A stretch of 49,123 nt of DNA from a virus, in IMG/VR virus record IMGVR_UViG_3300021960_000119, positions 1 through 49,123 of that record. The stretch is one strand, 5' to 3'. The stretch's first letter is position 1. Every line of letters begins with the position of its first letter. The position numbers and the translations under genes are program-made. Positions 1-49,123 of the stretch are shown here, in pieces. Under the pieces are notes generated by a model, which was not told the DNA's origin, searched no databases, and saw only the letters and a list, made by a program, of their open reading frames with translations.

Positions 1-271
1 CTTTTTTAGGGTTTTGTAGTTCGTCAGTTTGTCTATCAACTTCTTCTACTACTGTATCAACAACTCCGCCAACTGCGTCAGATGCTGTTTTGGTTATATC
101 AGAAGCATCTTGTAATACTGCTTGTGATACACCACCCACTGTTTTGACTGATGCGTCAACTACGCCAGTCGTTAATGCCTTTCCTCCGTCAATCACAGCA
201 CCAATTGATGCACAAGATTGAACGAAAAGAGCAAACATTATTATGCTTAATGTAGTTTTTAACATTTTCAT
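1..271 (-). CDS. Putative phage lipoprotein (3' end outside window)
   Basis: The reading frame opens with ATG at 271 and stays open to the window edge, so the C-terminus is missing. The visible 90 residues start with a short basic and hydrophobic signal (MKMLKTTLSIIMFALF) followed by a lipobox-like VQSC at about residues 17-20, then a Val/Ala/Thr/Asp-rich stretch without a domain I recognise. This fits an exported, lipid-anchored envelope protein. A good ribosome binding site (AGGAAA) lies just upstream and a TATAAATA late promoter lies at 308-315, so it is probably a late gene expressed with the adjacent curli cassette. Function unknown; spanin or curli accessory roles are possible but unsupported by sequence. 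Confidence 0.6.
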   Translation of the reverse strand, partial: MKMLKTTLSIIMFALFVQSCASIGAVIDGGKALTTGVVDASVKTVGGVSQAVLQDASDITKTASDAVGGVVDTVVEEVDRQTDELQNPKK

Positions 272-307
272 TTTCCTATAATTCGGGCACATGCCCATTA
301 ACATTAG

Positions 308-315
308 TATTTATA
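308..315 (-). promoter_or_regulatory. T4-type late promoter (TATAAATA)
   Basis: The minus strand reads TATAAATA, a perfect match to the late promoter recognised by T4 gp55 with the host RNA polymerase core. It lies between the stop of the curlin-like gene at 322 and the lipoprotein start at 271. The predicted transcription start, five bases after the box, leaves a leader of about 30 bases containing AGGAAA. Confidence 0.7.
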
Positions 316-321
316 CTTATT

Positions 322-1116
322 TTAATTGCCTTGCGTCACAGAAACAGAGCAACCCCCAACTGTTTGACAATCTTGCGTAAGAGAATAAGTTTGTGCTGTG
401 CCTCCTTGTTGAAGCATATATAAGTCTGTAGCATACAAACCATTTATTGATACTGTGGCACTATGAGTTGCACTTCCCTGTTGTATCATATCAATATCAT
501 TGTAATCATTATTGATTGTTAAAGTGAGTGTTTTGTCTTGGTTGCTTTCTTGTCTTGTGTACACATCGTTATAATCACCATAGATATAGGTGATGTTTGA
601 ATGTTCGTGTCCTGAGTTATTTGCTCGTTGACTTCCTAAAAACTTATTGTTAGAACCATGAATATCTAATCGTGTAAAATGTCCACCATATTCATAATCA
701 TCAATTGCTAACACCGTGCCTGAACTTGTTACGTGATATCCTTGATAGAAGTCTACATCATTGCTATCACCCACTACATGAAACTCAAATCTATCACTAG
801 CACAGGATGATCCTTGATTGCATGTTTGTACTATTTTTAGATTATTGTAATCGCCATCTAAATCTCCACCCCAACTTAAACCTGAACCCCATAATGTAGT
901 GTAACCAACATATGCACTATTGCCTTGTTGTGTTATGTCAACTACATTATTGGCACCACCCACACTAAAATCTACTTTGCTGTTGTATCCTGTTTGGTTT
1001 ATGGTGAGATCAAAGTTGTTGCCCACTTGATTGATATAGACTTCATTATCATTTGCTATCAGTAATGAAGCATATGATGCTAAAATCATCCATCCTATGT
1101 AAAGTAATTTATCCAT
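322..1116 (-). CDS. Curlin-like (CsgA/CsgB-type) repeat protein
   Basis: 264 residues. An N-terminal hydrophobic signal (residues 4-21) ends before NDNEVYINQVGN. The rest carries degenerate curlin repeats built on Gln-X-Gly and Asn spaced as in CsgA/CsgB, for example YINQVGNNFDLTINQTG, DITQQGN, DMIQQGS and MLQQGG. Such repeats form stacked beta-strands of extracellular amyloid. The repeats are irregular and interrupted by long Asp/Tyr/Asn-rich stretches. Two Cys pairs (CNQGSSC, CQTVGGC) are visible. It is last in the late operon and its start overlaps the FecR-domain gene by 8 bases. It is presumably a substrate of the CsgG pore encoded upstream. Family assignment is fairly sure; amyloid formation is inference. 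Confidence 0.75.
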   Translation of the reverse strand: MDKLLYIGWMILASYASLLIANDNEVYINQVGNNFDLTINQTGYNSKVDFSVGGANNVVDITQQGNSAYVGYTTLWGSGLSWGGDLDGDYNNLKIVQTCNQGSSCASDRFEFHVVGDSNDVDFYQGYHVTSSGTVLAIDDYEYGGHFTRLDIHGSNNKFLGSQRANNSGHEHSNITYIYGDYNDVYTRQESNQDKTLTLTINNDYNDIDMIQQGSATHSATVSINGLYATDLYMLQQGGTAQTYSLTQDCQTVGGCSVSVTQGN

Positions 1117-2239
1117 TTTGCCTTATAATAATTGATATTGCTCCACCCTCATTAGTTATAATTTCAGAGGTGGCACCAGTGTTATTGGTAGCATTTAATG
1201 TAGCATTTGCTTCTACACTTAATGTTATAGAAACCACACCACCTGCATCTCGGAAGAAAGTGACTTTACCACTACCTGTATCAATCAGTGTGTTGAAGTT
1301 TGTCACCTTATCAAATCCTGGAGCAGTAGTACCCTTAATGAAAGCACCATCTCCTGATGTATTTGTTGATGATCCAGATGCTCTTGCTTTTTCAATTTCT
1401 TCCATTACTTCTAGAACATCTATGAGTAAATCAACATCTAGTAAGTCTATATCCAATTCAGTAAATTCTAACTTATCTTCACTGAGTTCGGGATCTTCTT
1501 CTAGTAAGTTTTCTTCTAATAGATCAACATCTAAAAGATTATCACCACCATTAGAATTTGCTTGTTGTTCTTGTTCTTGTTTTTGTATCTCTTTGGGTGG
1601 TGATACAATAAACATGTTGTCAATCATATTTAGATCTAGATCTAAAATCAATGGTTGACTTGGTGGCGATTCAAAGTTCGGCACCATCGTTGCTTGATAT
1701 GCTTCATTCAATGTTATAGTTCCACCAGCAGTTATAACATCTATCTCACCAGATGCATTACCATTAGCATCTGGTAACAGTATGACGAGTGATCGCCCAA
1801 TCTCATCTACTGTGGTTGTAAAATCTGTTCCCCTAATTGCTATGTTTGCAGAGGGTGTTGTGATGCTGATATTCTTTTTGGGTACTAACCCAATCTTTCC
1901 TGTTGCGAATCGTGCAGTTCCAGCAGCAAATCGCATTGCCATTTTACTTTTGTTTGGATCAGGATCGTATACAACTTCGTCAATAATAACTTTACTGTGT
2001 TCTGTAAGTTTTAAAGTTGTATCATCTACAAAGGTGACTTCTAATCTACCTTGTCCTGTTCTTACATCATCAAAAGAAACGATGTCAAAGTCTAAGTCGG
2101 GATCGTATGTTTCATTTGTTCGTAAAACTTTAGATCCCGACCCAGATATATCTGTTACATCCCCGATCGGATCGGATTGCAATCCTACTGCTAGAAAACT
2201 AGTCAGTAGAATCTTGTTGAGTAATAGCAATTGTCGCAT
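1109..2239 (-). CDS. FecR-domain exported protein in curli cassette
   Basis: 376 residues. A signal-like N-terminus (MRQLLLLNKILLTSFLAVGLQS) precedes a FecR domain at about residues 30-165, with the features LEVTFVDDTTLKLTEHSKV, FAAGTARFATG and ITTPSANIAIRGTDF. This beta-sandwich fold occurs in periplasmic regulators and in secreted ligand-binding proteins. Residues about 215-290 are a Gln-rich then strongly acidic Leu/Asp/Glu stretch (LLDVDLL repeated), and the C-terminal 80 residues are Gly/Thr/Asn-rich and end in SIIIRQNG, a curlin-like ending. The gene lies between the two curlin-like genes and overlaps them by 41 and 8 bases. The ribosome binding site is weak, suggesting coupling to upstream translation. 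Its role in fibre secretion or nucleation is unknown. Confidence 0.75.
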   Translation of the reverse strand: MRQLLLLNKILLTSFLAVGLQSDPIGDVTDISGSGSKVLRTNETYDPDLDFDIVSFDDVRTGQGRLEVTFVDDTTLKLTEHSKVIIDEVVYDPDPNKSKMAMRFAAGTARFATGKIGLVPKKNISITTPSANIAIRGTDFTTTVDEIGRSLVILLPDANGNASGEIDVITAGGTITLNEAYQATMVPNFESPPSQPLILDLDLNMIDNMFIVSPPKEIQKQEQEQQANSNGGDNLLDVDLLEENLLEEDPELSEDKLEFTELDIDLLDVDLLIDVLEVMEEIEKARASGSSTNTSGDGAFIKGTTAPGFDKVTNFNTLIDTGSGKVTFFRDAGGVVSITLSVEANATLNATNNTGATSEIITNEGGAISIIIRQNG

Positions 2240-2918
2240 TGTCTGATGTTATGTCTAAATCAATATGCCCATAGCAAGTTGTTACACCTGTCGGACATGT
2301 TCCTGATTTTTGAATAATATCCATATCTACACTGTCTCCTGTGAAGTCAACGATTTGATACTGATAAGCACCATCTGTTTGACTTGATAGGATGTCATTG
2401 TCATCCCCATCAACTGTGTAATTCCATGTTGCGTCATCTACTTCTACATCAATGTCGAAAGTATTTGTTGACCCTGTAAGTGTAAGGTCAAAATCAAATC
2501 TTTCTGCAGAGGTCACATAACCCCAATCTATATCCCAAGTGTTAGAATCACCTGTTGCAGACAAATCAAAATCAGATGAGTCTGTGCTTCCAAGATATCC
2601 TATGTTCCAATCTAGAACATTAGAGTCTCCTGAAAAATATGTAGTAAAACTTGAACTATCTGATACAACAGGTCCATATAATAAGTTTTGATTTCCGATT
2701 TGATCAATATCGAAAGTTAAACCAGACCCAGTGATAACCATATCGGCAGGTGAAGATGAAAAATCATCACCACCAATTTTGTTACCATAACCTGTTTGTT
2801 GTATATTTAAGTTAAGAGTATCTCCAACTTGTTCAATGAAGACTTGGTTATCAGATGAACTTTGCGCATAAGTTCCAACCGATATAAGAGCAACTAAGAA
2901 TACTAATAGATTCTTCAT
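2199..2918 (-). CDS. Curlin-like (CsgA/CsgB-type) repeat protein
   Basis: 239 residues. A clear Sec signal peptide (MKNLLVFLVALISVGTYAQ) is followed by SSSDNQVFIEQVGD and NLNIQQTGYGNKI, matching the first repeat of the other curlin-like gene at 322-1116. Later segments (FDIDQIGNQN, DMDIIQKSG, and ATIAITQQ near the C-terminus) keep the Gln/Asn ladder, while the middle is Asp/Ser/Thr/Trp-rich with repeated DSN or STN plus TWDID/TFDID units. Start and CsgG stop overlap as ATGA, so the two are translationally coupled. It is probably a curli-type subunit or nucleator passing through CsgG. The two paralogues could act as a CsgA/CsgB pair, but which is which cannot be told. Confidence 0.75.
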   Translation of the reverse strand: MKNLLVFLVALISVGTYAQSSSDNQVFIEQVGDTLNLNIQQTGYGNKIGGDDFSSSPADMVITGSGLTFDIDQIGNQNLLYGPVVSDSSSFTTYFSGDSNVLDWNIGYLGSTDSSDFDLSATGDSNTWDIDWGYVTSAERFDFDLTLTGSTNTFDIDVEVDDATWNYTVDGDDNDILSSQTDGAYQYQIVDFTGDSVDMDIIQKSGTCPTGVTTCYGHIDLDITSDNATIAITQQDSTD

Positions 2919-3808
2919 GTTTCTTCTCCGTTTATTTCTTCATTAGAGGAACGAGATTTCCAATAACCTCTTTCCTCACCTTGTGTTATAATGCCGATCA
3001 CTGCTTGCTCTATGGCAGCACGAACAGCATAAGTCACACTCTCATTCTCAGAGATACCATCTTCTATTTCAACTAGTTTAGTATCCATGTCAACAAATCG
3101 AAATACATCGAATCCTTGTGCCACGGATAAAACTGTTTTGTATGACTGAACATTCATAAGAACTTCTCCAGTCGATACTGATATTGCTCGTAATGATACT
3201 ACAACAGCATCCCTACGATATTGTTGGCTGGCACCGACACCTAAGTATCTGGCACCATTACCACCTGTTTCGATATTGGTATCATATCCAATAATACCTC
3301 CATCAAAAATCATTCCTGCGAATAGTAAAGGTTGCAATGCTTCCTTTTCATCTTCCACATCTAAATATGTTTGTCTAGTAGATTTAACAATCTGTCTTTC
3401 TCTCACTAGATAATCTGTAATGGATCTATCCACTACTCTAAACCATTTACCATTTCCTGCTGTTTTTAAAGCATCAATGAGTAATGCTTCTCCACCTTGT
3501 GTTACTGCTGTGGAAAAGTCTGCTAAATTTTGTTTGGACTTTCTCTGTCCTGTTTTATCTTGGAAACTATAAACTGCGATTACATATGGATTAGTTATGG
3601 GTGCTGGTAGATCTCTTAATTGTTTATGAGTTGGAAGTGCAATGGTTGTTGGTTTCTCAACACAAGGAACAAACTGTTCATAAGTTGATCCATAGATATC
3701 TTTGACTTGAAACTTGCCATCTGCTTCTACGCAATCTAATACTCGTGGGTTGGGCAAACTAGCACAACCTGACATAATGAGTATGATTGCTAAGAGTGAT
3801 CTAACCAC
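2915..3808 (-). CDS. csgG: CsgG-like curli secretion pore lipoprotein
   Basis: About 297 residues. It begins with a lipoprotein signal (SLLAIILIMSGCAS, lipobox Cys about residue 15). The mature part aligns with CsgG by eye: LPAPITNPYVIAVYSFQDKT, then STAVTQGGEALLIDAL, WFRVVDR, VRERQIVKSTRQ and GGIIGYDTNIETGG. CsgG forms the nonameric outer-membrane channel for curli subunits. The open frame can start at GTG 3817, but the GTG at 3808 has AGGTGG five bases upstream and is preferred. The gene overlaps the CsgF stop and the downstream curlin start. From memory, CsgG/CsgF homologues have been reported in SAR11 myophages. A complete pore is plausible since the core domain is full length. Confidence 0.88.
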   Translation of the reverse strand: MVRSLLAIILIMSGCASLPNPRVLDCVEADGKFQVKDIYGSTYEQFVPCVEKPTTIALPTHKQLRDLPAPITNPYVIAVYSFQDKTGQRKSKQNLADFSTAVTQGGEALLIDALKTAGNGKWFRVVDRSITDYLVRERQIVKSTRQTYLDVEDEKEALQPLLFAGMIFDGGIIGYDTNIETGGNGARYLGVGASQQYRRDAVVVSLRAISVSTGEVLMNVQSYKTVLSVAQGFDVFRFVDMDTKLVEIEDGISENESVTYAVRAAIEQAVIGIITQGEERGYWKSRSSNEEINGEET

Positions 3809-4379
3809 CGAGTCCACCTATGGTACCAGCACCTATGGGTATTGTAATTGTTGTTGTAGATCCTTCAGCATCGACAATAGTCAATACGATAACTTCATCA
3901 CCTTCTACACAACCTGTCATATCACCCATACATAATGTTTTCTCATAGGTTACAGTGTTTCCTTCGATAAGGAATGTACCAAATGTACTTCCTTCGCCAC
4001 TAAACAATGCAGTGACTAAGTCTTTTGATATTTGTGAATAAATCCTAGATTCTAAGTTTCTCATAAACTTTGCAAGTGTAGTATTGTCTGCATCTCTTTC
4101 TGCTTGTCTGAGTGCTGCTTCTATATCTTCTTCTATCTTATCTCTTCTTGCTTTCTCTTGATTATCAATAGTTAGATAATGCGATGATGTTCCTACACCA
4201 CTGAATGAGGGGTTCTTAAATTGCTGTACTAATTGATCAGCAGTTACATAAGATGCTAGAAACATAGTCAACAATAAGATAAATGCTGTAAACAATCCTA
4301 TAATTGTATGTTCTAATGTTTTGTTTTTGTACAAAGACATTGCATTTTTGAATGCTTTATTTTGACTTTGACTTCTCAT
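3801..4379 (-). CDS. csgF: CsgF-like curli assembly protein
   Basis: 192 residues. After a hydrophobic segment (residues about 27-47) comes DQLVQQFKNPSFSG, matching the N-terminus of mature CsgF (FQFRNPNFGG), the part that plugs into the CsgG channel. The C-terminal region (IYSQISKDLVTALFSGEG, then VTYEK and TIVDAEGSTTTITIPIG) matches the CsgF pattern of a short helix and beta-strands. The protein has about 26 extra residues before the hydrophobic segment; an internal ATG at 4340 would shorten it, but the first ATG has AGAGGG upstream. The gene overlaps its neighbours by 8 to 23 bases. In E. coli, CsgF couples secretion to nucleation at the cell surface. Confidence 0.85.
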   Translation of the reverse strand: MRSQSQNKAFKNAMSLYKNKTLEHTIIGLFTAFILLLTMFLASYVTADQLVQQFKNPSFSGVGTSSHYLTIDNQEKARRDKIEEDIEAALRQAERDADNTTLAKFMRNLESRIYSQISKDLVTALFSGEGSTFGTFLIEGNTVTYEKTLCMGDMTGCVEGDEVIVLTIVDAEGSTTTITIPIGAGTIGGLGG

Positions 4380-4644
4380 TCTTACCCTCTTCTAACAATT
4401 TTTGTCTTTCTCGATATTCTAATACGACATTTACTTTTTGCTGTAGTCGTATCATATCTTGATCTAGCATACGAGTTTGATCTATCACTCGTATCAATGC
4501 AAAATGCATCTTTTCTATTTGGGGTTCTATGTGTTCACCAATAAAATTCCATACAAAATACACAAAGTATCCCAATCCACCCATTGCAACAACAGGAAAC
4601 CCATATTGACTGATCAAATCTACTATTGCGGATGGGTCTTCCAT
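4357..4644 (-). CDS. Small membrane protein, holin-like topology
   Basis: 95 residues. One hydrophobic segment (about residues 13-35, YGFPVVAMGGLGYFVYFVW) is followed by an amphipathic, probably coiled-coil helix (RMLDQDMIRLQQKVNVVL) and a Lys/Glu-rich tail. Layout and key residues resemble the protein at 4820-5116, suggesting tandem duplication. The start overlaps the preceding small gene as TAATG, and the 3' end runs 23 bases into CsgF. Single-span N-terminal anchor plus coiled coil fits a phage holin or a membrane scaffold; the link to CsgG/CsgF suggests a role in export or lysis, which is inference. Confidence 0.6.
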   Translation of the reverse strand: MEDPSAIVDLISQYGFPVVAMGGLGYFVYFVWNFIGEHIEPQIEKMHFALIRVIDQTRMLDQDMIRLQQKVNVVLEYRERQKLLEEGKNEKSKSK

Positions 4645-4820
4645 TACTCTTCATCCTTTTGAATTTTTGATATTTTAGTCAATACTTCTGCGATTGCCAT
4701 TACTTCTTCGACATTAACTGCCTCTTCTGGTATCGTTGCTGGTGTAACAACAACCTCTTCCTCTACGACTTCTTCATTGCAGAGTGCAAAGTATAATAAT
4801 CCTATAACTAAAAATTCCAT
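4644..4820 (-). CDS. Small acidic membrane-anchored protein
   Basis: 58 residues, ATG at 4820 and TAA at 4646-4644. A short hydrophobic N-terminus (MEFLVIGLLYFALC) is followed by a Glu/Val-rich stretch and a helical tail (EEVMAIAEVLTKISKIQ). Both junctions are TAATG overlaps, so it sits in an unbroken translational chain between two related membrane proteins, which is the best evidence that it is real. The Cys at residue 14 could be lipidated, although the lipobox is poor. Function unknown. Confidence 0.6.
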   Translation of the reverse strand: MEFLVIGLLYFALCNEEVVEEEVVVTPATIPEEAVNVEEVMAIAEVLTKISKIQKDEE

Positions 4821-5116
4821 TAATCTCTCCTCACATCAAGTTTACCATCTTCAATAAAGTTTTCACTTCGAGCGATTCTATCGATATCTGGTCTTAATTC
4901 TAATGCACTACTTACCAAAAGATCTATCTTGATCATTTCGTTTGCCATAGTTCTTGCTCTGTTTTCCAGAGACTCACAAAACATAGTAAGGGTTGCGATT
5001 GAATCAACAATTCCTTGCATAATCTGTTTTATAACTAAGAAGATGAAGAATCCCGATGCTAATGCCATAGCAATCGGTGCTCCAAGATCACCTACTAATT
5101 GAAAAAAAGTTTCCAT
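4820..5116 (-). CDS. Small membrane protein, holin-like topology
   Basis: 98 residues. One long hydrophobic helix (about residues 10-35, GAPIAMALASGFFIFLVI) is followed by an amphipathic helix (RTMANEMIKIDLLVSSALELR) and a charged tail. It resembles the protein at 4357-4644 in size, topology and the D-MI-L-V-LE-R spacing, so the two look paralogous. Its start lies 29 bases inside the end of the IscA-like gene, so it is translated from the same late message. A holin or other lysis or membrane function is possible; no direct evidence. Confidence 0.6.
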   Translation of the reverse strand: METFFQLVGDLGAPIAMALASGFFIFLVIKQIMQGIVDSIATLTMFCESLENRARTMANEMIKIDLLVSSALELRPDIDRIARSENFIEDGKLDVRRD

Positions 5117-5438
5117 TCTCTAACCCATTTATTGTAAAGGACTCACCGCAACCACATGTTGCTCCAGTGTTTGGATTTACAAAATCGAATCGACTGTTGA
5201 GTCCTTCTGTTATATAATCCAATGCTAATCCATTCAGGTGAGGAGCAGATAGTGAATCTATTGCTACTTTGAATTTACCAAAGTCACTTATTACATCATC
5301 TTCTTGTATTTGATAAAGGTAGTCGAATACATACTTCCAACCATTGCATCCTGCAGGTTGAATGCCTATCCTAACTCCTTCCTTGCTTTTTGTCTTTTCT
5401 AACAATGCTTCTATTGCTCTGTCAGTAATTTCAATCAT
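5088..5438 (-). CDS. iscA: A-type Fe-S cluster carrier (IscA/HesB family)
   Basis: 116 residues, the usual size. The three cluster-binding cysteines are present: C31 in PAGCNGW and C95/C97 in the C-terminal TCGCGESF motif. The fold pattern (DRAIEALLEK at the N-terminus, GVRIGIQPAGC, then LDYITEGLNSRFDFVNPN) is typical. Such proteins pass Fe-S clusters to client enzymes. It is the first gene of the late curli operon, directly behind a TATAAATA promoter; start codon and predicted transcription start coincide, so the message may be leaderless. An IscU-like scaffold is encoded at 25106-25510. Confidence 0.9.
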   Translation of the reverse strand: MIEITDRAIEALLEKTKSKEGVRIGIQPAGCNGWKYVFDYLYQIQEDDVISDFGKFKVAIDSLSAPHLNGLALDYITEGLNSRFDFVNPNTGATCGCGESFTINGLENGNFFSISR

Positions 5439-5443
5439 ACCAT

Positions 5444-5451
5444 TATTTATA
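5444..5451 (-). promoter_or_regulatory. T4-type late promoter (TATAAATA), possible leaderless start
   Basis: A perfect TATAAATA on the minus strand ends five bases before the ATG of the IscA-like gene at 5438. In T4 late promoters the box covers about -13 to -6, which puts +1 on the A of this ATG. It should drive the whole chain of overlapping genes from IscA to the second curlin-like gene. Confidence 0.7.
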
Positions 5452-5478
5452 ATCCTATTCTAGTTGGACTACAGTTGG

Positions 5479-5486
5479 AATAAATA
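5479..5486 (+). promoter_or_regulatory. Possible late-type promoter for the plus-strand gene
   Basis: AATAAATA on the plus strand resembles the late box with one change, 39 bases before the start at 5526. A perfect AGGAGG ribosome binding site follows at 5515-5520. A sigma70-like alternative (TTGGAC at 5464-5469, 17-base spacer, TATTAG) overlaps it. Which is used cannot be decided by eye. Confidence 0.35.
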
Positions 5487-5525
5487 TATTAGTCATTAAT
5501 ACACACATACACACAGGAGGTTAAA

Positions 5526-5750
5526 ATGGCAAATTACAACACACCCAAGTCTGGGTTCGAAATAAGAGCAGATCTGCTCTCACAAGCACAAGGTCTTTTA
5601 GAGATGAATATCGAAAGGGATAATTCTAAGGTGTATCAACACAATGAGAATTTTCCTAATGATAAGAAAGGACTAGGTGAACAACATATCTCACCAGAAC
5701 AAGTTATCGCAGTTGCACGACAACTCAATGAATTTGTAAACGAGAAATAA
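5526..5750 (+). CDS. Conserved-looking small soluble protein
   Basis: 74 residues, the only convincing plus-strand gene in the window. The N-terminus MANYNTPKSGFEIRADLL and the region ISPEQVIAVARQLNEFVNEK suggest a small helical protein; I recall similar short proteins in T4-like marine phages, but no function. A strong AGGAGG Shine-Dalgarno five bases before the ATG and a hairpin right after the stop support a real, highly translated gene. There is no signal peptide or membrane segment. Confidence 0.75.
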   Translation: MANYNTPKSGFEIRADLLSQAQGLLEMNIERDNSKVYQHNENFPNDKKGLGEQHISPEQVIAVARQLNEFVNEK

Positions 5751-5756
5751 AAAAAA

Positions 5757-5773
5757 GGGGAGCAATGCTCCCC
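5757..5773. terminator. Bidirectional rho-independent terminator
   Basis: GGGGAGC, loop AAT, GCTCCCC forms a perfect seven-base-pair hairpin between the converging genes at 5526-5750 and 5794-6078. Read on the minus strand it is followed by eight T residues, a strong intrinsic terminator for the replication operon. On the plus strand the following TTCTC is weaker. Confidence 0.85.
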
Positions 5774-5793
5774 TTCTCGAGATTGCTTAGAAA

Positions 5794-6078
5794 TTAATCT
5801 ACGAGATTCTTGAATGCTTCAAGGATCTTTGCTTTTGTATCTCTAGCACCAACTACTAATTTCTCTTTCTTTGCGAGTTTTAGTAATTCTGCTTTGGTTT
5901 TCTTTTTGAGATCAGCCAATTTGAACTTTGCAGCAGATACTGCTACCTTTGCATCATCTAAATCAACATCTCCATCTTTATCTAAATCGAATGCAGATGT
6001 ACCTGTGGTTCTTTCACTGTATAAGTGAAATCCACCAGCAATCGCCAATACGACTAGAATGAATATCAATACTTCCAT
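5794..6078 (-). CDS. Membrane-anchored protein with EF-hand/dockerin-like loop
   Basis: 94 residues. An N-terminal transmembrane helix (residues 3-19, VLIFILVVLAIAGGFHL) is followed by DLDKDGDVDLDDAKVA at about 31-46, which has the Asp/Asn ladder of a calcium-binding EF-hand or dockerin loop (DxDxDG). The C-terminal half is Lys-rich and helical (KKKTKAELLKLAKKEKL, then ARDTKAKILEAF), resembling Rho-N or SAP-type modules that may bind nucleic acid. It is the last gene before the terminator. Function unknown. Confidence 0.65.
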   Translation of the reverse strand: MEVLIFILVVLAIAGGFHLYSERTTGTSAFDLDKDGDVDLDDAKVAVSAAKFKLADLKKKTKAELLKLAKKEKLVVGARDTKAKILEAFKNLVD

Positions 6079-6101
6079 TGGTTTCTCCTATAGGTTTGGA
6101 A

Positions 6102-6293
6102 TTATCCTAATAAAGGATTCTTCTCCTTTGCCTTTCCAAAGTTGAGTGCGAACAAGTCGATCACTTTGTAAAGTTTAGCAATAAGAAGGTCATCCTTCGG
6201 TGTAGGTGTCATCGCAGCAACTGCGGAACACACTGTTACAATTACAGGCAGTTGTTGTACAATTGCCCAGATTGTTCCTATTAAGTCTAACAT
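6102..6293 (-). CDS. Small hydrophobic phage protein
   Basis: 63 residues. A hydrophobic N-terminal half (IGTIWAIVQQLPVIVTVCSAVAAM) is followed by TPTPKDDLLIAKLYKVIDLFALNFGKAKE. I recall short proteins with this TPTPKDD and IDLFALN pattern in marine phages, without known function. GGGGAAAAT lies directly before the ATG as ribosome binding site. It sits 11 bases after regA, in the same operon. Membrane association is likely. Confidence 0.65.
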   Translation of the reverse strand: MLDLIGTIWAIVQQLPVIVTVCSAVAAMTPTPKDDLLIAKLYKVIDLFALNFGKAKEKNPLLG

Positions 6294-6304
6294 ATTTTCC
6301 CCTG

Positions 6305-6721
6305 TTATTCAACTTCGACTTTATTGCCGATGTTGTATTTGGGCACTAGACTCCATAATTCTTTTTCTTTGAATGGTATAATTTTGATTTGTGATAGTGG
6401 AGCAATTGGTTCTTCAATTTTGGTTTTGTCTACTATCTCAATCAATTCCCATTCTGCTAATAATTTTGCGATAGAATTTCTTCTACCGATATCATTCTCA
6501 CTAATGTCTGTGTCCTTACCATCTAGTTTGAACAGTTCTTTAAAGTGTACGATAAAGTACTGTCCTCTTTTATGTAATATATGACAGGATTGAAATAGTG
6601 TTTTATCTTTTCGTGAAGCAACACCAATCCGTGTCAAGGTTTCTTTTACTTTTAAGAAATCATCTGATTGTTTCAGTTTGATCTCTAGTAATTCAGAAAC
6701 CTCATTCTTTAGTTCTTCCAT
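6305..6721 (-). CDS. regA: RegA translational repressor
   Basis: 138 residues from ATG 6721. It matches T4 RegA strongly: DDFLKVKETLTRIGVASRKD, FQSCHILHKRGQYFIVHFKE, LLAEWELIEIV and LVPKYNIGN. T4 RegA binds mRNA start regions of early genes, including those of the clamp and clamp loader, and blocks translation. A GTG at 6733 could add four residues, but the ATG with AAGGGTGGG upstream is preferred. The start lies 20 bases inside the gp62 gene, the same gene order as in T4 (45-44-62-regA). DNA polymerase, which follows in T4, is not downstream here. Confidence 0.95.
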   Translation of the reverse strand: MEELKNEVSELLEIKLKQSDDFLKVKETLTRIGVASRKDKTLFQSCHILHKRGQYFIVHFKELFKLDGKDTDISENDIGRRNSIAKLLAEWELIEIVDKTKIEEPIAPLSQIKIIPFKEKELWSLVPKYNIGNKVEVE

Positions 6722-7097
6722 GGTTAATCCCACCCTTGTCCATTTTTTGTTTCAAATTCAATAATGAATTATCGTCAAGGAGTGAGAGATATTCCTCTGC
6801 TCTTTTAGAGGAACACCCATAATACTCTTTGACAACATCCAAATCTTTCAACTTTTCAGATTTTTCCCATTTGGAAAATCTTTTTCGCTGTCTAAGAGTA
6901 TTTATTAAAAATTGAAACTGAAGACGATGATCTAGGTGGTATCGACTGTTCATTTCATTAGCAAACAAGACTGAATCTTGGTGATAGGATAGTGATTTGT
7001 TTGTAAGATAGGGATTATATGCCTTCTCTGCTAGAGAGTCAGGCATGATATCTTCCTTCGTATAACTTACTGCTGATACAAAATCAAATGGATTCAT
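6702..7097 (-). CDS. 62: Clamp loader small subunit (gp62-like)
   Basis: 131 residues. The pattern MNPFDFVSAVSYTKEDIM, then NPYLTNKSLSYHQDSVLFANEMN, RQRKRFSKWEK and DLDVVKEYYG resembles gp62 of marine T4-like phages. With gp44 it loads the gp45 sliding clamp. Its position between gp44 and RegA fits. Start and stop overlap neighbours (ATGA with the upstream 94-residue gene). Confidence 0.88.
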   Translation of the reverse strand: MNPFDFVSAVSYTKEDIMPDSLAEKAYNPYLTNKSLSYHQDSVLFANEMNSRYHLDHRLQFQFLINTLRQRKRFSKWEKSEKLKDLDVVKEYYGCSSKRAEEYLSLLDDNSLLNLKQKMDKGGINHGRTKE

Positions 7098-7378
7098 GAT
7101 GCATCAAACCCTGCTTTGATGTCTGCTATCACTTGATTCATTTTTCGTTCGACTCTCGCGAGATAAGATTTCTTTGATTCATTAATACCTTCGGGGAGAA
7201 TAGTTTCTACTTTTTTTGTTGTTAGATTCTCTCTAATAATTTTGCCATCATTGTAGATCACATCAAAGATTTTGTCATCATCTTTTGGATATGCGTGGAT
7301 CATTTTGACTTTAGATGCCCATTCTTCAATCTCGATCTGTTTTCGTCTCTGTTCTACTTTATCTGCATGCTGTCCCAT
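7094..7378 (-). CDS. Unknown small protein in clamp-loader operon
   Basis: 94 residues from ATG 7378, which overlaps the stop of the SDR-like gene as TAATG; the open frame upstream of this ATG is not needed. The sequence starts MGQHADKVEQRRKQIEIEEW and is charged and mixed helix/strand (KIFDVIYNDGKIIREN). No domain recognised. It is coupled on both sides, so it is probably co-produced with gp44 and gp62. Confidence 0.7.
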   Translation of the reverse strand: MGQHADKVEQRRKQIEIEEWASKVKMIHAYPKDDDKIFDVIYNDGKIIRENLTTKKVETILPEGINESKKSYLARVERKMNQVIADIKAGFDAS

Positions 7379-8094
7379 TACAATAACCTTTTGTATTCCT
7401 GTATTATATATTGTGCACAAGCACGTGGTGATAGTAAACCTGTACCCCACATATTGACTTCTTTATCTATACTGTCATCCACTTTCCATTGTTCTAAACT
7501 TGTTCCTTCTAGAACTCGGTTTGTGATGGTCGGATCTGCTACTCCTATTGCATCAGGTGGTATCGGATCCAACCATACAAACTTTCTCTCGGGATTTTCG
7601 TATTGCGCACGAGCAACTAACATTTGCTGTGCTGCTTTACATGAAGAGATTGCAAAACGAGCAACTCGTTTATCACTTTCTCTCGCATTCGGTAAATTCA
7701 TATTGGCAGGTACTGTACCTGATCCAAGATGAACCACCTTAGTATTTATCCATTGTAGATAAACTTTTTGAAATAGTTCTAGATATCCTACTACATTTGC
7801 TCTTAGCATTTCCTCAAAGTCATATAGACTTTGCTCACCTATCGGATTACCTAGTCTTCCTAGATCCATCGGTGATGTTGCTTTGTTCCATTTAACTGCA
7901 CAGTTGAATGCTATATCTGGTTCAGGTATCTGCGAATTTAGTCGTTGGATTGAGACAGGATCGGTGAGGTCTAATTCAATCAAATCCTCAGTTGGAGTAG
8001 AGGAAGTCCCATGGACTGCGTATCCAAGGGCAAGCAACTCATCATATAGTGCCTTACCTATTCCTGTTCTCGCACCAACAACTAAAAAACTCAT
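7378..8094 (-). CDS. SDR-like Rossmann protein lacking catalytic Tyr
   Basis: 238 residues. The N-terminal FLVVGARTGIGKAL is the nucleotide-binding motif of short-chain dehydrogenases; LIELDLTDP, FNCAVKWN and VVHLGSGT follow at the expected places. The active site YxxxK is altered: the region reads ARFAISSCKAAQQM, with Lys kept but Ile where Tyr is expected. It may therefore bind NAD(P) without classical dehydrogenase activity or use other chemistry. It is inserted between gp44 and gp62, coupled by ATGA and TAATG overlaps. A second SDR-like protein is at 12260-12907. Confidence 0.75.
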   Translation of the reverse strand: MSFLVVGARTGIGKALYDELLALGYAVHGTSSTPTEDLIELDLTDPVSIQRLNSQIPEPDIAFNCAVKWNKATSPMDLGRLGNPIGEQSLYDFEEMLRANVVGYLELFQKVYLQWINTKVVHLGSGTVPANMNLPNARESDKRVARFAISSCKAAQQMLVARAQYENPERKFVWLDPIPPDAIGVADPTITNRVLEGTSLEQWKVDDSIDKEVNMWGTGLLSPRACAQYIIQEYKRLL

Positions 8095-9029
8095 TTAAAT
8101 GCACACTCCGACATAATCTCAGTTAAGCAGGCAACCAAATTAACTTCGGCATCTGCTACGAATGCATTCTTATATTGATAGTCAGCAATCAACAATACTG
8201 CTGCTGGTATTGATTCTGCTTTGAGTTTGCTCTCTAAAGAGTTAAAGATCTTTCTGTATAATAAGATTGGATCGTTATCTGCATTTTGAGCAACCCACTT
8301 TCTCATGTCTCCCCATTTACGATTCTCTAGAGAAGTCATAAGTTGAGCAATTTTTTCTTCAGCGATATTAGTAAGGATGCCAGAATCGATAACTCCTGAA
8401 GATGAGTATCTTTGTAATTCATTCAGTATTCTACGATTGTCAGGGAAGTGTTTGCTGACCAACTCTGCTACCACCTCCTTAGAGTAGTCGATTCCTTCTG
8501 ACTCGAGTATATCACATACTCTTTTATAGAAAGCACTAGCAATAGCAGGTTTATCCTGCGATGGTACTTTAAAATCTATAACAGTACACCTAGAGTGTAG
8601 TGGTTCGATAATTCTGTTTTTGAAGTTACAAGTGAATATGAATCTACAGTTCGCACTAAATTCTTCAATGAATCCTCTTAGTGCTGGTTGTACCGATTCT
8701 GGTGACATATAATCTGCTTCATCTAGTATAACTACTTTTGAGTTCCCACCCAAAGATACTGTAGAAGCAAAGTTCTTAATCTTAGTTCGTAATGTGTCAA
8801 TCAATCTACCTTCATCAGATCCATTGATAACTATAAAGTCAGCACCCAATTCATTACAAAGTGCTTTTGCGACAGTAGTCTTGCCTGTACCAGCAGTTCC
8901 ACATAAAAGTAGATTGCTGATTTCACCTTTAGCAACAAAGTCTTTAAATGTAGACTTGATGCTTTCTGGTAATACTACATCGTCAATAGTTTGGGGTCTA
9001 TACTTTTCAACCCATAAAAATTCATTCAT
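8091..9029 (-). CDS. 44: Clamp loader large subunit (gp44-like AAA+ ATPase)
   Basis: 312 residues from ATG 9029, preceded by GGGAGAATATT; the longer open frame lacks such a site. Visible motifs: WVEKYRPQTIDDVVLP near the N-terminus, Walker A GTAGTGKT at 44-51, Walker B/DEAD box VVILDEAD, and the SRC arginine finger region (LHSRCTVIDF). This is the ATPase that opens the gp45 clamp together with gp62. A structured 114-base leader separates it from gp45. Confidence 0.95.
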   Translation of the reverse strand: MNEFLWVEKYRPQTIDDVVLPESIKSTFKDFVAKGEISNLLLCGTAGTGKTTVAKALCNELGADFIVINGSDEGRLIDTLRTKIKNFASTVSLGGNSKVVILDEADYMSPESVQPALRGFIEEFSANCRFIFTCNFKNRIIEPLHSRCTVIDFKVPSQDKPAIASAFYKRVCDILESEGIDYSKEVVAELVSKHFPDNRRILNELQRYSSSGVIDSGILTNIAEEKIAQLMTSLENRKWGDMRKWVAQNADNDPILLYRKIFNSLESKLKAESIPAAVLLIADYQYKNAFVADAEVNLVACLTEIMSECAFK

Positions 9030-9034
9030 AATAT

Positions 9035-9121
9035 TCTCCCGAGTAAAGAGTGAACTAATCCCCACCAATTAGTTCGCGATGCCTGCCCAGAGGACGGATA
9101 AGAGGAGGACATCTCCCGAGT
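9035..9121 (-). promoter_or_regulatory. Structured leader of the gp44 gene
   Basis: The space between gp45 and gp44 can fold. On the minus strand GAACTAAT / ATTAGTTC is a perfect eight-base-pair stem (9052-9075) with loop TGGTGGGG, and GAGTCAGA / TTTGACTC forms a second stem with one G-U pair just upstream (about 9119-9140). ACTCGGGAGA occurs twice, at 9035-9044 (the gp44 ribosome binding site) and at 9112-9121. The duplicate of the binding site and the two stems suggest control of gp44 translation, perhaps with RegA. No known riboswitch family recognised. Confidence 0.5.
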
Positions 9122-9143
9122 CAAACAAATGTCTGACTCTTTC

Positions 9144-9806
9144 TTAAGCATTATATTTAGAATCTGGTTCCAATGCTATAAAGTATTCAAGATCACTCTC
9201 AGTATGCTTGAACTGTGAAATGTTTTTACTAGATACAAACACATTGTAATCTCCATTCAACAGTTTAAGATTCTCGATCTTAAAATTCATTTTGTATTTA
9301 GTTCCATCACCATCGGCAACGATTCTACTGAACACATTAGATGTAGTATTCTTTTTATCTCTTACAGATAATCTGACTACAGTTCCATCTGATTCTAGAA
9401 TCAAATCACTGACACCTAATACTGCTGATGCTTTTTCAACAGCATCTCTAACTTGCTGTGTTAGAGTAAAGGTAATCTCAGGTTCAGGGAACGAGATATC
9501 CTTTTGTGGTGATATAACTGTGTTCTCTGCAGCAAAGAAATAAACCATGCTAGAATTAGCATCGGATATCACTACTGAAGAGTCACCAAAGTCAAAGTCC
9601 GCATCATTAAACAATGATATCGCACCCAAAAATTCTGAGAGGTCGTAGATTGCAAAGTCAGAAAACTCTTCAGAAACAGTTGCCTTTGCCATGATGTTTT
9701 TCATAGCAGAGATTGTTCTGAAAGTATTCCCTTCTTTAACGACTATCCCAGAGTTGATAGTAGAGAAATTCTTTAAAATATCTCTAGTGTTTTCACTTAT
9801 TTTCAT
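9144..9806 (-). CDS. 45: Sliding clamp (gp45)
   Basis: 220 residues, the usual gp45 length. It begins MKISENTRDILKNFSTINSG and shows the two-domain clamp pattern (DLSEFLGAISLFNDADFDFG; then FKIENLKLLNGDYNVFVSSK and DLEYFIALEPD). The clamp tethers DNA polymerase and, in T4, activates gp55-dependent late promoters. The start overlaps the DUF3310-like gene by 14 bases. Confidence 0.95.
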   Translation of the reverse strand: MKISENTRDILKNFSTINSGIVVKEGNTFRTISAMKNIMAKATVSEEFSDFAIYDLSEFLGAISLFNDADFDFGDSSVVISDANSSMVYFFAAENTVISPQKDISFPEPEITFTLTQQVRDAVEKASAVLGVSDLILESDGTVVRLSVRDKKNTTSNVFSRIVADGDGTKYKMNFKIENLKLLNGDYNVFVSSKNISQFKHTESDLEYFIALEPDSKYNA

Positions 9807-10122
9807 CTTTACCTCCCAGTGTAAGATCGTGATTGTGAACAGCCATTATGGCATAATGTAAGACTTTGAATAGATCCTTTCTATTCTTACCATCTTTCTT
9901 TCCATATCGTTGAGCATATTTCATAATATTGCCCATACAGAAACCTTCCCCATGACCAGAGTCAATAATAAACTCGGTCGCTTGAAACTTGTTGAGTGAG
10001 TAATGTTCATCGTAAGTCTTGTTGACATATCCTATCAATTCCGCAATGATCATATCTTCATTGTATTTGTATTTTGATTTATCGGGCAAAAACCCATCAT
10101 CTCTTTTTTTAAACAATCCCAT
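9793..10122 (-). CDS. DUF3310-like protein upstream of the clamp
   Basis: 109 residues. The central region FCMGNIMKYAQRYGKKDGKN, then DLFKVLHYAIMAV, fits the DUF3310 family of small phage proteins, which are often near nucleotide-metabolism or replication genes and have no settled function. It is the first gene behind a strong early-type promoter, with the -10 box six bases before its ATG, so the message probably has no leader. Confidence 0.7.
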   Translation of the reverse strand: MGLFKKRDDGFLPDKSKYKYNEDMIIAELIGYVNKTYDEHYSLNKFQATEFIIDSGHGEGFCMGNIMKYAQRYGKKDGKNRKDLFKVLHYAIMAVHNHDLTLGGKDENK

Positions 10123-10124
10123 AG

Positions 10125-11033
10125 TTATAGTATAAGACTTGTTGTGTATTCTGTAAAGGTAGTTTTGAGATTAAATACCTCATTTACTACCCACTTGAAA
10201 AATTCCGTGTTAAAATTGTTCCTTTCTACCCGATTTATGTACATTAATGGCACAGAACAGTACAATCCTTCCACTTTTTCGGTCGGTATAGACATCCAGT
10301 GATTACTCCTCAGTCTTGGTGCTTTTGCTTCGAACTGTTCTAACAGGTACTCTTTCATATCTGACCATCTAACTCTAAACACATATATTGCTTGACCAGT
10401 GACAGGATCTCTACCTGACATACAAATCCAAGGATTATCCCTGTCATACTTCTTAATCCTATCTAAGGATGAAGTCTTTTCGGTTTCTTGCCCCCATGAA
10501 CAATTACCACAGAAGTATCCAGAACTCTTTCTAGTTGCTGTTTCTGACTTCTGCTCTACAGGTATTCCTTGATCATCTATAGAATCGTGACCATGTATCT
10601 CTACATCATCTGTCCAGTCAAAATACATTGCCAGTGGTTTCTCTAGTGCTTTACCACCTGAACCATACTCAGAAAATGTTCTGGCAAAAGAACAGTGCAT
10701 AGCATTGTTAGGATCAAAGGTTGTATCAAACAAGTAATTCGATTCTGCTACCACTGCCATGTTTTGTATTCTATCTAACCATTCTTCATCCCTATCGGAG
10801 GGGTGAACATTAGATTTGGTTAGAGATGAGTTGGTCACCTTATCAAAAAGAGTTTTGATTCGAGGAGTTGACCTGAGAACTTCACCTCTACCATAATCAA
10901 CTAATATATTAAACTTAGGATTGGCATCTTCAATGAATTGTCGTGCTGCCTGTACCTTATTTTTGAAAGTCGTGCCTGAATCGACTTGTTTGTCGATCCA
11001 GGACTCTAGCACTGAGTAATTAATTTTGCTCAC
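10125..11033 (-). CDS. Unknown protein with possible zinc site
   Basis: About 302 residues from GTG 11033 (GAGGAATACA upstream); an earlier GTG at 11075 would add 14 residues. It begins with VSKINYSVLESWIDKQVDSG. A CGNC motif (YFCGNCSWG) near the middle and a later Cys (WICMSGRD) could bind metal. The sequence shows mixed alpha/beta character (AIYVFRVRWSDM, CSVPLMYINRVERNNF). No domain recognised. It overlaps the CobS-like ATPase gene by 14 bases, suggesting joint expression, possibly as part of that ATPase system. Confidence 0.65.
   Translation of the reverse strand: MSKINYSVLESWIDKQVDSGTTFKNKVQAARQFIEDANPKFNILVDYGRGEVLRSTPRIKTLFDKVTNSSLTKSNVHPSDRDEEWLDRIQNMAVVAESNYLFDTTFDPNNAMHCSFARTFSEYGSGGKALEKPLAMYFDWTDDVEIHGHDSIDDQGIPVEQKSETATRKSSGYFCGNCSWGQETEKTSSLDRIKKYDRDNPWICMSGRDPVTGQAIYVFRVRWSDMKEYLLEQFEAKAPRLRSNHWMSIPTEKVEGLYCSVPLMYINRVERNNFNTEFFKWVVNEVFNLKTTFTEYTTSLIL
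10129..10157 (-). promoter_or_regulatory. Early-type promoter, predicted leaderless
   Basis: Minus strand: -35 TTTACA (10152-10157), 17-base spacer, -10 TATACT (10129-10134), then ATAACT and the ATG at 10122. The seventh base after the -10 box is the A of ATG. It overlaps the end of the gene at 10125-11033 and should drive the DUF3310-gp45-gp44-gp62-regA operon. Confidence 0.7.
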
Positions 11034-12192
11034 TGTATTCCTCAGAAAGTATCTCATCAACGATATTATTTTCACCGTCTAAAGCATTCTCATCTACTTT
11101 GGTGTAAAGGTCTAGAAAAGAATCTCTCGTCTCATTATCGAAACGATTAAGACACATCGCGATAGATTTCATTTTGTCATTGAACATTCTAAATGCTCTA
11201 ACAATATGAACTAATCTGCGAGTAGATATCACTTCTTCAATCGCACCATCCATGTAAGTTCTACGAATTACATCTGCCCAATCGGTAAGTTTCTGAACAA
11301 ACTCACCATCGACTTCGCCTGATAGTGCCATCTCTTTTTGTAGGATGGTTTTCTCTACTGAAACATTAGGATAGGTTTGCTCTACAGTGACAGCAAATCT
11401 TTCTAGCATTGCTTCGTTCATGATTTGAGTTCCGATGAACTTACCATCTTCGTTGCCTTGCCCTTTAGTATTGGCAGTCGCAATGATTGTAAATCCTGGA
11501 GCAGGGAAAATATACTCACCAGTCTTTTTGATTAGATATCCTTTGCCTTCTAGGATGGATTGTAAACACATCAGTTTGTTACCACCCAAGTCAACTTCGT
11601 CAAGTAATAGAACTGCACCTTTTCTCATTGCTTTGAGAACTGGTCCTTCTCTATACTGTAGGTTGCCATCAACCAAAGTGTGACCACCAATAAGATCATC
11701 CTCATCAGTCTCTACAGTAATGTTAACACGGAACATCTCTCTCTTGAGTTGAGCACATACTTGCTCGACCATAAGAGTCTTTCCGTTACCAGACAGACCA
11801 GTAATGAACACTGGGAAGAACAACCCAGAGGATACGATCTGTTTGATATCTTTGAAATTACCAAAAGGAACAAAGTTGCTCATTTTGGTAGGAACTAAGG
11901 ATACATCATCCTCTAGCACATTAACAGGTTGCTCATGAGCAACAGGTTGAGATGTAATGGGCACGACTTTACCTGCTGGGGAAAGCAGGGTGGTTAAGTC
12001 GTAAGTGTCCCCATTACGAAATCCATATGGACGATGCTTTGCCCATCCTGGAATAGAATCAAACACACTAAGGAAATCTTCCTTTGTGAATTGAGTTTTG
12101 CCTGGGAATTTAGATTTAAGTTCCTCAAGCACCTTAGCACGATCATCGTTCATTTTGAACAAGTCGCCATTTGGGTAATATAGATCCGTCAT
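11020..12192 (-). CDS. MoxR/CobS-like AAA+ ATPase
   Basis: 390 residues. The N-terminus (about 1-75) looks like a small CobS-type domain; then Walker A GLSGNGKT (132-139), DDLIGGHTLV (MoxR/CobS signature), Walker B AVLLLDEVD (about 193-201), sensor 1 IIATANTKGQG and an ERF arginine finger. Such ATPases pair with VWA-domain proteins and remodel complexes or insert metals; marine T4-like phages commonly carry a CobS-labelled copy. The matching VWA/CobT-like partner is at 13122-15338. A cobalt chelatase role in the phage is unproven. Confidence 0.88.
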   Translation of the reverse strand: MTDLYYPNGDLFKMNDDRAKVLEELKSKFPGKTQFTKEDFLSVFDSIPGWAKHRPYGFRNGDTYDLTTLLSPAGKVVPITSQPVAHEQPVNVLEDDVSLVPTKMSNFVPFGNFKDIKQIVSSGLFFPVFITGLSGNGKTLMVEQVCAQLKREMFRVNITVETDEDDLIGGHTLVDGNLQYREGPVLKAMRKGAVLLLDEVDLGGNKLMCLQSILEGKGYLIKKTGEYIFPAPGFTIIATANTKGQGNEDGKFIGTQIMNEAMLERFAVTVEQTYPNVSVEKTILQKEMALSGEVDGEFVQKLTDWADVIRRTYMDGAIEEVISTRRLVHIVRAFRMFNDKMKSIAMCLNRFDNETRDSFLDLYTKVDENALDGENNIVDEILSEEYSEQN

Positions 12193-12228
12193 AATAGTTT
12201 ACTCCTCTTATTAATCAACTATACATAT

Positions 12229-12258
12229 ATCATACTAAAAAACGAGGGGTGTCGTAAA
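12229..12258 (-). promoter_or_regulatory. Early-type promoter of the CobS-like gene
   Basis: Minus strand: -35 TTTACG (12253-12258), 18-base spacer, -10 TATGAT (12229-12234). The TTTACGACACCC start and the TTTTTTAG before the -10 box recur almost unchanged at 15345-15374 and 15696-15725. Here a leader of about 30 bases with AGAGGAG follows. Confidence 0.7.
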
Positions 12259-12259
12259 G

Positions 12260-12907
12260 TCATTTTGTATACTTTTGTAAATGTCTTTTGAACTCAAAGT
12301 CCTTATTACATTCAGGACTAATGTATTGATCTGGTACTAGTCTAATCTCACCCAAGCAATACTCTGGTGGAGTATCTAGTATAAAGTCAAATAATTTGAA
12401 CATGTATTCTCTATTAATCATAGCAATGTCCAGTCTATTGAAAAGTTTGTCTATCTGATTTGTTTCTACTGCACCCAATGATAATAAACAATGCCTGTTT
12501 AAACTTTCAGAATGAACACTATTCAATCCATACTTGTTTATCTCTTGTCTAATGAAATCAGCAAATTCTTGTTTCTTAGTAATGTAGTCCATTCCTCCAA
12601 GTTTAGCATCGTCAATAATATCAGTCATTTGTGTACCTACATGCAACCAATCTTTGGGTGTGTAGTGTTCTGTATTGTAAATAGCATCATACACTAGATC
12701 TAATTGAAAGATAGCAGGTGCATTATTAAAAACAATATCAGATTCTGAGCAAAGGTCTACTACATGTTTGTACTCTTTATCATCATTCAGATTATAACCC
12801 TCTGATCTTGAGATAAGGTTAATGGGTACATCTTGCAGAAATGCTGTAAGCAAATACTCATGAAAGAGTTTGCCTACACCTTTGCTTGATCCTACGATTG
12901 TTATCAT
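12260..12907 (-). CDS. SDR-like NAD(P)-binding protein
   Basis: 215 residues. The N-terminal IVGSSKGVGK (residues 4-13) resembles the SDR glycine motif, IVFNNAPAIF resembles the NNAG motif, and YITKK (Y108, K112) gives an intact YxxxK. The protein is shorter than typical SDRs (about 250) and the C-terminal part (CLGEIRLVPDQYISPECN) is diverged. It is the last gene of the CobT operon, coupled by ATGA to the 73-residue Cys protein. Substrate unknown. Confidence 0.65.
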   Translation of the reverse strand: MITIVGSSKGVGKLFHEYLLTAFLQDVPINLISRSEGYNLNDDKEYKHVVDLCSESDIVFNNAPAIFQLDLVYDAIYNTEHYTPKDWLHVGTQMTDIIDDAKLGGMDYITKKQEFADFIRQEINKYGLNSVHSESLNRHCLLSLGAVETNQIDKLFNRLDIAMINREYMFKLFDFILDTPPEYCLGEIRLVPDQYISPECNKDFEFKRHLQKYTK

Positions 12908-13125
12908 TTAACAGGTCTTAATAAGTGTCCTACCTTTGATGGGTTCCATTTTGTGCCATTATTAACCCATACTCTGAATGCTTTACATTCCACTTCTTCT
13001 TCTTTACAAAGTGTTTTTCGTTCGCATTCATCGCAGGGTGCTGGACCCATATCGTATATAGCATCATTTAGATTAACAGTTGGAATCTCTGCGTTCCAGC
13101 ATGGTTCTATTTGTATCGTTCTCAT
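12904..13125 (-). CDS. Small Cys-rich protein, possible metal binding
   Basis: 73 residues. Four cysteines in CDECERKTLCKEEEVEC (C-x2-C-x4-C-x6-C) form a probable Zn or Fe-S site; the C-terminus (NNGTKWNPSKVGHLLRP) is polar. ATGA overlaps on both sides couple it to the CobT-like and SDR-like genes. I recall small proteins with this Cys spacing in marine phages, function unknown. Confidence 0.7.
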   Translation of the reverse strand: MRTIQIEPCWNAEIPTVNLNDAIYDMGPAPCDECERKTLCKEEEVECKAFRVWVNNGTKWNPSKVGHLLRPVK

Positions 13126-15338
13126 ATTTGTAATCCCTCGATCATTTGGTTCACTATGAACCTTGATTTAATTTTGCTATTAGCATTCTTACTAAAGGCA
13201 GTCTTTAGTTTTCCTCTCGTAGCACCCACTAACCCCTCATCTAAAGTATCATCTCCTGTTGCATGGATACTTTTGACAAAGAGTAATTTGTCAAAGGTTG
13301 TGCCTGTAAAGTTGACACCACCTTGTTTGTTACATTCTGCCCATCTTTCGTCGGATGGGTTTGCTTTTTCAAAAACTCTTGCTGAAGATCTCTCAAATGT
13401 CCAGCCAATATGCCAATAGAAGTCGCTGAAATCATTTTTGTTTCTGACGATGAAATATCCTGTTACAGAAGCACCTGTTTCTTGCTTTACATAATCAACC
13501 ATACCCATAGTTCCAGTTATCCCATCACCTGCTAATCTTAGGTTGTACCCTCTTTTACTGAAAGGATCTGTGAACATGGTTCTTTGAGAACCTCTACCAC
13601 CATAGTTACCTCTACCATGGTAGTTGTAATTATTTTCAGGTAAATCTAATCTGTTTGAGAAACCATCGGTCACAAGGATTAGATTTTGAAAGTCTAGATT
13701 GTACTGAGATTTTTGCTCTCTAAGTAAGTATCTAGCAGTATGAAGTAAACCATTCAATGGTGTACCACCCATTCTTAATTTGTTTGGTGGGTATGGGAAC
13801 AACTCATCTAAGATCAGCCAACCACCATATCGTCGATCATCACTCTCATAGTGTTCTAAAAGAGGTGCATAATCATTCATGAAATCGTTTCTCATTGCTT
13901 TGTTCACATTCCAAAAATCTGTTCTGCATGAATAAGCAATCAATGCACTTAGAACAAGATTAGAATTTTGGAATTGTTTAATAGTTTGTCTGTTGTGGTA
14001 GACTTCAATCATATGTCCTTGACCACCTTCGCTGTATATTTTATTATCAGTGTCATAGTCATAATTACTGTGACTTGTGAATAAGAATATTCTATGTGGT
14101 ATGCCAACTTGTCTACAGAACTTTGCTACGATGTATGCTTGCTCTAATGCAGAATAGGCAACTTTATCCATAGAACCAGACCAATCGATATAACATACGA
14201 TACCATGACTCTTGCCTTCTGGTATGATAGTTGCTCTCTTGAACATATCTTCTACGATTTGATACTTAGCAAGTTTTAATGTATCGATAGCACCTGTCTT
14301 AGCAGTTCTAGCACGTGCATATAAAGAACCTGCTTTCTTGATCTCATATTCTTTAACCATTAATGAGATAACTTTCTTGTTCTTTGTTTCTAGTTTTTTA
14401 GCAATGTGATTGATCATAGGCATGTTCTCACTTCTGTAGTGCTTTATTTGCTCTATGAACACATCGTTGTTTTGGATTCTATGCTCAGGTTTCCAATGAT
14501 CAAAGTGATCTGAAGGAATGTTAATCACATTCTGTAAGTTATCTCTAAGTTCCATTTCTTCGAACTTATGAGCATACTCTTCAGTCATAGCATTCCTAGC
14601 ATCTTCACCTGCTGCTGGTATATTAGATTCAATCTCCTCAGGAATATCATCCTCACCATATTCCTCTGTTGATGATGAGTCAGACTCACCCTCTTCTTCA
14701 CCCTCACCAGTGGTTTGATCAGTACCATATTCATCTTCTTGTTCTACTTCTTCAGGTTCCTGCTCGGGATCATCTTCTTTGTTTTCGTTTTCTTCTGACC
14801 ACTCATAGATTTCAGTTGCTAATGCTACTACATCATCCCAAGTTTCCACTAGGTATGCTCTATCTAAGAATGATCTTTCTTCGTCAGTAAAGTCTAGCAT
14901 TAAGAACTCACCAACTTTAGTAGTAAGATTGATTTTGTCAATAAGTGATAACACGTGATCATCACCCATTTTCTTGACACCAAAGAAATCCATATCCATT
15001 AACTCAGCATAACCTTTCTTCATGTTTGCTTTAAGTCCTGGATATCTTGCTTTGATCATTTTCTCAATGCGTACATCTTCTATAACATTAAGATAACCTT
15101 TAAGCACAGGTTTGTTGCTTACAGTTTCATGTAATCCTTCTAAAGGAGTATGAAGTGCATGTGATACCTCGTGACCAATAAAAAGGTCAAGTAGAGATTC
15201 AGACAAATCTTCTTTGAATATAGGCAGAGTGATTACTCTGTTCTTAACATCAAACATTGCTGTTTGACAGTTTTTATACTGCACTGTAACATTTTCAGTG
15301 GCAAGTAGTTTCGCAAGGTTATCTTTATGTTTTATCAT
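13122..15338 (-). CDS. CobT-like VWA-domain protein with HExxH motif
   Basis: 738 residues. GHEVSHALHT (HEVSH at 56-60) is a zinc-peptidase-like motif. A long acidic, low-complexity stretch (about 180-250) links to a C-terminal VWA domain with the MIDAS motif YIDWSGSMDK (about residue 385) and later MGGTPLNGLLHTARYLL and LILVTDGFSNR. Acidic linker plus VWA is the CobT layout; MoxR/CobS ATPases use such partners. The combination with HExxH suggests a peptidase or decoy site. It is behind a promoter whose -10 box lies six bases before the ATG, and heads an operon with the Cys-rich and SDR-like genes. Confidence 0.85.
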   Translation of the reverse strand: MIKHKDNLAKLLATENVTVQYKNCQTAMFDVKNRVITLPIFKEDLSESLLDLFIGHEVSHALHTPLEGLHETVSNKPVLKGYLNVIEDVRIEKMIKARYPGLKANMKKGYAELMDMDFFGVKKMGDDHVLSLIDKINLTTKVGEFLMLDFTDEERSFLDRAYLVETWDDVVALATEIYEWSEENENKEDDPEQEPEEVEQEDEYGTDQTTGEGEEEGESDSSSTEEYGEDDIPEEIESNIPAAGEDARNAMTEEYAHKFEEMELRDNLQNVINIPSDHFDHWKPEHRIQNNDVFIEQIKHYRSENMPMINHIAKKLETKNKKVISLMVKEYEIKKAGSLYARARTAKTGAIDTLKLAKYQIVEDMFKRATIIPEGKSHGIVCYIDWSGSMDKVAYSALEQAYIVAKFCRQVGIPHRIFLFTSHSNYDYDTDNKIYSEGGQGHMIEVYHNRQTIKQFQNSNLVLSALIAYSCRTDFWNVNKAMRNDFMNDYAPLLEHYESDDRRYGGWLILDELFPYPPNKLRMGGTPLNGLLHTARYLLREQKSQYNLDFQNLILVTDGFSNRLDLPENNYNYHGRGNYGGRGSQRTMFTDPFSKRGYNLRLAGDGITGTMGMVDYVKQETGASVTGYFIVRNKNDFSDFYWHIGWTFERSSARVFEKANPSDERWAECNKQGGVNFTGTTFDKLLFVKSIHATGDDTLDEGLVGATRGKLKTAFSKNANSKIKSRFIVNQMIEGLQI

Positions 15339-15344
15339 TATTAT

Positions 15345-15374
15345 ATGATACTAAAAAGTAGAGGGTGTCGTAAA
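15345..15374 (-). promoter_or_regulatory. Early-type promoter, predicted leaderless
   Basis: Minus strand: -35 TTTACG (15369-15374), 18-base spacer, -10 TATCAT (15345-15350), then ATAATA and the ATG of the CobT-like gene at 15338. The promoter lies in the last codons of the gene at 15351-15689. No Shine-Dalgarno could be in a message starting at the predicted +1. Confidence 0.7.
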
Positions 15375-15689
15375 CCCCTGTGATAGTTTTATTAATGATT
15401 GTGCCTTACCCAATACCCATGGATCCCTGTGTGGTAAGTTATAACCACTGGTTCCATCCCATCCCTCAAAATGCTCATCATAAGAATCTGAGTATGCGTC
15501 TGGATGTTCTTTAATTAGGTCGGCAAGTTCGTTTGCCCAATCTTGCCATTGGTGGTCAGTGATTACCTCATGATCTAATTCATAATAACAGCAACTATGA
15601 ATTAGCATTTGTAATCTTCTGCGTTTGATTAACTCCCCTGCCTTAGATGTAGGATTGGGGAACTCGGTGTATTTTCGTTTTTTCGCCAT
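15351..15689 (-). CDS. Small basic phage protein of unknown function
   Basis: 112 residues. The N-terminus is strongly basic (MAKKRKYTEFPNP, IKRRRLQ). HSCCYYELDHEVITDHQWQDWANEL recalls the YY.LD...ISD..YD..EL pattern at the start of NAD-dependent DNA ligases; short phage proteins with only this segment exist and their function is not known to me. Its promoter -10 box is six bases before the ATG. Confidence 0.65.
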   Translation of the reverse strand: MAKKRKYTEFPNPTSKAGELIKRRRLQMLIHSCCYYELDHEVITDHQWQDWANELADLIKEHPDAYSDSYDEHFEGWDGTSGYNLPHRDPWVLGKAQSLIKLSQGFTTPSTF

Positions 15690-15695
15690 TTTAGT

Positions 15696-15725
15696 ATCAT
15701 ACTAAAAAGCGATGGGTGTCGTAAA
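15696..15725 (-). promoter_or_regulatory. Early-type promoter, predicted leaderless
   Basis: Minus strand: -35 TTTACG (15720-15725), 18-base spacer, -10 TATGAT (15696-15701), then ACTAAA and the ATG at 15689. Nearly the same 30-base sequence as the promoters at 12229 and 15345. Confidence 0.7.
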
Positions 15726-15726
15726 G

Positions 15727-16368
15727 TTAGGTTCTTAAATCTGGTGCCATGGTTTTCCAATTACGAGTAAACCACATAGCAATAGTGTATCGCTCTGCTC
15801 TTCGTACTTTGGTGACACCATGATAAAACTCCATACCCTCAAACATGACTATCTTACCTCTTTCTGGTTTGATTTCATATCCGAGTGGTAATTCGGGGCA
15901 AGACTCAAAGAAAGTTCTTCCACCCTCATAGGAGTCATTAAGATATACGATTGCTGCCCATGCAGTTTCAGGATAGACATCGATCACCTCATCGCCATCA
16001 AGTCCAGCCATCTTATCGATATGGGGTTTTTGATCCATGCCAACTTTCCACCTCATAATCTCTGCTTGTTCTGGGAACACTTGATCTTTATATGAAGCAA
16101 ATATATTTGATATGGCAACATACTGTGCTTTACGAATTGCTCGTCGCACTTCATATGTCTTAATGTTTTCTAAAGGTATTCTCCTGCCATTATAGTGTTG
16201 GGCAGGATCATTGAAAGTGACTAAGTGCTGATGTGTTTTGTGGAATTGAACTAAGTGATTACATTCGTCTTCTGTAAGACAATTAGGCAGTTCTAAAACT
16301 TTGAAGTCTCTCAACGAATCTTCTTTGTTCTCTTGCTCTTTTAGTTCTTTTTGCTTGTGCTCTTTCAA
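15727..16368 (-). CDS. 2OG-Fe(II) oxygenase, prolyl-4-hydroxylase-like
   Basis: 213 residues. The double-stranded beta-helix motifs are visible: H116-x-D118 in KPHIDKM, distal H183 in EFYHGVTKV and R193 in ERYTIAMWF, with YLNDSYEGGRTFF between. Such enzymes hydroxylate proteins or small molecules; substrate unknown. The N-terminal 20 residues are a Lys/Glu-rich run lying inside the end of the peptide deformylase gene (86-base overlap). A TTG start at 16314 would remove most of that overlap and cannot be excluded. Confidence 0.85.
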   Translation of the reverse strand: MKEHKQKELKEQENKEDSLRDFKVLELPNCLTEDECNHLVQFHKTHQHLVTFNDPAQHYNGRRIPLENIKTYEVRRAIRKAQYVAISNIFASYKDQVFPEQAEIMRWKVGMDQKPHIDKMAGLDGDEVIDVYPETAWAAIVYLNDSYEGGRTFFESCPELPLGYEIKPERGKIVMFEGMEFYHGVTKVRRAERYTIAMWFTRNWKTMAPDLRT

Positions 16369-16822
16369 GTTTCAACCTCGATGCATGTTCTATGAATAAT
16401 ATACCATCTAAATGATCCAACTCATGTTGAAAACACCTAGCAGTAATCCCAGCATATTTCGCTTCTTGCTTTTCGCCTTTCTCATTATAGAATTCTACTT
16501 CTATTGTGGCAGGTCTACTTATACTTACGAAAAGTCCAGGAAAGGATAGGCATCCTTCTTCCATTAATACCTTTTCTTTAGACCATGCTCTAACAGTGGG
16601 ATTGATGCAGATTACAGCATCATCTTTTTCGGCAGTTCTCATGACAAATGCTCGAGCAGGTATTCCTACCTGATTAGCAGACAGTCCAAGACCTTGCCCT
16701 TTATACATGGTCTCAGTAAGTTTTTCTCTTAACTCAACAGGATCTACGATAGGATTATCAAAATCGAACTGTTGTGTTGGTTCTCTTAATACTTTTGCTG
16801 ATTCTTCTACTAATTGATACAT
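16283..16822 (-). CDS. def: Peptide deformylase
   Basis: 179 residues. All three family motifs are present: GQGLGLSANQVG (42-53), EGCLS (89-93) and HELDH (133-137), giving Cys91, His133 and His137 as metal ligands. It removes formyl groups from new proteins; phage copies are common in marine myophages and are usually thought to act on host or phage proteins made in infection. The C-terminal tail is Arg/Lys-rich and longer than in typical phage deformylases. It starts right after the TET/JBP-like gene. Confidence 0.95.
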   Translation of the reverse strand: MYQLVEESAKVLREPTQQFDFDNPIVDPVELREKLTETMYKGQGLGLSANQVGIPARAFVMRTAEKDDAVICINPTVRAWSKEKVLMEEGCLSFPGLFVSISRPATIEVEFYNEKGEKQEAKYAGITARCFQHELDHLDGILFIEHASRLKLERAQAKRTKRAREQRRFVERLQSFRTA

Positions 16823-16825
16823 ATA

Positions 16826-18118
16826 TTATCCAAAAAATGATTCTAGTGAACTTCGTTCATTATCTGGTGGGAAACCATACTGTACAAGATAGTCATCCCA
16901 CTCTTGAGATTCCCACATTGATGGCGAGATACCATTCCATAATGGTCGCCAATCAGAATGCTCATTGTTATTCTTTCTAGCATAAACAAACTGCTTTCTT
17001 AGTTGTTCATATTCGAATGAACCTGACTCTAGCATCTTTTCTCTGAAGTAGCAAACGATGGACATTCTTTCAAATCCTTCATCTCCTACGATTTCAGTGT
17101 TTCCGTGGATACCCTCATGATTATTTATAAGCAATAAATCTCCTGGACGAATATTGATTGCCACTCTAAACTCAGGTAGAACTAGATAACCACCTTTGAA
17201 ATCTTTACCATTAGTGATACAACATAGATTTGAGAAACCTGAACTTAGATCACCAGCATCCCTGTGGGCAGCAGTTCTAAATGTTTTGTTAACTGTAGCA
17301 GTGGTGAACACTGTATCTGAGATTAGAAACTTAGGATCTAATCTATCAGCATGTTCTCTTTGAGAAGCATATCGTTGAGGAAGTAGATCTTTGAAATAAG
17401 AGTCTAGTTTGTTTAAGAATGGGAATGCCATCTTAAACTTCTCAGGGTTTTGCTCAGTAAAAGCAGTGGGTCGGCAATAAGGTATTCTAGGATATCTATC
17501 GAAGAAACCAGCAATACCACTATTAACTGCTTGAGCATATGATGTTTCTGAGATGTATTCACTTGCTATCTTTGTAGCATATGCATTAGCATCTTCGGGA
17601 TTCATCGCTCTGAGTTTAGCAAGTATTTTATCAAAGAATCCTTCGTATTCAAAGTCAGGATCATCTTTAATTTTATTTCTTAACCAAACCATTCCTCTTG
17701 TTGGAACTGAATTATCTCCTTTCCATCTATCGAGTATTTCTTGTACAGGGTCTTCATCGCTAAACAATGAACCACCACCAGACATAAAGTGATCAAGTAA
17801 TTCTAGTTGACAATCTGTCACCCAGTCTCTATTACCCTCTTTTTCACCTCTTGGTCCAGCAGCAAGTCCTCTATTATGAGTTTCTTGGGCAGCACCTATG
17901 AGACCATTGTAACAGTCTTCCATTTCTTTAGCAGTGAAAACATTCTTACGAAACTTGAACATAATGTTTGCTTCACTTCTTTCATCTGTCAATGTTGGAG
18001 GTGCATAGAAATCTGTATCATTTTCAACTACTAAGTCATAATGAGAATCATCTAGGAATTTACCCAACAGATGTTCACAATCATGCTTAGACCTTGCTTG
18101 TATTATTTCTACTGTCAT
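16826..18118 (-). CDS. TET/JBP-family DNA base dioxygenase
   Basis: 430 residues. The C-terminal half matches the TET/JBP catalytic core: TATVNKTFRTAAHRDAGD with H285 and D287, GGYLVLPEFRVAINIRPGDL, then IHGN with H338 and R351 in ERMSIVCYFRE. JBP1/2 hydroxylate thymine in DNA and TETs oxidise 5-methylcytosine, so the product should be 5-hydroxymethyl-uracil or -cytosine in DNA. Residues 1-265 are a helical region I cannot place. It lies directly after the kinase gene and has a promoter with the -10 box six bases before the ATG. Which base is the substrate cannot be told from the sequence. Confidence 0.85.
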   Translation of the reverse strand: MTVEIIQARSKHDCEHLLGKFLDDSHYDLVVENDTDFYAPPTLTDERSEANIMFKFRKNVFTAKEMEDCYNGLIGAAQETHNRGLAAGPRGEKEGNRDWVTDCQLELLDHFMSGGGSLFSDEDPVQEILDRWKGDNSVPTRGMVWLRNKIKDDPDFEYEGFFDKILAKLRAMNPEDANAYATKIASEYISETSYAQAVNSGIAGFFDRYPRIPYCRPTAFTEQNPEKFKMAFPFLNKLDSYFKDLLPQRYASQREHADRLDPKFLISDTVFTTATVNKTFRTAAHRDAGDLSSGFSNLCCITNGKDFKGGYLVLPEFRVAINIRPGDLLLINNHEGIHGNTEIVGDEGFERMSIVCYFREKMLESGSFEYEQLRKQFVYARKNNNEHSDWRPLWNGISPSMWESQEWDDYLVQYGFPPDNERSSLESFFG

Positions 18119-18124
18119 AGTTAT

Positions 18125-18153
18125 ATTGTATTCTATTCTTCTGGTGCTGTAAA
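18125..18153 (-). promoter_or_regulatory. Early-type promoter, predicted leaderless
   Basis: Minus strand: -35 TTTACA (18148-18153), 17-base spacer, -10 TACAAT (18125-18130), then ATAACT and the ATG of the TET/JBP-like gene at 18118. The ATAACTATG ending is the same as at the promoter before 10122. It overlaps the end of the kinase gene. Confidence 0.65.
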
Positions 18154-18687
18154 GTTGGTTTCTAAAAATTCTAGAACCTTTCTCTGCTCTTCTAAGTTGG
18201 TATTTGGAAACTCAGTAATGTAGGACATCAATTCAAAATTTGATAATAGGTTGTTGTATTTAGTTTCTCTTCCTTTTAGAAATTTCTCAGACTGTTCGGA
18301 TCCACGATCACTGTAGCGACTCTCTAAGGTAGATTGAGGAGCAGTTAGATATACAATCTGTAGATCTGTATTTGGGAGTCCCATAATAACTTCTAAGAAA
18401 GACTGATTAAACAATCGATCACCCTCAAAGATAATGTTGCTTTGAGTAGACTTTAAGAACTCGACAGCATTCGGTTGAACTGCCATAGACAGACGATCAG
18501 TTCCAGCAAAGACTTCTCCTTCCTCATACTTACCAAAGATGTAACAATCCTTAGATTTTGTGTACATACAGGATAAAAGTTTCACTGGTTCAACCATCTC
18601 CCAGTCATCAATCGTAGCAATGAAGTTGCGCATCAGGGTTGTTTTACCTGTTCCTGGCACACCACCAATAGCAATTATCTTCCTCAT
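18133..18687 (-). CDS. P-loop kinase, candidate hydroxymethyl-base DNA kinase
   Basis: 184 residues. Walker A GGVPGTGKTT (8-17), then YIFGKYEEGEVFAGTDRLSM (49-68) and FEGDRLF (87-93, Walker B-like), and SRYSDRGSEQ near a probable lid. The GTDRLSMAVQP motif looks like the phage P-loop kinases proposed, and in part shown, to phosphorylate 5-hydroxymethyluracil in DNA; I make this match from memory. Direct neighbours are a TET/JBP-like dioxygenase and a HAD phosphatase, which supports a base-modification role. A nucleotide or small-molecule kinase is the alternative. It overlaps the HAD gene by ATGA. Confidence 0.65.
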   Translation of the reverse strand: MRKIIAIGGVPGTGKTTLMRNFIATIDDWEMVEPVKLLSCMYTKSKDCYIFGKYEEGEVFAGTDRLSMAVQPNAVEFLKSTQSNIIFEGDRLFNQSFLEVIMGLPNTDLQIVYLTAPQSTLESRYSDRGSEQSEKFLKGRETKYNNLLSNFELMSYITEFPNTNLEEQRKVLEFLETNFTAPEE

Positions 18688-19061
18688 TTATCATGCCTCA
18701 CATTTTCTTTATCTACTAGATCAGATACTACATGAACTATACGAACATCAGGAACAATCCCTCGAATCGCTTCAATCTGAATTTCATCATCCTCAAAATG
18801 AACTCCATGTTCAATACCAGAATCTATCATATCTTTAATCACTCTACCCTTATGTATGCCCGAAGACACTCTTGACTTTTCGTCAAAGGGTAGAGGATTG
18901 AACATAACAGAATTTTTGATACCTTTAGATTCAAGCATCCTAATCGTTTCTGGTTTTTCTTCTATACTGCGACCAGTGACAATAATATCGTCTTTGCCTG
19001 GATACAGACCATCATACTCGCCCAGATAGATTACACCATCGATGTCATAAGTATTGATCAT
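18684..19061 (-). CDS. HAD-superfamily phosphatase-like protein
   Basis: 125 residues. HAD motif I is YDIDGVIYLG (D6, D8), motif II is DIIVTGRS, a conserved Lys in HKGRVIKDM and motif IV HFEDDEIQ. No large cap domain, so it could act on macromolecules or small phosphates. It overlaps both the kinase and the inositol-phosphate synthase by four bases (ATGA). Dephosphorylating inositol phosphate or a DNA end/base phosphate would both make sense; the sequence does not decide. Confidence 0.75.
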   Translation of the reverse strand: MINTYDIDGVIYLGEYDGLYPGKDDIIVTGRSIEEKPETIRMLESKGIKNSVMFNPLPFDEKSRVSSGIHKGRVIKDMIDSGIEHGVHFEDDEIQIEAIRGIVPDVRIVHVVSDLVDKENVRHDK

Positions 19062-20197
19062 TTGTAAGTGTTATATGCTGTGAGTTTTGTTTTGTCACGA
19101 GCAGCAAATGCACCGCATTCTGCTTTCGCATCAGAGTATTGCATTTGTTCTGGTGGAGTCTTTTGAGTCCAAGCAGAAGGTCCACGAAGAGCACCAACGA
19201 TACCCATTTCACGAGCAACCTTTAGATAACGAATAGCATCAATCACAACACCAGCAGAGTTTTCGGAGTCTTGAACAGACAACTTAGCATCAATCGTAAT
19301 AGGTGCATCGCCAAACCCACGCAAACGAAGATTTAGATATGCTACTTTGTTATCCTTTAAATAAGGAATAAAGGTTGAAGGACCAGCGAACAATGCTTCA
19401 TCGTCAACAGGAATACCACGGATATCGTTTTGAGCACGAATCACATTTTCCTTAGACTTCTTCTTAGATGCGAGACGACTTTGAACCATCATGTTATTAA
19501 AGTCAGTATTACCACCGATATTCAACTGCTGATGAAAGTCAACAACTGCTCCTCTATCAAATGCGAGTTCTTGCAGAACTTGAGAAAGAATTGAAGCACC
19601 AACCTGTGATCGCATATCATCACCTATCAATGGTAAACCAGCATCAATAAACTTCTGCTCCCAAACAGGATCCGAAGCAATAAACACAGGTATACAATTA
19701 AGGAAAGCAACATTAGCATCAATACATGCTTGAGCATAGAACTCTGTTGCTTCCTGAGAACCAACAGGCATGTAATTTAACAGGATGTCTGCTTTAGTTT
19801 CTTTTAGCACTTTCACAATATCGACTGGATCCTCGTTCGAAAGACGGAAACCATACTTCTCAGGTTGTGTATCCATATAGTCAGAAACACCATCTAGAAC
19901 AGGAGCCATCTGAACGATAGGACCATCAGGCACATCTTCACAGAAGACACGAGCACAGTTAGGTTTAGCAAAGATTGCTTCACCAATAGGACGACCAACC
20001 TTGCGTCGATCAACATCAAATGCTGCTACAATTTGAATATCAGCAGGGTGATACCCACCAATACGAGCAAACATTACACCTGGAATTGAACCACCTGTAG
20101 CATCTTCATCATGGTCTTTATAGTATTCTAGACCTTGATACAACGACGAACAGCAGTTCCCCACGCCAGCAATGGCGACTTTTATTTTTTTTGACAT
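19058..20197 (-). CDS. ino1: myo-Inositol-phosphate synthase
   Basis: 379 residues, similar in length to actinobacterial enzymes. It aligns by eye with mycobacterial Ino1 over the whole length: VAIAGVGNCCSSLYQGLEYY (NAD motif), VAAFDVDRRKVG, ILLNYMPVGSQEATEFYAQ, FLNCIPVFIASDPVWEQKF, GDDMRSQVGAS, LNIGGNTDFNNM, SKKKSKE and NSAGVVIDAIRYLK. It turns glucose-6-phosphate into inositol-1(3)-phosphate using NAD. AAAGGAGGAACTATA precedes the ATG, one of the strongest ribosome binding sites here. The gene is coupled to the HAD and kinase genes, which links inositol to the putative DNA modification cassette. Its codon choice looks different from the neighbours by eye (more CGA/ACC), suggesting transfer. 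Confidence 0.95.
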   Translation of the reverse strand: MSKKIKVAIAGVGNCCSSLYQGLEYYKDHDEDATGGSIPGVMFARIGGYHPADIQIVAAFDVDRRKVGRPIGEAIFAKPNCARVFCEDVPDGPIVQMAPVLDGVSDYMDTQPEKYGFRLSNEDPVDIVKVLKETKADILLNYMPVGSQEATEFYAQACIDANVAFLNCIPVFIASDPVWEQKFIDAGLPLIGDDMRSQVGASILSQVLQELAFDRGAVVDFHQQLNIGGNTDFNNMMVQSRLASKKKSKENVIRAQNDIRGIPVDDEALFAGPSTFIPYLKDNKVAYLNLRLRGFGDAPITIDAKLSVQDSENSAGVVIDAIRYLKVAREMGIVGALRGPSAWTQKTPPEQMQYSDAKAECGAFAARDKTKLTAYNTYK

Positions 20198-20280
20198 TAT
20201 AGTTCCTCCTTTATGTCAGTTTATTAACGAGACAATCCTTGTTTGGAGTAGTAGGTCTCGGCATGATATACATGCTTTCT
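20198..20280 (-). promoter_or_regulatory. Intergenic leader with small hairpins
   Basis: 83 bases before the inositol-phosphate synthase. GCATG/CATGC with a five-base loop (20261-20275) and GAGAC...GTCTC can pair. The strong AAAGGAGG site of the synthase is at the downstream end. No clear promoter or T-run; a leader that tunes the synthase relative to the upstream gene is possible. Confidence 0.3.
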
Positions 20281-21564
20281 TTAAGTAGAAACACTAGAAT
20301 GATATGACCAATTTACATTTGGGTCAGACCATGCTATATGATTCTTATCTTTAAATTTTAAGTATCTTACAGGGTTGTATTTATTAATTAGTTCCATTTG
20401 CCTGTCTTCATTGAATTTTGTTGCCCATTCATCTTTTATAAGTTGAACTGATGGGGACACATGTTTTGGTAGACCAAGAACTTTATGAGCATCTGGTTCA
20501 TCATTATAGAGATGATGAGTATTCAGGTTCATACCAAAATCTGTTAACACTTTAAAATAGTCTGGATGATAACCATAGTCAACAACATTACGACCTTTTG
20601 TCATAAACCCAACCATGTATGGTGTCCAGTCAACTTCACCTGGACCCTCATAGTCTGCCCACAAAGACTTCAGTTTCTGATAGTCTTCAACAAGTTCGTT
20701 GCTCGTCCAGAAAGTAAACTCTTTAATCTTGGGACCATATGCTGTCTTACGATACTCACACTCAACAGATTCGATATTATAGATATCAACATGAAATGGC
20801 ATACGATTGTTCATTTGTTCCATGAGTTCTATAGTATGATTTTCCATCAAGGAAATGTCCTGCTTGGTTGGTTCATAAGATCTAATTTCAGTTAGACAAC
20901 CATCTTCATAGATCTTCTGCTTTCTTGCTATGTCAATACGATCAAACAAATAGCAGATTGAATCGTATTGTGACCAAGTTGCATTGTCATACAACTGTTG
21001 ATCCCAGTGGTCTATATCCCAATCAAAAAACTCATACAGTGTTTGTTGTGCTAACCAACCTGTCATTCTACCAATTGAATAGAACTCTTGAAGAGTCTTA
21101 TTCAATGAAAAATAATTCCTTTCAGTTCCACCAGCATTTGCAGCATTACCAAGATACTCATAGAGAGATCCATTACCAATCTTCTTCTTAATATCCATCA
21201 CAAACTGAGGGAACTTGCGTACATTCCACTTGGTATCATTACCAAATTTCATACGATGCCAATTCTTATTATGCCAGTCTGTTAACTGATCCTCACTCAT
21301 GTTATATAAGTCAAGTTGCATAGCAATCATCGCCCAGTGATTACGATAAGACTGACCGAAATACATACAATAGAGTGCTTTCTGATCATTATCCCATCCA
21401 TGCATATCAGCAATTACTTTACCAACATGGTGATGATCTAAGTCTCCCTCAACGAATCTTGTATGCGTTACACGAGCGAATGCTTCTATACGATTTTCAG
21501 GCAGTCTCCAGTCTGTGTAGTTTGGTAGTTCCTTGGGATCAAAGTGAAAGTATTCTAGATTCAT
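20281..21564 (-). CDS. Large unassigned protein, candidate DNA-modification enzyme
   Basis: 427 residues, rich in Trp/Tyr/Asp and apparently mostly helical. Features: YCMYFGQSYRNHWAM, YLGNAANAGGTERNYFSLN, YSIGRMTGWLAQQTLYEFF (about 165-185), TEIRSYEPTKQD and VDYGYHPDYFKVL. No P-loop, Rossmann, HD or oxygenase motif seen. The helical build and neighbourhood (dioxygenase, kinase, phosphatase) are what one expects of the pyrophosphorylase or amino-acid:DNA transferase families predicted in phage base hypermodification, but I could not confirm a match. It starts the cassette; an A+T-rich stretch with TATACAAT lies upstream. Confidence 0.5.
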   Translation of the reverse strand: MNLEYFHFDPKELPNYTDWRLPENRIEAFARVTHTRFVEGDLDHHHVGKVIADMHGWDNDQKALYCMYFGQSYRNHWAMIAMQLDLYNMSEDQLTDWHNKNWHRMKFGNDTKWNVRKFPQFVMDIKKKIGNGSLYEYLGNAANAGGTERNYFSLNKTLQEFYSIGRMTGWLAQQTLYEFFDWDIDHWDQQLYDNATWSQYDSICYLFDRIDIARKQKIYEDGCLTEIRSYEPTKQDISLMENHTIELMEQMNNRMPFHVDIYNIESVECEYRKTAYGPKIKEFTFWTSNELVEDYQKLKSLWADYEGPGEVDWTPYMVGFMTKGRNVVDYGYHPDYFKVLTDFGMNLNTHHLYNDEPDAHKVLGLPKHVSPSVQLIKDEWATKFNEDRQMELINKYNPVRYLKFKDKNHIAWSDPNVNWSYHSSVST

Positions 21565-21612
21565 AGTTATAGTTCTATTGTATAGTTAATTGTAAGTGTT
21601 GTTAAGTGGGTT

Positions 21613-23325
21613 TTAAGAAATAGTTGAAAAGTTTTTATCTTTCTTGAATCGGAGGACATTATCAAACTTCTCATACAGTATTTCACCTTTGTGACTGATC
21701 ACAAATGTATTTTGATTTTCAGTTAGATTTCGTATGATGCGTAGAAACTCTTCTGTTCCTGCTTCATCTAATGAAGAATCCATAATCTCATCTAAGATCA
21801 ATAGATTAGTATTTACACTGTTTCTCAACTTAGCAACTGCCCTCCATGTGAATAGTAATGCTAAGTCAATCCTCATCTTCTCACCCTCTGAGAAGTTAGC
21901 ATAAGCAAAGTCGTCTCTAAACCTTGATCGGATAGTTTCTTTAAACTCCTCATCTAAGTTAAAGTCAATAAAGAACTCCATACTTGCCAGATACTTGTTT
22001 ATGAGTTTGTTCATAATAGGTAAGAACTGCTTGATTACTCGAGTTCTGATACCTGAGTCTGTTAGAACTTTCATGGCAGTATCATAATAGAATGCTGTAT
22101 CTACCATTTCTTCTTTGTTTTTGTTGTAAGAGTTTAGCAACTTATCGTTATCTTTTAATGCCTTTTCATAATCACTGGCATTGGTTGATTCTTGCTGTAA
22201 GTTTTCAATCTCTTCTTGTAGTTTGGTGCTGTACTTTTGATTGGATACTATTTCTGAATGGACTACACCAATCTCATTTTGAATGGTGGTTATTTGTTGC
22301 TGTATATTACTTATCTCTTCAAGTCGATCACTAATCGATCTCACTTTAGCATCAATATCTTTTAGACCATCTTCTAGTTCTTTGATCTTTTCTGTTCTTT
22401 CCGCACCATGTTCTTTCTTATGGTTTTCATCGATACCTTGCTTACATGTTGGGCAGTTATCGTTGTTTTGTAAGAACTCTATTTCATTGCGTATCTTTTT
22501 ACGATTGTCTTCTATAGATTTTTCAAGCAACAGCAACTTATCAAGTTTCTGTTTGAGATCACCACCATCTTCTATGGTAGCATTTAGATCGGCAACTTCT
22601 TGCTCTTTAACCCCAATCTGACTTAACAGTTCTTTAATATGGTTTTGAGTTTTTTCTACAGTTGCTTTGAACTCATTGACTTTCTTATCTTTGTTTTCTT
22701 GTAAAGACTTAATGGTGTTGTTAAGACCTGTAATCCTTTCATTAACAACTTTGATCTCAGAGTTAATTTCAGTCAACTCACCCTGTAGTGTACGATTCTT
22801 GCCTTTAACTATATCATACATGACTGAAAAGATTCTGATGTCTAGTAGATCTTCTACGATTCTTCTTCTTTCATATGTTTTCAACTGCATGAATGGGGTA
22901 AAGTTAGCAGAACCAAGTACTGCGACCTGAGTAAATGATCTATGTGACATCTTAAGAATATCCTTTTCTAGGATTTCCTGATAGTCTGCTTTGTTTGCGT
23001 TTTGATTAAGCATTGTATCATTACAGTACACTTCAAAGATAGATGGTTTATGTCCTCGTCTTACCAAGTATTCTTTACTTCCTATGGTAAACTCAACCTC
23101 TGTAAGCATATCCTTCTTATTGATTGAGTTAACAAACTGATCCCTCTTAACACTTCGGAATCCATTGTTGAATAAGGTAAAACAAAGTGCGTCTAGAATG
23201 GTAGATTTACCAGCACCATTTTCACCAACGATAAGTGTGGTGCCATGTTTGTTTAGATCAACTTCAGTAAATGTATTACCTGTTGAAAGGAAGTTCTTCC
23301 AACGAACTTTCTTAAATGTAATCAT
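21613..23325 (-). CDS. 46: Recombination nuclease subunit gp46 (SbcC/Rad50-like)
   Basis: 570 residues, like T4 gp46 (560). Walker A VGENGAGKSTILDAL (about 34-48), a long coiled coil (about 165-430) with the zinc-hook CPTC in NNDNCPTCKQG, then the ABC signature FSEGEKMRIDLALLF and Walker B LLILDEIMDSSLDEAG. With gp47 it resects DNA ends and degrades host DNA. It overlaps the gp47 stop by four bases. Confidence 0.96.
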   Translation of the reverse strand: MITFKKVRWKNFLSTGNTFTEVDLNKHGTTLIVGENGAGKSTILDALCFTLFNNGFRSVKRDQFVNSINKKDMLTEVEFTIGSKEYLVRRGHKPSIFEVYCNDTMLNQNANKADYQEILEKDILKMSHRSFTQVAVLGSANFTPFMQLKTYERRRIVEDLLDIRIFSVMYDIVKGKNRTLQGELTEINSEIKVVNERITGLNNTIKSLQENKDKKVNEFKATVEKTQNHIKELLSQIGVKEQEVADLNATIEDGGDLKQKLDKLLLLEKSIEDNRKKIRNEIEFLQNNDNCPTCKQGIDENHKKEHGAERTEKIKELEDGLKDIDAKVRSISDRLEEISNIQQQITTIQNEIGVVHSEIVSNQKYSTKLQEEIENLQQESTNASDYEKALKDNDKLLNSYNKNKEEMVDTAFYYDTAMKVLTDSGIRTRVIKQFLPIMNKLINKYLASMEFFIDFNLDEEFKETIRSRFRDDFAYANFSEGEKMRIDLALLFTWRAVAKLRNSVNTNLLILDEIMDSSLDEAGTEEFLRIIRNLTENQNTFVISHKGEILYEKFDNVLRFKKDKNFSTIS

Positions 23326-24389
23326 AGATAATTGTTTTGTTCAAGTGCTTCATTATAAAGGGTCTTAAGCAAAGTATCTAGTTTGCTCTTATCCCCATTG
23401 ATATCTAGCGAGTCAACATACTTAGTCAGTATGGTAAGTGTATCTTCAGCATCCGATACATCATCATCGCTCAACATATCCATGTGATGGTTGTCATCAA
23501 CCACTTTAAGGTCAACAGGGTTTTCTGCATTAACCTTTTCCATAAACAAGTCAAATGTATATGGATTTTCTTTGTTTACTATAATCACCTTTACAAAGGT
23601 GTTTTGCAACTCACTAAAATCTTGTGACAATAAGTCATCGTGTTTCATTTCAACATCATCATAAAAGACTTTGTTAAACATCTTCAATGGGTTTTTTACT
23701 GAAGAGAGTTCTGCTGTTTCAGTATCAAATACATGGAAATGTTTTTCATCACCAAAGTCTGACCATGTAAACTCCATTTGTGATCCTAGATATCTCACAT
23801 TACCTTGTAGTGACTTATGATGAAAGTGACCAGACAATACACTGTCATATCGATCAAACAGTTTAAAGTCAAGTCCATGAGGACATGCCATTCCTGGCAT
23901 CATAATAGCACCTGCGATTTCAAAGTGACCCATTAATGTAGTAGCAGTAGATGTTTTGATAAAGTCAAGACTTCTATCATAGTTGTCAGGGCATATCCAA
24001 GGAACTAACCCTATTTCAAACCCATCGTACTCTTTAACAATTGGGTCAGCAACAATTTTGATATTATCGTGCTTGAATAGTAGCAACTCAGGTGCATTGA
24101 TCTCATTAGTATTCTTATAGAATGTATCATGATTACCAAGTATCAAATCCATCGTAATCCCCCTCTCTATCATGGGATCAATGAAATGTGCTTTGTTAGT
24201 TGCTAATGATTTGAAATTGATGAACTTCCGACGATCAAAGTAATCACCCAAGTGAATGATGTGTTTGATGTCGTGTTCGTCTAAGTATGGGAAAAAGATT
24301 TCATTATAGAATCTTCCCTGATACTCACCCATTGCTTGGAGGTCATTTCTTACCCCAGCATGTGTATCATTAAGAATTGCTATCTTCAT
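23322..24389 (-). CDS. 47: Recombination nuclease subunit gp47 (SbcD/Mre11-like)
   Basis: 355 residues. Calcineurin-like metal motifs: NDTHAG (D8, H10), HLGDYFDRR, LGNHDT and SGHFHHK. It forms the Mre11/Rad50-type nuclease with gp46. It begins inside the last codons of gene 55 (20-base overlap), so gp55, gp47 and gp46 share one message. Confidence 0.96.
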   Translation of the reverse strand: MKIAILNDTHAGVRNDLQAMGEYQGRFYNEIFFPYLDEHDIKHIIHLGDYFDRRKFINFKSLATNKAHFIDPMIERGITMDLILGNHDTFYKNTNEINAPELLLFKHDNIKIVADPIVKEYDGFEIGLVPWICPDNYDRSLDFIKTSTATTLMGHFEIAGAIMMPGMACPHGLDFKLFDRYDSVLSGHFHHKSLQGNVRYLGSQMEFTWSDFGDEKHFHVFDTETAELSSVKNPLKMFNKVFYDDVEMKHDDLLSQDFSELQNTFVKVIIVNKENPYTFDLFMEKVNAENPVDLKVVDDNHHMDMLSDDDVSDAEDTLTILTKYVDSLDINGDKSKLDTLLKTLYNEALEQNNYL

Positions 24390-24927
24390 CTACAAATTTG
24401 TCTAGTTTGCCTTTCTTTTCTTTTTTCGCTTTACGAGTGTCATAAGCAGTATCTTCAGAAAGCATGTTTTCTTTCATCCATTCTACTGCTGAGTTTACAA
24501 ATGCTGGATCTTCTACACCATCTATAGTAGCATAGGTTGCAAAGTCTACACCAGCATTTTCTATTTGTTTTTGTTTAATCTTTGATTGCTTTTTCTCTTT
24601 TTGTATTCTTCTTAAGAATGCATAGTAGCAAATCTGTGTTACATAAGCAAAAGCATTCGCTGATTTCTCAGGATTGAAATTGTTAATGTATTGTAAGGTG
24701 TTTTCTATGCCATCACAAATCATTTCATCTCTATAGGTATAGTTGATGAAGTTAGGTCTAGTAGATAAACGAGTAGCAATCTTATAGATGCACTCACCAA
24801 TGTACTCTGTCACTCTTGGTGGTGTTTTGTCTTTTGCTATCGCTTCTTTGACTGATTGGTTATGCTCAATGATTGCTTGAGTAAACTCTTTATTGTTAAC
24901 ATAATGTATTGGGGCAACTTTCGCCAT
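24370..24927 (-). CDS. 55: Late sigma factor gp55
   Basis: 185 residues, matching T4 gp55 (185). Conserved segments: HYVNNKEFTQAIIEHN, FINYTYRDEMICDGIENTLQ and NAFAYVTQICYYAFLRRIQKEKK. It directs host RNA polymerase core to TATAAATA late promoters, which are found before most late genes in this window. A strong early-type promoter precedes it, and the start has GGTAGGAGAA upstream. Confidence 0.96.
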   Translation of the reverse strand: MAKVAPIHYVNNKEFTQAIIEHNQSVKEAIAKDKTPPRVTEYIGECIYKIATRLSTRPNFINYTYRDEMICDGIENTLQYINNFNPEKSANAFAYVTQICYYAFLRRIQKEKKQSKIKQKQIENAGVDFATYATIDGVEDPAFVNSAVEWMKENMLSEDTAYDTRKAKKEKKGKLDKFVDEDSNS

Positions 24928-24950
24928 GTATTTCTCCTACCAATATAACT

Positions 24951-24979
24951 ATCATATTGTGAATACAGTGTTTTGTAAA
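24951..24979 (-). promoter_or_regulatory. Early-type promoter of gene 55
   Basis: Minus strand: -35 TTTACA (24974-24979), 17-base spacer, -10 TATGAT (24951-24956), extended by CTACC before the -35 box as at 10152. A leader with TAGGAGAA follows. Early expression of a late sigma factor fits the T4 programme. Confidence 0.75.
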
Positions 24980-25105
24980 GGTAGTTTTGGGATTTTCATC
25001 GTATAAAAAAACTCTATCTTTTTTTCAAAACCCACTATTCAGATTACAAAAGTCGTAGTACAATTAATATGCCCCAGAGGGTAGAGTATATTATATATGG
25101 ACTAT
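24980..25105. other. A+T-rich intergenic region after the IscU-like gene
   Basis: Holds A/T runs and a short palindrome ACTATAGATAGT at 25101-25112 reaching into the IscU stop. CCCTCTGGGG is the only other pairing element. I see no convincing terminator and no gene. Confidence 0.4.
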
Positions 25106-25510
25106 CTATAGTTTCGATTCAAAGTCTTCAATAGCACGTCTAATGCTATCTTCTGCTAGTACACTGCAGTGGATCTTAATGGATGGTAAAGACAGGGCAT
25201 TTGCGATGTCTTTGTTTTTGATTTCCTTTGCTTCTTCTAGTGTTTTACCTATAAGCATATCAATGAGTTCCGAAGAGGAAGCAATCGCTGATCCACACCC
25301 ATAGGTTTTAAACTTTACATCCTCTATTATATAGGTGTTATTGTAAGGTTGGCATTTGATCTGTAGTCTCATGACATCACCACATGCTGGTGCTCCTACC
25401 ATACCTGTACCAACATTCTGTTCTTTAGGATCGAATCGTCCGACGGAAAATGCTTCTGGGTTTTTCAGCACATCCTCAAATCTATCTACTACTTTACTTG
25501 AATATGCCAT
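25106..25510 (-). CDS. iscU: IscU-like Fe-S cluster scaffold
   Basis: 134 residues. The three scaffold cysteines and the Asp are present: C43 and D45 in APACGDVM, C72 in YGCGSAIASSS and C115 in IKIHCSVLAEDSIR. The LPPVK chaperone-binding motif of bacterial IscU is changed to LPSIK. Such proteins assemble Fe-S clusters from sulfur given by a cysteine desulfurase, which is not encoded in this window. It starts as TAATG with the upstream gene. With the IscA-like protein at 5088-5438 the phage carries two steps of Fe-S assembly. Confidence 0.95.
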   Translation of the reverse strand: MAYSSKVVDRFEDVLKNPEAFSVGRFDPKEQNVGTGMVGAPACGDVMRLQIKCQPYNNTYIIEDVKFKTYGCGSAIASSSELIDMLIGKTLEEAKEIKNKDIANALSLPSIKIHCSVLAEDSIRRAIEDFESKL

Positions 25511-26019
25511 TAATGTATTTTGTCATCATCAGTTAAGACTCTATCTTCAAATCGTTTCGATTTAGATTGGATATCATCCACAGCATCATCGTTGAGTAAG
25601 ATTTCCTCTGCGAGTGATCTTGCAGTCTTATCTAAGTAATCTCTGACTCGTTTTTGACCAGTCTGTTGTGAAATAGGGTTTAACATTCGTTTTTCTAAAA
25701 TCTTCATCCATTCTGTTGCTGCGGAATCATATAGTTTTATGTATTCTGGATTCATTATTGCTCTAAACAGAATATCTTCTTCTTTAAAGAATAGCACTGC
25801 TTCTTTTGCCATTGCTGTAAAAGGCATAAAGTTTGCGATTGTTTCTTTGTTGTCAGGCATTGACGATAAGGATACAGACATGGGTGCCCATACTTCTATA
25901 CCCCTCTGTGAAATCCAACCTCCAGATTCTCTTTCCCTTACCATACCAACTATTTCTTGTCCGTTCTTAAACCTGATCACTTCGTATCTTTTTGGGGTTG
26001 CTTCATAGTTTGATTTCAT
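25510..26019 (-). CDS. Unknown protein between UvsW and IscU
   Basis: 169 residues. The N-terminal segment YEVIRFKNGQEIVGMVRE looks like the beta-strand pair of an Sm/LSm-type barrel; the middle (NFMPFTAMAKEAVLFFKEED, FRAIMNPEYIKLYD) and the charged helical C-terminus are not recognised. I recall similar proteins in T4-like marine phages near uvsW. It begins 17 bases inside uvsW. Confidence 0.65.
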   Translation of the reverse strand: MKSNYEATPKRYEVIRFKNGQEIVGMVRERESGGWISQRGIEVWAPMSVSLSSMPDNKETIANFMPFTAMAKEAVLFFKEEDILFRAIMNPEYIKLYDSAATEWMKILEKRMLNPISQQTGQKRVRDYLDKTARSLAEEILLNDDAVDDIQSKSKRFEDRVLTDDDKIH

Positions 26020-27442
26020 GTATTTGGTAATCGAATCCTTCAGTTGTATAGATATTTATACGATCTCTAAGGTGACGAATCGTGTAGTTATCACCATTAA
26101 GATTGTCAGCAATATCGTACAATTTAACTTCAGTCTTATCGTCACTTATACGCAGTCCTCTACCGATACTTTGTAGATTCCTTATCTTAGATTTGCTTGG
26201 AGAAGCAAATACAATATTATCAATACGACGAATATTAATCCCAGTAGAGAATGTCCCATAGGATGCAAGTATACAAGCATCTCTACTTTCCTCAACCAAT
26301 CCTCTAACTTGCTCGCGATCTTTCGCATCAGTTCCACCATAAACATAATGTAATTTCTCCTTTAATATGGGTTGCATCATATTGTAAAGTACAACTCCAT
26401 GTTTCTCAACATATTGGAACAACACGAGTGTGTTTCCCTTTAAACTTTTAACTAGATTGACAATAAACTTATTGCGTTTCTCATTAGATACCAAGTAATC
26501 CATTTCATCTTGGTATGTCATCTTTGATTGTTTGGGGTGATTTAAAATCAAACAATGTATGCCCAACTTAGCAACTGTTCCCTCTTCCATCAGATCATAG
26601 GTAGATACCACCTGAGTGAATGGTCCGAACAATCCTTCTAATTGTAATCTATGCACTTGACTGTTATCTAATGTACCTGTAGTTCCAAACCTGTAAGTGA
26701 CATTCTTCATCTTTTCTAAGATACTTGTAAGTGTCTTTGCCTTAAACAAGTGTGCCTCGTCACCCACCACTACATCGTATTGGTTCATCCATTCTTTGGG
26801 TGCTTTACTAAAAGATTGCCATGTAGATATAGTCACATTAGCATCAAAGTGTTCTTGACCTGAATAGATCTTACATATGGGTTGATCATAACCATATTCC
26901 GCAAAGTCTTTTGCCATTTGCTCAACCAATGAAGTGGTTGGTACGATGATCAATGTTTTACATTCATCATCACCTGTTGCTCTTGCCTTTTTATGCTCAT
27001 ACCATTTGTGAAGCATGTATATGATCAAAGACTTGCCACTAGCAGTTGGTGATACTAGCAATCTTCTATTCTTAGATACTGCCCTTTGTATTGCTTCTAA
27101 CTGATAGTCTCTGGGTTCAAAGGGTAGATCTAAAGTTTTTGCCCACTCTTTGATTTCTTCAAGTGTGCGATTCTCCGCATAGTTTACTAGACCATCGGTT
27201 TCTAATTCATAGTTATGTTCTTTACAAAATTGATAGATGTAAGGGAATAAACCCATATAGATCTTATGGGTTTTGATATTGAATAGACGGATGTATCCAT
27301 CCCAGAAACGATTGCGAACTGCTGGCATGAATTTTGCTCCAGGAACTTCAAAAGAAAAGAAGTCAAACAATTCGCGATAGATGCTATCGTCAGCATCAAT
27401 TACCATATGGACTTCGTCCACTTTGGTTAGTTTTACTTTCAT
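26003..27442 (-). CDS. uvsW: UvsW-like recombination helicase
   Basis: 479 residues (T4 UvsW about 500). Full helicase motif set: Q-like PRDYQLEAIQRAV, Walker A SPTASGKSLIIYML (I), IVPTTSLVEQMAKDF (Ia), VVGDEAHLFK (II, DEAH), FGTTGTL (III), ILASYGTFSTGINIRRIDN (V) and QSIGRGLR (VI). The N-terminus (DDSIYRELFDFFSFEVPG) matches the T4 UvsW pattern. It unwinds R-loops and branched DNA and stops origin-dependent replication late in infection. Confidence 0.96.
   Translation of the reverse strand: MKVKLTKVDEVHMVIDADDSIYRELFDFFSFEVPGAKFMPAVRNRFWDGYIRLFNIKTHKIYMGLFPYIYQFCKEHNYELETDGLVNYAENRTLEEIKEWAKTLDLPFEPRDYQLEAIQRAVSKNRRLLVSPTASGKSLIIYMLHKWYEHKKARATGDDECKTLIIVPTTSLVEQMAKDFAEYGYDQPICKIYSGQEHFDANVTISTWQSFSKAPKEWMNQYDVVVGDEAHLFKAKTLTSILEKMKNVTYRFGTTGTLDNSQVHRLQLEGLFGPFTQVVSTYDLMEEGTVAKLGIHCLILNHPKQSKMTYQDEMDYLVSNEKRNKFIVNLVKSLKGNTLVLFQYVEKHGVVLYNMMQPILKEKLHYVYGGTDAKDREQVRGLVEESRDACILASYGTFSTGINIRRIDNIVFASPSKSKIRNLQSIGRGLRISDDKTEVKLYDIADNLNGDNYTIRHLRDRINIYTTEGFDYQIHEIKL
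26053..26060 (-). promoter_or_regulatory. Possible late promoter inside the end of uvsW
   Basis: A perfect TATAAATA on the minus strand 34 bases before the start at 26019. Predicted +1 leaves a leader with AAGGA. Because it lies in coding sequence it may be chance, but it would give the IscU-like gene late expression, as for the IscA-like gene. Confidence 0.35.
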
Positions 27443-28119
27443 TATCTATATGGGAAACCTTGTACCCATCCAACTAATGAAATGCGTGTACCTGCTAATA
27501 CAGGTGTCACTTGATGAAATAAAAAAGAAGGGAATGCTAAAAATGTTCCCTTTGCTTTACACGACCATGGTACAGTAGCAATCATAGAATCTAAATCAAA
27601 TTCTTTACGACCACCATCTCTGCCTAGATCCCAGAACTGTTTCCAGGGTTCTATGAATTGAAAATTACCACCCTCATATTCTTGGGGATCGGTCAACTGA
27701 ATGACCCAAGACAATTTTCTATGCCTACCATCGGGACCTATCTCACCACCATGATCAGCATGCCAGTGATAATAACCACCTTTCTCACCGACTGGTGCAC
27801 CATTATAAATGGTGTATTGTAAGTTCTCTTGGTAACATAAATCAAAGTTCCAACCACCTTCATGATTAGCACGATTAGTCATTTCAACTACCTTACCCAT
27901 TAGATGCTCAGGTAATTTTCCTGGTTCGAACCAACCTGTTACAGATTTACGAGATCTAAAATCTACTAGATCTTCTTCGTCTTTCATGTCGGGATCATGT
28001 TTTCCTAGTCCGACTTTACCTGTACCCAACTGTATGTGTCTTGCTAACTCATGAAACTGATCACATTCTTCTGCTGTAAAAGCACCTGGAATCTTATAAA
28101 AATAATTGTTTAATATCAT
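27442..28119 (-). CDS. 2OG-Fe(II) oxygenase, PKHD/prolyl-hydroxylase-like
   Basis: 225 residues from ATG 28119, which overlaps the UvsY stop as TAATG; 20 extra upstream residues in the open frame are unlikely. It opens MILNNYFYKIPGAFTAEECD. Ligands: H120-x-D122 in YYHWHADHGG, H202 in FLFHQVTPV and R212 in GTRISLVGW. This is the PKHD-type hydroxylase layout, and the enzyme class is widespread in marine T4-like phages next to uvsY/uvsW. Substrate unknown. Confidence 0.9.
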   Translation of the reverse strand: MILNNYFYKIPGAFTAEECDQFHELARHIQLGTGKVGLGKHDPDMKDEEDLVDFRSRKSVTGWFEPGKLPEHLMGKVVEMTNRANHEGGWNFDLCYQENLQYTIYNGAPVGEKGGYYHWHADHGGEIGPDGRHRKLSWVIQLTDPQEYEGGNFQFIEPWKQFWDLGRDGGRKEFDLDSMIATVPWSCKAKGTFLAFPSFLFHQVTPVLAGTRISLVGWVQGFPYR

Positions 28120-28565
28120 TAAGCACCAGCCATAAACTTTCGCCACTCTATAATGTTCTTGATAGTTTGGTGTCTCCACTTTAACATATCAATAATTTCA
28201 GAAATGTATTCTATAGTAATCTTGGCAATGTCTAATTTGTTTTTCATAATTTGTAAATCTTTATCACTTTCGAAGAAGTAATTGAAATCACCTTTCATAA
28301 TCTTAAGTCCATTGAAAGGATCATAATCCCAACCAAGATCTTCGATCTCTGATTGCGATAGTTTGCCATTGAACCATAACCACTTGTTCTTAAGCAGTTC
28401 TTTGTATTTCAAATTCAATTTTTTCTCAACTAACTTCCAGTCAGTTAAGTATTCTGAGTATTTAGCATGAAGTCGAGGGACGTCTAAAGATGAGACATCT
28501 AACTCAATATCATTGATGGAACATTCCTCTGTCCATTCGCTCTTGATCGATTCTAAAGATTTCAT
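28119..28565 (-). CDS. uvsY: UvsY-like recombination mediator
   Basis: 148 residues (T4 UvsY 137). The start MKSLESIKSEWTEECSIND and the end IDMLKWRHQTIKNIIEWRKF match the T4 pattern, and the middle is basic and helical. UvsY loads the UvsX recombinase on single-stranded DNA coated with gp32. The first 56 bases overlap the glycosyltransferase gene; since they encode the conserved N-terminus, the overlap is real. Confidence 0.9.
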   Translation of the reverse strand: MKSLESIKSEWTEECSINDIELDVSSLDVPRLHAKYSEYLTDWKLVEKKLNLKYKELLKNKWLWFNGKLSQSEIEDLGWDYDPFNGLKIMKGDFNYFFESDKDLQIMKNKLDIAKITIEYISEIIDMLKWRHQTIKNIIEWRKFMAGA

Positions 28566-29871
28566 GTATAGTTTTATATTTAATGTGTTTACAGTCCATG
28601 TCTTTTATCCATGGACCACCTCTTGTAAAGTGAACAGCACCTGCTTTGTAAAAGTTTGCTTCATCACTATAACCCTCGCACCAATTCCATCTATCTGGAA
28701 TAGCACCAATCTTATTGGCATTAGTCCATTGGAACTGATGTAAGTATTGACCAGACTCAGTATTAATGACTTCTGGTGTCAATTTCTTGCAGTCTTCATG
28801 AGCATTATTGAATACCATGAGACTTGACCATAACTTCTTAGGATACCAAACATCCTTTTCGTTTCCTAGTTTCTGGCGATAACCTTTATCACTGAAGTCA
28901 TGCTTTACACAAGATACTGCTTCATCATAATTAACTGACATGATGAGTGGAGTCGGATCTTGTAGGAAAATAAAGTCATCGTCGCAGAATAAACTTATGC
29001 CCTCATAATTTTCTAGATGAGGAATTAGGAAGCGACTATATGTAAACTCAGTTGATTGGTTAGCATACTCTCTAGTGTATTCAGGTATTTGTGATACATC
29101 AAGATATTTGATAATGAAAGGGTGCGACCACTTATTGATTGATCTTTCGCATGCTTTTGATGCTGTACCATGTCTGCTGTCATACCCAATGTACAGAGTT
29201 GGTTTCTTTTCGAACATATGCTTTATCTTAGCATAATGATCATCGTAATTGACTTGGTAGTTTATAGTTTGGAAACATTCTAAATTGCCCCATCCTCCCC
29301 CATTCACAAGAAAGTCTAATGAGAACTCACCTTCTTTGTGCACATGGTTTTGCCAAAAGATATCACAATACATTTCAAAGTCTAAAGCAGGATACTCTCT
29401 GAATAGTTCGTAAGGATCCCAAATTATAACATTAGGATTCCAGTCTAACCATCTAAGTGCGTTTACTCTACCTGTTCCTGGATGTACATGATAAGAAAAG
29501 GATAACTGATGATTCTTATTAGCATCATAAGTCAACACACCTTGTGGTGGATATTCTAAACCATTGCTTTTGATATTATGAATAAGATAATGCATCTTAT
29601 TGAAATGATACATCCTATTCTGTTCTTCAGTTCTATGGGGTAATGTGGATCCAATTACATCATACTTGTTTTTGAATGCAAAGTAATCTCTGATTCTAAT
29701 ATGTGTATCTGGTCTCCCATTGTTAATACGAGAATCTACAGTTTTGAGTGGAACATACCTACATGCTCCAGGAAACTCTTTAAACCATTGTTTTGCTAAA
29801 GGTGCTTCTTCACCTTTTTTAGATATGGTTTCAAACTTTTTAGTTTCGCGTGGAAAGTCTTCAAGTATCAT
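28510..29871 (-). CDS. Glycosyltransferase with ParB/Srx-like N-terminal part
   Basis: 453 residues. The C-terminal half (about 220-450) looks like a GT8-type glycosyltransferase: LYIGYDSRHGTASKACERSI, YSRFLIPHLE, the metal-binding DxD region SLFCDDDFIFLQDP and later AGAVHFTRGGPW. The N-terminal half (about 60-150) has YPPQGVLTYDANKN and YHVHPGTGRVNALRWL, which recalls the ParB/sulfiredoxin-type fold; this is tentative. A sugar could go to phage DNA, a surface glycan or a protein. Two promoter elements, early and late, overlap upstream. Confidence 0.75.
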   Translation of the reverse strand: MILEDFPRETKKFETISKKGEEAPLAKQWFKEFPGACRYVPLKTVDSRINNGRPDTHIRIRDYFAFKNKYDVIGSTLPHRTEEQNRMYHFNKMHYLIHNIKSNGLEYPPQGVLTYDANKNHQLSFSYHVHPGTGRVNALRWLDWNPNVIIWDPYELFREYPALDFEMYCDIFWQNHVHKEGEFSLDFLVNGGGWGNLECFQTINYQVNYDDHYAKIKHMFEKKPTLYIGYDSRHGTASKACERSINKWSHPFIIKYLDVSQIPEYTREYANQSTEFTYSRFLIPHLENYEGISLFCDDDFIFLQDPTPLIMSVNYDEAVSCVKHDFSDKGYRQKLGNEKDVWYPKKLWSSLMVFNNAHEDCKKLTPEVINTESGQYLHQFQWTNANKIGAIPDRWNWCEGYSDEANFYKAGAVHFTRGGPWIKDMDCKHIKYKTIHEIFRIDQERMDRGMFHQ

Positions 29872-29888
29872 AATATATCCTCAAGTAT

Positions 29889-29917
29889 ATTCTACTATAT
29901 TTATCAGGTGTTGTAAA
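29889..29917 (-). promoter_or_regulatory. Overlapping early-type and late-type promoter
   Basis: Minus strand: -35 TTTACA (29912-29917), 17-base spacer, -10 TAGAAT (29889-29894). Inside the spacer lies GATAAATA (29898-29905), a one-mismatch late box. Either or both may drive the glycosyltransferase gene; the leader has TTGAGGA before the ATG. Confidence 0.5.
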
Positions 29918-29923
29918 GGTGAT

Positions 29924-30466
29924 TTACGAGTTGTCAGAGATGTTGAAGTATGTAAACCTAAAACTGATGTTAGATGTTAGAGTAGCAACATCTGTACTTT
30001 CACTAGACATTTGAAACCCACCCAATGCTATGGGGAAGGCATCATAAAATCTCATAAACTTATTTGGATTATTCTTGTTGGTATTGATAACCAGTGTGAT
30101 ATCTTCATACTGCTCTAAATCAGAACCTGTGCCTGTATAAGCATTAGTAGAACTAGAAGTAGTTCCTGTCAATGCTTTGAAAGTTTCAGGATCATTTGCA
30201 GGAGTAATGGCACGCATCCAATCATATACTTCTTTGTAGTTTTTTAGATCTTCATCCACAAGATATGTGATGTTTAAGTCCATAAAACTTATCTTATCTC
30301 CAGGATAGTATGCATTCACACCAATGTTAGTAGCAAAGATTGCTTCAGAGAAACTTATGTCTGGTACTGTAACTGCTGTACAGAAGTATTCTACAGTTGG
30401 TAATCTGGGGATCAACAACTTAAAGGATGTTGGTTGTAAATAAGATTTGTTAGTTGGTGTTGGCAT
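29924..30466 (-). CDS. Tail-tube-like structural protein
   Basis: 180 residues. SFKLLIPRLPTVEYFCTAV, NAYYPGDKISFMDLNITYLV and EVYDWMRAITPAND, and the C-terminal LTSNISFRFTYFNI, fit the tail-tube (gp19/gp54) fold common in T4-like tails. It lies downstream of the major capsid gene; in marine T4-like phages a structural gene (often gp3, tail completion) sits here, so that identity is possible. A late promoter ends five bases before the ATG, so the message may be leaderless. Confidence 0.75.
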   Translation of the reverse strand: MPTPTNKSYLQPTSFKLLIPRLPTVEYFCTAVTVPDISFSEAIFATNIGVNAYYPGDKISFMDLNITYLVDEDLKNYKEVYDWMRAITPANDPETFKALTGTTSSSTNAYTGTGSDLEQYEDITLVINTNKNNPNKFMRFYDAFPIALGGFQMSSESTDVATLTSNISFRFTYFNISDNS

Positions 30467-30471
30467 ATTAG

Positions 30472-30479
30472 TATTTATA
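30472..30479 (-). promoter_or_regulatory. T4-type late promoter (TATAAATA), possible leaderless start
   Basis: Perfect TATAAATA on the minus strand, five bases before the ATG at 30466. It directly follows the T-run of the capsid-gene terminator. Confidence 0.75.
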
Positions 30480-30480
30480 T

Positions 30481-30507
30481 AAAAAAAAGGGCAGATAAAC
30501 TGCCCTT
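30481..30507 (-). terminator. Rho-independent terminator of the capsid gene
   Basis: On the minus strand AAGGGCAG / CTGCCCTT pairs over eight bases (30487-30507) with a five-base loop, followed by eight T. It begins 20 bases after the gp23 stop at 30527. The T-run runs into the next late promoter. Confidence 0.9.
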
Positions 30508-30526
30508 AGAAAACAATCAATTGTTT

Positions 30527-31834
30527 TTATAGAATGTTAGATACTGCTAACTTTCTGTAGTAGAAGTTAGTACCAGCAGTTGCTAATCCATCAGAAGGAG
30601 ATGATCCAACGAATGGGTTAGAAATCATTCCATATCGAGTTTTGAACCCGATTTTTGGTTGGAATGTGTTCTCACCTACTGCACGAACCATTTGTAATGG
30701 AACATATGGGCAATAGAAAAGACCTGCGTCATAAGGGTTTGTACCTCTGTATCCGACTGTTAAATAGTCAACACCAGCATATGGATCAACATATACTTTG
30801 AATCTTCCATTTAATACACCAGCAAAAGTATTACCAGTGTCGTCTACATTTAATCCTGTTTGAAGTGCAGGAGCATAGTCTAACACACCTGACATTGCTA
30901 GAGCACTAGCGACGTCTGATGAACATAGAACCATGTTACCTTTACCTCTTCGAGATTCTTTAGCAATAGTATTTGCTTCTCTCTCGATTTGGAAAAGAAG
31001 TCCTTTGAATTTTTCAACTGACCATCTTCCGTTAGCATCTACATCCAAGTTGAATGTACCAGGAGTTGATGTTGCAGCAGCACCAGTTTTTGCCTGGATG
31101 TTTACTGTTCTAACAACTTCTCTGTTGATTTCTGCTAAGATTTCAGAAGATAGAATGTTTGCTAATTCTGCTTCTGCATCAAGACCATGAATTGCTTTAA
31201 GGTCTTGTGCTAATTCCATTGTGTATTCTGCTTTTAATGCTCTTGATTTTGCAGTAACAGTTGCTTTCTCGATTGAGAATGCCATTTCTGCGAAAGAGTT
31301 AGAAGAAGAGTCACCCAATGCTTCAGCAGTTGCTGTAGTCATACCTGTTCCAGTTGTATCTTCATATGATGGTGAAGATGAGTCAAATGGATCAGTGATC
31401 TGTGCTGATAAAGGACCAGCAGCAGTTGGGTTTGCAGCACTGGAGAATCCAGTGTCTGGCTCGTTGATGCCTAATGCTTCAGTTTTGCCTGTTCTAGCAA
31501 CTGTAGGATAGTCGTTGTATCTTGCTTTCATAGCAAAGATAAGACCTGTAGGTCCAGTCATTGGCTGAACTCCACAAATGTCATATGCGACTAAGTTGGG
31601 CATTGCTCTTCTAACTAAAGAGATTAAAATAGGATCCCAATTTGAAATTGGTGAACCTGTAGAGTTTAATGGCGATGCTTCTGCAAGCATTGCAGCATCT
31701 TCTCTAAGTGCTTTTTCTTGGTTTTCAAGAATAACTGTAGTGACTGCCTTTCTGTAGGGATCCTTAATCTCTGAGACTTCAGGATGCTCTAGAATAGGTT
31801 GCCACTTTTCTTGTAATTGTTCTGTCATAAACAT
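30527..31834 (-). CDS. 23: Major capsid protein gp23
   Basis: 435 residues. Typical gp23 segments: LVAYDICGVQPMTGPTGLIF, EMAFSIEKATVTAKSRALKA, YTMELAQDLKAIHGLDAEAE, ILSSEILAEINREVVR and FIYCPYVPL-like FYCPYVPLQMVRA with TRYGMISNPF. The N-terminal about 60 residues (Lys/Glu-rich, SPLNSTG) are probably removed by the gp21 protease. A strong terminator follows. The start at 31834 has AAGG nine bases upstream. Confidence 0.97.
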   Translation of the reverse strand: MFMTEQLQEKWQPILEHPEVSEIKDPYRKAVTTVILENQEKALREDAAMLAEASPLNSTGSPISNWDPILISLVRRAMPNLVAYDICGVQPMTGPTGLIFAMKARYNDYPTVARTGKTEALGINEPDTGFSSAANPTAAGPLSAQITDPFDSSSPSYEDTTGTGMTTATAEALGDSSSNSFAEMAFSIEKATVTAKSRALKAEYTMELAQDLKAIHGLDAEAELANILSSEILAEINREVVRTVNIQAKTGAAATSTPGTFNLDVDANGRWSVEKFKGLLFQIEREANTIAKESRRGKGNMVLCSSDVASALAMSGVLDYAPALQTGLNVDDTGNTFAGVLNGRFKVYVDPYAGVDYLTVGYRGTNPYDAGLFYCPYVPLQMVRAVGENTFQPKIGFKTRYGMISNPFVGSSPSDGLATAGTNFYYRKLAVSNIL

Positions 31835-31852
31835 AGTTAATTACCTTTTCTC

Positions 31853-33250
31853 CTATTTTGAGTTTAGTGGTTTGACCTTTGATACGAATTCTGCGTACTT
31901 TGCCATGGTAGGATCAACGACCTTATCAGTTGACTCAACAACTGTATCAGTCCATTCATCTTCACCTTCGGCAGCACTCTCGATCAAAGTGTCTTCGGTT
32001 TTCTCTGTTGGGAAATATGCTTCTTTGATTTCAGAGATTTTGCTAACAAAATCTTCTTTGTCTTGGAAGTCTACTTTTCCACTTAGAGAAAGTAATTTTT
32101 CTTTCTGTGCTTCAGATAAATCTGCACATGCTTCATTGACTACAGACTCTCTTTGGAATCCGTCAATCTCTTCTTGAAGTTTCATATTTCTTTCAACTTC
32201 AGAGTTTAACTTGTCTTCCATTTCATCAAGTCTATTTGCCAATTCGTCCATAACATCGTACTTCTCTTCTGGTACTTCAACATAGTGTTCTACGAACAAT
32301 GCTTTTAGTCCTGTAATGAAGTTCTCTGTCATTTCTGATTTAAGACCTCTCTCAATTGCGAGTTCGTTTTCTTTAACCCACTCTTCTGCAACATATGAGA
32401 GATACTTATCAACTTGCTCGGAAAGTGCAGATTTGCTTTCTTCCACGGCAGTTTGATGTTCTTTTGAGTACTGTTCTGTAAGATCTTTTTTGATTTGATC
32501 AACTTTAACAGCAACAGCAGATTCGAAGATAGTTTGTGCTTTTGCTTTGTTCTCTTCATCTAAGTTTAGAGATTTAGCAAGTGCTTCGACGTCTTCGTTG
32601 ACTTCAACTTCTTTGATAGCATCTTCAAGTTCTTTTTGAACTTCTTCGTCCATCTCGTCTTCGTCTTCGTCCTCTTCCTCATCGTCAGAGTCGTCTTCTT
32701 TTTCTTCTTTCGCTTTTGCTTCGTTGATTATAAGATCGAATTGCTCAGCAACTGACTCTTCGTCAGCATACTTGAGGTGTTCAGCGATTGCTCTTATGAT
32801 TTCTGCTTTTGTAGACTCTTCCATGTCGTCTTCTTCGTCGTCATCTTGTTTGTCTACCATCTTATCATAAGATGCTTTAAGTTGTTCTTTATCCATGTCT
32901 TTGAACTTGTTGACCATTGCTTTAATCATTTCAACTTTAGAATAACCTTCTTCAATTGAATCTTCTTCAGTGTCAACATCTTCACTAACTTTAGCAGCAA
33001 CTTTGTCGCCACCATCTTGATCACCTTTTCTTTTTGGTGATTTTTTGTTATCAGATGCTTTTTTAACTGATGCTACTGCCTTGTCAACAGGATTTTCGTC
33101 TGGAGTTACAACTTCGCTTTTTCCTTTTTCTATCTTTTCAGCATCAGATGAACCTTGCTTAGGATGGACTTTGTCGCCCTTCTCAGCACCTTTCAACTGT
33201 GCATCTTGCTCTTCAAGATCAAGTTCGTTGTTTTTAATGTTCTCAGCCAT
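31853..33250 (-). CDS. 22: Prohead core scaffolding protein gp22
   Basis: 465 residues from ATG 33250 (MAENIKNN), with AGGAGAAATTCGAA upstream; 15 further upstream residues in the open frame are not needed. The protein is very rich in Glu, Asp and Lys with DDSDDEEEDEDEDE runs and long helical segments, and QRESVVNEACADLSEAQKEK near the C-terminus as in gp22. It is the inner scaffold of the prohead and is later cut by gp21. Its late promoter is at 33298-33305. Confidence 0.92.
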   Translation of the reverse strand: MAENIKNNELDLEEQDAQLKGAEKGDKVHPKQGSSDAEKIEKGKSEVVTPDENPVDKAVASVKKASDNKKSPKRKGDQDGGDKVAAKVSEDVDTEEDSIEEGYSKVEMIKAMVNKFKDMDKEQLKASYDKMVDKQDDDEEDDMEESTKAEIIRAIAEHLKYADEESVAEQFDLIINEAKAKEEKEDDSDDEEEDEDEDEMDEEVQKELEDAIKEVEVNEDVEALAKSLNLDEENKAKAQTIFESAVAVKVDQIKKDLTEQYSKEHQTAVEESKSALSEQVDKYLSYVAEEWVKENELAIERGLKSEMTENFITGLKALFVEHYVEVPEEKYDVMDELANRLDEMEDKLNSEVERNMKLQEEIDGFQRESVVNEACADLSEAQKEKLLSLSGKVDFQDKEDFVSKISEIKEAYFPTEKTEDTLIESAAEGEDEWTDTVVESTDKVVDPTMAKYAEFVSKVKPLNSK

Positions 33251-33297
33251 TTTCGAATTTCTCCTATTATCTGAGTTTTCTATTACTCTTACCAAAC

Positions 33298-33305
33298 TAT
33301 TTATA
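33298..33305 (-). promoter_or_regulatory. T4-type late promoter (TATAAATA)
   Basis: Perfect box on the minus strand, 48 bases before the gp22 start, placed right after the gp21 stop. The leader contains AGGAGAAA. Confidence 0.8.
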
Positions 33306-33307
33306 TG

Positions 33308-33958
33308 TTACAAACTTCTAACGAAGTCGCTCCATACTCGTAATTTGGCTTCTTCCAACTCAGATGATTTCGCAGATGATATTTCAGTTTTATACTGCTC
33401 TATCTTCTGTGCCTTTAGAATACCATTTTCCCAGATCCATTCTACACCTTCCATGATACCATTTACAAAGGCATCAGGTGCGGAAGGATCCGCCACGATA
33501 TCAGCAGCAGTTGCTAACTGAAAATCGCCTTTTACATATTGGGCACCACCCTTCTCTTCTAGGGATCCTAGACCTCTAGATGATACTCCAAGTTTTGCAC
33601 CATCGTCAATCAAGTTCTTAACAATAGAACCCATTGGGGTGCTTAAAATCTTTGCTTTACCCACAAAATTATTCCCATCTTCTTCTAATGAAGTAATGAG
33701 GTGGGATGCACGATCGAGGTTTATAGTTGGTCCTTGTGGATGACCTAACTCACCAAATGCACGATCTTGCTTTATAAAATCTTTAGTGTATCGTTTTACT
33801 TCTTCTCGTAAAACATTTTTTGGATAGACTCTACCATTTCTGTTTTTGATCTCAGATTGCATAAAGACTCCTTGTATATAGTAGTCTTTCTTACCATCGT
33901 CTCTTTCTTCTACTAAACAACCCAAGTCGTTAGTTGTAAATTCTGATATTAGTTTCAT
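33308..33958 (-). CDS. 21: Prohead core protease gp21
   Basis: 216 residues. Segments YYIQGVFMQSEIKNRNGRVY, AFGELGHPQGPTINLDRASH (with the active-site His) and LGVSSRGLGSL (with the active-site Ser) are the gp21 protease core. It matures head proteins by cutting after Glu. It overlaps the gp68-like gene by four bases. Confidence 0.95.
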   Translation of the reverse strand: MKLISEFTTNDLGCLVEERDDGKKDYYIQGVFMQSEIKNRNGRVYPKNVLREEVKRYTKDFIKQDRAFGELGHPQGPTINLDRASHLITSLEEDGNNFVGKAKILSTPMGSIVKNLIDDGAKLGVSSRGLGSLEEKGGAQYVKGDFQLATAADIVADPSAPDAFVNGIMEGVEWIWENGILKAQKIEQYKTEISSAKSSELEEAKLRVWSDFVRSL

Positions 33959-34236
33959 GTAACTAATCCCTCCATAGGATCTATTCCTTCTGCTTTCATT
34001 TGCTTAAAGAGTTTCACCAAATCTTTAACATTTGACTGTGCATCTTTAAGATCTTTATATGGACCAGTCTCCTGTCCATCAACAAAAACAAATATATCTT
34101 TACCCTTTTGTGTAAAGATTACATCATACACTTTCCCAACAATGCGTTCTTTATTAGACTTGAGTTTCTTATGACCTCTTGGCAGTTTAAATACTGCCTC
34201 GTCTAACACATTTTGGAAAGTGCTAAATTTATGCAT
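33955..34236 (-). CDS. 68: Prohead core protein, gp68-like by position
   Basis: 93 residues, basic: HKFSTFQNVLDEAVFKLPRG, KKLKSNKERIVGKVYDVIFT and VFVDGQETGPYKDLKDAQ. In T4, genes 67 and 68 lie between 20 and 21; this gene and the next one occupy the same place. Sequence similarity to T4 gp68 is not obvious by eye. Overlaps of 8 and 4 bases. Confidence 0.7.
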   Translation of the reverse strand: MHKFSTFQNVLDEAVFKLPRGHKKLKSNKERIVGKVYDVIFTQKGKDIFVFVDGQETGPYKDLKDAQSNVKDLVKLFKQMKAEGIDPMEGLVT

Positions 34237-34408
34237 CTTCTGCTGGTTCTGGTTGCTGATCAGTCCAACTTGTTGACATCTCTACTCGTTTGATATCAAC
34301 TGCTTCCTTTGCCTTTGCCATCAGTGCAGATTTCAAATGTTCACCTGCCTGATTTAATTCACCTGCATCAATAGCATCTATTGCTAGTTTTACTGTATTG
34401 TCTGCCAT
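34229..34408 (-). CDS. 67: Prohead core protein, gp67-like by position
   Basis: 59 residues from the second of two adjacent ATGs (34408), which has AGGAG at a better spacing; the first would add one residue. Acidic, helical: LAIDAIDAGELNQAGEHLKS, then KAKEAVDIKRVEM. Short and acidic as T4 gp67, and next to the portal gene as expected. Confidence 0.75.
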   Translation of the reverse strand: MADNTVKLAIDAIDAGELNQAGEHLKSALMAKAKEAVDIKRVEMSTSWTDQQPEPAEDA

Positions 34409-34417
34409 CATTATCTC

Positions 34418-35950
34418 CTATTCTAATCCAAAGTTATCATCGTCACCCTCTTCATCGGGTTCTTCTGCTTTCTCTGCTTCAATCTGCTTATCGATATCTT
34501 TAATATCATTATCAGATTGTAATAGTACTCTCTTACGAATAAATTCTTTAGAGTAATACTTACCGACATATTCGTCGATTTCTCTTAGAGTATTTAACCT
34601 TTCTCTAAGAACTTCTGTTTCTTTAAGTTCTGTGAAGTGGTTGTCATCATTAAAGTTATATTGAATAAATTCTTTAATGTCTTCAAACTCTTCTTGTGAT
34701 AAGAGACCTTTCAATACACATTGTGTTTGTAAGATATCAGTAAACACACGACCAAACTTCTTACGAATTCGGTCTACAAACTTAGAGAACTTGACCTCAT
34801 CTCTAGTTATCTCTGATGCACGACCTAAACTAAATCCTGTTTCGGATTCTAGTCTTGATACAGGGACATTCAAAGACTTGTACAGTTTCTTCTGGAAGTA
34901 TTGGATATCTTCTATCTCAGATAGATTCTGTCCTCCAGGAAGAGTGGAAATTTCTGTACCTCTCCCACCTTCTCGACGTGGCAACCAAAAATCTTCAAGC
35001 ATAGACATATGTCTGCGGTCATCTTTAATCTCTCCAGTATTTGCGTTGTAGACCAACTTATTTCTATACTTGGTCATTACATCGGCAAGATACTGTTCTG
35101 CCTTTGCTTTTGGTAAATTCCCTACATCGATGTAAAAGATTCTTCTTTCTGGTGCTCTGGTGATTCTATAAATCACCAAGGCATCTTCCATCATACGCAA
35201 TTGGTTCGCAGGTTTAATTGCTTTATGCAAATATCCTACTACTGCATTCTTGTTGTAGTCAAGAAGTCCAGAAGTGACGAAGGTGATTGCTTCAGGTGCA
35301 ATTTTTAAAGTTTGCCCTGATGCTCCACCACCCTTGTCAAAACCTTTATCGTTGAAGACAAAGAACTCTTCTACTTTCTTTATCTTCTCCATTCCAGTAC
35401 GAGCATCTTTTTCTTTTTCGACTTCTCGTACTTTTTTGATCTTCAAAGGATCAATGTTTCTTAATTCAACGATCCCTTGTTTGAGTCGATCTTTATTAAC
35501 CATTTTGTGGAAGTATATCCTTCCGTCAACATACCACTTTCTAAAGAGGTCATGACCATTCTGGTTAAAATGCATCATGGTTATTACATCTTCGAATTCT
35601 TCGCGAATTTTCTTTTTGATATTGTCAGATAGATCCGTCTTATCCAAGTTGATATCTACAACTTGCTCCTCTTGATCGCCAGTGATTGACTCATTGACGA
35701 TATCATCTATCGCAGCATCACATTCAGGAATAAGACTCATCTCACGATATCTTCGTATGAGATCTGCCTCATTCTTGATGGCACCTTCCATATCGATGTA
35801 CTGACCACTCGCAGCACCTGTAATAAATCCAGGTGTTTGCTGAATGACAGGTGTACCATCATCTTCAACAGGTGGGACAAATGAAGGTGCTTTCTCTTTG
35901 TCTAATACCTGTCTATTCTTTCGCTGTATTTCGAATCCGAATAATTCCAT
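34418..35950 (-). CDS. 20: Portal protein gp20
   Basis: 510 residues. Recognised from IRRYREMSLIPECDAAIDDI, RIYFHKMVNKDRLKQGIVEL, FVTSGLLDYNKNAVVGYLHK, RAPERRIFYIDVGNLPKAKA, DFWLPRREGGRGTEISTLPG and LGRASEITRDEVKFSKFVDR, the most conserved portal regions. The 12-mer forms the DNA entry vertex of the head. ACTAAATA lies six bases before the start. Confidence 0.97.
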   Translation of the reverse strand: MELFGFEIQRKNRQVLDKEKAPSFVPPVEDDGTPVIQQTPGFITGAASGQYIDMEGAIKNEADLIRRYREMSLIPECDAAIDDIVNESITGDQEEQVVDINLDKTDLSDNIKKKIREEFEDVITMMHFNQNGHDLFRKWYVDGRIYFHKMVNKDRLKQGIVELRNIDPLKIKKVREVEKEKDARTGMEKIKKVEEFFVFNDKGFDKGGGASGQTLKIAPEAITFVTSGLLDYNKNAVVGYLHKAIKPANQLRMMEDALVIYRITRAPERRIFYIDVGNLPKAKAEQYLADVMTKYRNKLVYNANTGEIKDDRRHMSMLEDFWLPRREGGRGTEISTLPGGQNLSEIEDIQYFQKKLYKSLNVPVSRLESETGFSLGRASEITRDEVKFSKFVDRIRKKFGRVFTDILQTQCVLKGLLSQEEFEDIKEFIQYNFNDDNHFTELKETEVLRERLNTLREIDEYVGKYYSKEFIRKRVLLQSDNDIKDIDKQIEAEKAEEPDEEGDDDNFGLE

Positions 35951-35956
35951 AATGTA

Positions 35957-35964
35957 TATTTAGT
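35957..35964 (-). promoter_or_regulatory. Late promoter variant (ACTAAATA)
   Basis: Minus-strand ACTAAATA, two changes from TATAAATA and a form I associate with late promoters of marine T4-like phages, six bases before the portal ATG at 35950. The predicted +1 is about at the start codon. Confidence 0.5.
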
Positions 35965-35969
35965 TTGTT

Positions 35970-36467
35970 TTAAACCACATGCTCCCAGTGTGAGTAAGCG
36001 AATTCAACTGTAAATGTTTCCAATGCATCAACTGTCTCGTAAGATAAATCTATACCAGCAATGTTGACAGGGAACATGTTGAAGAATTCGTATCTTGCTA
36101 ACACACTGTCGTCTTTGTGTAGTTGTTCAACATATGCTCTACTGAGCAAGTAATCAGTGGAGGTTGCACCCTCTCCACTATCTAGTTGTTGGATATCGGT
36201 TTGCCAGTCTTCAATTGCATTTCTAACTGAAAATTCGATATCGTTGATGATTGTAACAGTCCAATTTTCGAATGTTCTATCACCAGCAAGTTTTAATTGA
36301 TGCCCTCTGAAGTTTACAGGTACAGTACCTATAGTTGCAGCAGGGATCTGTGCTGCTTGGCATAGAAATTCGATTTTGGCACCAGATCTAGGTATGAATA
36401 CTCTAAATCTGTTTGCCCTTGGACCACCACCGATTAATTGTGCTTTAAATTGGTCTATTGTCGCCAT
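35970..36467 (-). CDS. 19: Tail tube protein gp19
   Basis: 165 residues. MATIDQFKAQLIGGGPRANR, FLCQAAQIPAATIGTVPVNF, LKLAGDRTFENWTVTIIND, and YELSYETVD-like VNIAGIDLSYETVDALETF near the end, are the tail-tube pattern. It polymerises inside the gp18 sheath. It is 13 bases after gp18 with GAGGATAGAAC before the ATG. Confidence 0.95.
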   Translation of the reverse strand: MATIDQFKAQLIGGGPRANRFRVFIPRSGAKIEFLCQAAQIPAATIGTVPVNFRGHQLKLAGDRTFENWTVTIINDIEFSVRNAIEDWQTDIQQLDSGEGATSTDYLLSRAYVEQLHKDDSVLARYEFFNMFPVNIAGIDLSYETVDALETFTVEFAYSHWEHVV

Positions 36468-36480
36468 GTTCTATCCTCGC

Positions 36481-38484
36481 TTAAACAGCACCATAAATCT
36501 CTTCAAATTCGACGCCACTTCTAGCAGCAACAAAGTTGAGAGTTATGAAGTTAATTGATCTAGCAGGTTTGATGAAGATTGAAGCAACAAACTCGTTCCC
36601 ATCTACTACTGCATCAGTATTGTTAGTTTCGTCACAAACTACAGCAAAGTCATAAATACCTCTTCTGCTTTGAACTTCTCTTAAGAAAGGTTCAACTGCT
36701 GATCTAAATGATGCTCTTGTGAAAGGATCATTAAATTCAAAGAGTTGTGCTTTTGCTGCTGTAGATATTGCTTTCTCCAATACGATAAACAATCTTCTAA
36801 CATTAATTCTATCAAATGCAGAAGGAACACTTAGCATAGTCTTGTCACCGAATAGAACTGTTCCCTGTCCTGGGAAAGTTACCACTGGATTGATTCTTGC
36901 TTTATAAAGTGTATCTCTATTTGCTTTTTGAGGATTGTATGCTAATTTTGTTATACCGAGATATTGTCCTCTGCTGAATCCAGCAGGTGAGAACCATGGA
37001 TCTCTTAGTGTATCAGATCTTGCTGCGAGTCCTGCTGTGTGACCACATGCTGGAACCCATACATATCTATCGTTGTATTTGTCATAGATGTACAACCAGT
37101 TCCCATCCATAAATGCGTAAGAAGAAGAACTTGCAGTATCTGCAGTTGTTTTGATGTTAGATGTAGCAGTGGATTCTGTTACATTAACACAATCACTTCT
37201 TCTTGGGGAAATGAATGCTATACAATCTAATCTGTTTTCTGTTACCAGAATTGCTTGATTTGTTAAAGTTGTCCAATCAGCCAATAAGTCTTGCTCTGTA
37301 CCAGAACCATTATCTGTATGAGAAGACCCGACTATTAAGAATGAGACATCAATACTGTCTCCATCCCTAAAGAATGATTGCCATGCTCCATATTTCTGAG
37401 CAGCAGTTGGTACTCTACCATCTGCACCACCAGAAAGTGATGAAACTTGAGGAAGATCAGGTGCACCGAAAGCAGATGATACTGAAGCAGCAAAAGTTCT
37501 TTCTTCTGCAGCACCAGATACTATATCTGTATCGTGTCCTGTCCACCAAATGTATTCGGAAGATCTTTCGATTACATCTCTATAATAGTTAGATGAACCA
37601 AAAGTGTCTGTCGCGTCGGATGCCTTCGAAAGGAATGCGAACTTTTCTAATATTGTACCAGCAATGCCTGTAATTAATCCATCCTCGTCAACTACACATA
37701 CATGTAATTGGTCATTAGATGAACCAGCAGCAGTTGCCTGTGCTGATGTTCCAGGTGCCTTATCAAAATTAGTAGCAAATTCCCATTCTCTTGAGATATT
37801 TACTGCAACAGATGAACCATCGACTGCAGAGACTAATCCTGTTCCTGATGGTTGTCCTAATGCTTCGATAGTCAAACTAGTCGCAGCAACTGCTGTAACT
37901 TTATATTTTTGACTGTCATCGCCAGCAAACCAGATCTTATCGCCAACTAAAAAGTTAGCATCTGCATCACTCACAGAAGTGATAGATGTAGCACCTACAG
38001 CATTTGATGCTGCAGTAGTATCTACATTATCTTCCGAGAATGCATTTGAACTAGCACAAACAGACACCTTGATTGAGTTTCCTAAAGCACCTGCATATCT
38101 AGCAGTCCATGCACCAACAGTTGCGTTTAAATCACCATCTCTGTAAGAAGCAACATATTGATCGCTGTTCTTTAGTAATGATGTAGTTGCTCCACTAGTG
38201 TTAGCAGAATACAACCCTGTTGTTGCAACACGAACTACTCTTAGATCGTTAGCATAGTTTAGGAAACCTGCAGCAGAGAAAAACTCTTCTGCTGATGCGT
38301 TTGTATTGGCTGGCTGACCGAAAGTTTCTGCTAATAAAGATTCACTAGTAATAGTTGTCACTTCATCAACAGGTCCCCATCGGAAATTACCTGCGTAAGC
38401 ACCTGTAGTGCTTGAAACTGCAGGCACAACATTAGTCAAGTCTACTTCTTTTACCTGTATTCCAGGTGATACTTGAAATGCCAT
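36481..38484 (-). CDS. 18: Tail sheath protein gp18
   Basis: 667 residues from ATG 38484, where TATAGGAGAA is in place; nine more upstream residues in the open frame are unlikely. Begins MAFQVSPGIQVKEVDLTNVV, includes SLSGGADGRVPTAAQKYGA and the C-terminal DFAVVCDETNNTDAVVDGN and SINFITLNFVAARSGVEF, as in contractile sheath proteins. It drives tail contraction. The late promoter is at 38529-38536. Confidence 0.97.
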   Translation of the reverse strand: MAFQVSPGIQVKEVDLTNVVPAVSSTTGAYAGNFRWGPVDEVTTITSESLLAETFGQPANTNASAEEFFSAAGFLNYANDLRVVRVATTGLYSANTSGATTSLLKNSDQYVASYRDGDLNATVGAWTARYAGALGNSIKVSVCASSNAFSEDNVDTTAASNAVGATSITSVSDADANFLVGDKIWFAGDDSQKYKVTAVAATSLTIEALGQPSGTGLVSAVDGSSVAVNISREWEFATNFDKAPGTSAQATAAGSSNDQLHVCVVDEDGLITGIAGTILEKFAFLSKASDATDTFGSSNYYRDVIERSSEYIWWTGHDTDIVSGAAEERTFAASVSSAFGAPDLPQVSSLSGGADGRVPTAAQKYGAWQSFFRDGDSIDVSFLIVGSSHTDNGSGTEQDLLADWTTLTNQAILVTENRLDCIAFISPRRSDCVNVTESTATSNIKTTADTASSSSYAFMDGNWLYIYDKYNDRYVWVPACGHTAGLAARSDTLRDPWFSPAGFSRGQYLGITKLAYNPQKANRDTLYKARINPVVTFPGQGTVLFGDKTMLSVPSAFDRINVRRLFIVLEKAISTAAKAQLFEFNDPFTRASFRSAVEPFLREVQSRRGIYDFAVVCDETNNTDAVVDGNEFVASIFIKPARSINFITLNFVAARSGVEFEEIYGAV

Positions 38485-38528
38485 GTTATTTTCTCCTATA
38501 TGCGACCGCAAAGTCAGATTTCAAAGAT

Positions 38529-38536
38529 TATTTATA
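38529..38536 (-). promoter_or_regulatory. T4-type late promoter (TATAAATA)
   Basis: Perfect box on the minus strand, 45 bases before the gp18 start, in the gap after the terminase gene. The leader holds TAGGAGAA. Confidence 0.8.
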
Positions 38537-38555
38537 ACTTTTTTGATCTTACACC

Positions 38556-40172
38556 TTATAACCAGTTCTTCAATGGATCATAAGGATCATCATTAGAGTC
38601 ATCTTGAACCCATGTATTGCCGTCTGCATCGCGTGTTATGGGAGGTTCTACATACCTATCGGGATCTCCAAAGACCCCTGCAGGAAGCACTTCCTCCTCT
38701 ATTTGTTTTTGTTGCTCTAGATATATCATCTTTTTAAGTTCTATATCTGAGAGATGTTCAAAGAATGGTGTAGTCGCAAACCATGCGAACATTACACAAT
38801 TCATAACCAAATCGTCATGATTACCACCATCTGCTTCCCAAGACTGTCCTTTAGAAACAAATGTGGTAAATTCTTGTATTGTATTACTATCGTGGAGGAT
38901 TAGTTTACCCTCTTCGAGTAATTCTTTTACTGTAGAGCAACCAATCCTTTTTACCTTTTTGGTCATTGTAACACCAATGCCTTTTGCTTTGATGGTACTC
39001 TCTACGAATACATTTTCATATTCTATATCGTAGAACAGTTGATTACATACAACTGATCCTTCATTGTTGTTCTCTATGATAACAAGTGCTTTATTAAAAG
39101 CAGTTGCATACTTTGCTAATATGTCAGGAAACAGTAGAGGACTGATTACATTATCTCTATAAGTTGCTACCTGCTCAAAGGGTTGCTGTGTAATATCAAA
39201 AACTGTGAATGTGGAATAGTCTTGTCCTCTACCCATAGAAACATCTACAGTCATGATATATTTATGATCTTCTATAGGTTGACGATACACCTTGCAGTTA
39301 TCTTTTTGCCACTCACAATCTTCTGCCATCATACCCAATAAAGTATTAGCATTGATCAATGTATTACCTGTTCCTAAGAACGAATTACCAAACTCTTGCT
39401 CAAATTGTAACTCAGAAGTATTCGCAATGGTTGATTTTTTCCATTCATCATCTCTTCCAGGCACATCCCACCAATCGATTTGATAATGCTTATATTCAGA
39501 TGTACCATTCATCGCACCCATATAAATTTTATGGTACATATTACCCACACCATTTGCTGTTGATGTGATAATCACCTTAGACTTAGAACCTGATGTAACA
39601 ACAGGATAAGTGGAGGTGTAGAATGTTTCTGCGTTTTCTACAAAGGCAAACTCATCAAGATAGAGTAGATTAACAGAGAGACCACGAATGGAACTGCCAG
39701 ATGTTGCTGAAGCAATAATTTTGCTATTGTTTTCAAACTCTATACTTCCTTTGTTTAATACTTTAGTTCCAGGTTGCAAATAGAAAGGGATGTTCTCAAG
39801 CATGGTTGTTATCCTTGCCAACATCTCTCTAGCAGTAGCACCTTTGTTTGCTAAGACTGCGATCGTTTGCTCTGGATGAAACAATGCGAACCATATTAAG
39901 TACGCACAAACAGTAATCGACTTACCACTTTGTCTACATGCTAATACAATGCTGAATCGATTCTCATCAAAATGATTAACTAATCCCTCTTGGTATCCTC
40001 TCAGATGGAAAGGAACCAATCCTTCATCAAGTGAAATAATTTGAATGTGGTTTTGAATAAAATGTGCTGGACTCTCTAGACATCGTTGGTACTCAAGTAC
40101 CATCTCCTCAGTCCATTGATCTTGTACACCTGCTCGCTTAACACGAGGGTTTCCTAGATATCCTTCACTCAT
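38556..40172 (-). CDS. 17: Terminase large subunit gp17
   Basis: 538 residues. Walker A SIVLACRQSGKSITV (about 74-88), Walker B VNLLYLDEFAFVEN, coupling motif ITSTANGVGN, and nuclease acidic motifs MTVDVSMGRGQDYS, IENNNEGS and NHDDLVMNCVMFA. It packages DNA into proheads. Its start overlaps the 54-residue gene by eight bases. Confidence 0.97.
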   Translation of the reverse strand: MSEGYLGNPRVKRAGVQDQWTEEMVLEYQRCLESPAHFIQNHIQIISLDEGLVPFHLRGYQEGLVNHFDENRFSIVLACRQSGKSITVCAYLIWFALFHPEQTIAVLANKGATAREMLARITTMLENIPFYLQPGTKVLNKGSIEFENNSKIIASATSGSSIRGLSVNLLYLDEFAFVENAETFYTSTYPVVTSGSKSKVIITSTANGVGNMYHKIYMGAMNGTSEYKHYQIDWWDVPGRDDEWKKSTIANTSELQFEQEFGNSFLGTGNTLINANTLLGMMAEDCEWQKDNCKVYRQPIEDHKYIMTVDVSMGRGQDYSTFTVFDITQQPFEQVATYRDNVISPLLFPDILAKYATAFNKALVIIENNNEGSVVCNQLFYDIEYENVFVESTIKAKGIGVTMTKKVKRIGCSTVKELLEEGKLILHDSNTIQEFTTFVSKGQSWEADGGNHDDLVMNCVMFAWFATTPFFEHLSDIELKKMIYLEQQKQIEEEVLPAGVFGDPDRYVEPPITRDADGNTWVQDDSNDDPYDPLKNWL

Positions 40173-40329
40173 CTATTTTTATAATACCATTTTCCCAATT
40201 GGTTTGTACATCTTCAGCATAATGAAAACTCTTTCCTGGAAGATACCTTTCTTCTACCAATTTACCATCTTCATAAAGATCTACTACATAGATCTCTGCT
40301 GTTCTAATTTCTGCTTTTCTTTCACCCAT
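40165..40329 (-). CDS. Small protein between gp16 and gp17
   Basis: 54 residues, ATG at 40329, TGA at 40167-40165. It begins MGERKAEIRTAEIYVVDLYE and includes YLPGKSFHYAEDVQTNWENG. Overlaps with gp16 (8 bases) and gp17 (8 bases) and a coherent amino-acid sequence support it. I recall short genes here in marine T4-like phages. Function unknown; a packaging accessory is plausible from position. Confidence 0.75.
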   Translation of the reverse strand: MGERKAEIRTAEIYVVDLYEDGKLVEERYLPGKSFHYAEDVQTNWENGIIKIDE

Positions 40330-40744
40330 CTTTCATTCTATCCTTTAAAAATTTTTGTAGTTCGGCAGTGCTACCTACAAATAGATTATTGTTAACTGTT
40401 CCTGGAGATTCTTGAGGACTATCCGTCTTTTCTAATTCCCTTATCTGTTTTTGTAGAGTTAAAAGTTTCTCTGCAGTTTCACCTACAGTTTTGATTAACT
40501 GTCCAGCAACTTCATAAGTTCTAGGATGTTCAGTTTCTTTAGCAAGTTCTAAGATACCATCTACAGCATCTTGCCCTCGTTCAACTAAGTTGTATAACAC
40601 CTCTCTACCATAAGTCGCATCTTTATCTGCTTCCTTTAACCTTTTATCGGGGTCTTTAAAAATGGTGGGTAATTTCTTCTGAGTTTCGTCTATTTCGGTG
40701 TTAATATCGAGAAGATCGTTAAGTTTATCGTCTATTTTGCTCAT
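40322..40744 (-). CDS. 16: Terminase small subunit gp16
   Basis: 140 residues, mainly helical. YGREVLYNLVERGQDAVDGI, ELAKETEHPRTYEVAGQLIK and NNNLFVGSTAELQKFLKDR are the conserved gp16 segments of T4-like phages. It recognises concatemeric DNA and stimulates gp17. Confidence 0.92.
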   Translation of the reverse strand: MSKIDDKLNDLLDINTEIDETQKKLPTIFKDPDKRLKEADKDATYGREVLYNLVERGQDAVDGILELAKETEHPRTYEVAGQLIKTVGETAEKLLTLQKQIRELEKTDSPQESPGTVNNNLFVGSTAELQKFLKDRMKDG

Positions 40745-40753
40745 ATTTTTTCA

Positions 40754-41797
40754 TTATGTATAATCTTCATCACTATAGGTGCTTGGTGTATATTCTTCAT
40801 AAAAGTTTACATCCTCTGCCACTATGAAAGTGTCATCAGGATCTACACCACCAACTACAATAAGTTGTTGATTGTCTGTAAGGGTTACACTATCACTTAG
40901 TGTAAGTGTAAGACTATTTATACTGCTAATAGTTGGGTTGCTAGTATTGCCTGTACCGAACACACGATAACCTACAGCAACTCCAGTAGGAACTGAGTCC
41001 AATATAACTGCATTAGTATTATTTACAGCACCATTTACAGTTACAGAAACTCCAGGTTCATAATGTCTAACTTTCTTAACTAGTCCTGCTTCATTTTGAG
41101 TGGTTCCAGTAAAAGCAACAGTTCCAGATCCAATATAAATTCCTTCTTCAACTTTAGTAATAACTTTGCCAGATACAACAGGTCCATAGAAAAATGTTTT
41201 CATAGTGAATGTTAAATCATAAGTAAGGATTCTACGACTTAAGTAGTCACCTTCATAACTATCAGATTGTGAGATACTATCTAATATGATTGGTATATCT
41301 CTAACATCTGACATTTGTGGTACTGTCGACATAGCAACAGTATATTCTGGTTGGAAGTATGGCAAAATCTGTTCTACTATTTGTAGAGCATCTTCTTGGT
41401 TTCTTGCCATAATAGATAGTGTAAAGTTTAGGTTGTATGGTGCAGGTACATACTGATATCCTCTAGTCGGATTCGTTCCGTCTACTTCGCCAGAAGTTAT
41501 ATCTTTCACCATTCGAATGTTTCTATTCAAAGTACGAGCAGAATCGTATGTAAATCCTGTCAACTCAAATGCCATTCTAGGCAAAGAGATTGCAGATCTA
41601 GAAAGATCATTGAGATCAGGTTCTGCTGTAATTCTTGCTAACCATTTTTGTTTTGGTCCATATGCTAATGGAACTTTGAGTGTTTGTAATACTGTATCGT
41701 CAGATTTTACTCTCTTAACAGTTATGTTGTTGAACAAAGTACCAAAAACTGATACTGATTTTTTAACTGTCTCATGATAAAAATAAGTTCCAAACAT
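40754..41797 (-). CDS. 15: Tail sheath stabiliser gp15
   Basis: 347 residues. MFGTYFYHETVKKSVSVFGT at the N-terminus, RMAFELTGFTYDSARTLNRN-like PRMAFELTGFTYDSARTLNR, YVPAPYNLNFTLSIMARNQE and VEQILPYFQPEYTVAM are typical of gp15 of marine T4-like phages. The C-terminal about 120 residues (from about 225) are Thr/Val/Asn-rich and look like an added beta domain. It completes the tail at the head-proximal end. Start overlaps gp14 as TAATG. Confidence 0.93.
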   Translation of the reverse strand: MFGTYFYHETVKKSVSVFGTLFNNITVKRVKSDDTVLQTLKVPLAYGPKQKWLARITAEPDLNDLSRSAISLPRMAFELTGFTYDSARTLNRNIRMVKDITSGEVDGTNPTRGYQYVPAPYNLNFTLSIMARNQEDALQIVEQILPYFQPEYTVAMSTVPQMSDVRDIPIILDSISQSDSYEGDYLSRRILTYDLTFTMKTFFYGPVVSGKVITKVEEGIYIGSGTVAFTGTTQNEAGLVKKVRHYEPGVSVTVNGAVNNTNAVILDSVPTGVAVGYRVFGTGNTSNPTISSINSLTLTLSDSVTLTDNQQLIVVGGVDPDDTFIVAEDVNFYEEYTPSTYSDEDYT

Positions 41798-42663
41798 TAT
41801 ACTTCACCAAATGGGTTTGTCTCACTGAAATCTAAGTAACTATCACCTGTAGTTTCAAAGTCTTGGTTTTGTGCCAACTCATCTTCTATCATTTCTAATT
41901 CATCACCTACAGTATTAACAGTCCAGGTAGCACCTGAATCTACTCCTACAAATTGTGTTGATCCAGCAGTTACAGTTTGACCTGTCAAATTCATAAGATA
42001 CAACACACTAGTAGTTCCATCCCAACTTTGAACCTCTCCGACGACTGTGTTAGTTCCATACAGTTTAACTTGTTCACCTGCAGTAAATGCTGTAGAATTA
42101 CCACTGTTCATATTATACTTAATTGAATAAGCATTGGATGCTTCTACATCATCTATACCTGCAATTCCAGTATCAAAGTCATCTTGATTGTATTCATAAA
42201 GTTCGCATTGACATTTGAACACAAACAATTTACCTAATTGATAGAATGGGTTCTCATGTTCTACAAATTTGATTTCAAACATTGAACCTGAGAGTGGGAA
42301 ATAGATCAGATCTCCTTCGTTAGGTCTCCAACTTGTTGCTAAGTTTTCATCCAATGAGATAAACCTTTCCCATGATCGTAATGAGATGATAAATGTTGCT
42401 TGGTCTCGGATCTCTACACCGAATTTACTAAAGAGATCTCCTTCTCCTTCAAACCCTTCTGTGTTTTCAATATATGCTTCTATTGAATAAGAATCGCCAA
42501 AAGTACTGCGAACATCTTCTAAGAATATGTCTTCTTGTTCTGCTACTTCTCTTGGGAGATAAAAGATTTCGTGCCCATACATGCGTAATGATTCTACGAC
42601 CAAATCCTCCATGAGCATTTGTTCTGTATCAACTGCATGATTAAAAAACACATTGGTTGGCAT
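41797..42663 (-). CDS. 14: Neck protein gp14
   Basis: 288 residues. It starts MPTNVFFNHAVDTEQMLMED, then MYGHEIFYLPREVAEQEDIF, EDVRSTFGDSYSIEAYIENT and FSKFGVEIRDQATFIISLRS, all gp14 features. It joins head and tail with gp13. Confidence 0.94.
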   Translation of the reverse strand: MPTNVFFNHAVDTEQMLMEDLVVESLRMYGHEIFYLPREVAEQEDIFLEDVRSTFGDSYSIEAYIENTEGFEGEGDLFSKFGVEIRDQATFIISLRSWERFISLDENLATSWRPNEGDLIYFPLSGSMFEIKFVEHENPFYQLGKLFVFKCQCELYEYNQDDFDTGIAGIDDVEASNAYSIKYNMNSGNSTAFTAGEQVKLYGTNTVVGEVQSWDGTTSVLYLMNLTGQTVTAGSTQFVGVDSGATWTVNTVGDELEMIEDELAQNQDFETTGDSYLDFSETNPFGEV

Positions 42664-42667
42664 GATA

Positions 42668-43483
42668 TTATCCTATCATATAATCAAGTGGCAACTCGTA
42701 GTTGTTTCTTGATTCTTCTTCTAATTTTTCGATTTCCTGAGTTGCTTCATCCAAAATCTTTGTTGAGTTTAGAGTGACACCACCTGGAAGTGATATTCCT
42801 TCAAATTTTGATAAATTTTGACCCCATTGCTTCTTAACTAATGCTGTAGCATATTTCTTTAACCATATGTCATTGTAGACATCTGTAAAGGTAGTTGGGT
42901 CGATTTTACGATAACACTCAATAAGAAAGTGCTCTCCTGCGGTTACTCTAGCATTATCCATATCTAAGTATAATCTATTCTGATGTTTGTTAAATCTAAT
43001 AGGAACTTGACCCACTAGAGTCATGTCTAATAAGTTTAGATGTTGCTGTAATTGTTCGTAATATAGAATAGATGTAGATTGTAAATCATACAAGTCATTC
43101 AATCGTAATTGATAACGAATGTCAAACATGTCCATTGCGTTTCTATCGTTGAATGGGAAGATTCTTAATACTGATAATACTGATTCTGGCATCACTAGAT
43201 AGTTTTGCTGTTCGCCAAAAGTTTGACCAGAATAGTCATGAGATCCAGTGGTGGAAGCATTTTGAGTACTGTCTGACTCAAATTGAGTTAACCATGAAGA
43301 ATCTACTTGATGTTTTAGATAAGTTCTGATAGCACCATCGTAATGGTACTCAGAGAAGTACTGTAGAGCATCGTCAATTCTATCGTCGAATTGATCATCG
43401 TCTACATTGATTTCTAGGACAGGATATCCTAGTTGTCTTTTGATATAATCTTTGAAAGTCGCTCTTGAATTAGGTGATGCCAT
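42668..43483 (-). CDS. 13: Neck protein gp13
   Basis: 271 residues. FKDYIKRQLGYPVLEINVDD, QFDDRIDDALQYFSEYHYDG, RIFPFNDRNAMDMFDIRYQL and FLIECYRKIDPTTFTDVYND are conserved gp13 segments. It is the first gene of the neck-terminase operon behind the late promoter at 43501-43508, with GGAGACATTACT before the ATG. Confidence 0.95.
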   Translation of the reverse strand: MASPNSRATFKDYIKRQLGYPVLEINVDDDQFDDRIDDALQYFSEYHYDGAIRTYLKHQVDSSWLTQFESDSTQNASTTGSHDYSGQTFGEQQNYLVMPESVLSVLRIFPFNDRNAMDMFDIRYQLRLNDLYDLQSTSILYYEQLQQHLNLLDMTLVGQVPIRFNKHQNRLYLDMDNARVTAGEHFLIECYRKIDPTTFTDVYNDIWLKKYATALVKKQWGQNLSKFEGISLPGGVTLNSTKILDEATQEIEKLEEESRNNYELPLDYMIG

Positions 43484-43500
43484 AGTAATGTCTCCATTAC

Positions 43501-43508
43501 TATTTATA
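43501..43508 (-). promoter_or_regulatory. T4-type late promoter (TATAAATA)
   Basis: Perfect box on the minus strand, 17 bases before the gp13 ATG at 43483. The predicted +1 leaves a 12-base leader that contains GGAG. Confidence 0.8.
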
Positions 43509-43513
43509 CGAAT

Positions 43514-43756
43514 TTAGTCCCTAAAAGTTAATCTATCTAACTTAGAATCGATTCGATCTATAGCATCCATGACTCTTTCAAATGACTTTTCAAATTCATT
43601 CTTGGACACATAATCTTTCGCAATCTCTTCACGAGTTTTGTTTACTAGAATATCTACTCTTTTTAATTCATTCATCAAATTTCGAACAATGAATGCCACA
43701 GGTGCAATAATAAAGGATAGAAAGATATTCCAGAGAAGTTCTGGTTCTAATGGCAT
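43514..43756 (-). CDS. Small membrane protein with coiled coil
   Basis: 80 residues. N-terminal hydrophobic span (LLWNIFLSFIIAPVAFIV, residues 8-25), then a charged coiled-coil-like region (DILVNKTREEIAKDYVSKNE, RVMDAIDRIDSKLDRL). Topology resembles the small proteins of the curli operon and phage holin or spanin-like proteins. It has its own late promoter (43779-43786) and a CGGAGAT ribosome binding site. Function unknown. Confidence 0.7.
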   Translation of the reverse strand: MPLEPELLWNIFLSFIIAPVAFIVRNLMNELKRVDILVNKTREEIAKDYVSKNEFEKSFERVMDAIDRIDSKLDRLTFRD

Positions 43757-43773
43757 CTTATCTCCGTTTATAC

Positions 43774-44484
43774 TTACTTATTTATAATAGGATTGCCTGT
43801 GTTGAAGTCTATTTCAAAAAGATCTTCATCTTCTGGAACTGGAGAGTCAGGCACATCTCCAGGTTTGATAGGTATGGTTGCATGCCAATCCACATTGAAA
43901 GATATAGAGTATCTTCTTTTGTCAGTAAAGTTAGGTTCTACCATATGCATAGCACCAGATGGAAAAAGAATTAAACTTCCTGTCTTTGGTCTTACTCTAA
44001 AGTCAGTTCTTGCTCTAGAGTTAAAGAAAGGCATATCATTCACATACTTTGGATTAGAGTCAATAAATTGGATATCACCTTCGTCACCATCTGCGTGAAT
44101 GTATAGAACTCCACTGTACCAACAACCATTGTGTAAATGAGGTGCATTCCAAGCACCATGATCATTAATGTTACCCCAACTGTTGCCCATTGTATGAATG
44201 AACTTACCTGTTCCTCCATAATAAGGCACAACTTCTTCTTCAAATAACCTACCAATTCTGTTAAAGAGTTTGGTAAATGTCGGATGATTGTTTATACCAT
44301 CATTAGATTGCCACCCTGTATATTGATTAGATACTTTTCTACCCACTGGGTCTTTCTTACGCATCGTATCCATTGCTTGCTTTAAAGAAAGCATGTAATC
44401 TTCATCTACTCTCTGTCTAGGGTGTAAATTAGGATCTAGCAGATCTCTAATGAATATTGGTGTGGGGAATAATAGTTTAAGCAT
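43774..44484 (-). CDS. 2OG-Fe(II) oxygenase-like protein (TIGR02466 type)
   Basis: 236 residues. MLKLLFPTPIFIRDL at the start, NAPHLHNGCWYSGVLYIH with H116/H118, KTGSLILFPSGAMHMVEPN with H180, and KRRYSISFNVDW with R190/R191 match the TIGR02466 family. The first ligand motif is HxH rather than HxD, as seen in that family. Such proteins are common in marine phages; substrate unknown. Overlaps the next gene at 44484. Confidence 0.85.
   Translation of the reverse strand: MLKLLFPTPIFIRDLLDPNLHPRQRVDEDYMLSLKQAMDTMRKKDPVGRKVSNQYTGWQSNDGINNHPTFTKLFNRIGRLFEEEVVPYYGGTGKFIHTMGNSWGNINDHGAWNAPHLHNGCWYSGVLYIHADGDEGDIQFIDSNPKYVNDMPFFNSRARTDFRVRPKTGSLILFPSGAMHMVEPNFTDKRRYSISFNVDWHATIPIKPGDVPDSPVPEDEDLFEIDFNTGNPIINK
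43779..43786 (-). promoter_or_regulatory. T4-type late promoter (TATAAATA)
   Basis: Perfect box on the minus strand at the end of the oxygenase gene, 23 bases before the start of the small membrane protein at 43756. Its short leader contains CGGAGAT. Confidence 0.75.
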
Positions 44485-45230
44485 TACTTAAATTCTTTCT
44501 TTTGCCATATGTATTTACGATATGAACCTGTTATACCATATTTAGATAATTTTCCAGGATGATCCTCCCTGTATTTTGCAAACTCTTCATTCTTTGCATT
44601 CTTCCAATAATCTTTGTAATCCACTCTGGTAGTAGAAGTCCACTTCTCCCTCTTGTAAGGAATAAGTTGAACGATAGGAGTTCCTGCTGGTATTATAAAA
44701 CTTTTACGAACTTTTGGATACATTATCAATTGAGCATTTAGATCACCACCAATAAAATCATCTGTGTCTATGATGCCTTGCCATGCTGATATGTATTCAT
44801 TACAAAATAGAAAAGGATCCAAATATAATGTAGAATAACCTTTAGGTGTTCGTACTGAAAAAGGCATGCTCATTTTGATCGCATCATTTATGTATCCAGG
44901 CATCATGGCAAACTGAGCGAAGGGATGTGTTTGAGATTCCCATACTTCATGATGTGGGCATCGCATATTAAAATCTGATTTTCGATTTGCTGGATCGTCA
45001 CCATTGTATTCTACATACATGTCTCTTACTGCTACAACATAATATCCTGTACTCAATACATCTGCCATAGCAGGGCAAGATCTTATTGTAGATCCTGGAC
45101 CATTACCAGCACCTACATCTTCAACAATCTTAGTTTTTTTCCACCAATCTGGTTTATACTCAGATGCTGGAATGGGTTGAAAATCTTCTTTTACTCTTTC
45201 ATCAAAGGTTACAAATTCAATCTGTGGCAT
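44484..45230 (-). CDS. Unknown phage protein
   Basis: 248 residues. MPQIEFVTFDERVKEDFQPI, YKPDWWKKTKIVED, RSCPAMADVLSTGYYVVAVR and PVRKSFIIPAGTPIVQLIPY-like KSFIIPAGTPIVQLIPYKRE point to a compact beta-rich fold. I recall such proteins in marine phages next to oxygenase genes; no function known to me. Its start overlaps the next oxygenase gene by 14 bases and its end overlaps the previous one by one base, so all three are one unit. Confidence 0.7.
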   Translation of the reverse strand: MPQIEFVTFDERVKEDFQPIPASEYKPDWWKKTKIVEDVGAGNGPGSTIRSCPAMADVLSTGYYVVAVRDMYVEYNGDDPANRKSDFNMRCPHHEVWESQTHPFAQFAMMPGYINDAIKMSMPFSVRTPKGYSTLYLDPFLFCNEYISAWQGIIDTDDFIGGDLNAQLIMYPKVRKSFIIPAGTPIVQLIPYKREKWTSTTRVDYKDYWKNAKNEEFAKYREDHPGKLSKYGITGSYRKYIWQKKEFK

Positions 45231-45888
45231 AGTCTAAACTCTCATCATATAATTCAACTTCACTTCCCCTTATCACTAAAGATTGTCTGTTGTGATAGGT
45301 AGTATTTACAGGAGCATCAGCACTGTGAGGTATTCTACCATCAAATACTAATAATCTATTGGGTTTATAAGGAACTTCTAAGATCTGATGCTTGAGTAGA
45401 TCTTCACTAAATCCCACAAACCCACTAGCATTTTCATTATAAATTCTCAATGGACCTCCCCACTCTTCTTTCCAGAATAAGTTGTTGTACCAAAGAAAAG
45501 AAAGGTTTCTATCATCTTCGGGTGCACAATCTTCATGCACTGTACCCTGTAATCCTAAAGTCTGCCCATTCATTCCTGCATAGTCAAACCTTACCCATTT
45601 GAATCCAAATTCTTGCTGTAATCTATTATCTAATGTACGAATCCACCAACCATGATCTTGCATTTCATCAAGTTGATAATTCTCTCGATAAAATGTTACA
45701 CCCCAAAACTTGTGACGAACTTCACCTTCTCTGGTGACTTGATTGGTTTGATTCCATTTAGAGGTATTGCGCAATTTATCATCAAACCAATTATGAATGT
45801 CTGGTGATAACCAATTGTCTATAACATGAATATCCGTTAAAGGAAGTTCTTTAATTTTAAAAGGTTCATCGTGATAGATGATTTCCAT
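45217..45888 (-). CDS. 2OG-Fe(II) oxygenase-like protein
   Basis: 223 residues. VIDNWLSPDIHNWFDDKLRN at the start, then QGTVHEDCAPEDDRNLSFL with H118-x-D120, EEWGGPLRIY, RLLVFDGRIPHSADAP with H188, and RQSLVIRG with R201. These are the Fe(II) and 2-oxoglutarate ligands of a prolyl-hydroxylase-type core. Substrate unknown; co-transcribed with the unknown protein and the TIGR02466-type oxygenase. Confidence 0.85.
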   Translation of the reverse strand: MEIIYHDEPFKIKELPLTDIHVIDNWLSPDIHNWFDDKLRNTSKWNQTNQVTREGEVRHKFWGVTFYRENYQLDEMQDHGWWIRTLDNRLQQEFGFKWVRFDYAGMNGQTLGLQGTVHEDCAPEDDRNLSFLWYNNLFWKEEWGGPLRIYNENASGFVGFSEDLLKHQILEVPYKPNRLLVFDGRIPHSADAPVNTTYHNRQSLVIRGSEVELYDESLDYATD

Positions 45889-45889
45889 A

Positions 45890-46468
45890 TTACTTCTCTA
45901 TGTCTGAAGCAGATAGAAATTCTGTATTGACAGGTCTTAAACTTTCTCTCATGTAATGATCAAAAGGATGCAGTTGATCCTCTGGTGCTGACATAATTTG
46001 AACTTTTAGTTGCTCATAAATCTGCCATGCCTGATCAAAAAATTCTAAACATCTTCTAGCATCAGATCTAAAGGGATGATTAGAACCCTCTCTACCTGCT
46101 GTTAATGCTTCATAGATGTTTGGAAATCTCATTCTATTACACATCTCATTAATGTTCATATGAGTGGCATCAAATAGATCATGTGCATACTGCAGATTTA
46201 ATGTTATATCGGCAGGTGGTTCAGAAGACATGACATAATTTTCTACAGCATCAATTTCTTCATTATTGAGATCAGTGATCTTTTCTTCACCTGTTGGATT
46301 ACCATCTTTATCTCTTTCTAAGATAACTTTAATTTTTTGATCATCATAGATCAGATAATCATATTCAAAACCTAGATCTGGAGCATCTGCCCCATCGTAC
46401 TCCCACTTGAGTCCTCTCTGGTCTCTGAGTCTTAAAATGTTATCTTGTGTATAAATGAATGCGATCAT
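45890..46468 (-). CDS. Unknown protein, possible tail-fibre accessory
   Basis: 192 residues. N-terminal IAFIYTQDNILRLRDQRGLK, EYDYLIYDDQKIKVILERDK, and the helical C-terminal region FFDQAWQIYEQLKVQIMSAP. TAGGAGAA and a late-like promoter precede it. Its place right after structural adhesin genes suggests a fibre assembly or tail-associated role, but no family is recognised. Confidence 0.6.
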   Translation of the reverse strand: MIAFIYTQDNILRLRDQRGLKWEYDGADAPDLGFEYDYLIYDDQKIKVILERDKDGNPTGEEKITDLNNEEIDAVENYVMSSEPPADITLNLQYAHDLFDATHMNINEMCNRMRFPNIYEALTAGREGSNHPFRSDARRCLEFFDQAWQIYEQLKVQIMSAPEDQLHPFDHYMRESLRPVNTEFLSASDIEK

Positions 46469-46501
46469 AATATAATTCTCCTATAGTAGTATATTGTACT
46501 A

Positions 46502-46509
46502 TATTTAGA
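46502..46509 (-). promoter_or_regulatory. Late promoter variant (TCTAAATA)
   Basis: Minus-strand TCTAAATA, two changes from the T4 box, 34 bases before the start at 46468; the leader contains TATAGGAGAA. The following TAG is shared with the ACTAAATATAG box at 47918. Confidence 0.55.
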
Positions 46510-46528
46510 CAGTTTCGACTAGTGGATT

Positions 46529-47908
46529 TTATGTAATTGGTTGTGATGGCCAATTTACATTTCCATCCCATCTTTGTACTACAGTCTGATATGGCTGTTG
46601 GAAAGCATATGGTTGTTGTACAGGTCTAGTTGATGGTCTCTGTGCTGGGTATGGCTGTTGGAAAGCATATGGTTGTTGGAAAGCATATGGTTGTTGCGCA
46701 GGTCTAGTCGCTGGATATGGTTGTTGGAACCCATAAGGTTGTTGCACTGGGTTAGCAGCAGTCGATGTATAGTTTTGCTGATATCCGTATGGTTGTTGGA
46801 ACGGATAAGGTGCATTATAGTTTTGTTGATACCCATAAGGTTGCTGGAACGGATAAGGTGCATTATAGTTCTGCTGGTATCCATATGGTTGTTGGAATGG
46901 ATATGGTGCATTGTAAGGTTGTTGGAACCCATAAGGTTGTTGGAATCCATATGGAGCATTGTATGCTTGCTGGAATGCAACTTGATAGTTTTGCTGGAAT
47001 CCAACTTGATAGTTCTGTTGATATCCATAAGGTTGCTGGAATGCAACATTATAGTTTTGCTGGAATGCAACATTATAGTTTTGCTGGAATGCAACATTAT
47101 AATTCTGCTGGTATGCATAGTTCTGCTGGTATGGTTGCTGGAACGGATATGGAGTTTGTACTGCACCTTTTGGACCCTGTACAGGTGTTGTACCAGTCGC
47201 AGGTCTTACAGCAGGTCTTTGTCCACCAGCATTCCTTTGTGCTGGATATGTTGCTGGTCTCTGAGCAGGATATGTTGCTGGTCTTTGTGCTGGATAAGTA
47301 GCAGGTCTCACACCAGTCGCAGGTCTTTGAGCAGGATAAGTAGCAGGTCTTTGTGCTGGGTAAGTAGCAGGTCTTACTGCTGGGTATGTACCTGTAGCAG
47401 GTCTAACTCCAGTTGCAGGTCTTACTGCTGGATAAGTTCCAGTTGCAGGTCTTGGTCCACTAGCAGGTCTTTGAGCAGGATAAGTACCAGTCGCAGGTCT
47501 TGGTCCAGAAGCAGGTCTTTGTGCTGGATAAGTTCCAGTTGCTGGACGTGGTCCAGAAGCAGGTCTTTGTGCTGGATATGGTTGTTGTATAGGTGCTGTA
47601 CCTGTAGCAGGTCTTGTAGCAGTATAAGGTTGTTGTATAGGTCTAGTAGATTGAACAGGTGCTGTTCCTGTAGCAGGTCTAGTAGAAGTATAATTCTGTT
47701 GATATGGTTGTTGTATAGGTGCTGTACCTGTAGCAGGTCTCTGCGCAGGTTGTTGTGCTGGGAATTGACCAGACGATTGAATCCAACCTGTAGGGGTCTT
47801 TACATAAATTCCCTCTACAGCAGACCATGTTGCTGGACCTGTTTTAACCCATCCCCCACTAGTGCTTGACCAACCAGTCGGAGTTTTAACCTGCGAAGAC
47901 TTTGCCAT
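46529..47908 (-). CDS. Pro/Gln/Tyr repeat protein, probable virion or adhesion protein
   Basis: 459 residues. The N-terminus has VKTPTGW twice with a related VKTGPATW between (about residues 8-42). Residues about 52-225 are built on PAQRPATG and PRPATGTYP repeats, and about 245-430 on QQPYGYQQNYNAP and QQNYNVAF repeats. It holds almost no Cys, Met, Asp or Glu. Such Gln/Tyr/Asn-rich sequence resembles prion-like or elastic adhesive proteins. Position between tail-fibre genes and a late-type promoter suggests a structural or surface role. No domain homology seen. Confidence 0.75.
   Translation of the reverse strand: MAKSSQVKTPTGWSSTSGGWVKTGPATWSAVEGIYVKTPTGWIQSSGQFPAQQPAQRPATGTAPIQQPYQQNYTSTRPATGTAPVQSTRPIQQPYTATRPATGTAPIQQPYPAQRPASGPRPATGTYPAQRPASGPRPATGTYPAQRPASGPRPATGTYPAVRPATGVRPATGTYPAVRPATYPAQRPATYPAQRPATGVRPATYPAQRPATYPAQRPATYPAQRNAGGQRPAVRPATGTTPVQGPKGAVQTPYPFQQPYQQNYAYQQNYNVAFQQNYNVAFQQNYNVAFQQPYGYQQNYQVGFQQNYQVAFQQAYNAPYGFQQPYGFQQPYNAPYPFQQPYGYQQNYNAPYPFQQPYGYQQNYNAPYPFQQPYGYQQNYTSTAANPVQQPYGFQQPYPATRPAQQPYAFQQPYAFQQPYPAQRPSTRPVQQPYAFQQPYQTVVQRWDGNVNWPSQPIT
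46577..47763. repeat. Degenerate tandem repeats coding for Pro/Gln/Tyr units
   Basis: Short repeats of about 12-45 bases in two blocks: units around GGTTGTTGGAA-TATGG (right half of the protein) and GCAGGTCTTTGTGCTGGATA (left half), plus AACATTATAGTTTTGCTGGAATGC three times in a row near 47041-47105. Copy number is likely to vary between strains by slippage. Open frames on the other strands here are repeat artefacts. Confidence 0.85.
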
Positions 47909-47917
47909 ATTAACCTA

Positions 47918-47925
47918 TATTTAGT
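47918..47925 (-). promoter_or_regulatory. Late promoter variant (ACTAAATA)
   Basis: Minus-strand ACTAAATA, followed by TAGG, nine bases before the ATG of the repeat protein at 47908. The predicted leader is only about four bases. Confidence 0.5.
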
Positions 47926-47934
47926 CGTCTAGAA

Positions 47935-49123
47935 TTATGCGTAAGTAATCCAAACATCACCAACTGCACCATCTCCTGATGTAGGAGCAGCAGAATGGAT
48001 AAATGTATTTCTTAAAGCACCATCACTAGAACCAATTGTTGTAAAACCTGTAGTTGCTTTTCCTGTTAAGGTAGAAGTTCCACTTATTGTCACATTATCT
48101 GGTAATCCGATTGTTACAGTAGCATTTTCTGAACCAGAACCTGATACTTCAATCTCGTTAGTTGTACCTGAGATACCACCAACAAAATTACCTGTTGTAT
48201 CTGTACCCAATGCCACAGAGTTGGCTGCGATTGTAGCAGTCAGAGTAGCATTAGCAGAACCATCGACACTTACATTACCTGTTAAATCACCACCTAATGT
48301 AATTGTTCTTGCTGTTGTCCACGCAGCAGCAGTTCCTGATGTATTCTGATCACCTGTTGTGTTAACACCAGGAAGATCTATATTTGCACTACCATTAAAA
48401 GATACACCACCGATAGTTCTAGCAGTTTCTAGAACAGTAGCACTTGCTGCATTACCAGATGTATCCTGATCACCTGTAGTGTTAACTCCAGGCAAGTTGA
48501 TATTAGCAGTACCATCAAATGATACTCCACCAATAGTTCTTGCAGTTTCTAAAGCAGTTGCAGAGTCAGCATTACCTGTTACATCTCCTGTAACATTACC
48601 TGTTAATGCACCTTCAAAAGTTGCTGCGACCATAGTTTCTGAACCAACTGTCCATTTATCATTAGTCTCATCCCATAAGAATGTTTTTGCTGTTGAACTA
48701 CCTCTAGTGATACTCAAACCAGCATCTTCTGTTGGTGTACCTGAAGTGAAATTACTATTTAATGCGATTGTATTATCAGCAAGTGAAATTGTTTCAGAGT
48801 TAACTGTAGTTGTTGTACCAGAAACTGTAAGATTTCCAGTAACTGTTAAAGAGTCATTAACAGTAACAATACCTGTTCCATTACCACTCAATACTAAGTT
48901 AGTGTCTGAACTTCTTGATGCAAGTGAATCTGACTCTAAACCACTACCAAATGCAACTGCATTACCAGCACTGTTGGTGATTAACTCACCATCAAGCATT
49001 TGAAGTGTACCTTTTGCTTGAATGATACCTGTACCTGATGGGTTGAACTCAATGTCACCACTACCAGCAGTTTTCATTTGAAGGTTTTGGTCACTGTCAG
49101 CAGAAACAACGATTGTTCCTGAA
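47935..49123 (-). CDS. Tail-fibre-like structural protein (5' end outside window)
   Basis: At least 396 residues; the frame is open to the right edge, so an internal ATG at 49077 is not the true start. The sequence is Gly/Ser/Thr/Asn-rich and beta-structured, with phage-fibre units such as SLTVTGNLTVSGTTTTVNSE, GALTGNVTGDVTGNADSATA, ETARTIGGVSF and the C-terminal PTSGDGAVGDVWITYA. These occur in marine phage tail-fibre and similar repeat proteins. It probably contributes to host recognition. A 120-base tandem repeat is inside. Confidence 0.85.
   Translation of the reverse strand, partial: SGTIVVSADSDQNLQMKTAGSGDIEFNPSGTGIIQAKGTLQMLDGELITNSAGNAVAFGSGLESDSLASRSSDTNLVLSGNGTGIVTVNDSLTVTGNLTVSGTTTTVNSETISLADNTIALNSNFTSGTPTEDAGLSITRGSSTAKTFLWDETNDKWTVGSETMVAATFEGALTGNVTGDVTGNADSATALETARTIGGVSFDGTANINLPGVNTTGDQDTSGNAASATVLETARTIGGVSFNGSANIDLPGVNTTGDQNTSGTAAAWTTARTITLGGDLTGNVSVDGSANATLTATIAANSVALGTDTTGNFVGGISGTTNEIEVSGSGSENATVTIGLPDNVTISGTSTLTGKATTGFTTIGSSDGALRNTFIHSAAPTSGDGAVGDVWITYA
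48341..48580. repeat. 120-base tandem repeat in the fibre gene
   Basis: Two adjacent copies (48341-48460 and 48461-48580) encode ETARTIGGVSF[DN]G followed by LPGVNTTGDQ. The first copy and second copy differ by synonymous and a few non-synonymous changes, pointing to an old duplication. Confidence 0.75.

Follow-up and report, generated by a model that had tools for sequence, protein, structure and literature searches.

Curli genes have already been described in pelagiphages, in which they follow the order CsgF–CsgG–CsgA/B–FecR–CsgA/B–cyclase (Wittmers 2022, PMC9599517), and published metatranscriptomes show that the relatives are expressed (PMC9599517). Cultures of the phage Melnitz showed no clumping by cytometry or TEM (Buchholz et al., PMC9004378). 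Among bacteria, CsgE belongs to the Gammaproteobacteria and Bacteroidetes; curli-bearing Alphaproteobacteria are without it (PMC3521004). Here we analysed a curli gene chain in a T4-like marine myophage fragment (IMGVR_UViG_3300021960_000119) of 49,123 nt, the whole of which we refer to as the window. The curli set is not new in kind; such sets have already been published for SAR11 phages. The original prediction, that CsgG and CsgF are known in SAR11 myophages, stands insofar as a CsgF, CsgG and curlin set lies in a SAR11-myophage-like genome, but it missed the publication of the curlins, FecR and cyclase (PMC9599517).

The chain runs on the minus strand from position 5438 to 322 and encodes, in order, one IscA-like and three small proteins, then CsgF and CsgG, and finally a FecR-domain protein flanked by two curlin-repeat proteins. 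Neighbouring genes overlap or abut. The features of the locus are as follows.

5752..5778, minus strand: terminator-like hairpin (12-pair stem, loop of 3) with a T-run, upstream of the operon and on the same strand
5444..5451, minus strand: T4-type late promoter element TATAAATA, 5 nt ahead of the first ATG in the chain
5088..5438, minus strand: IscA-like Fe–S protein, accessory, gene 1 of the chain (PF01521, E = 2.4e-14; TIGR00049, E = 1.4e-28)
4820..5116, minus strand: M1, small membrane protein of 98 aa, an N-terminal transmembrane (TM) segment and then an amphipathic/coiled helix (phrog_18771, E = 2e-23)
4644..4820, minus strand: 58-aa protein with a hydrophobic N terminus, found in 4 loci, close relatives only
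4357..4644, minus strand: M3, small membrane protein, paralogue of M1 (phrog_18771, E = 5.5e-26)
3801..4379, minus strand: CsgF homologue, 192 aa, VQQFKNPSF motif, N terminus longer than usual (PF10614, E = 4.4e-12, over the cut-off; phrog_35372, E = 1.2e-37)
2915..3817, minus strand: CsgG homologue, 300 aa, lipoprotein (lipobox ...MSGC), GTG start (PF03783, E = 4.8e-48)
2199..2918, minus strand: curlin-like protein 1 (cur1), 239 aa, signal peptide, predicted to be β-rich (orthologues match PF07012)
1109..2239, minus strand: exported FecR-domain protein with a curlin-like C-terminal strand (PF04773, E = 8e-12)
322..1116, minus strand: curlin-like protein 2 (cur2), 264 aa (weak PF07012 match, E = 0.043; CsgA, E = 0.019)
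308..315, minus strand: second late-promoter element TATAAATA, preceding the lipoprotein gene (motif match)
2..304, minus strand: small lipoprotein (lipobox ...FVQSC), cut at the window end, found in 2 loci including the nearest relative (L004)

The sequence shows that the operon encodes CsgG (a lipoprotein pore) and CsgF, two secreted curlin-repeat proteins, and a FecR protein that is exported and ends in the β-strand signature of the curlins. It is probably a type VIII secretion (curli) module carried by a phage, like those known from SAR11 and OM43 myophages, with curlin export and with the FecR tail as nucleator, anchor or gate. The IscA-like gene lies within the operon yet is not part of its core, because just 10 of the 81 loci have it. 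At the other end, the operon extends past position 322, where the small lipoprotein gene (2–304) comes next. For all seven genes tested, dN/dS against L004 is 0.07–0.16, and these genes are therefore under purifying selection.

The late-promoter element TATAAATA occurs 10 times in the window, each time on the coding (minus) strand, against an expected 4.1 on both strands. Among the 53 related loci with small membrane genes, 37 carry it immediately ahead of the operon (chance expectation around 1.4%), and it lies upstream of CsgG or FecR in 0 of 168 cases; the arrangement of terminator, late promoter and ATG also occurs in L007, L010 and L015. By sequence, the operon is a transcription unit of its own, with a T4-type late promoter. 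Because this promoter is conserved upstream, late expression is supported, in line with the original prediction of a late operon. The promoter is new relative to the published pelagiphage modules: the main text of the pelagiphage curli publications mentions neither it nor the C-terminal curlin-like strand of the FecR protein.

CsgF and CsgG had been called as clear homologues, and the profile matches and lipobox listed above confirm both. CsgF is present in 79 of 81 loci. The CsgG equivalog model matches the window CsgG at E = 1.2e-49, although this is under the curated cut-off of the model, and the protein is 42% identical to the CsgG of HTVC008M; in a CsgG tree, a 100/100 branch splits the phage proteins from 43 bacterial ones. 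CsgE is absent, as had been claimed, with no Pfam match among the ten window proteins and none for PF10627 (CsgE) in 34 related viral records. PF10627 is also missing in eight curli-bearing genomes of bacterial relatives; with the published alphaproteobacterial distribution (PMC3521004), this led us to reject the loss of CsgE as a phage peculiarity.

The presence of two curlin-repeat proteins in the overlapping gene chain was borne out. The matches of cur1 itself are weak (CsgA, E = 0.0013 in NCBIfam; no Pfam hit), but the curlin assignment is sound because 18 of 21 aligned orthologues match PF07012 (best E = 2e-12); a profile search of the loci placed cur2 in one group with curlin 1. Signal peptides of the curlins were judged by eye. 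The AlphaFold model of cur1 (mean pLDDT of 84) is nearly all β past the signal peptide, and a Foldseek search of the PDB with the curlin model returned no significant match. The phage curlins are divergent in sequence.

Wherever the contig reaches, the order CsgF–CsgG–curlin–FecR–curlin is essentially invariant in 80–81 viral loci, and the comparison across relatives that the original prediction proposed found FecR and curlins both near-universal. A CHASE2 adenylate cyclase comes next in 37 of the 41 loci that could be tested, the count being restricted by contig ends to loci with room for the gene. The window ends around 320 bases past curlin 2 and does not itself include a cyclase; in L004, the cyclase gene follows the small lipoprotein gene. 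One alternative to a curli export module is a periplasmic sensing role for the FecR protein paired with the cyclase: the passage or jamming of curlins would raise the cAMP level of the infected cell, and fibres would be secondary. The frequent adjacency of the cyclase would fit such a pair, as would the retention of catalytic-domain motifs in most cyclase copies and the two alphaproteobacterial loci (L186 and L189) in which FecR and cyclase adjoin without nearby curli. However, four loci with room keep FecR without the cyclase and no cAMP target was identified, and we consider this alternative unlikely.

A second alternative turns on the pore and on the genes that precede it. Members of the M family (M1 and/or M3) occur in 45 of 81 loci, and the genes at the published histidine-kinase position before CsgF encode 95–98-aa one-TM proteins without kinase matches; no kinase domain was found in the M proteins by Pfam, phrog and NCBIfam profile comparisons. 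The lack of a kinase domain in these small membrane proteins, whose position is that of the published ‘histidine kinases’, is new here. In Pfam, the M proteins have weak, unrelated matches only (YvrJ is the commonest), and a holin reading of them is not established. M3 weakly matches the holin family phrog_4898 (E = 0.0028). CsgG and CsgF might nevertheless form a pore in the outer membrane that lacks a gate and serves lysis timing or nutrient uptake, with the curlin-like proteins secondary: a pinholin/secretin role has been proposed for Melnitz (PMC9004378), no CsgE gate was found, and small one-TM proteins, with that weak holin match, adjoin the pore genes. The published argument was built on missing curlins (PMC9004378), but curlins are present, including in HTVC008M and Melnitz, and Alphaproteobacteria with curli likewise lack CsgE (PMC3521004). 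As two curlin genes and FecR are retained with the pore almost without exception, under purifying selection, outer-membrane opening for lysis, which had been among the roles suggested, is not supported as the main one. Curlins and pore are conserved in nearly every relative, and export of subunits therefore fits better than a bare pore, which we regard as distinctly unlikely.

The FecR protein has a hydrophobic N terminus (signal peptide) and no later stretch of TM strength. Its FecR domain resembles the periplasmic signalling domain of PupR (best structural match 6ovk, E = 5e-4), and the signal peptide takes the place of the anti-sigma part: neither an anti-sigma N-terminal domain (among 20 members, the other Pfam matches are single weak ones) nor a central TM helix was found. 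Across 385 alphaproteobacterial genomes, many of the open frames that match the FecR domain are 500 to several thousand residues long and do not look like regulators; the window protein has a weak NCBIfam match (E = 7e-4) to a Leptospira FecR-domain protein that is a surface adhesin. A search for close relatives in these 385 and in 105 Hyphomonas-family genomes found only one Hyphomonas. An (iron-dependent) regulator of curli expression, as proposed by Wittmers et al. (PMC9599517) and suggested by the domain name and the match to the PupR anti-sigma signalling domain, is very unlikely because only the periplasmic FecR domain is held in common: the protein has a signal peptide but lacks the cytoplasmic anti-sigma part, and no sigma-factor gene was recognised next to FecR.

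The C terminus of the FecR protein carries a curlin-like strand. A terminal strand motif occurs in 61 of 62–63 phage FecRs (NAITINQTN in HTVC008M, NEVTIIQIN in Melnitz) versus 12 of 495 background open reading frames (2.4%), and in the curlins themselves (48 of 66 for curlin 1; 47 of 54 for curlin 2). Against phage curlin profiles, the tail scored above all 30 column shuffles (P ~0.002), although the likeness is one repeat long with a low profile probability (8–15%), and the signal-peptide tile scored as well as the tail against curlin 1. The tail does not score against bacterial curlins and has low AlphaFold confidence. A Pfam scan found a curlin repeat in 0 of 20 FecR proteins; the evidence for the tail is therefore a common strand motif together with weak similarity at the profile level, without a family hit. 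A FecR protein with a signal peptide and without an anti-sigma part, ending in a curlin-like strand, is new here.

We read this protein, from these sequence features, as a putative exported nucleator, anchor or gate; it appears to be an exported component of the fibre machinery, not the iron regulator of earlier descriptions. Under the curli export reading, the CsgG pore would assemble in the outer membrane late in infection and, like its counterparts in curli-bearing Alphaproteobacteria, would do so without CsgE. Both curlins would leave through this pore and polymerise into amyloid fibres on the infected cell's surface. The FecR protein may be held at the envelope by its folded domain while its curlin-like tail serves as fibre nucleator, anchor or gate, and the cyclase may monitor assembly through its periplasmic CHASE2 sensor. 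Any gain for the phage is unproven; it might lie, for example, in keeping neighbour cells close to a cell that is lysing or in shutting out competing phages. More speculatively, the phage ‘FecR’ could be a new, exported curli component that joins a folded FecR domain to one curlin-like strand at its end, takes over from CsgB/CsgE in nucleating or gating the export of amyloid through CsgG, and is coupled to an assembly-sensing CHASE2 cyclase; we hold this stronger claim as a tentative possibility. If it is true, the module is a viral curli lineage with its own assembly logic. If infected SAR11 cells export fibres just before lysis, cell–cell sticking and phage encounter would change in very abundant ocean bacteria. 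Re-reading FecR as an exported fibre component in a fixed order beside the curlins also yields a testable list of a few envelope proteins.

The locus shares with the pelagiphage type VIII secretion/curli module (Wittmers et al. 2022, PMC9599517; Zaragoza-Solas et al. 2020, PMC7029224) the order CsgF–CsgG–curlin–FecR–curlin, a T4-like myophage background, the lack of CsgC, CsgD and CsgE, and a cyclase next in relatives; a histidine kinase is called before CsgF there, whereas kinase-free small genes and a front IscA-like gene are found here. The cultured phages HTVC008M (KC465899) and Melnitz (MZ577097) have the same core gene order, with CsgG around 42% identical, but no adjacent IscA-like gene, and their cyclase is present at the curli operon, whereas any cyclase of the operon studied here would lie past the window end. 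With FecR/PupR anti-sigma regulators, the window protein shares the FecR domain fold, but the anti-sigma domain and internal TM helix are theirs; the window protein has neither and is exported by a signal peptide. Alphaproteobacterial curli operons resemble the locus in having CsgF, CsgG and curlins without CsgE. As had been suspected, FecR is unusual in bacterial curli operons: unlike the phages, 66 of 67 bacterial curli loci (mostly alphaproteobacterial) have neither FecR nor a CHASE2 cyclase, and their CsgGs fall across the 100/100 branch. The one with FecR, in Hyphomonas sp. TMED17 (L088; a 705-kb bacterial contig), has a single curlin, no M genes, a FecR without the curlin-like tail and a long branch, but it carries a cyclase homologue (CHASE2, E = 3e-33; cyclase, E = 8e-19) in the order CsgF–CsgG–curlin–FecR–CHASE2 cyclase.

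The virus record, 49,123 bases long, comes from a T4-like myophage, with matches to terminase, portal, major head, sheath, clamp loader, sliding clamp and the translation repressor RegA, every one of them on the minus strand. The curli gene chain lies at its left end.

Features of the curli module in the window
5444-5451, T4-type late element TATAAATA, 5 nt ahead of the first ATG of the chain
5438 down to 322, minus strand, gene chain
4820-5116 and 4357-4644, minus strand, small membrane proteins M1 and M3
CsgF, PF10614, E 4.4e-12, over the Pfam cut-off
CsgG, PF03783, E 4.8e-48, over the Pfam cut-off
FecR protein, PF04773, E 8e-12, over the Pfam cut-off

The original prediction of an operon with CsgF, CsgG, two curlin-like proteins and a FecR protein is confirmed. 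The window's two curlin-like proteins match curlin models weakly themselves; Curlin_rpt is matched by 18 of 21 orthologues of curlin 1 (best 2e-12), and the predicted model of curlin 1 is nearly all beta past the signal peptide (mean pLDDT 84). Viral contigs searched with CsgG yielded 80 loci, which with the window make 81. By profile searches over their ORFs, 79 of these contain CsgF, 78 curlins, 66 FecR and 45 small membrane proteins; missing genes mostly reflect contig ends. The order CsgF–CsgG–curlin–FecR–curlin is essentially unbroken, and 37 of the 41 loci with room for it continue with a CHASE2 adenylate cyclase. The window stops around 320 bases past curlin 2 and the cyclase is not inside it; in the nearest relative with a whole operon (L004), the cyclase follows the same small lipoprotein gene that the window has. 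The cultured phages HTVC008M and Melnitz share the same core.

Between the window and L004, dN/dS is 0.07–0.16 in all seven genes compared. Curlin 2 (322-1116 in the window, 9712-10506 in L004) has a dS of 0.24, versus 1.0–1.9 for the other six genes, which suggests a recent exchange of this gene between the two phages. The IscA-like gene (5088-5438) heads the operon in only 10 of 81 loci; in five others (L007, L008, L010, L015 and L016) a gene recognised by eye as NifU/IscU-like lies past curlin 2 instead. OR851715.1 (1,499 bases, labelled Salmonella phage S.Kent 1-2-1) encodes a CsgG 40% identical to that of the window, and is more likely to be host or other DNA than phage.

In earlier work, CsgF and CsgG were reported in pelagimyophages, with ‘sibling capture’ suggested (Zaragoza-Solas et al. 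2020, PMC7029224); curlins were held to be missing, a lysis role was proposed and no clumping was observed (Buchholz et al. 2022, PMC9004378); and curlins, FecR, cyclase and ‘histidine kinases’ were identified in podo- and myophages, FecR being interpreted as an iron-dependent regulator (Wittmers et al. 2022, PMC9599517). The gene set is therefore already published, and this genome adds a member. Our corrections and additions to the published picture are three: a late promoter, an exported FecR protein with a curlin-like tail, and small genes without a kinase.

That the operon is late in this phage, as predicted, is supported by the element at its front, by related loci and by a preceding terminator-like hairpin, which also occurs in L007, L010 and L015. 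The late element is present 10 times in the window, always on the coding strand (4.1 expected on both strands). Of 53 loci of the small-membrane-gene type, 37 have it ahead of their first gene, versus 1.4% of random windows. It is rare in loci that start with CsgF (4 of 39) and, among related loci, never lies upstream of CsgG or FecR. In 13 loci, among them L002, L004, L007, L010, L015 and L018, it is just 5 nt from the start codon; by analogy with T4 promoters, this spacing suggests that the start codon may be at or near the transcription start, with the first gene possibly on a leaderless message. A plus-strand ORF of 74 aa (5526-5750) with a good ribosome site lies between the late promoter and an opposite-strand terminator, and is directed away from the operon.

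M1 and M3 are paralogues of 95–98 aa, each with one N-terminal transmembrane segment and an amphipathic helix. Neither has a kinase match in Pfam or NCBIfam, and M3 has a weak holin match. Genes at this position were named histidine kinases (PMC9599517); M1 and M3 are not kinases, a claim about these two rather than about the genes of that study.

FecR is, as predicted, unusual in bacterial curli operons. Bacterial genomes searched with CsgG gave 80 loci, 13 of them on what look like phage contigs in bacterial bins. Among the 67 left, FecR and cyclase occur in one, on a 705-kb contig of Hyphomonas sp. TMED17, which is also the only one of 37 of these genomes searched whole to encode a FecR of the phage-module kind. 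This FecR stands well apart in a search of 385 alphaproteobacterial genomes, at 234 bits versus 135 for the next best. In a maximum-likelihood CsgG tree, a 100/100 branch parts 43 bacterial CsgGs from those of phages and Hyphomonas; with a very long Hyphomonas row, the tree does not tell donor from recipient. These sequence comparisons single out FecR as a hallmark of the phage curli module. Phage-type curli loci on contigs in Bacteroidetes, Synechococcus, Rhodobacteraceae, Pirellulales and Pelagibacter MAGs (L082–L087, L089–L094 and L102) are probably phage contigs put into the wrong bins. In Alphaproteobacteria, many FecR-domain matches (L163–L191) fall within open frames of 500 to nearly 7,000 codons, as if the domain stood at the head of large surface proteins.

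At its N-terminus the phage FecR protein has a signal peptide, followed by one FecR domain, a variable linker with many LDxDFL-like repeats and a tail rich in beta structure. A hydrophobic-x-hydrophobic-x-Q strand forms the last residues of 61 of 63 complete copies, all but the Hyphomonas copy and one that has unread residues. This strand also ends 48 of 66 first curlins and 47 of 54 second curlins, against just 12 of 495 other ORFs of these loci; the counts come from copies related by descent and are hence not independent. Profile comparison of the FecR tail with phage curlins gave P ~0.002 and beat all 30 column shuffles, at a low absolute probability. We infer that the protein is an exported part of a fibre machine, serving as its nucleator, anchor or gate; a folded FecR domain that exceeds the size of the pore and is attached to a substrate-like strand would suit a gate or tether.

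Gene content, order, promoter, signal sequences and selection are established for the module. On the proposed mechanism, a CsgG/CsgF pore would be assembled late in infection, the two curlins would be exported and fibres would form on the surface, with FecR as nucleator, anchor or gate and the cyclase as sensor; the interpretation in the original prediction, which included late export of amyloid, is partly supported. One rival pairs FecR with the cyclase as a sensor. Another, a bare pore for lysis, has to accommodate curlins in nearly every locus. The third takes FecR as a regulator, and in fold its FecR domain does have its best match in PupR's periplasmic signalling domain (Foldseek E 5e-4); in contrast to the FecR/PupR regulators, however, the phage protein has neither the anti-sigma part nor the inner transmembrane helix.
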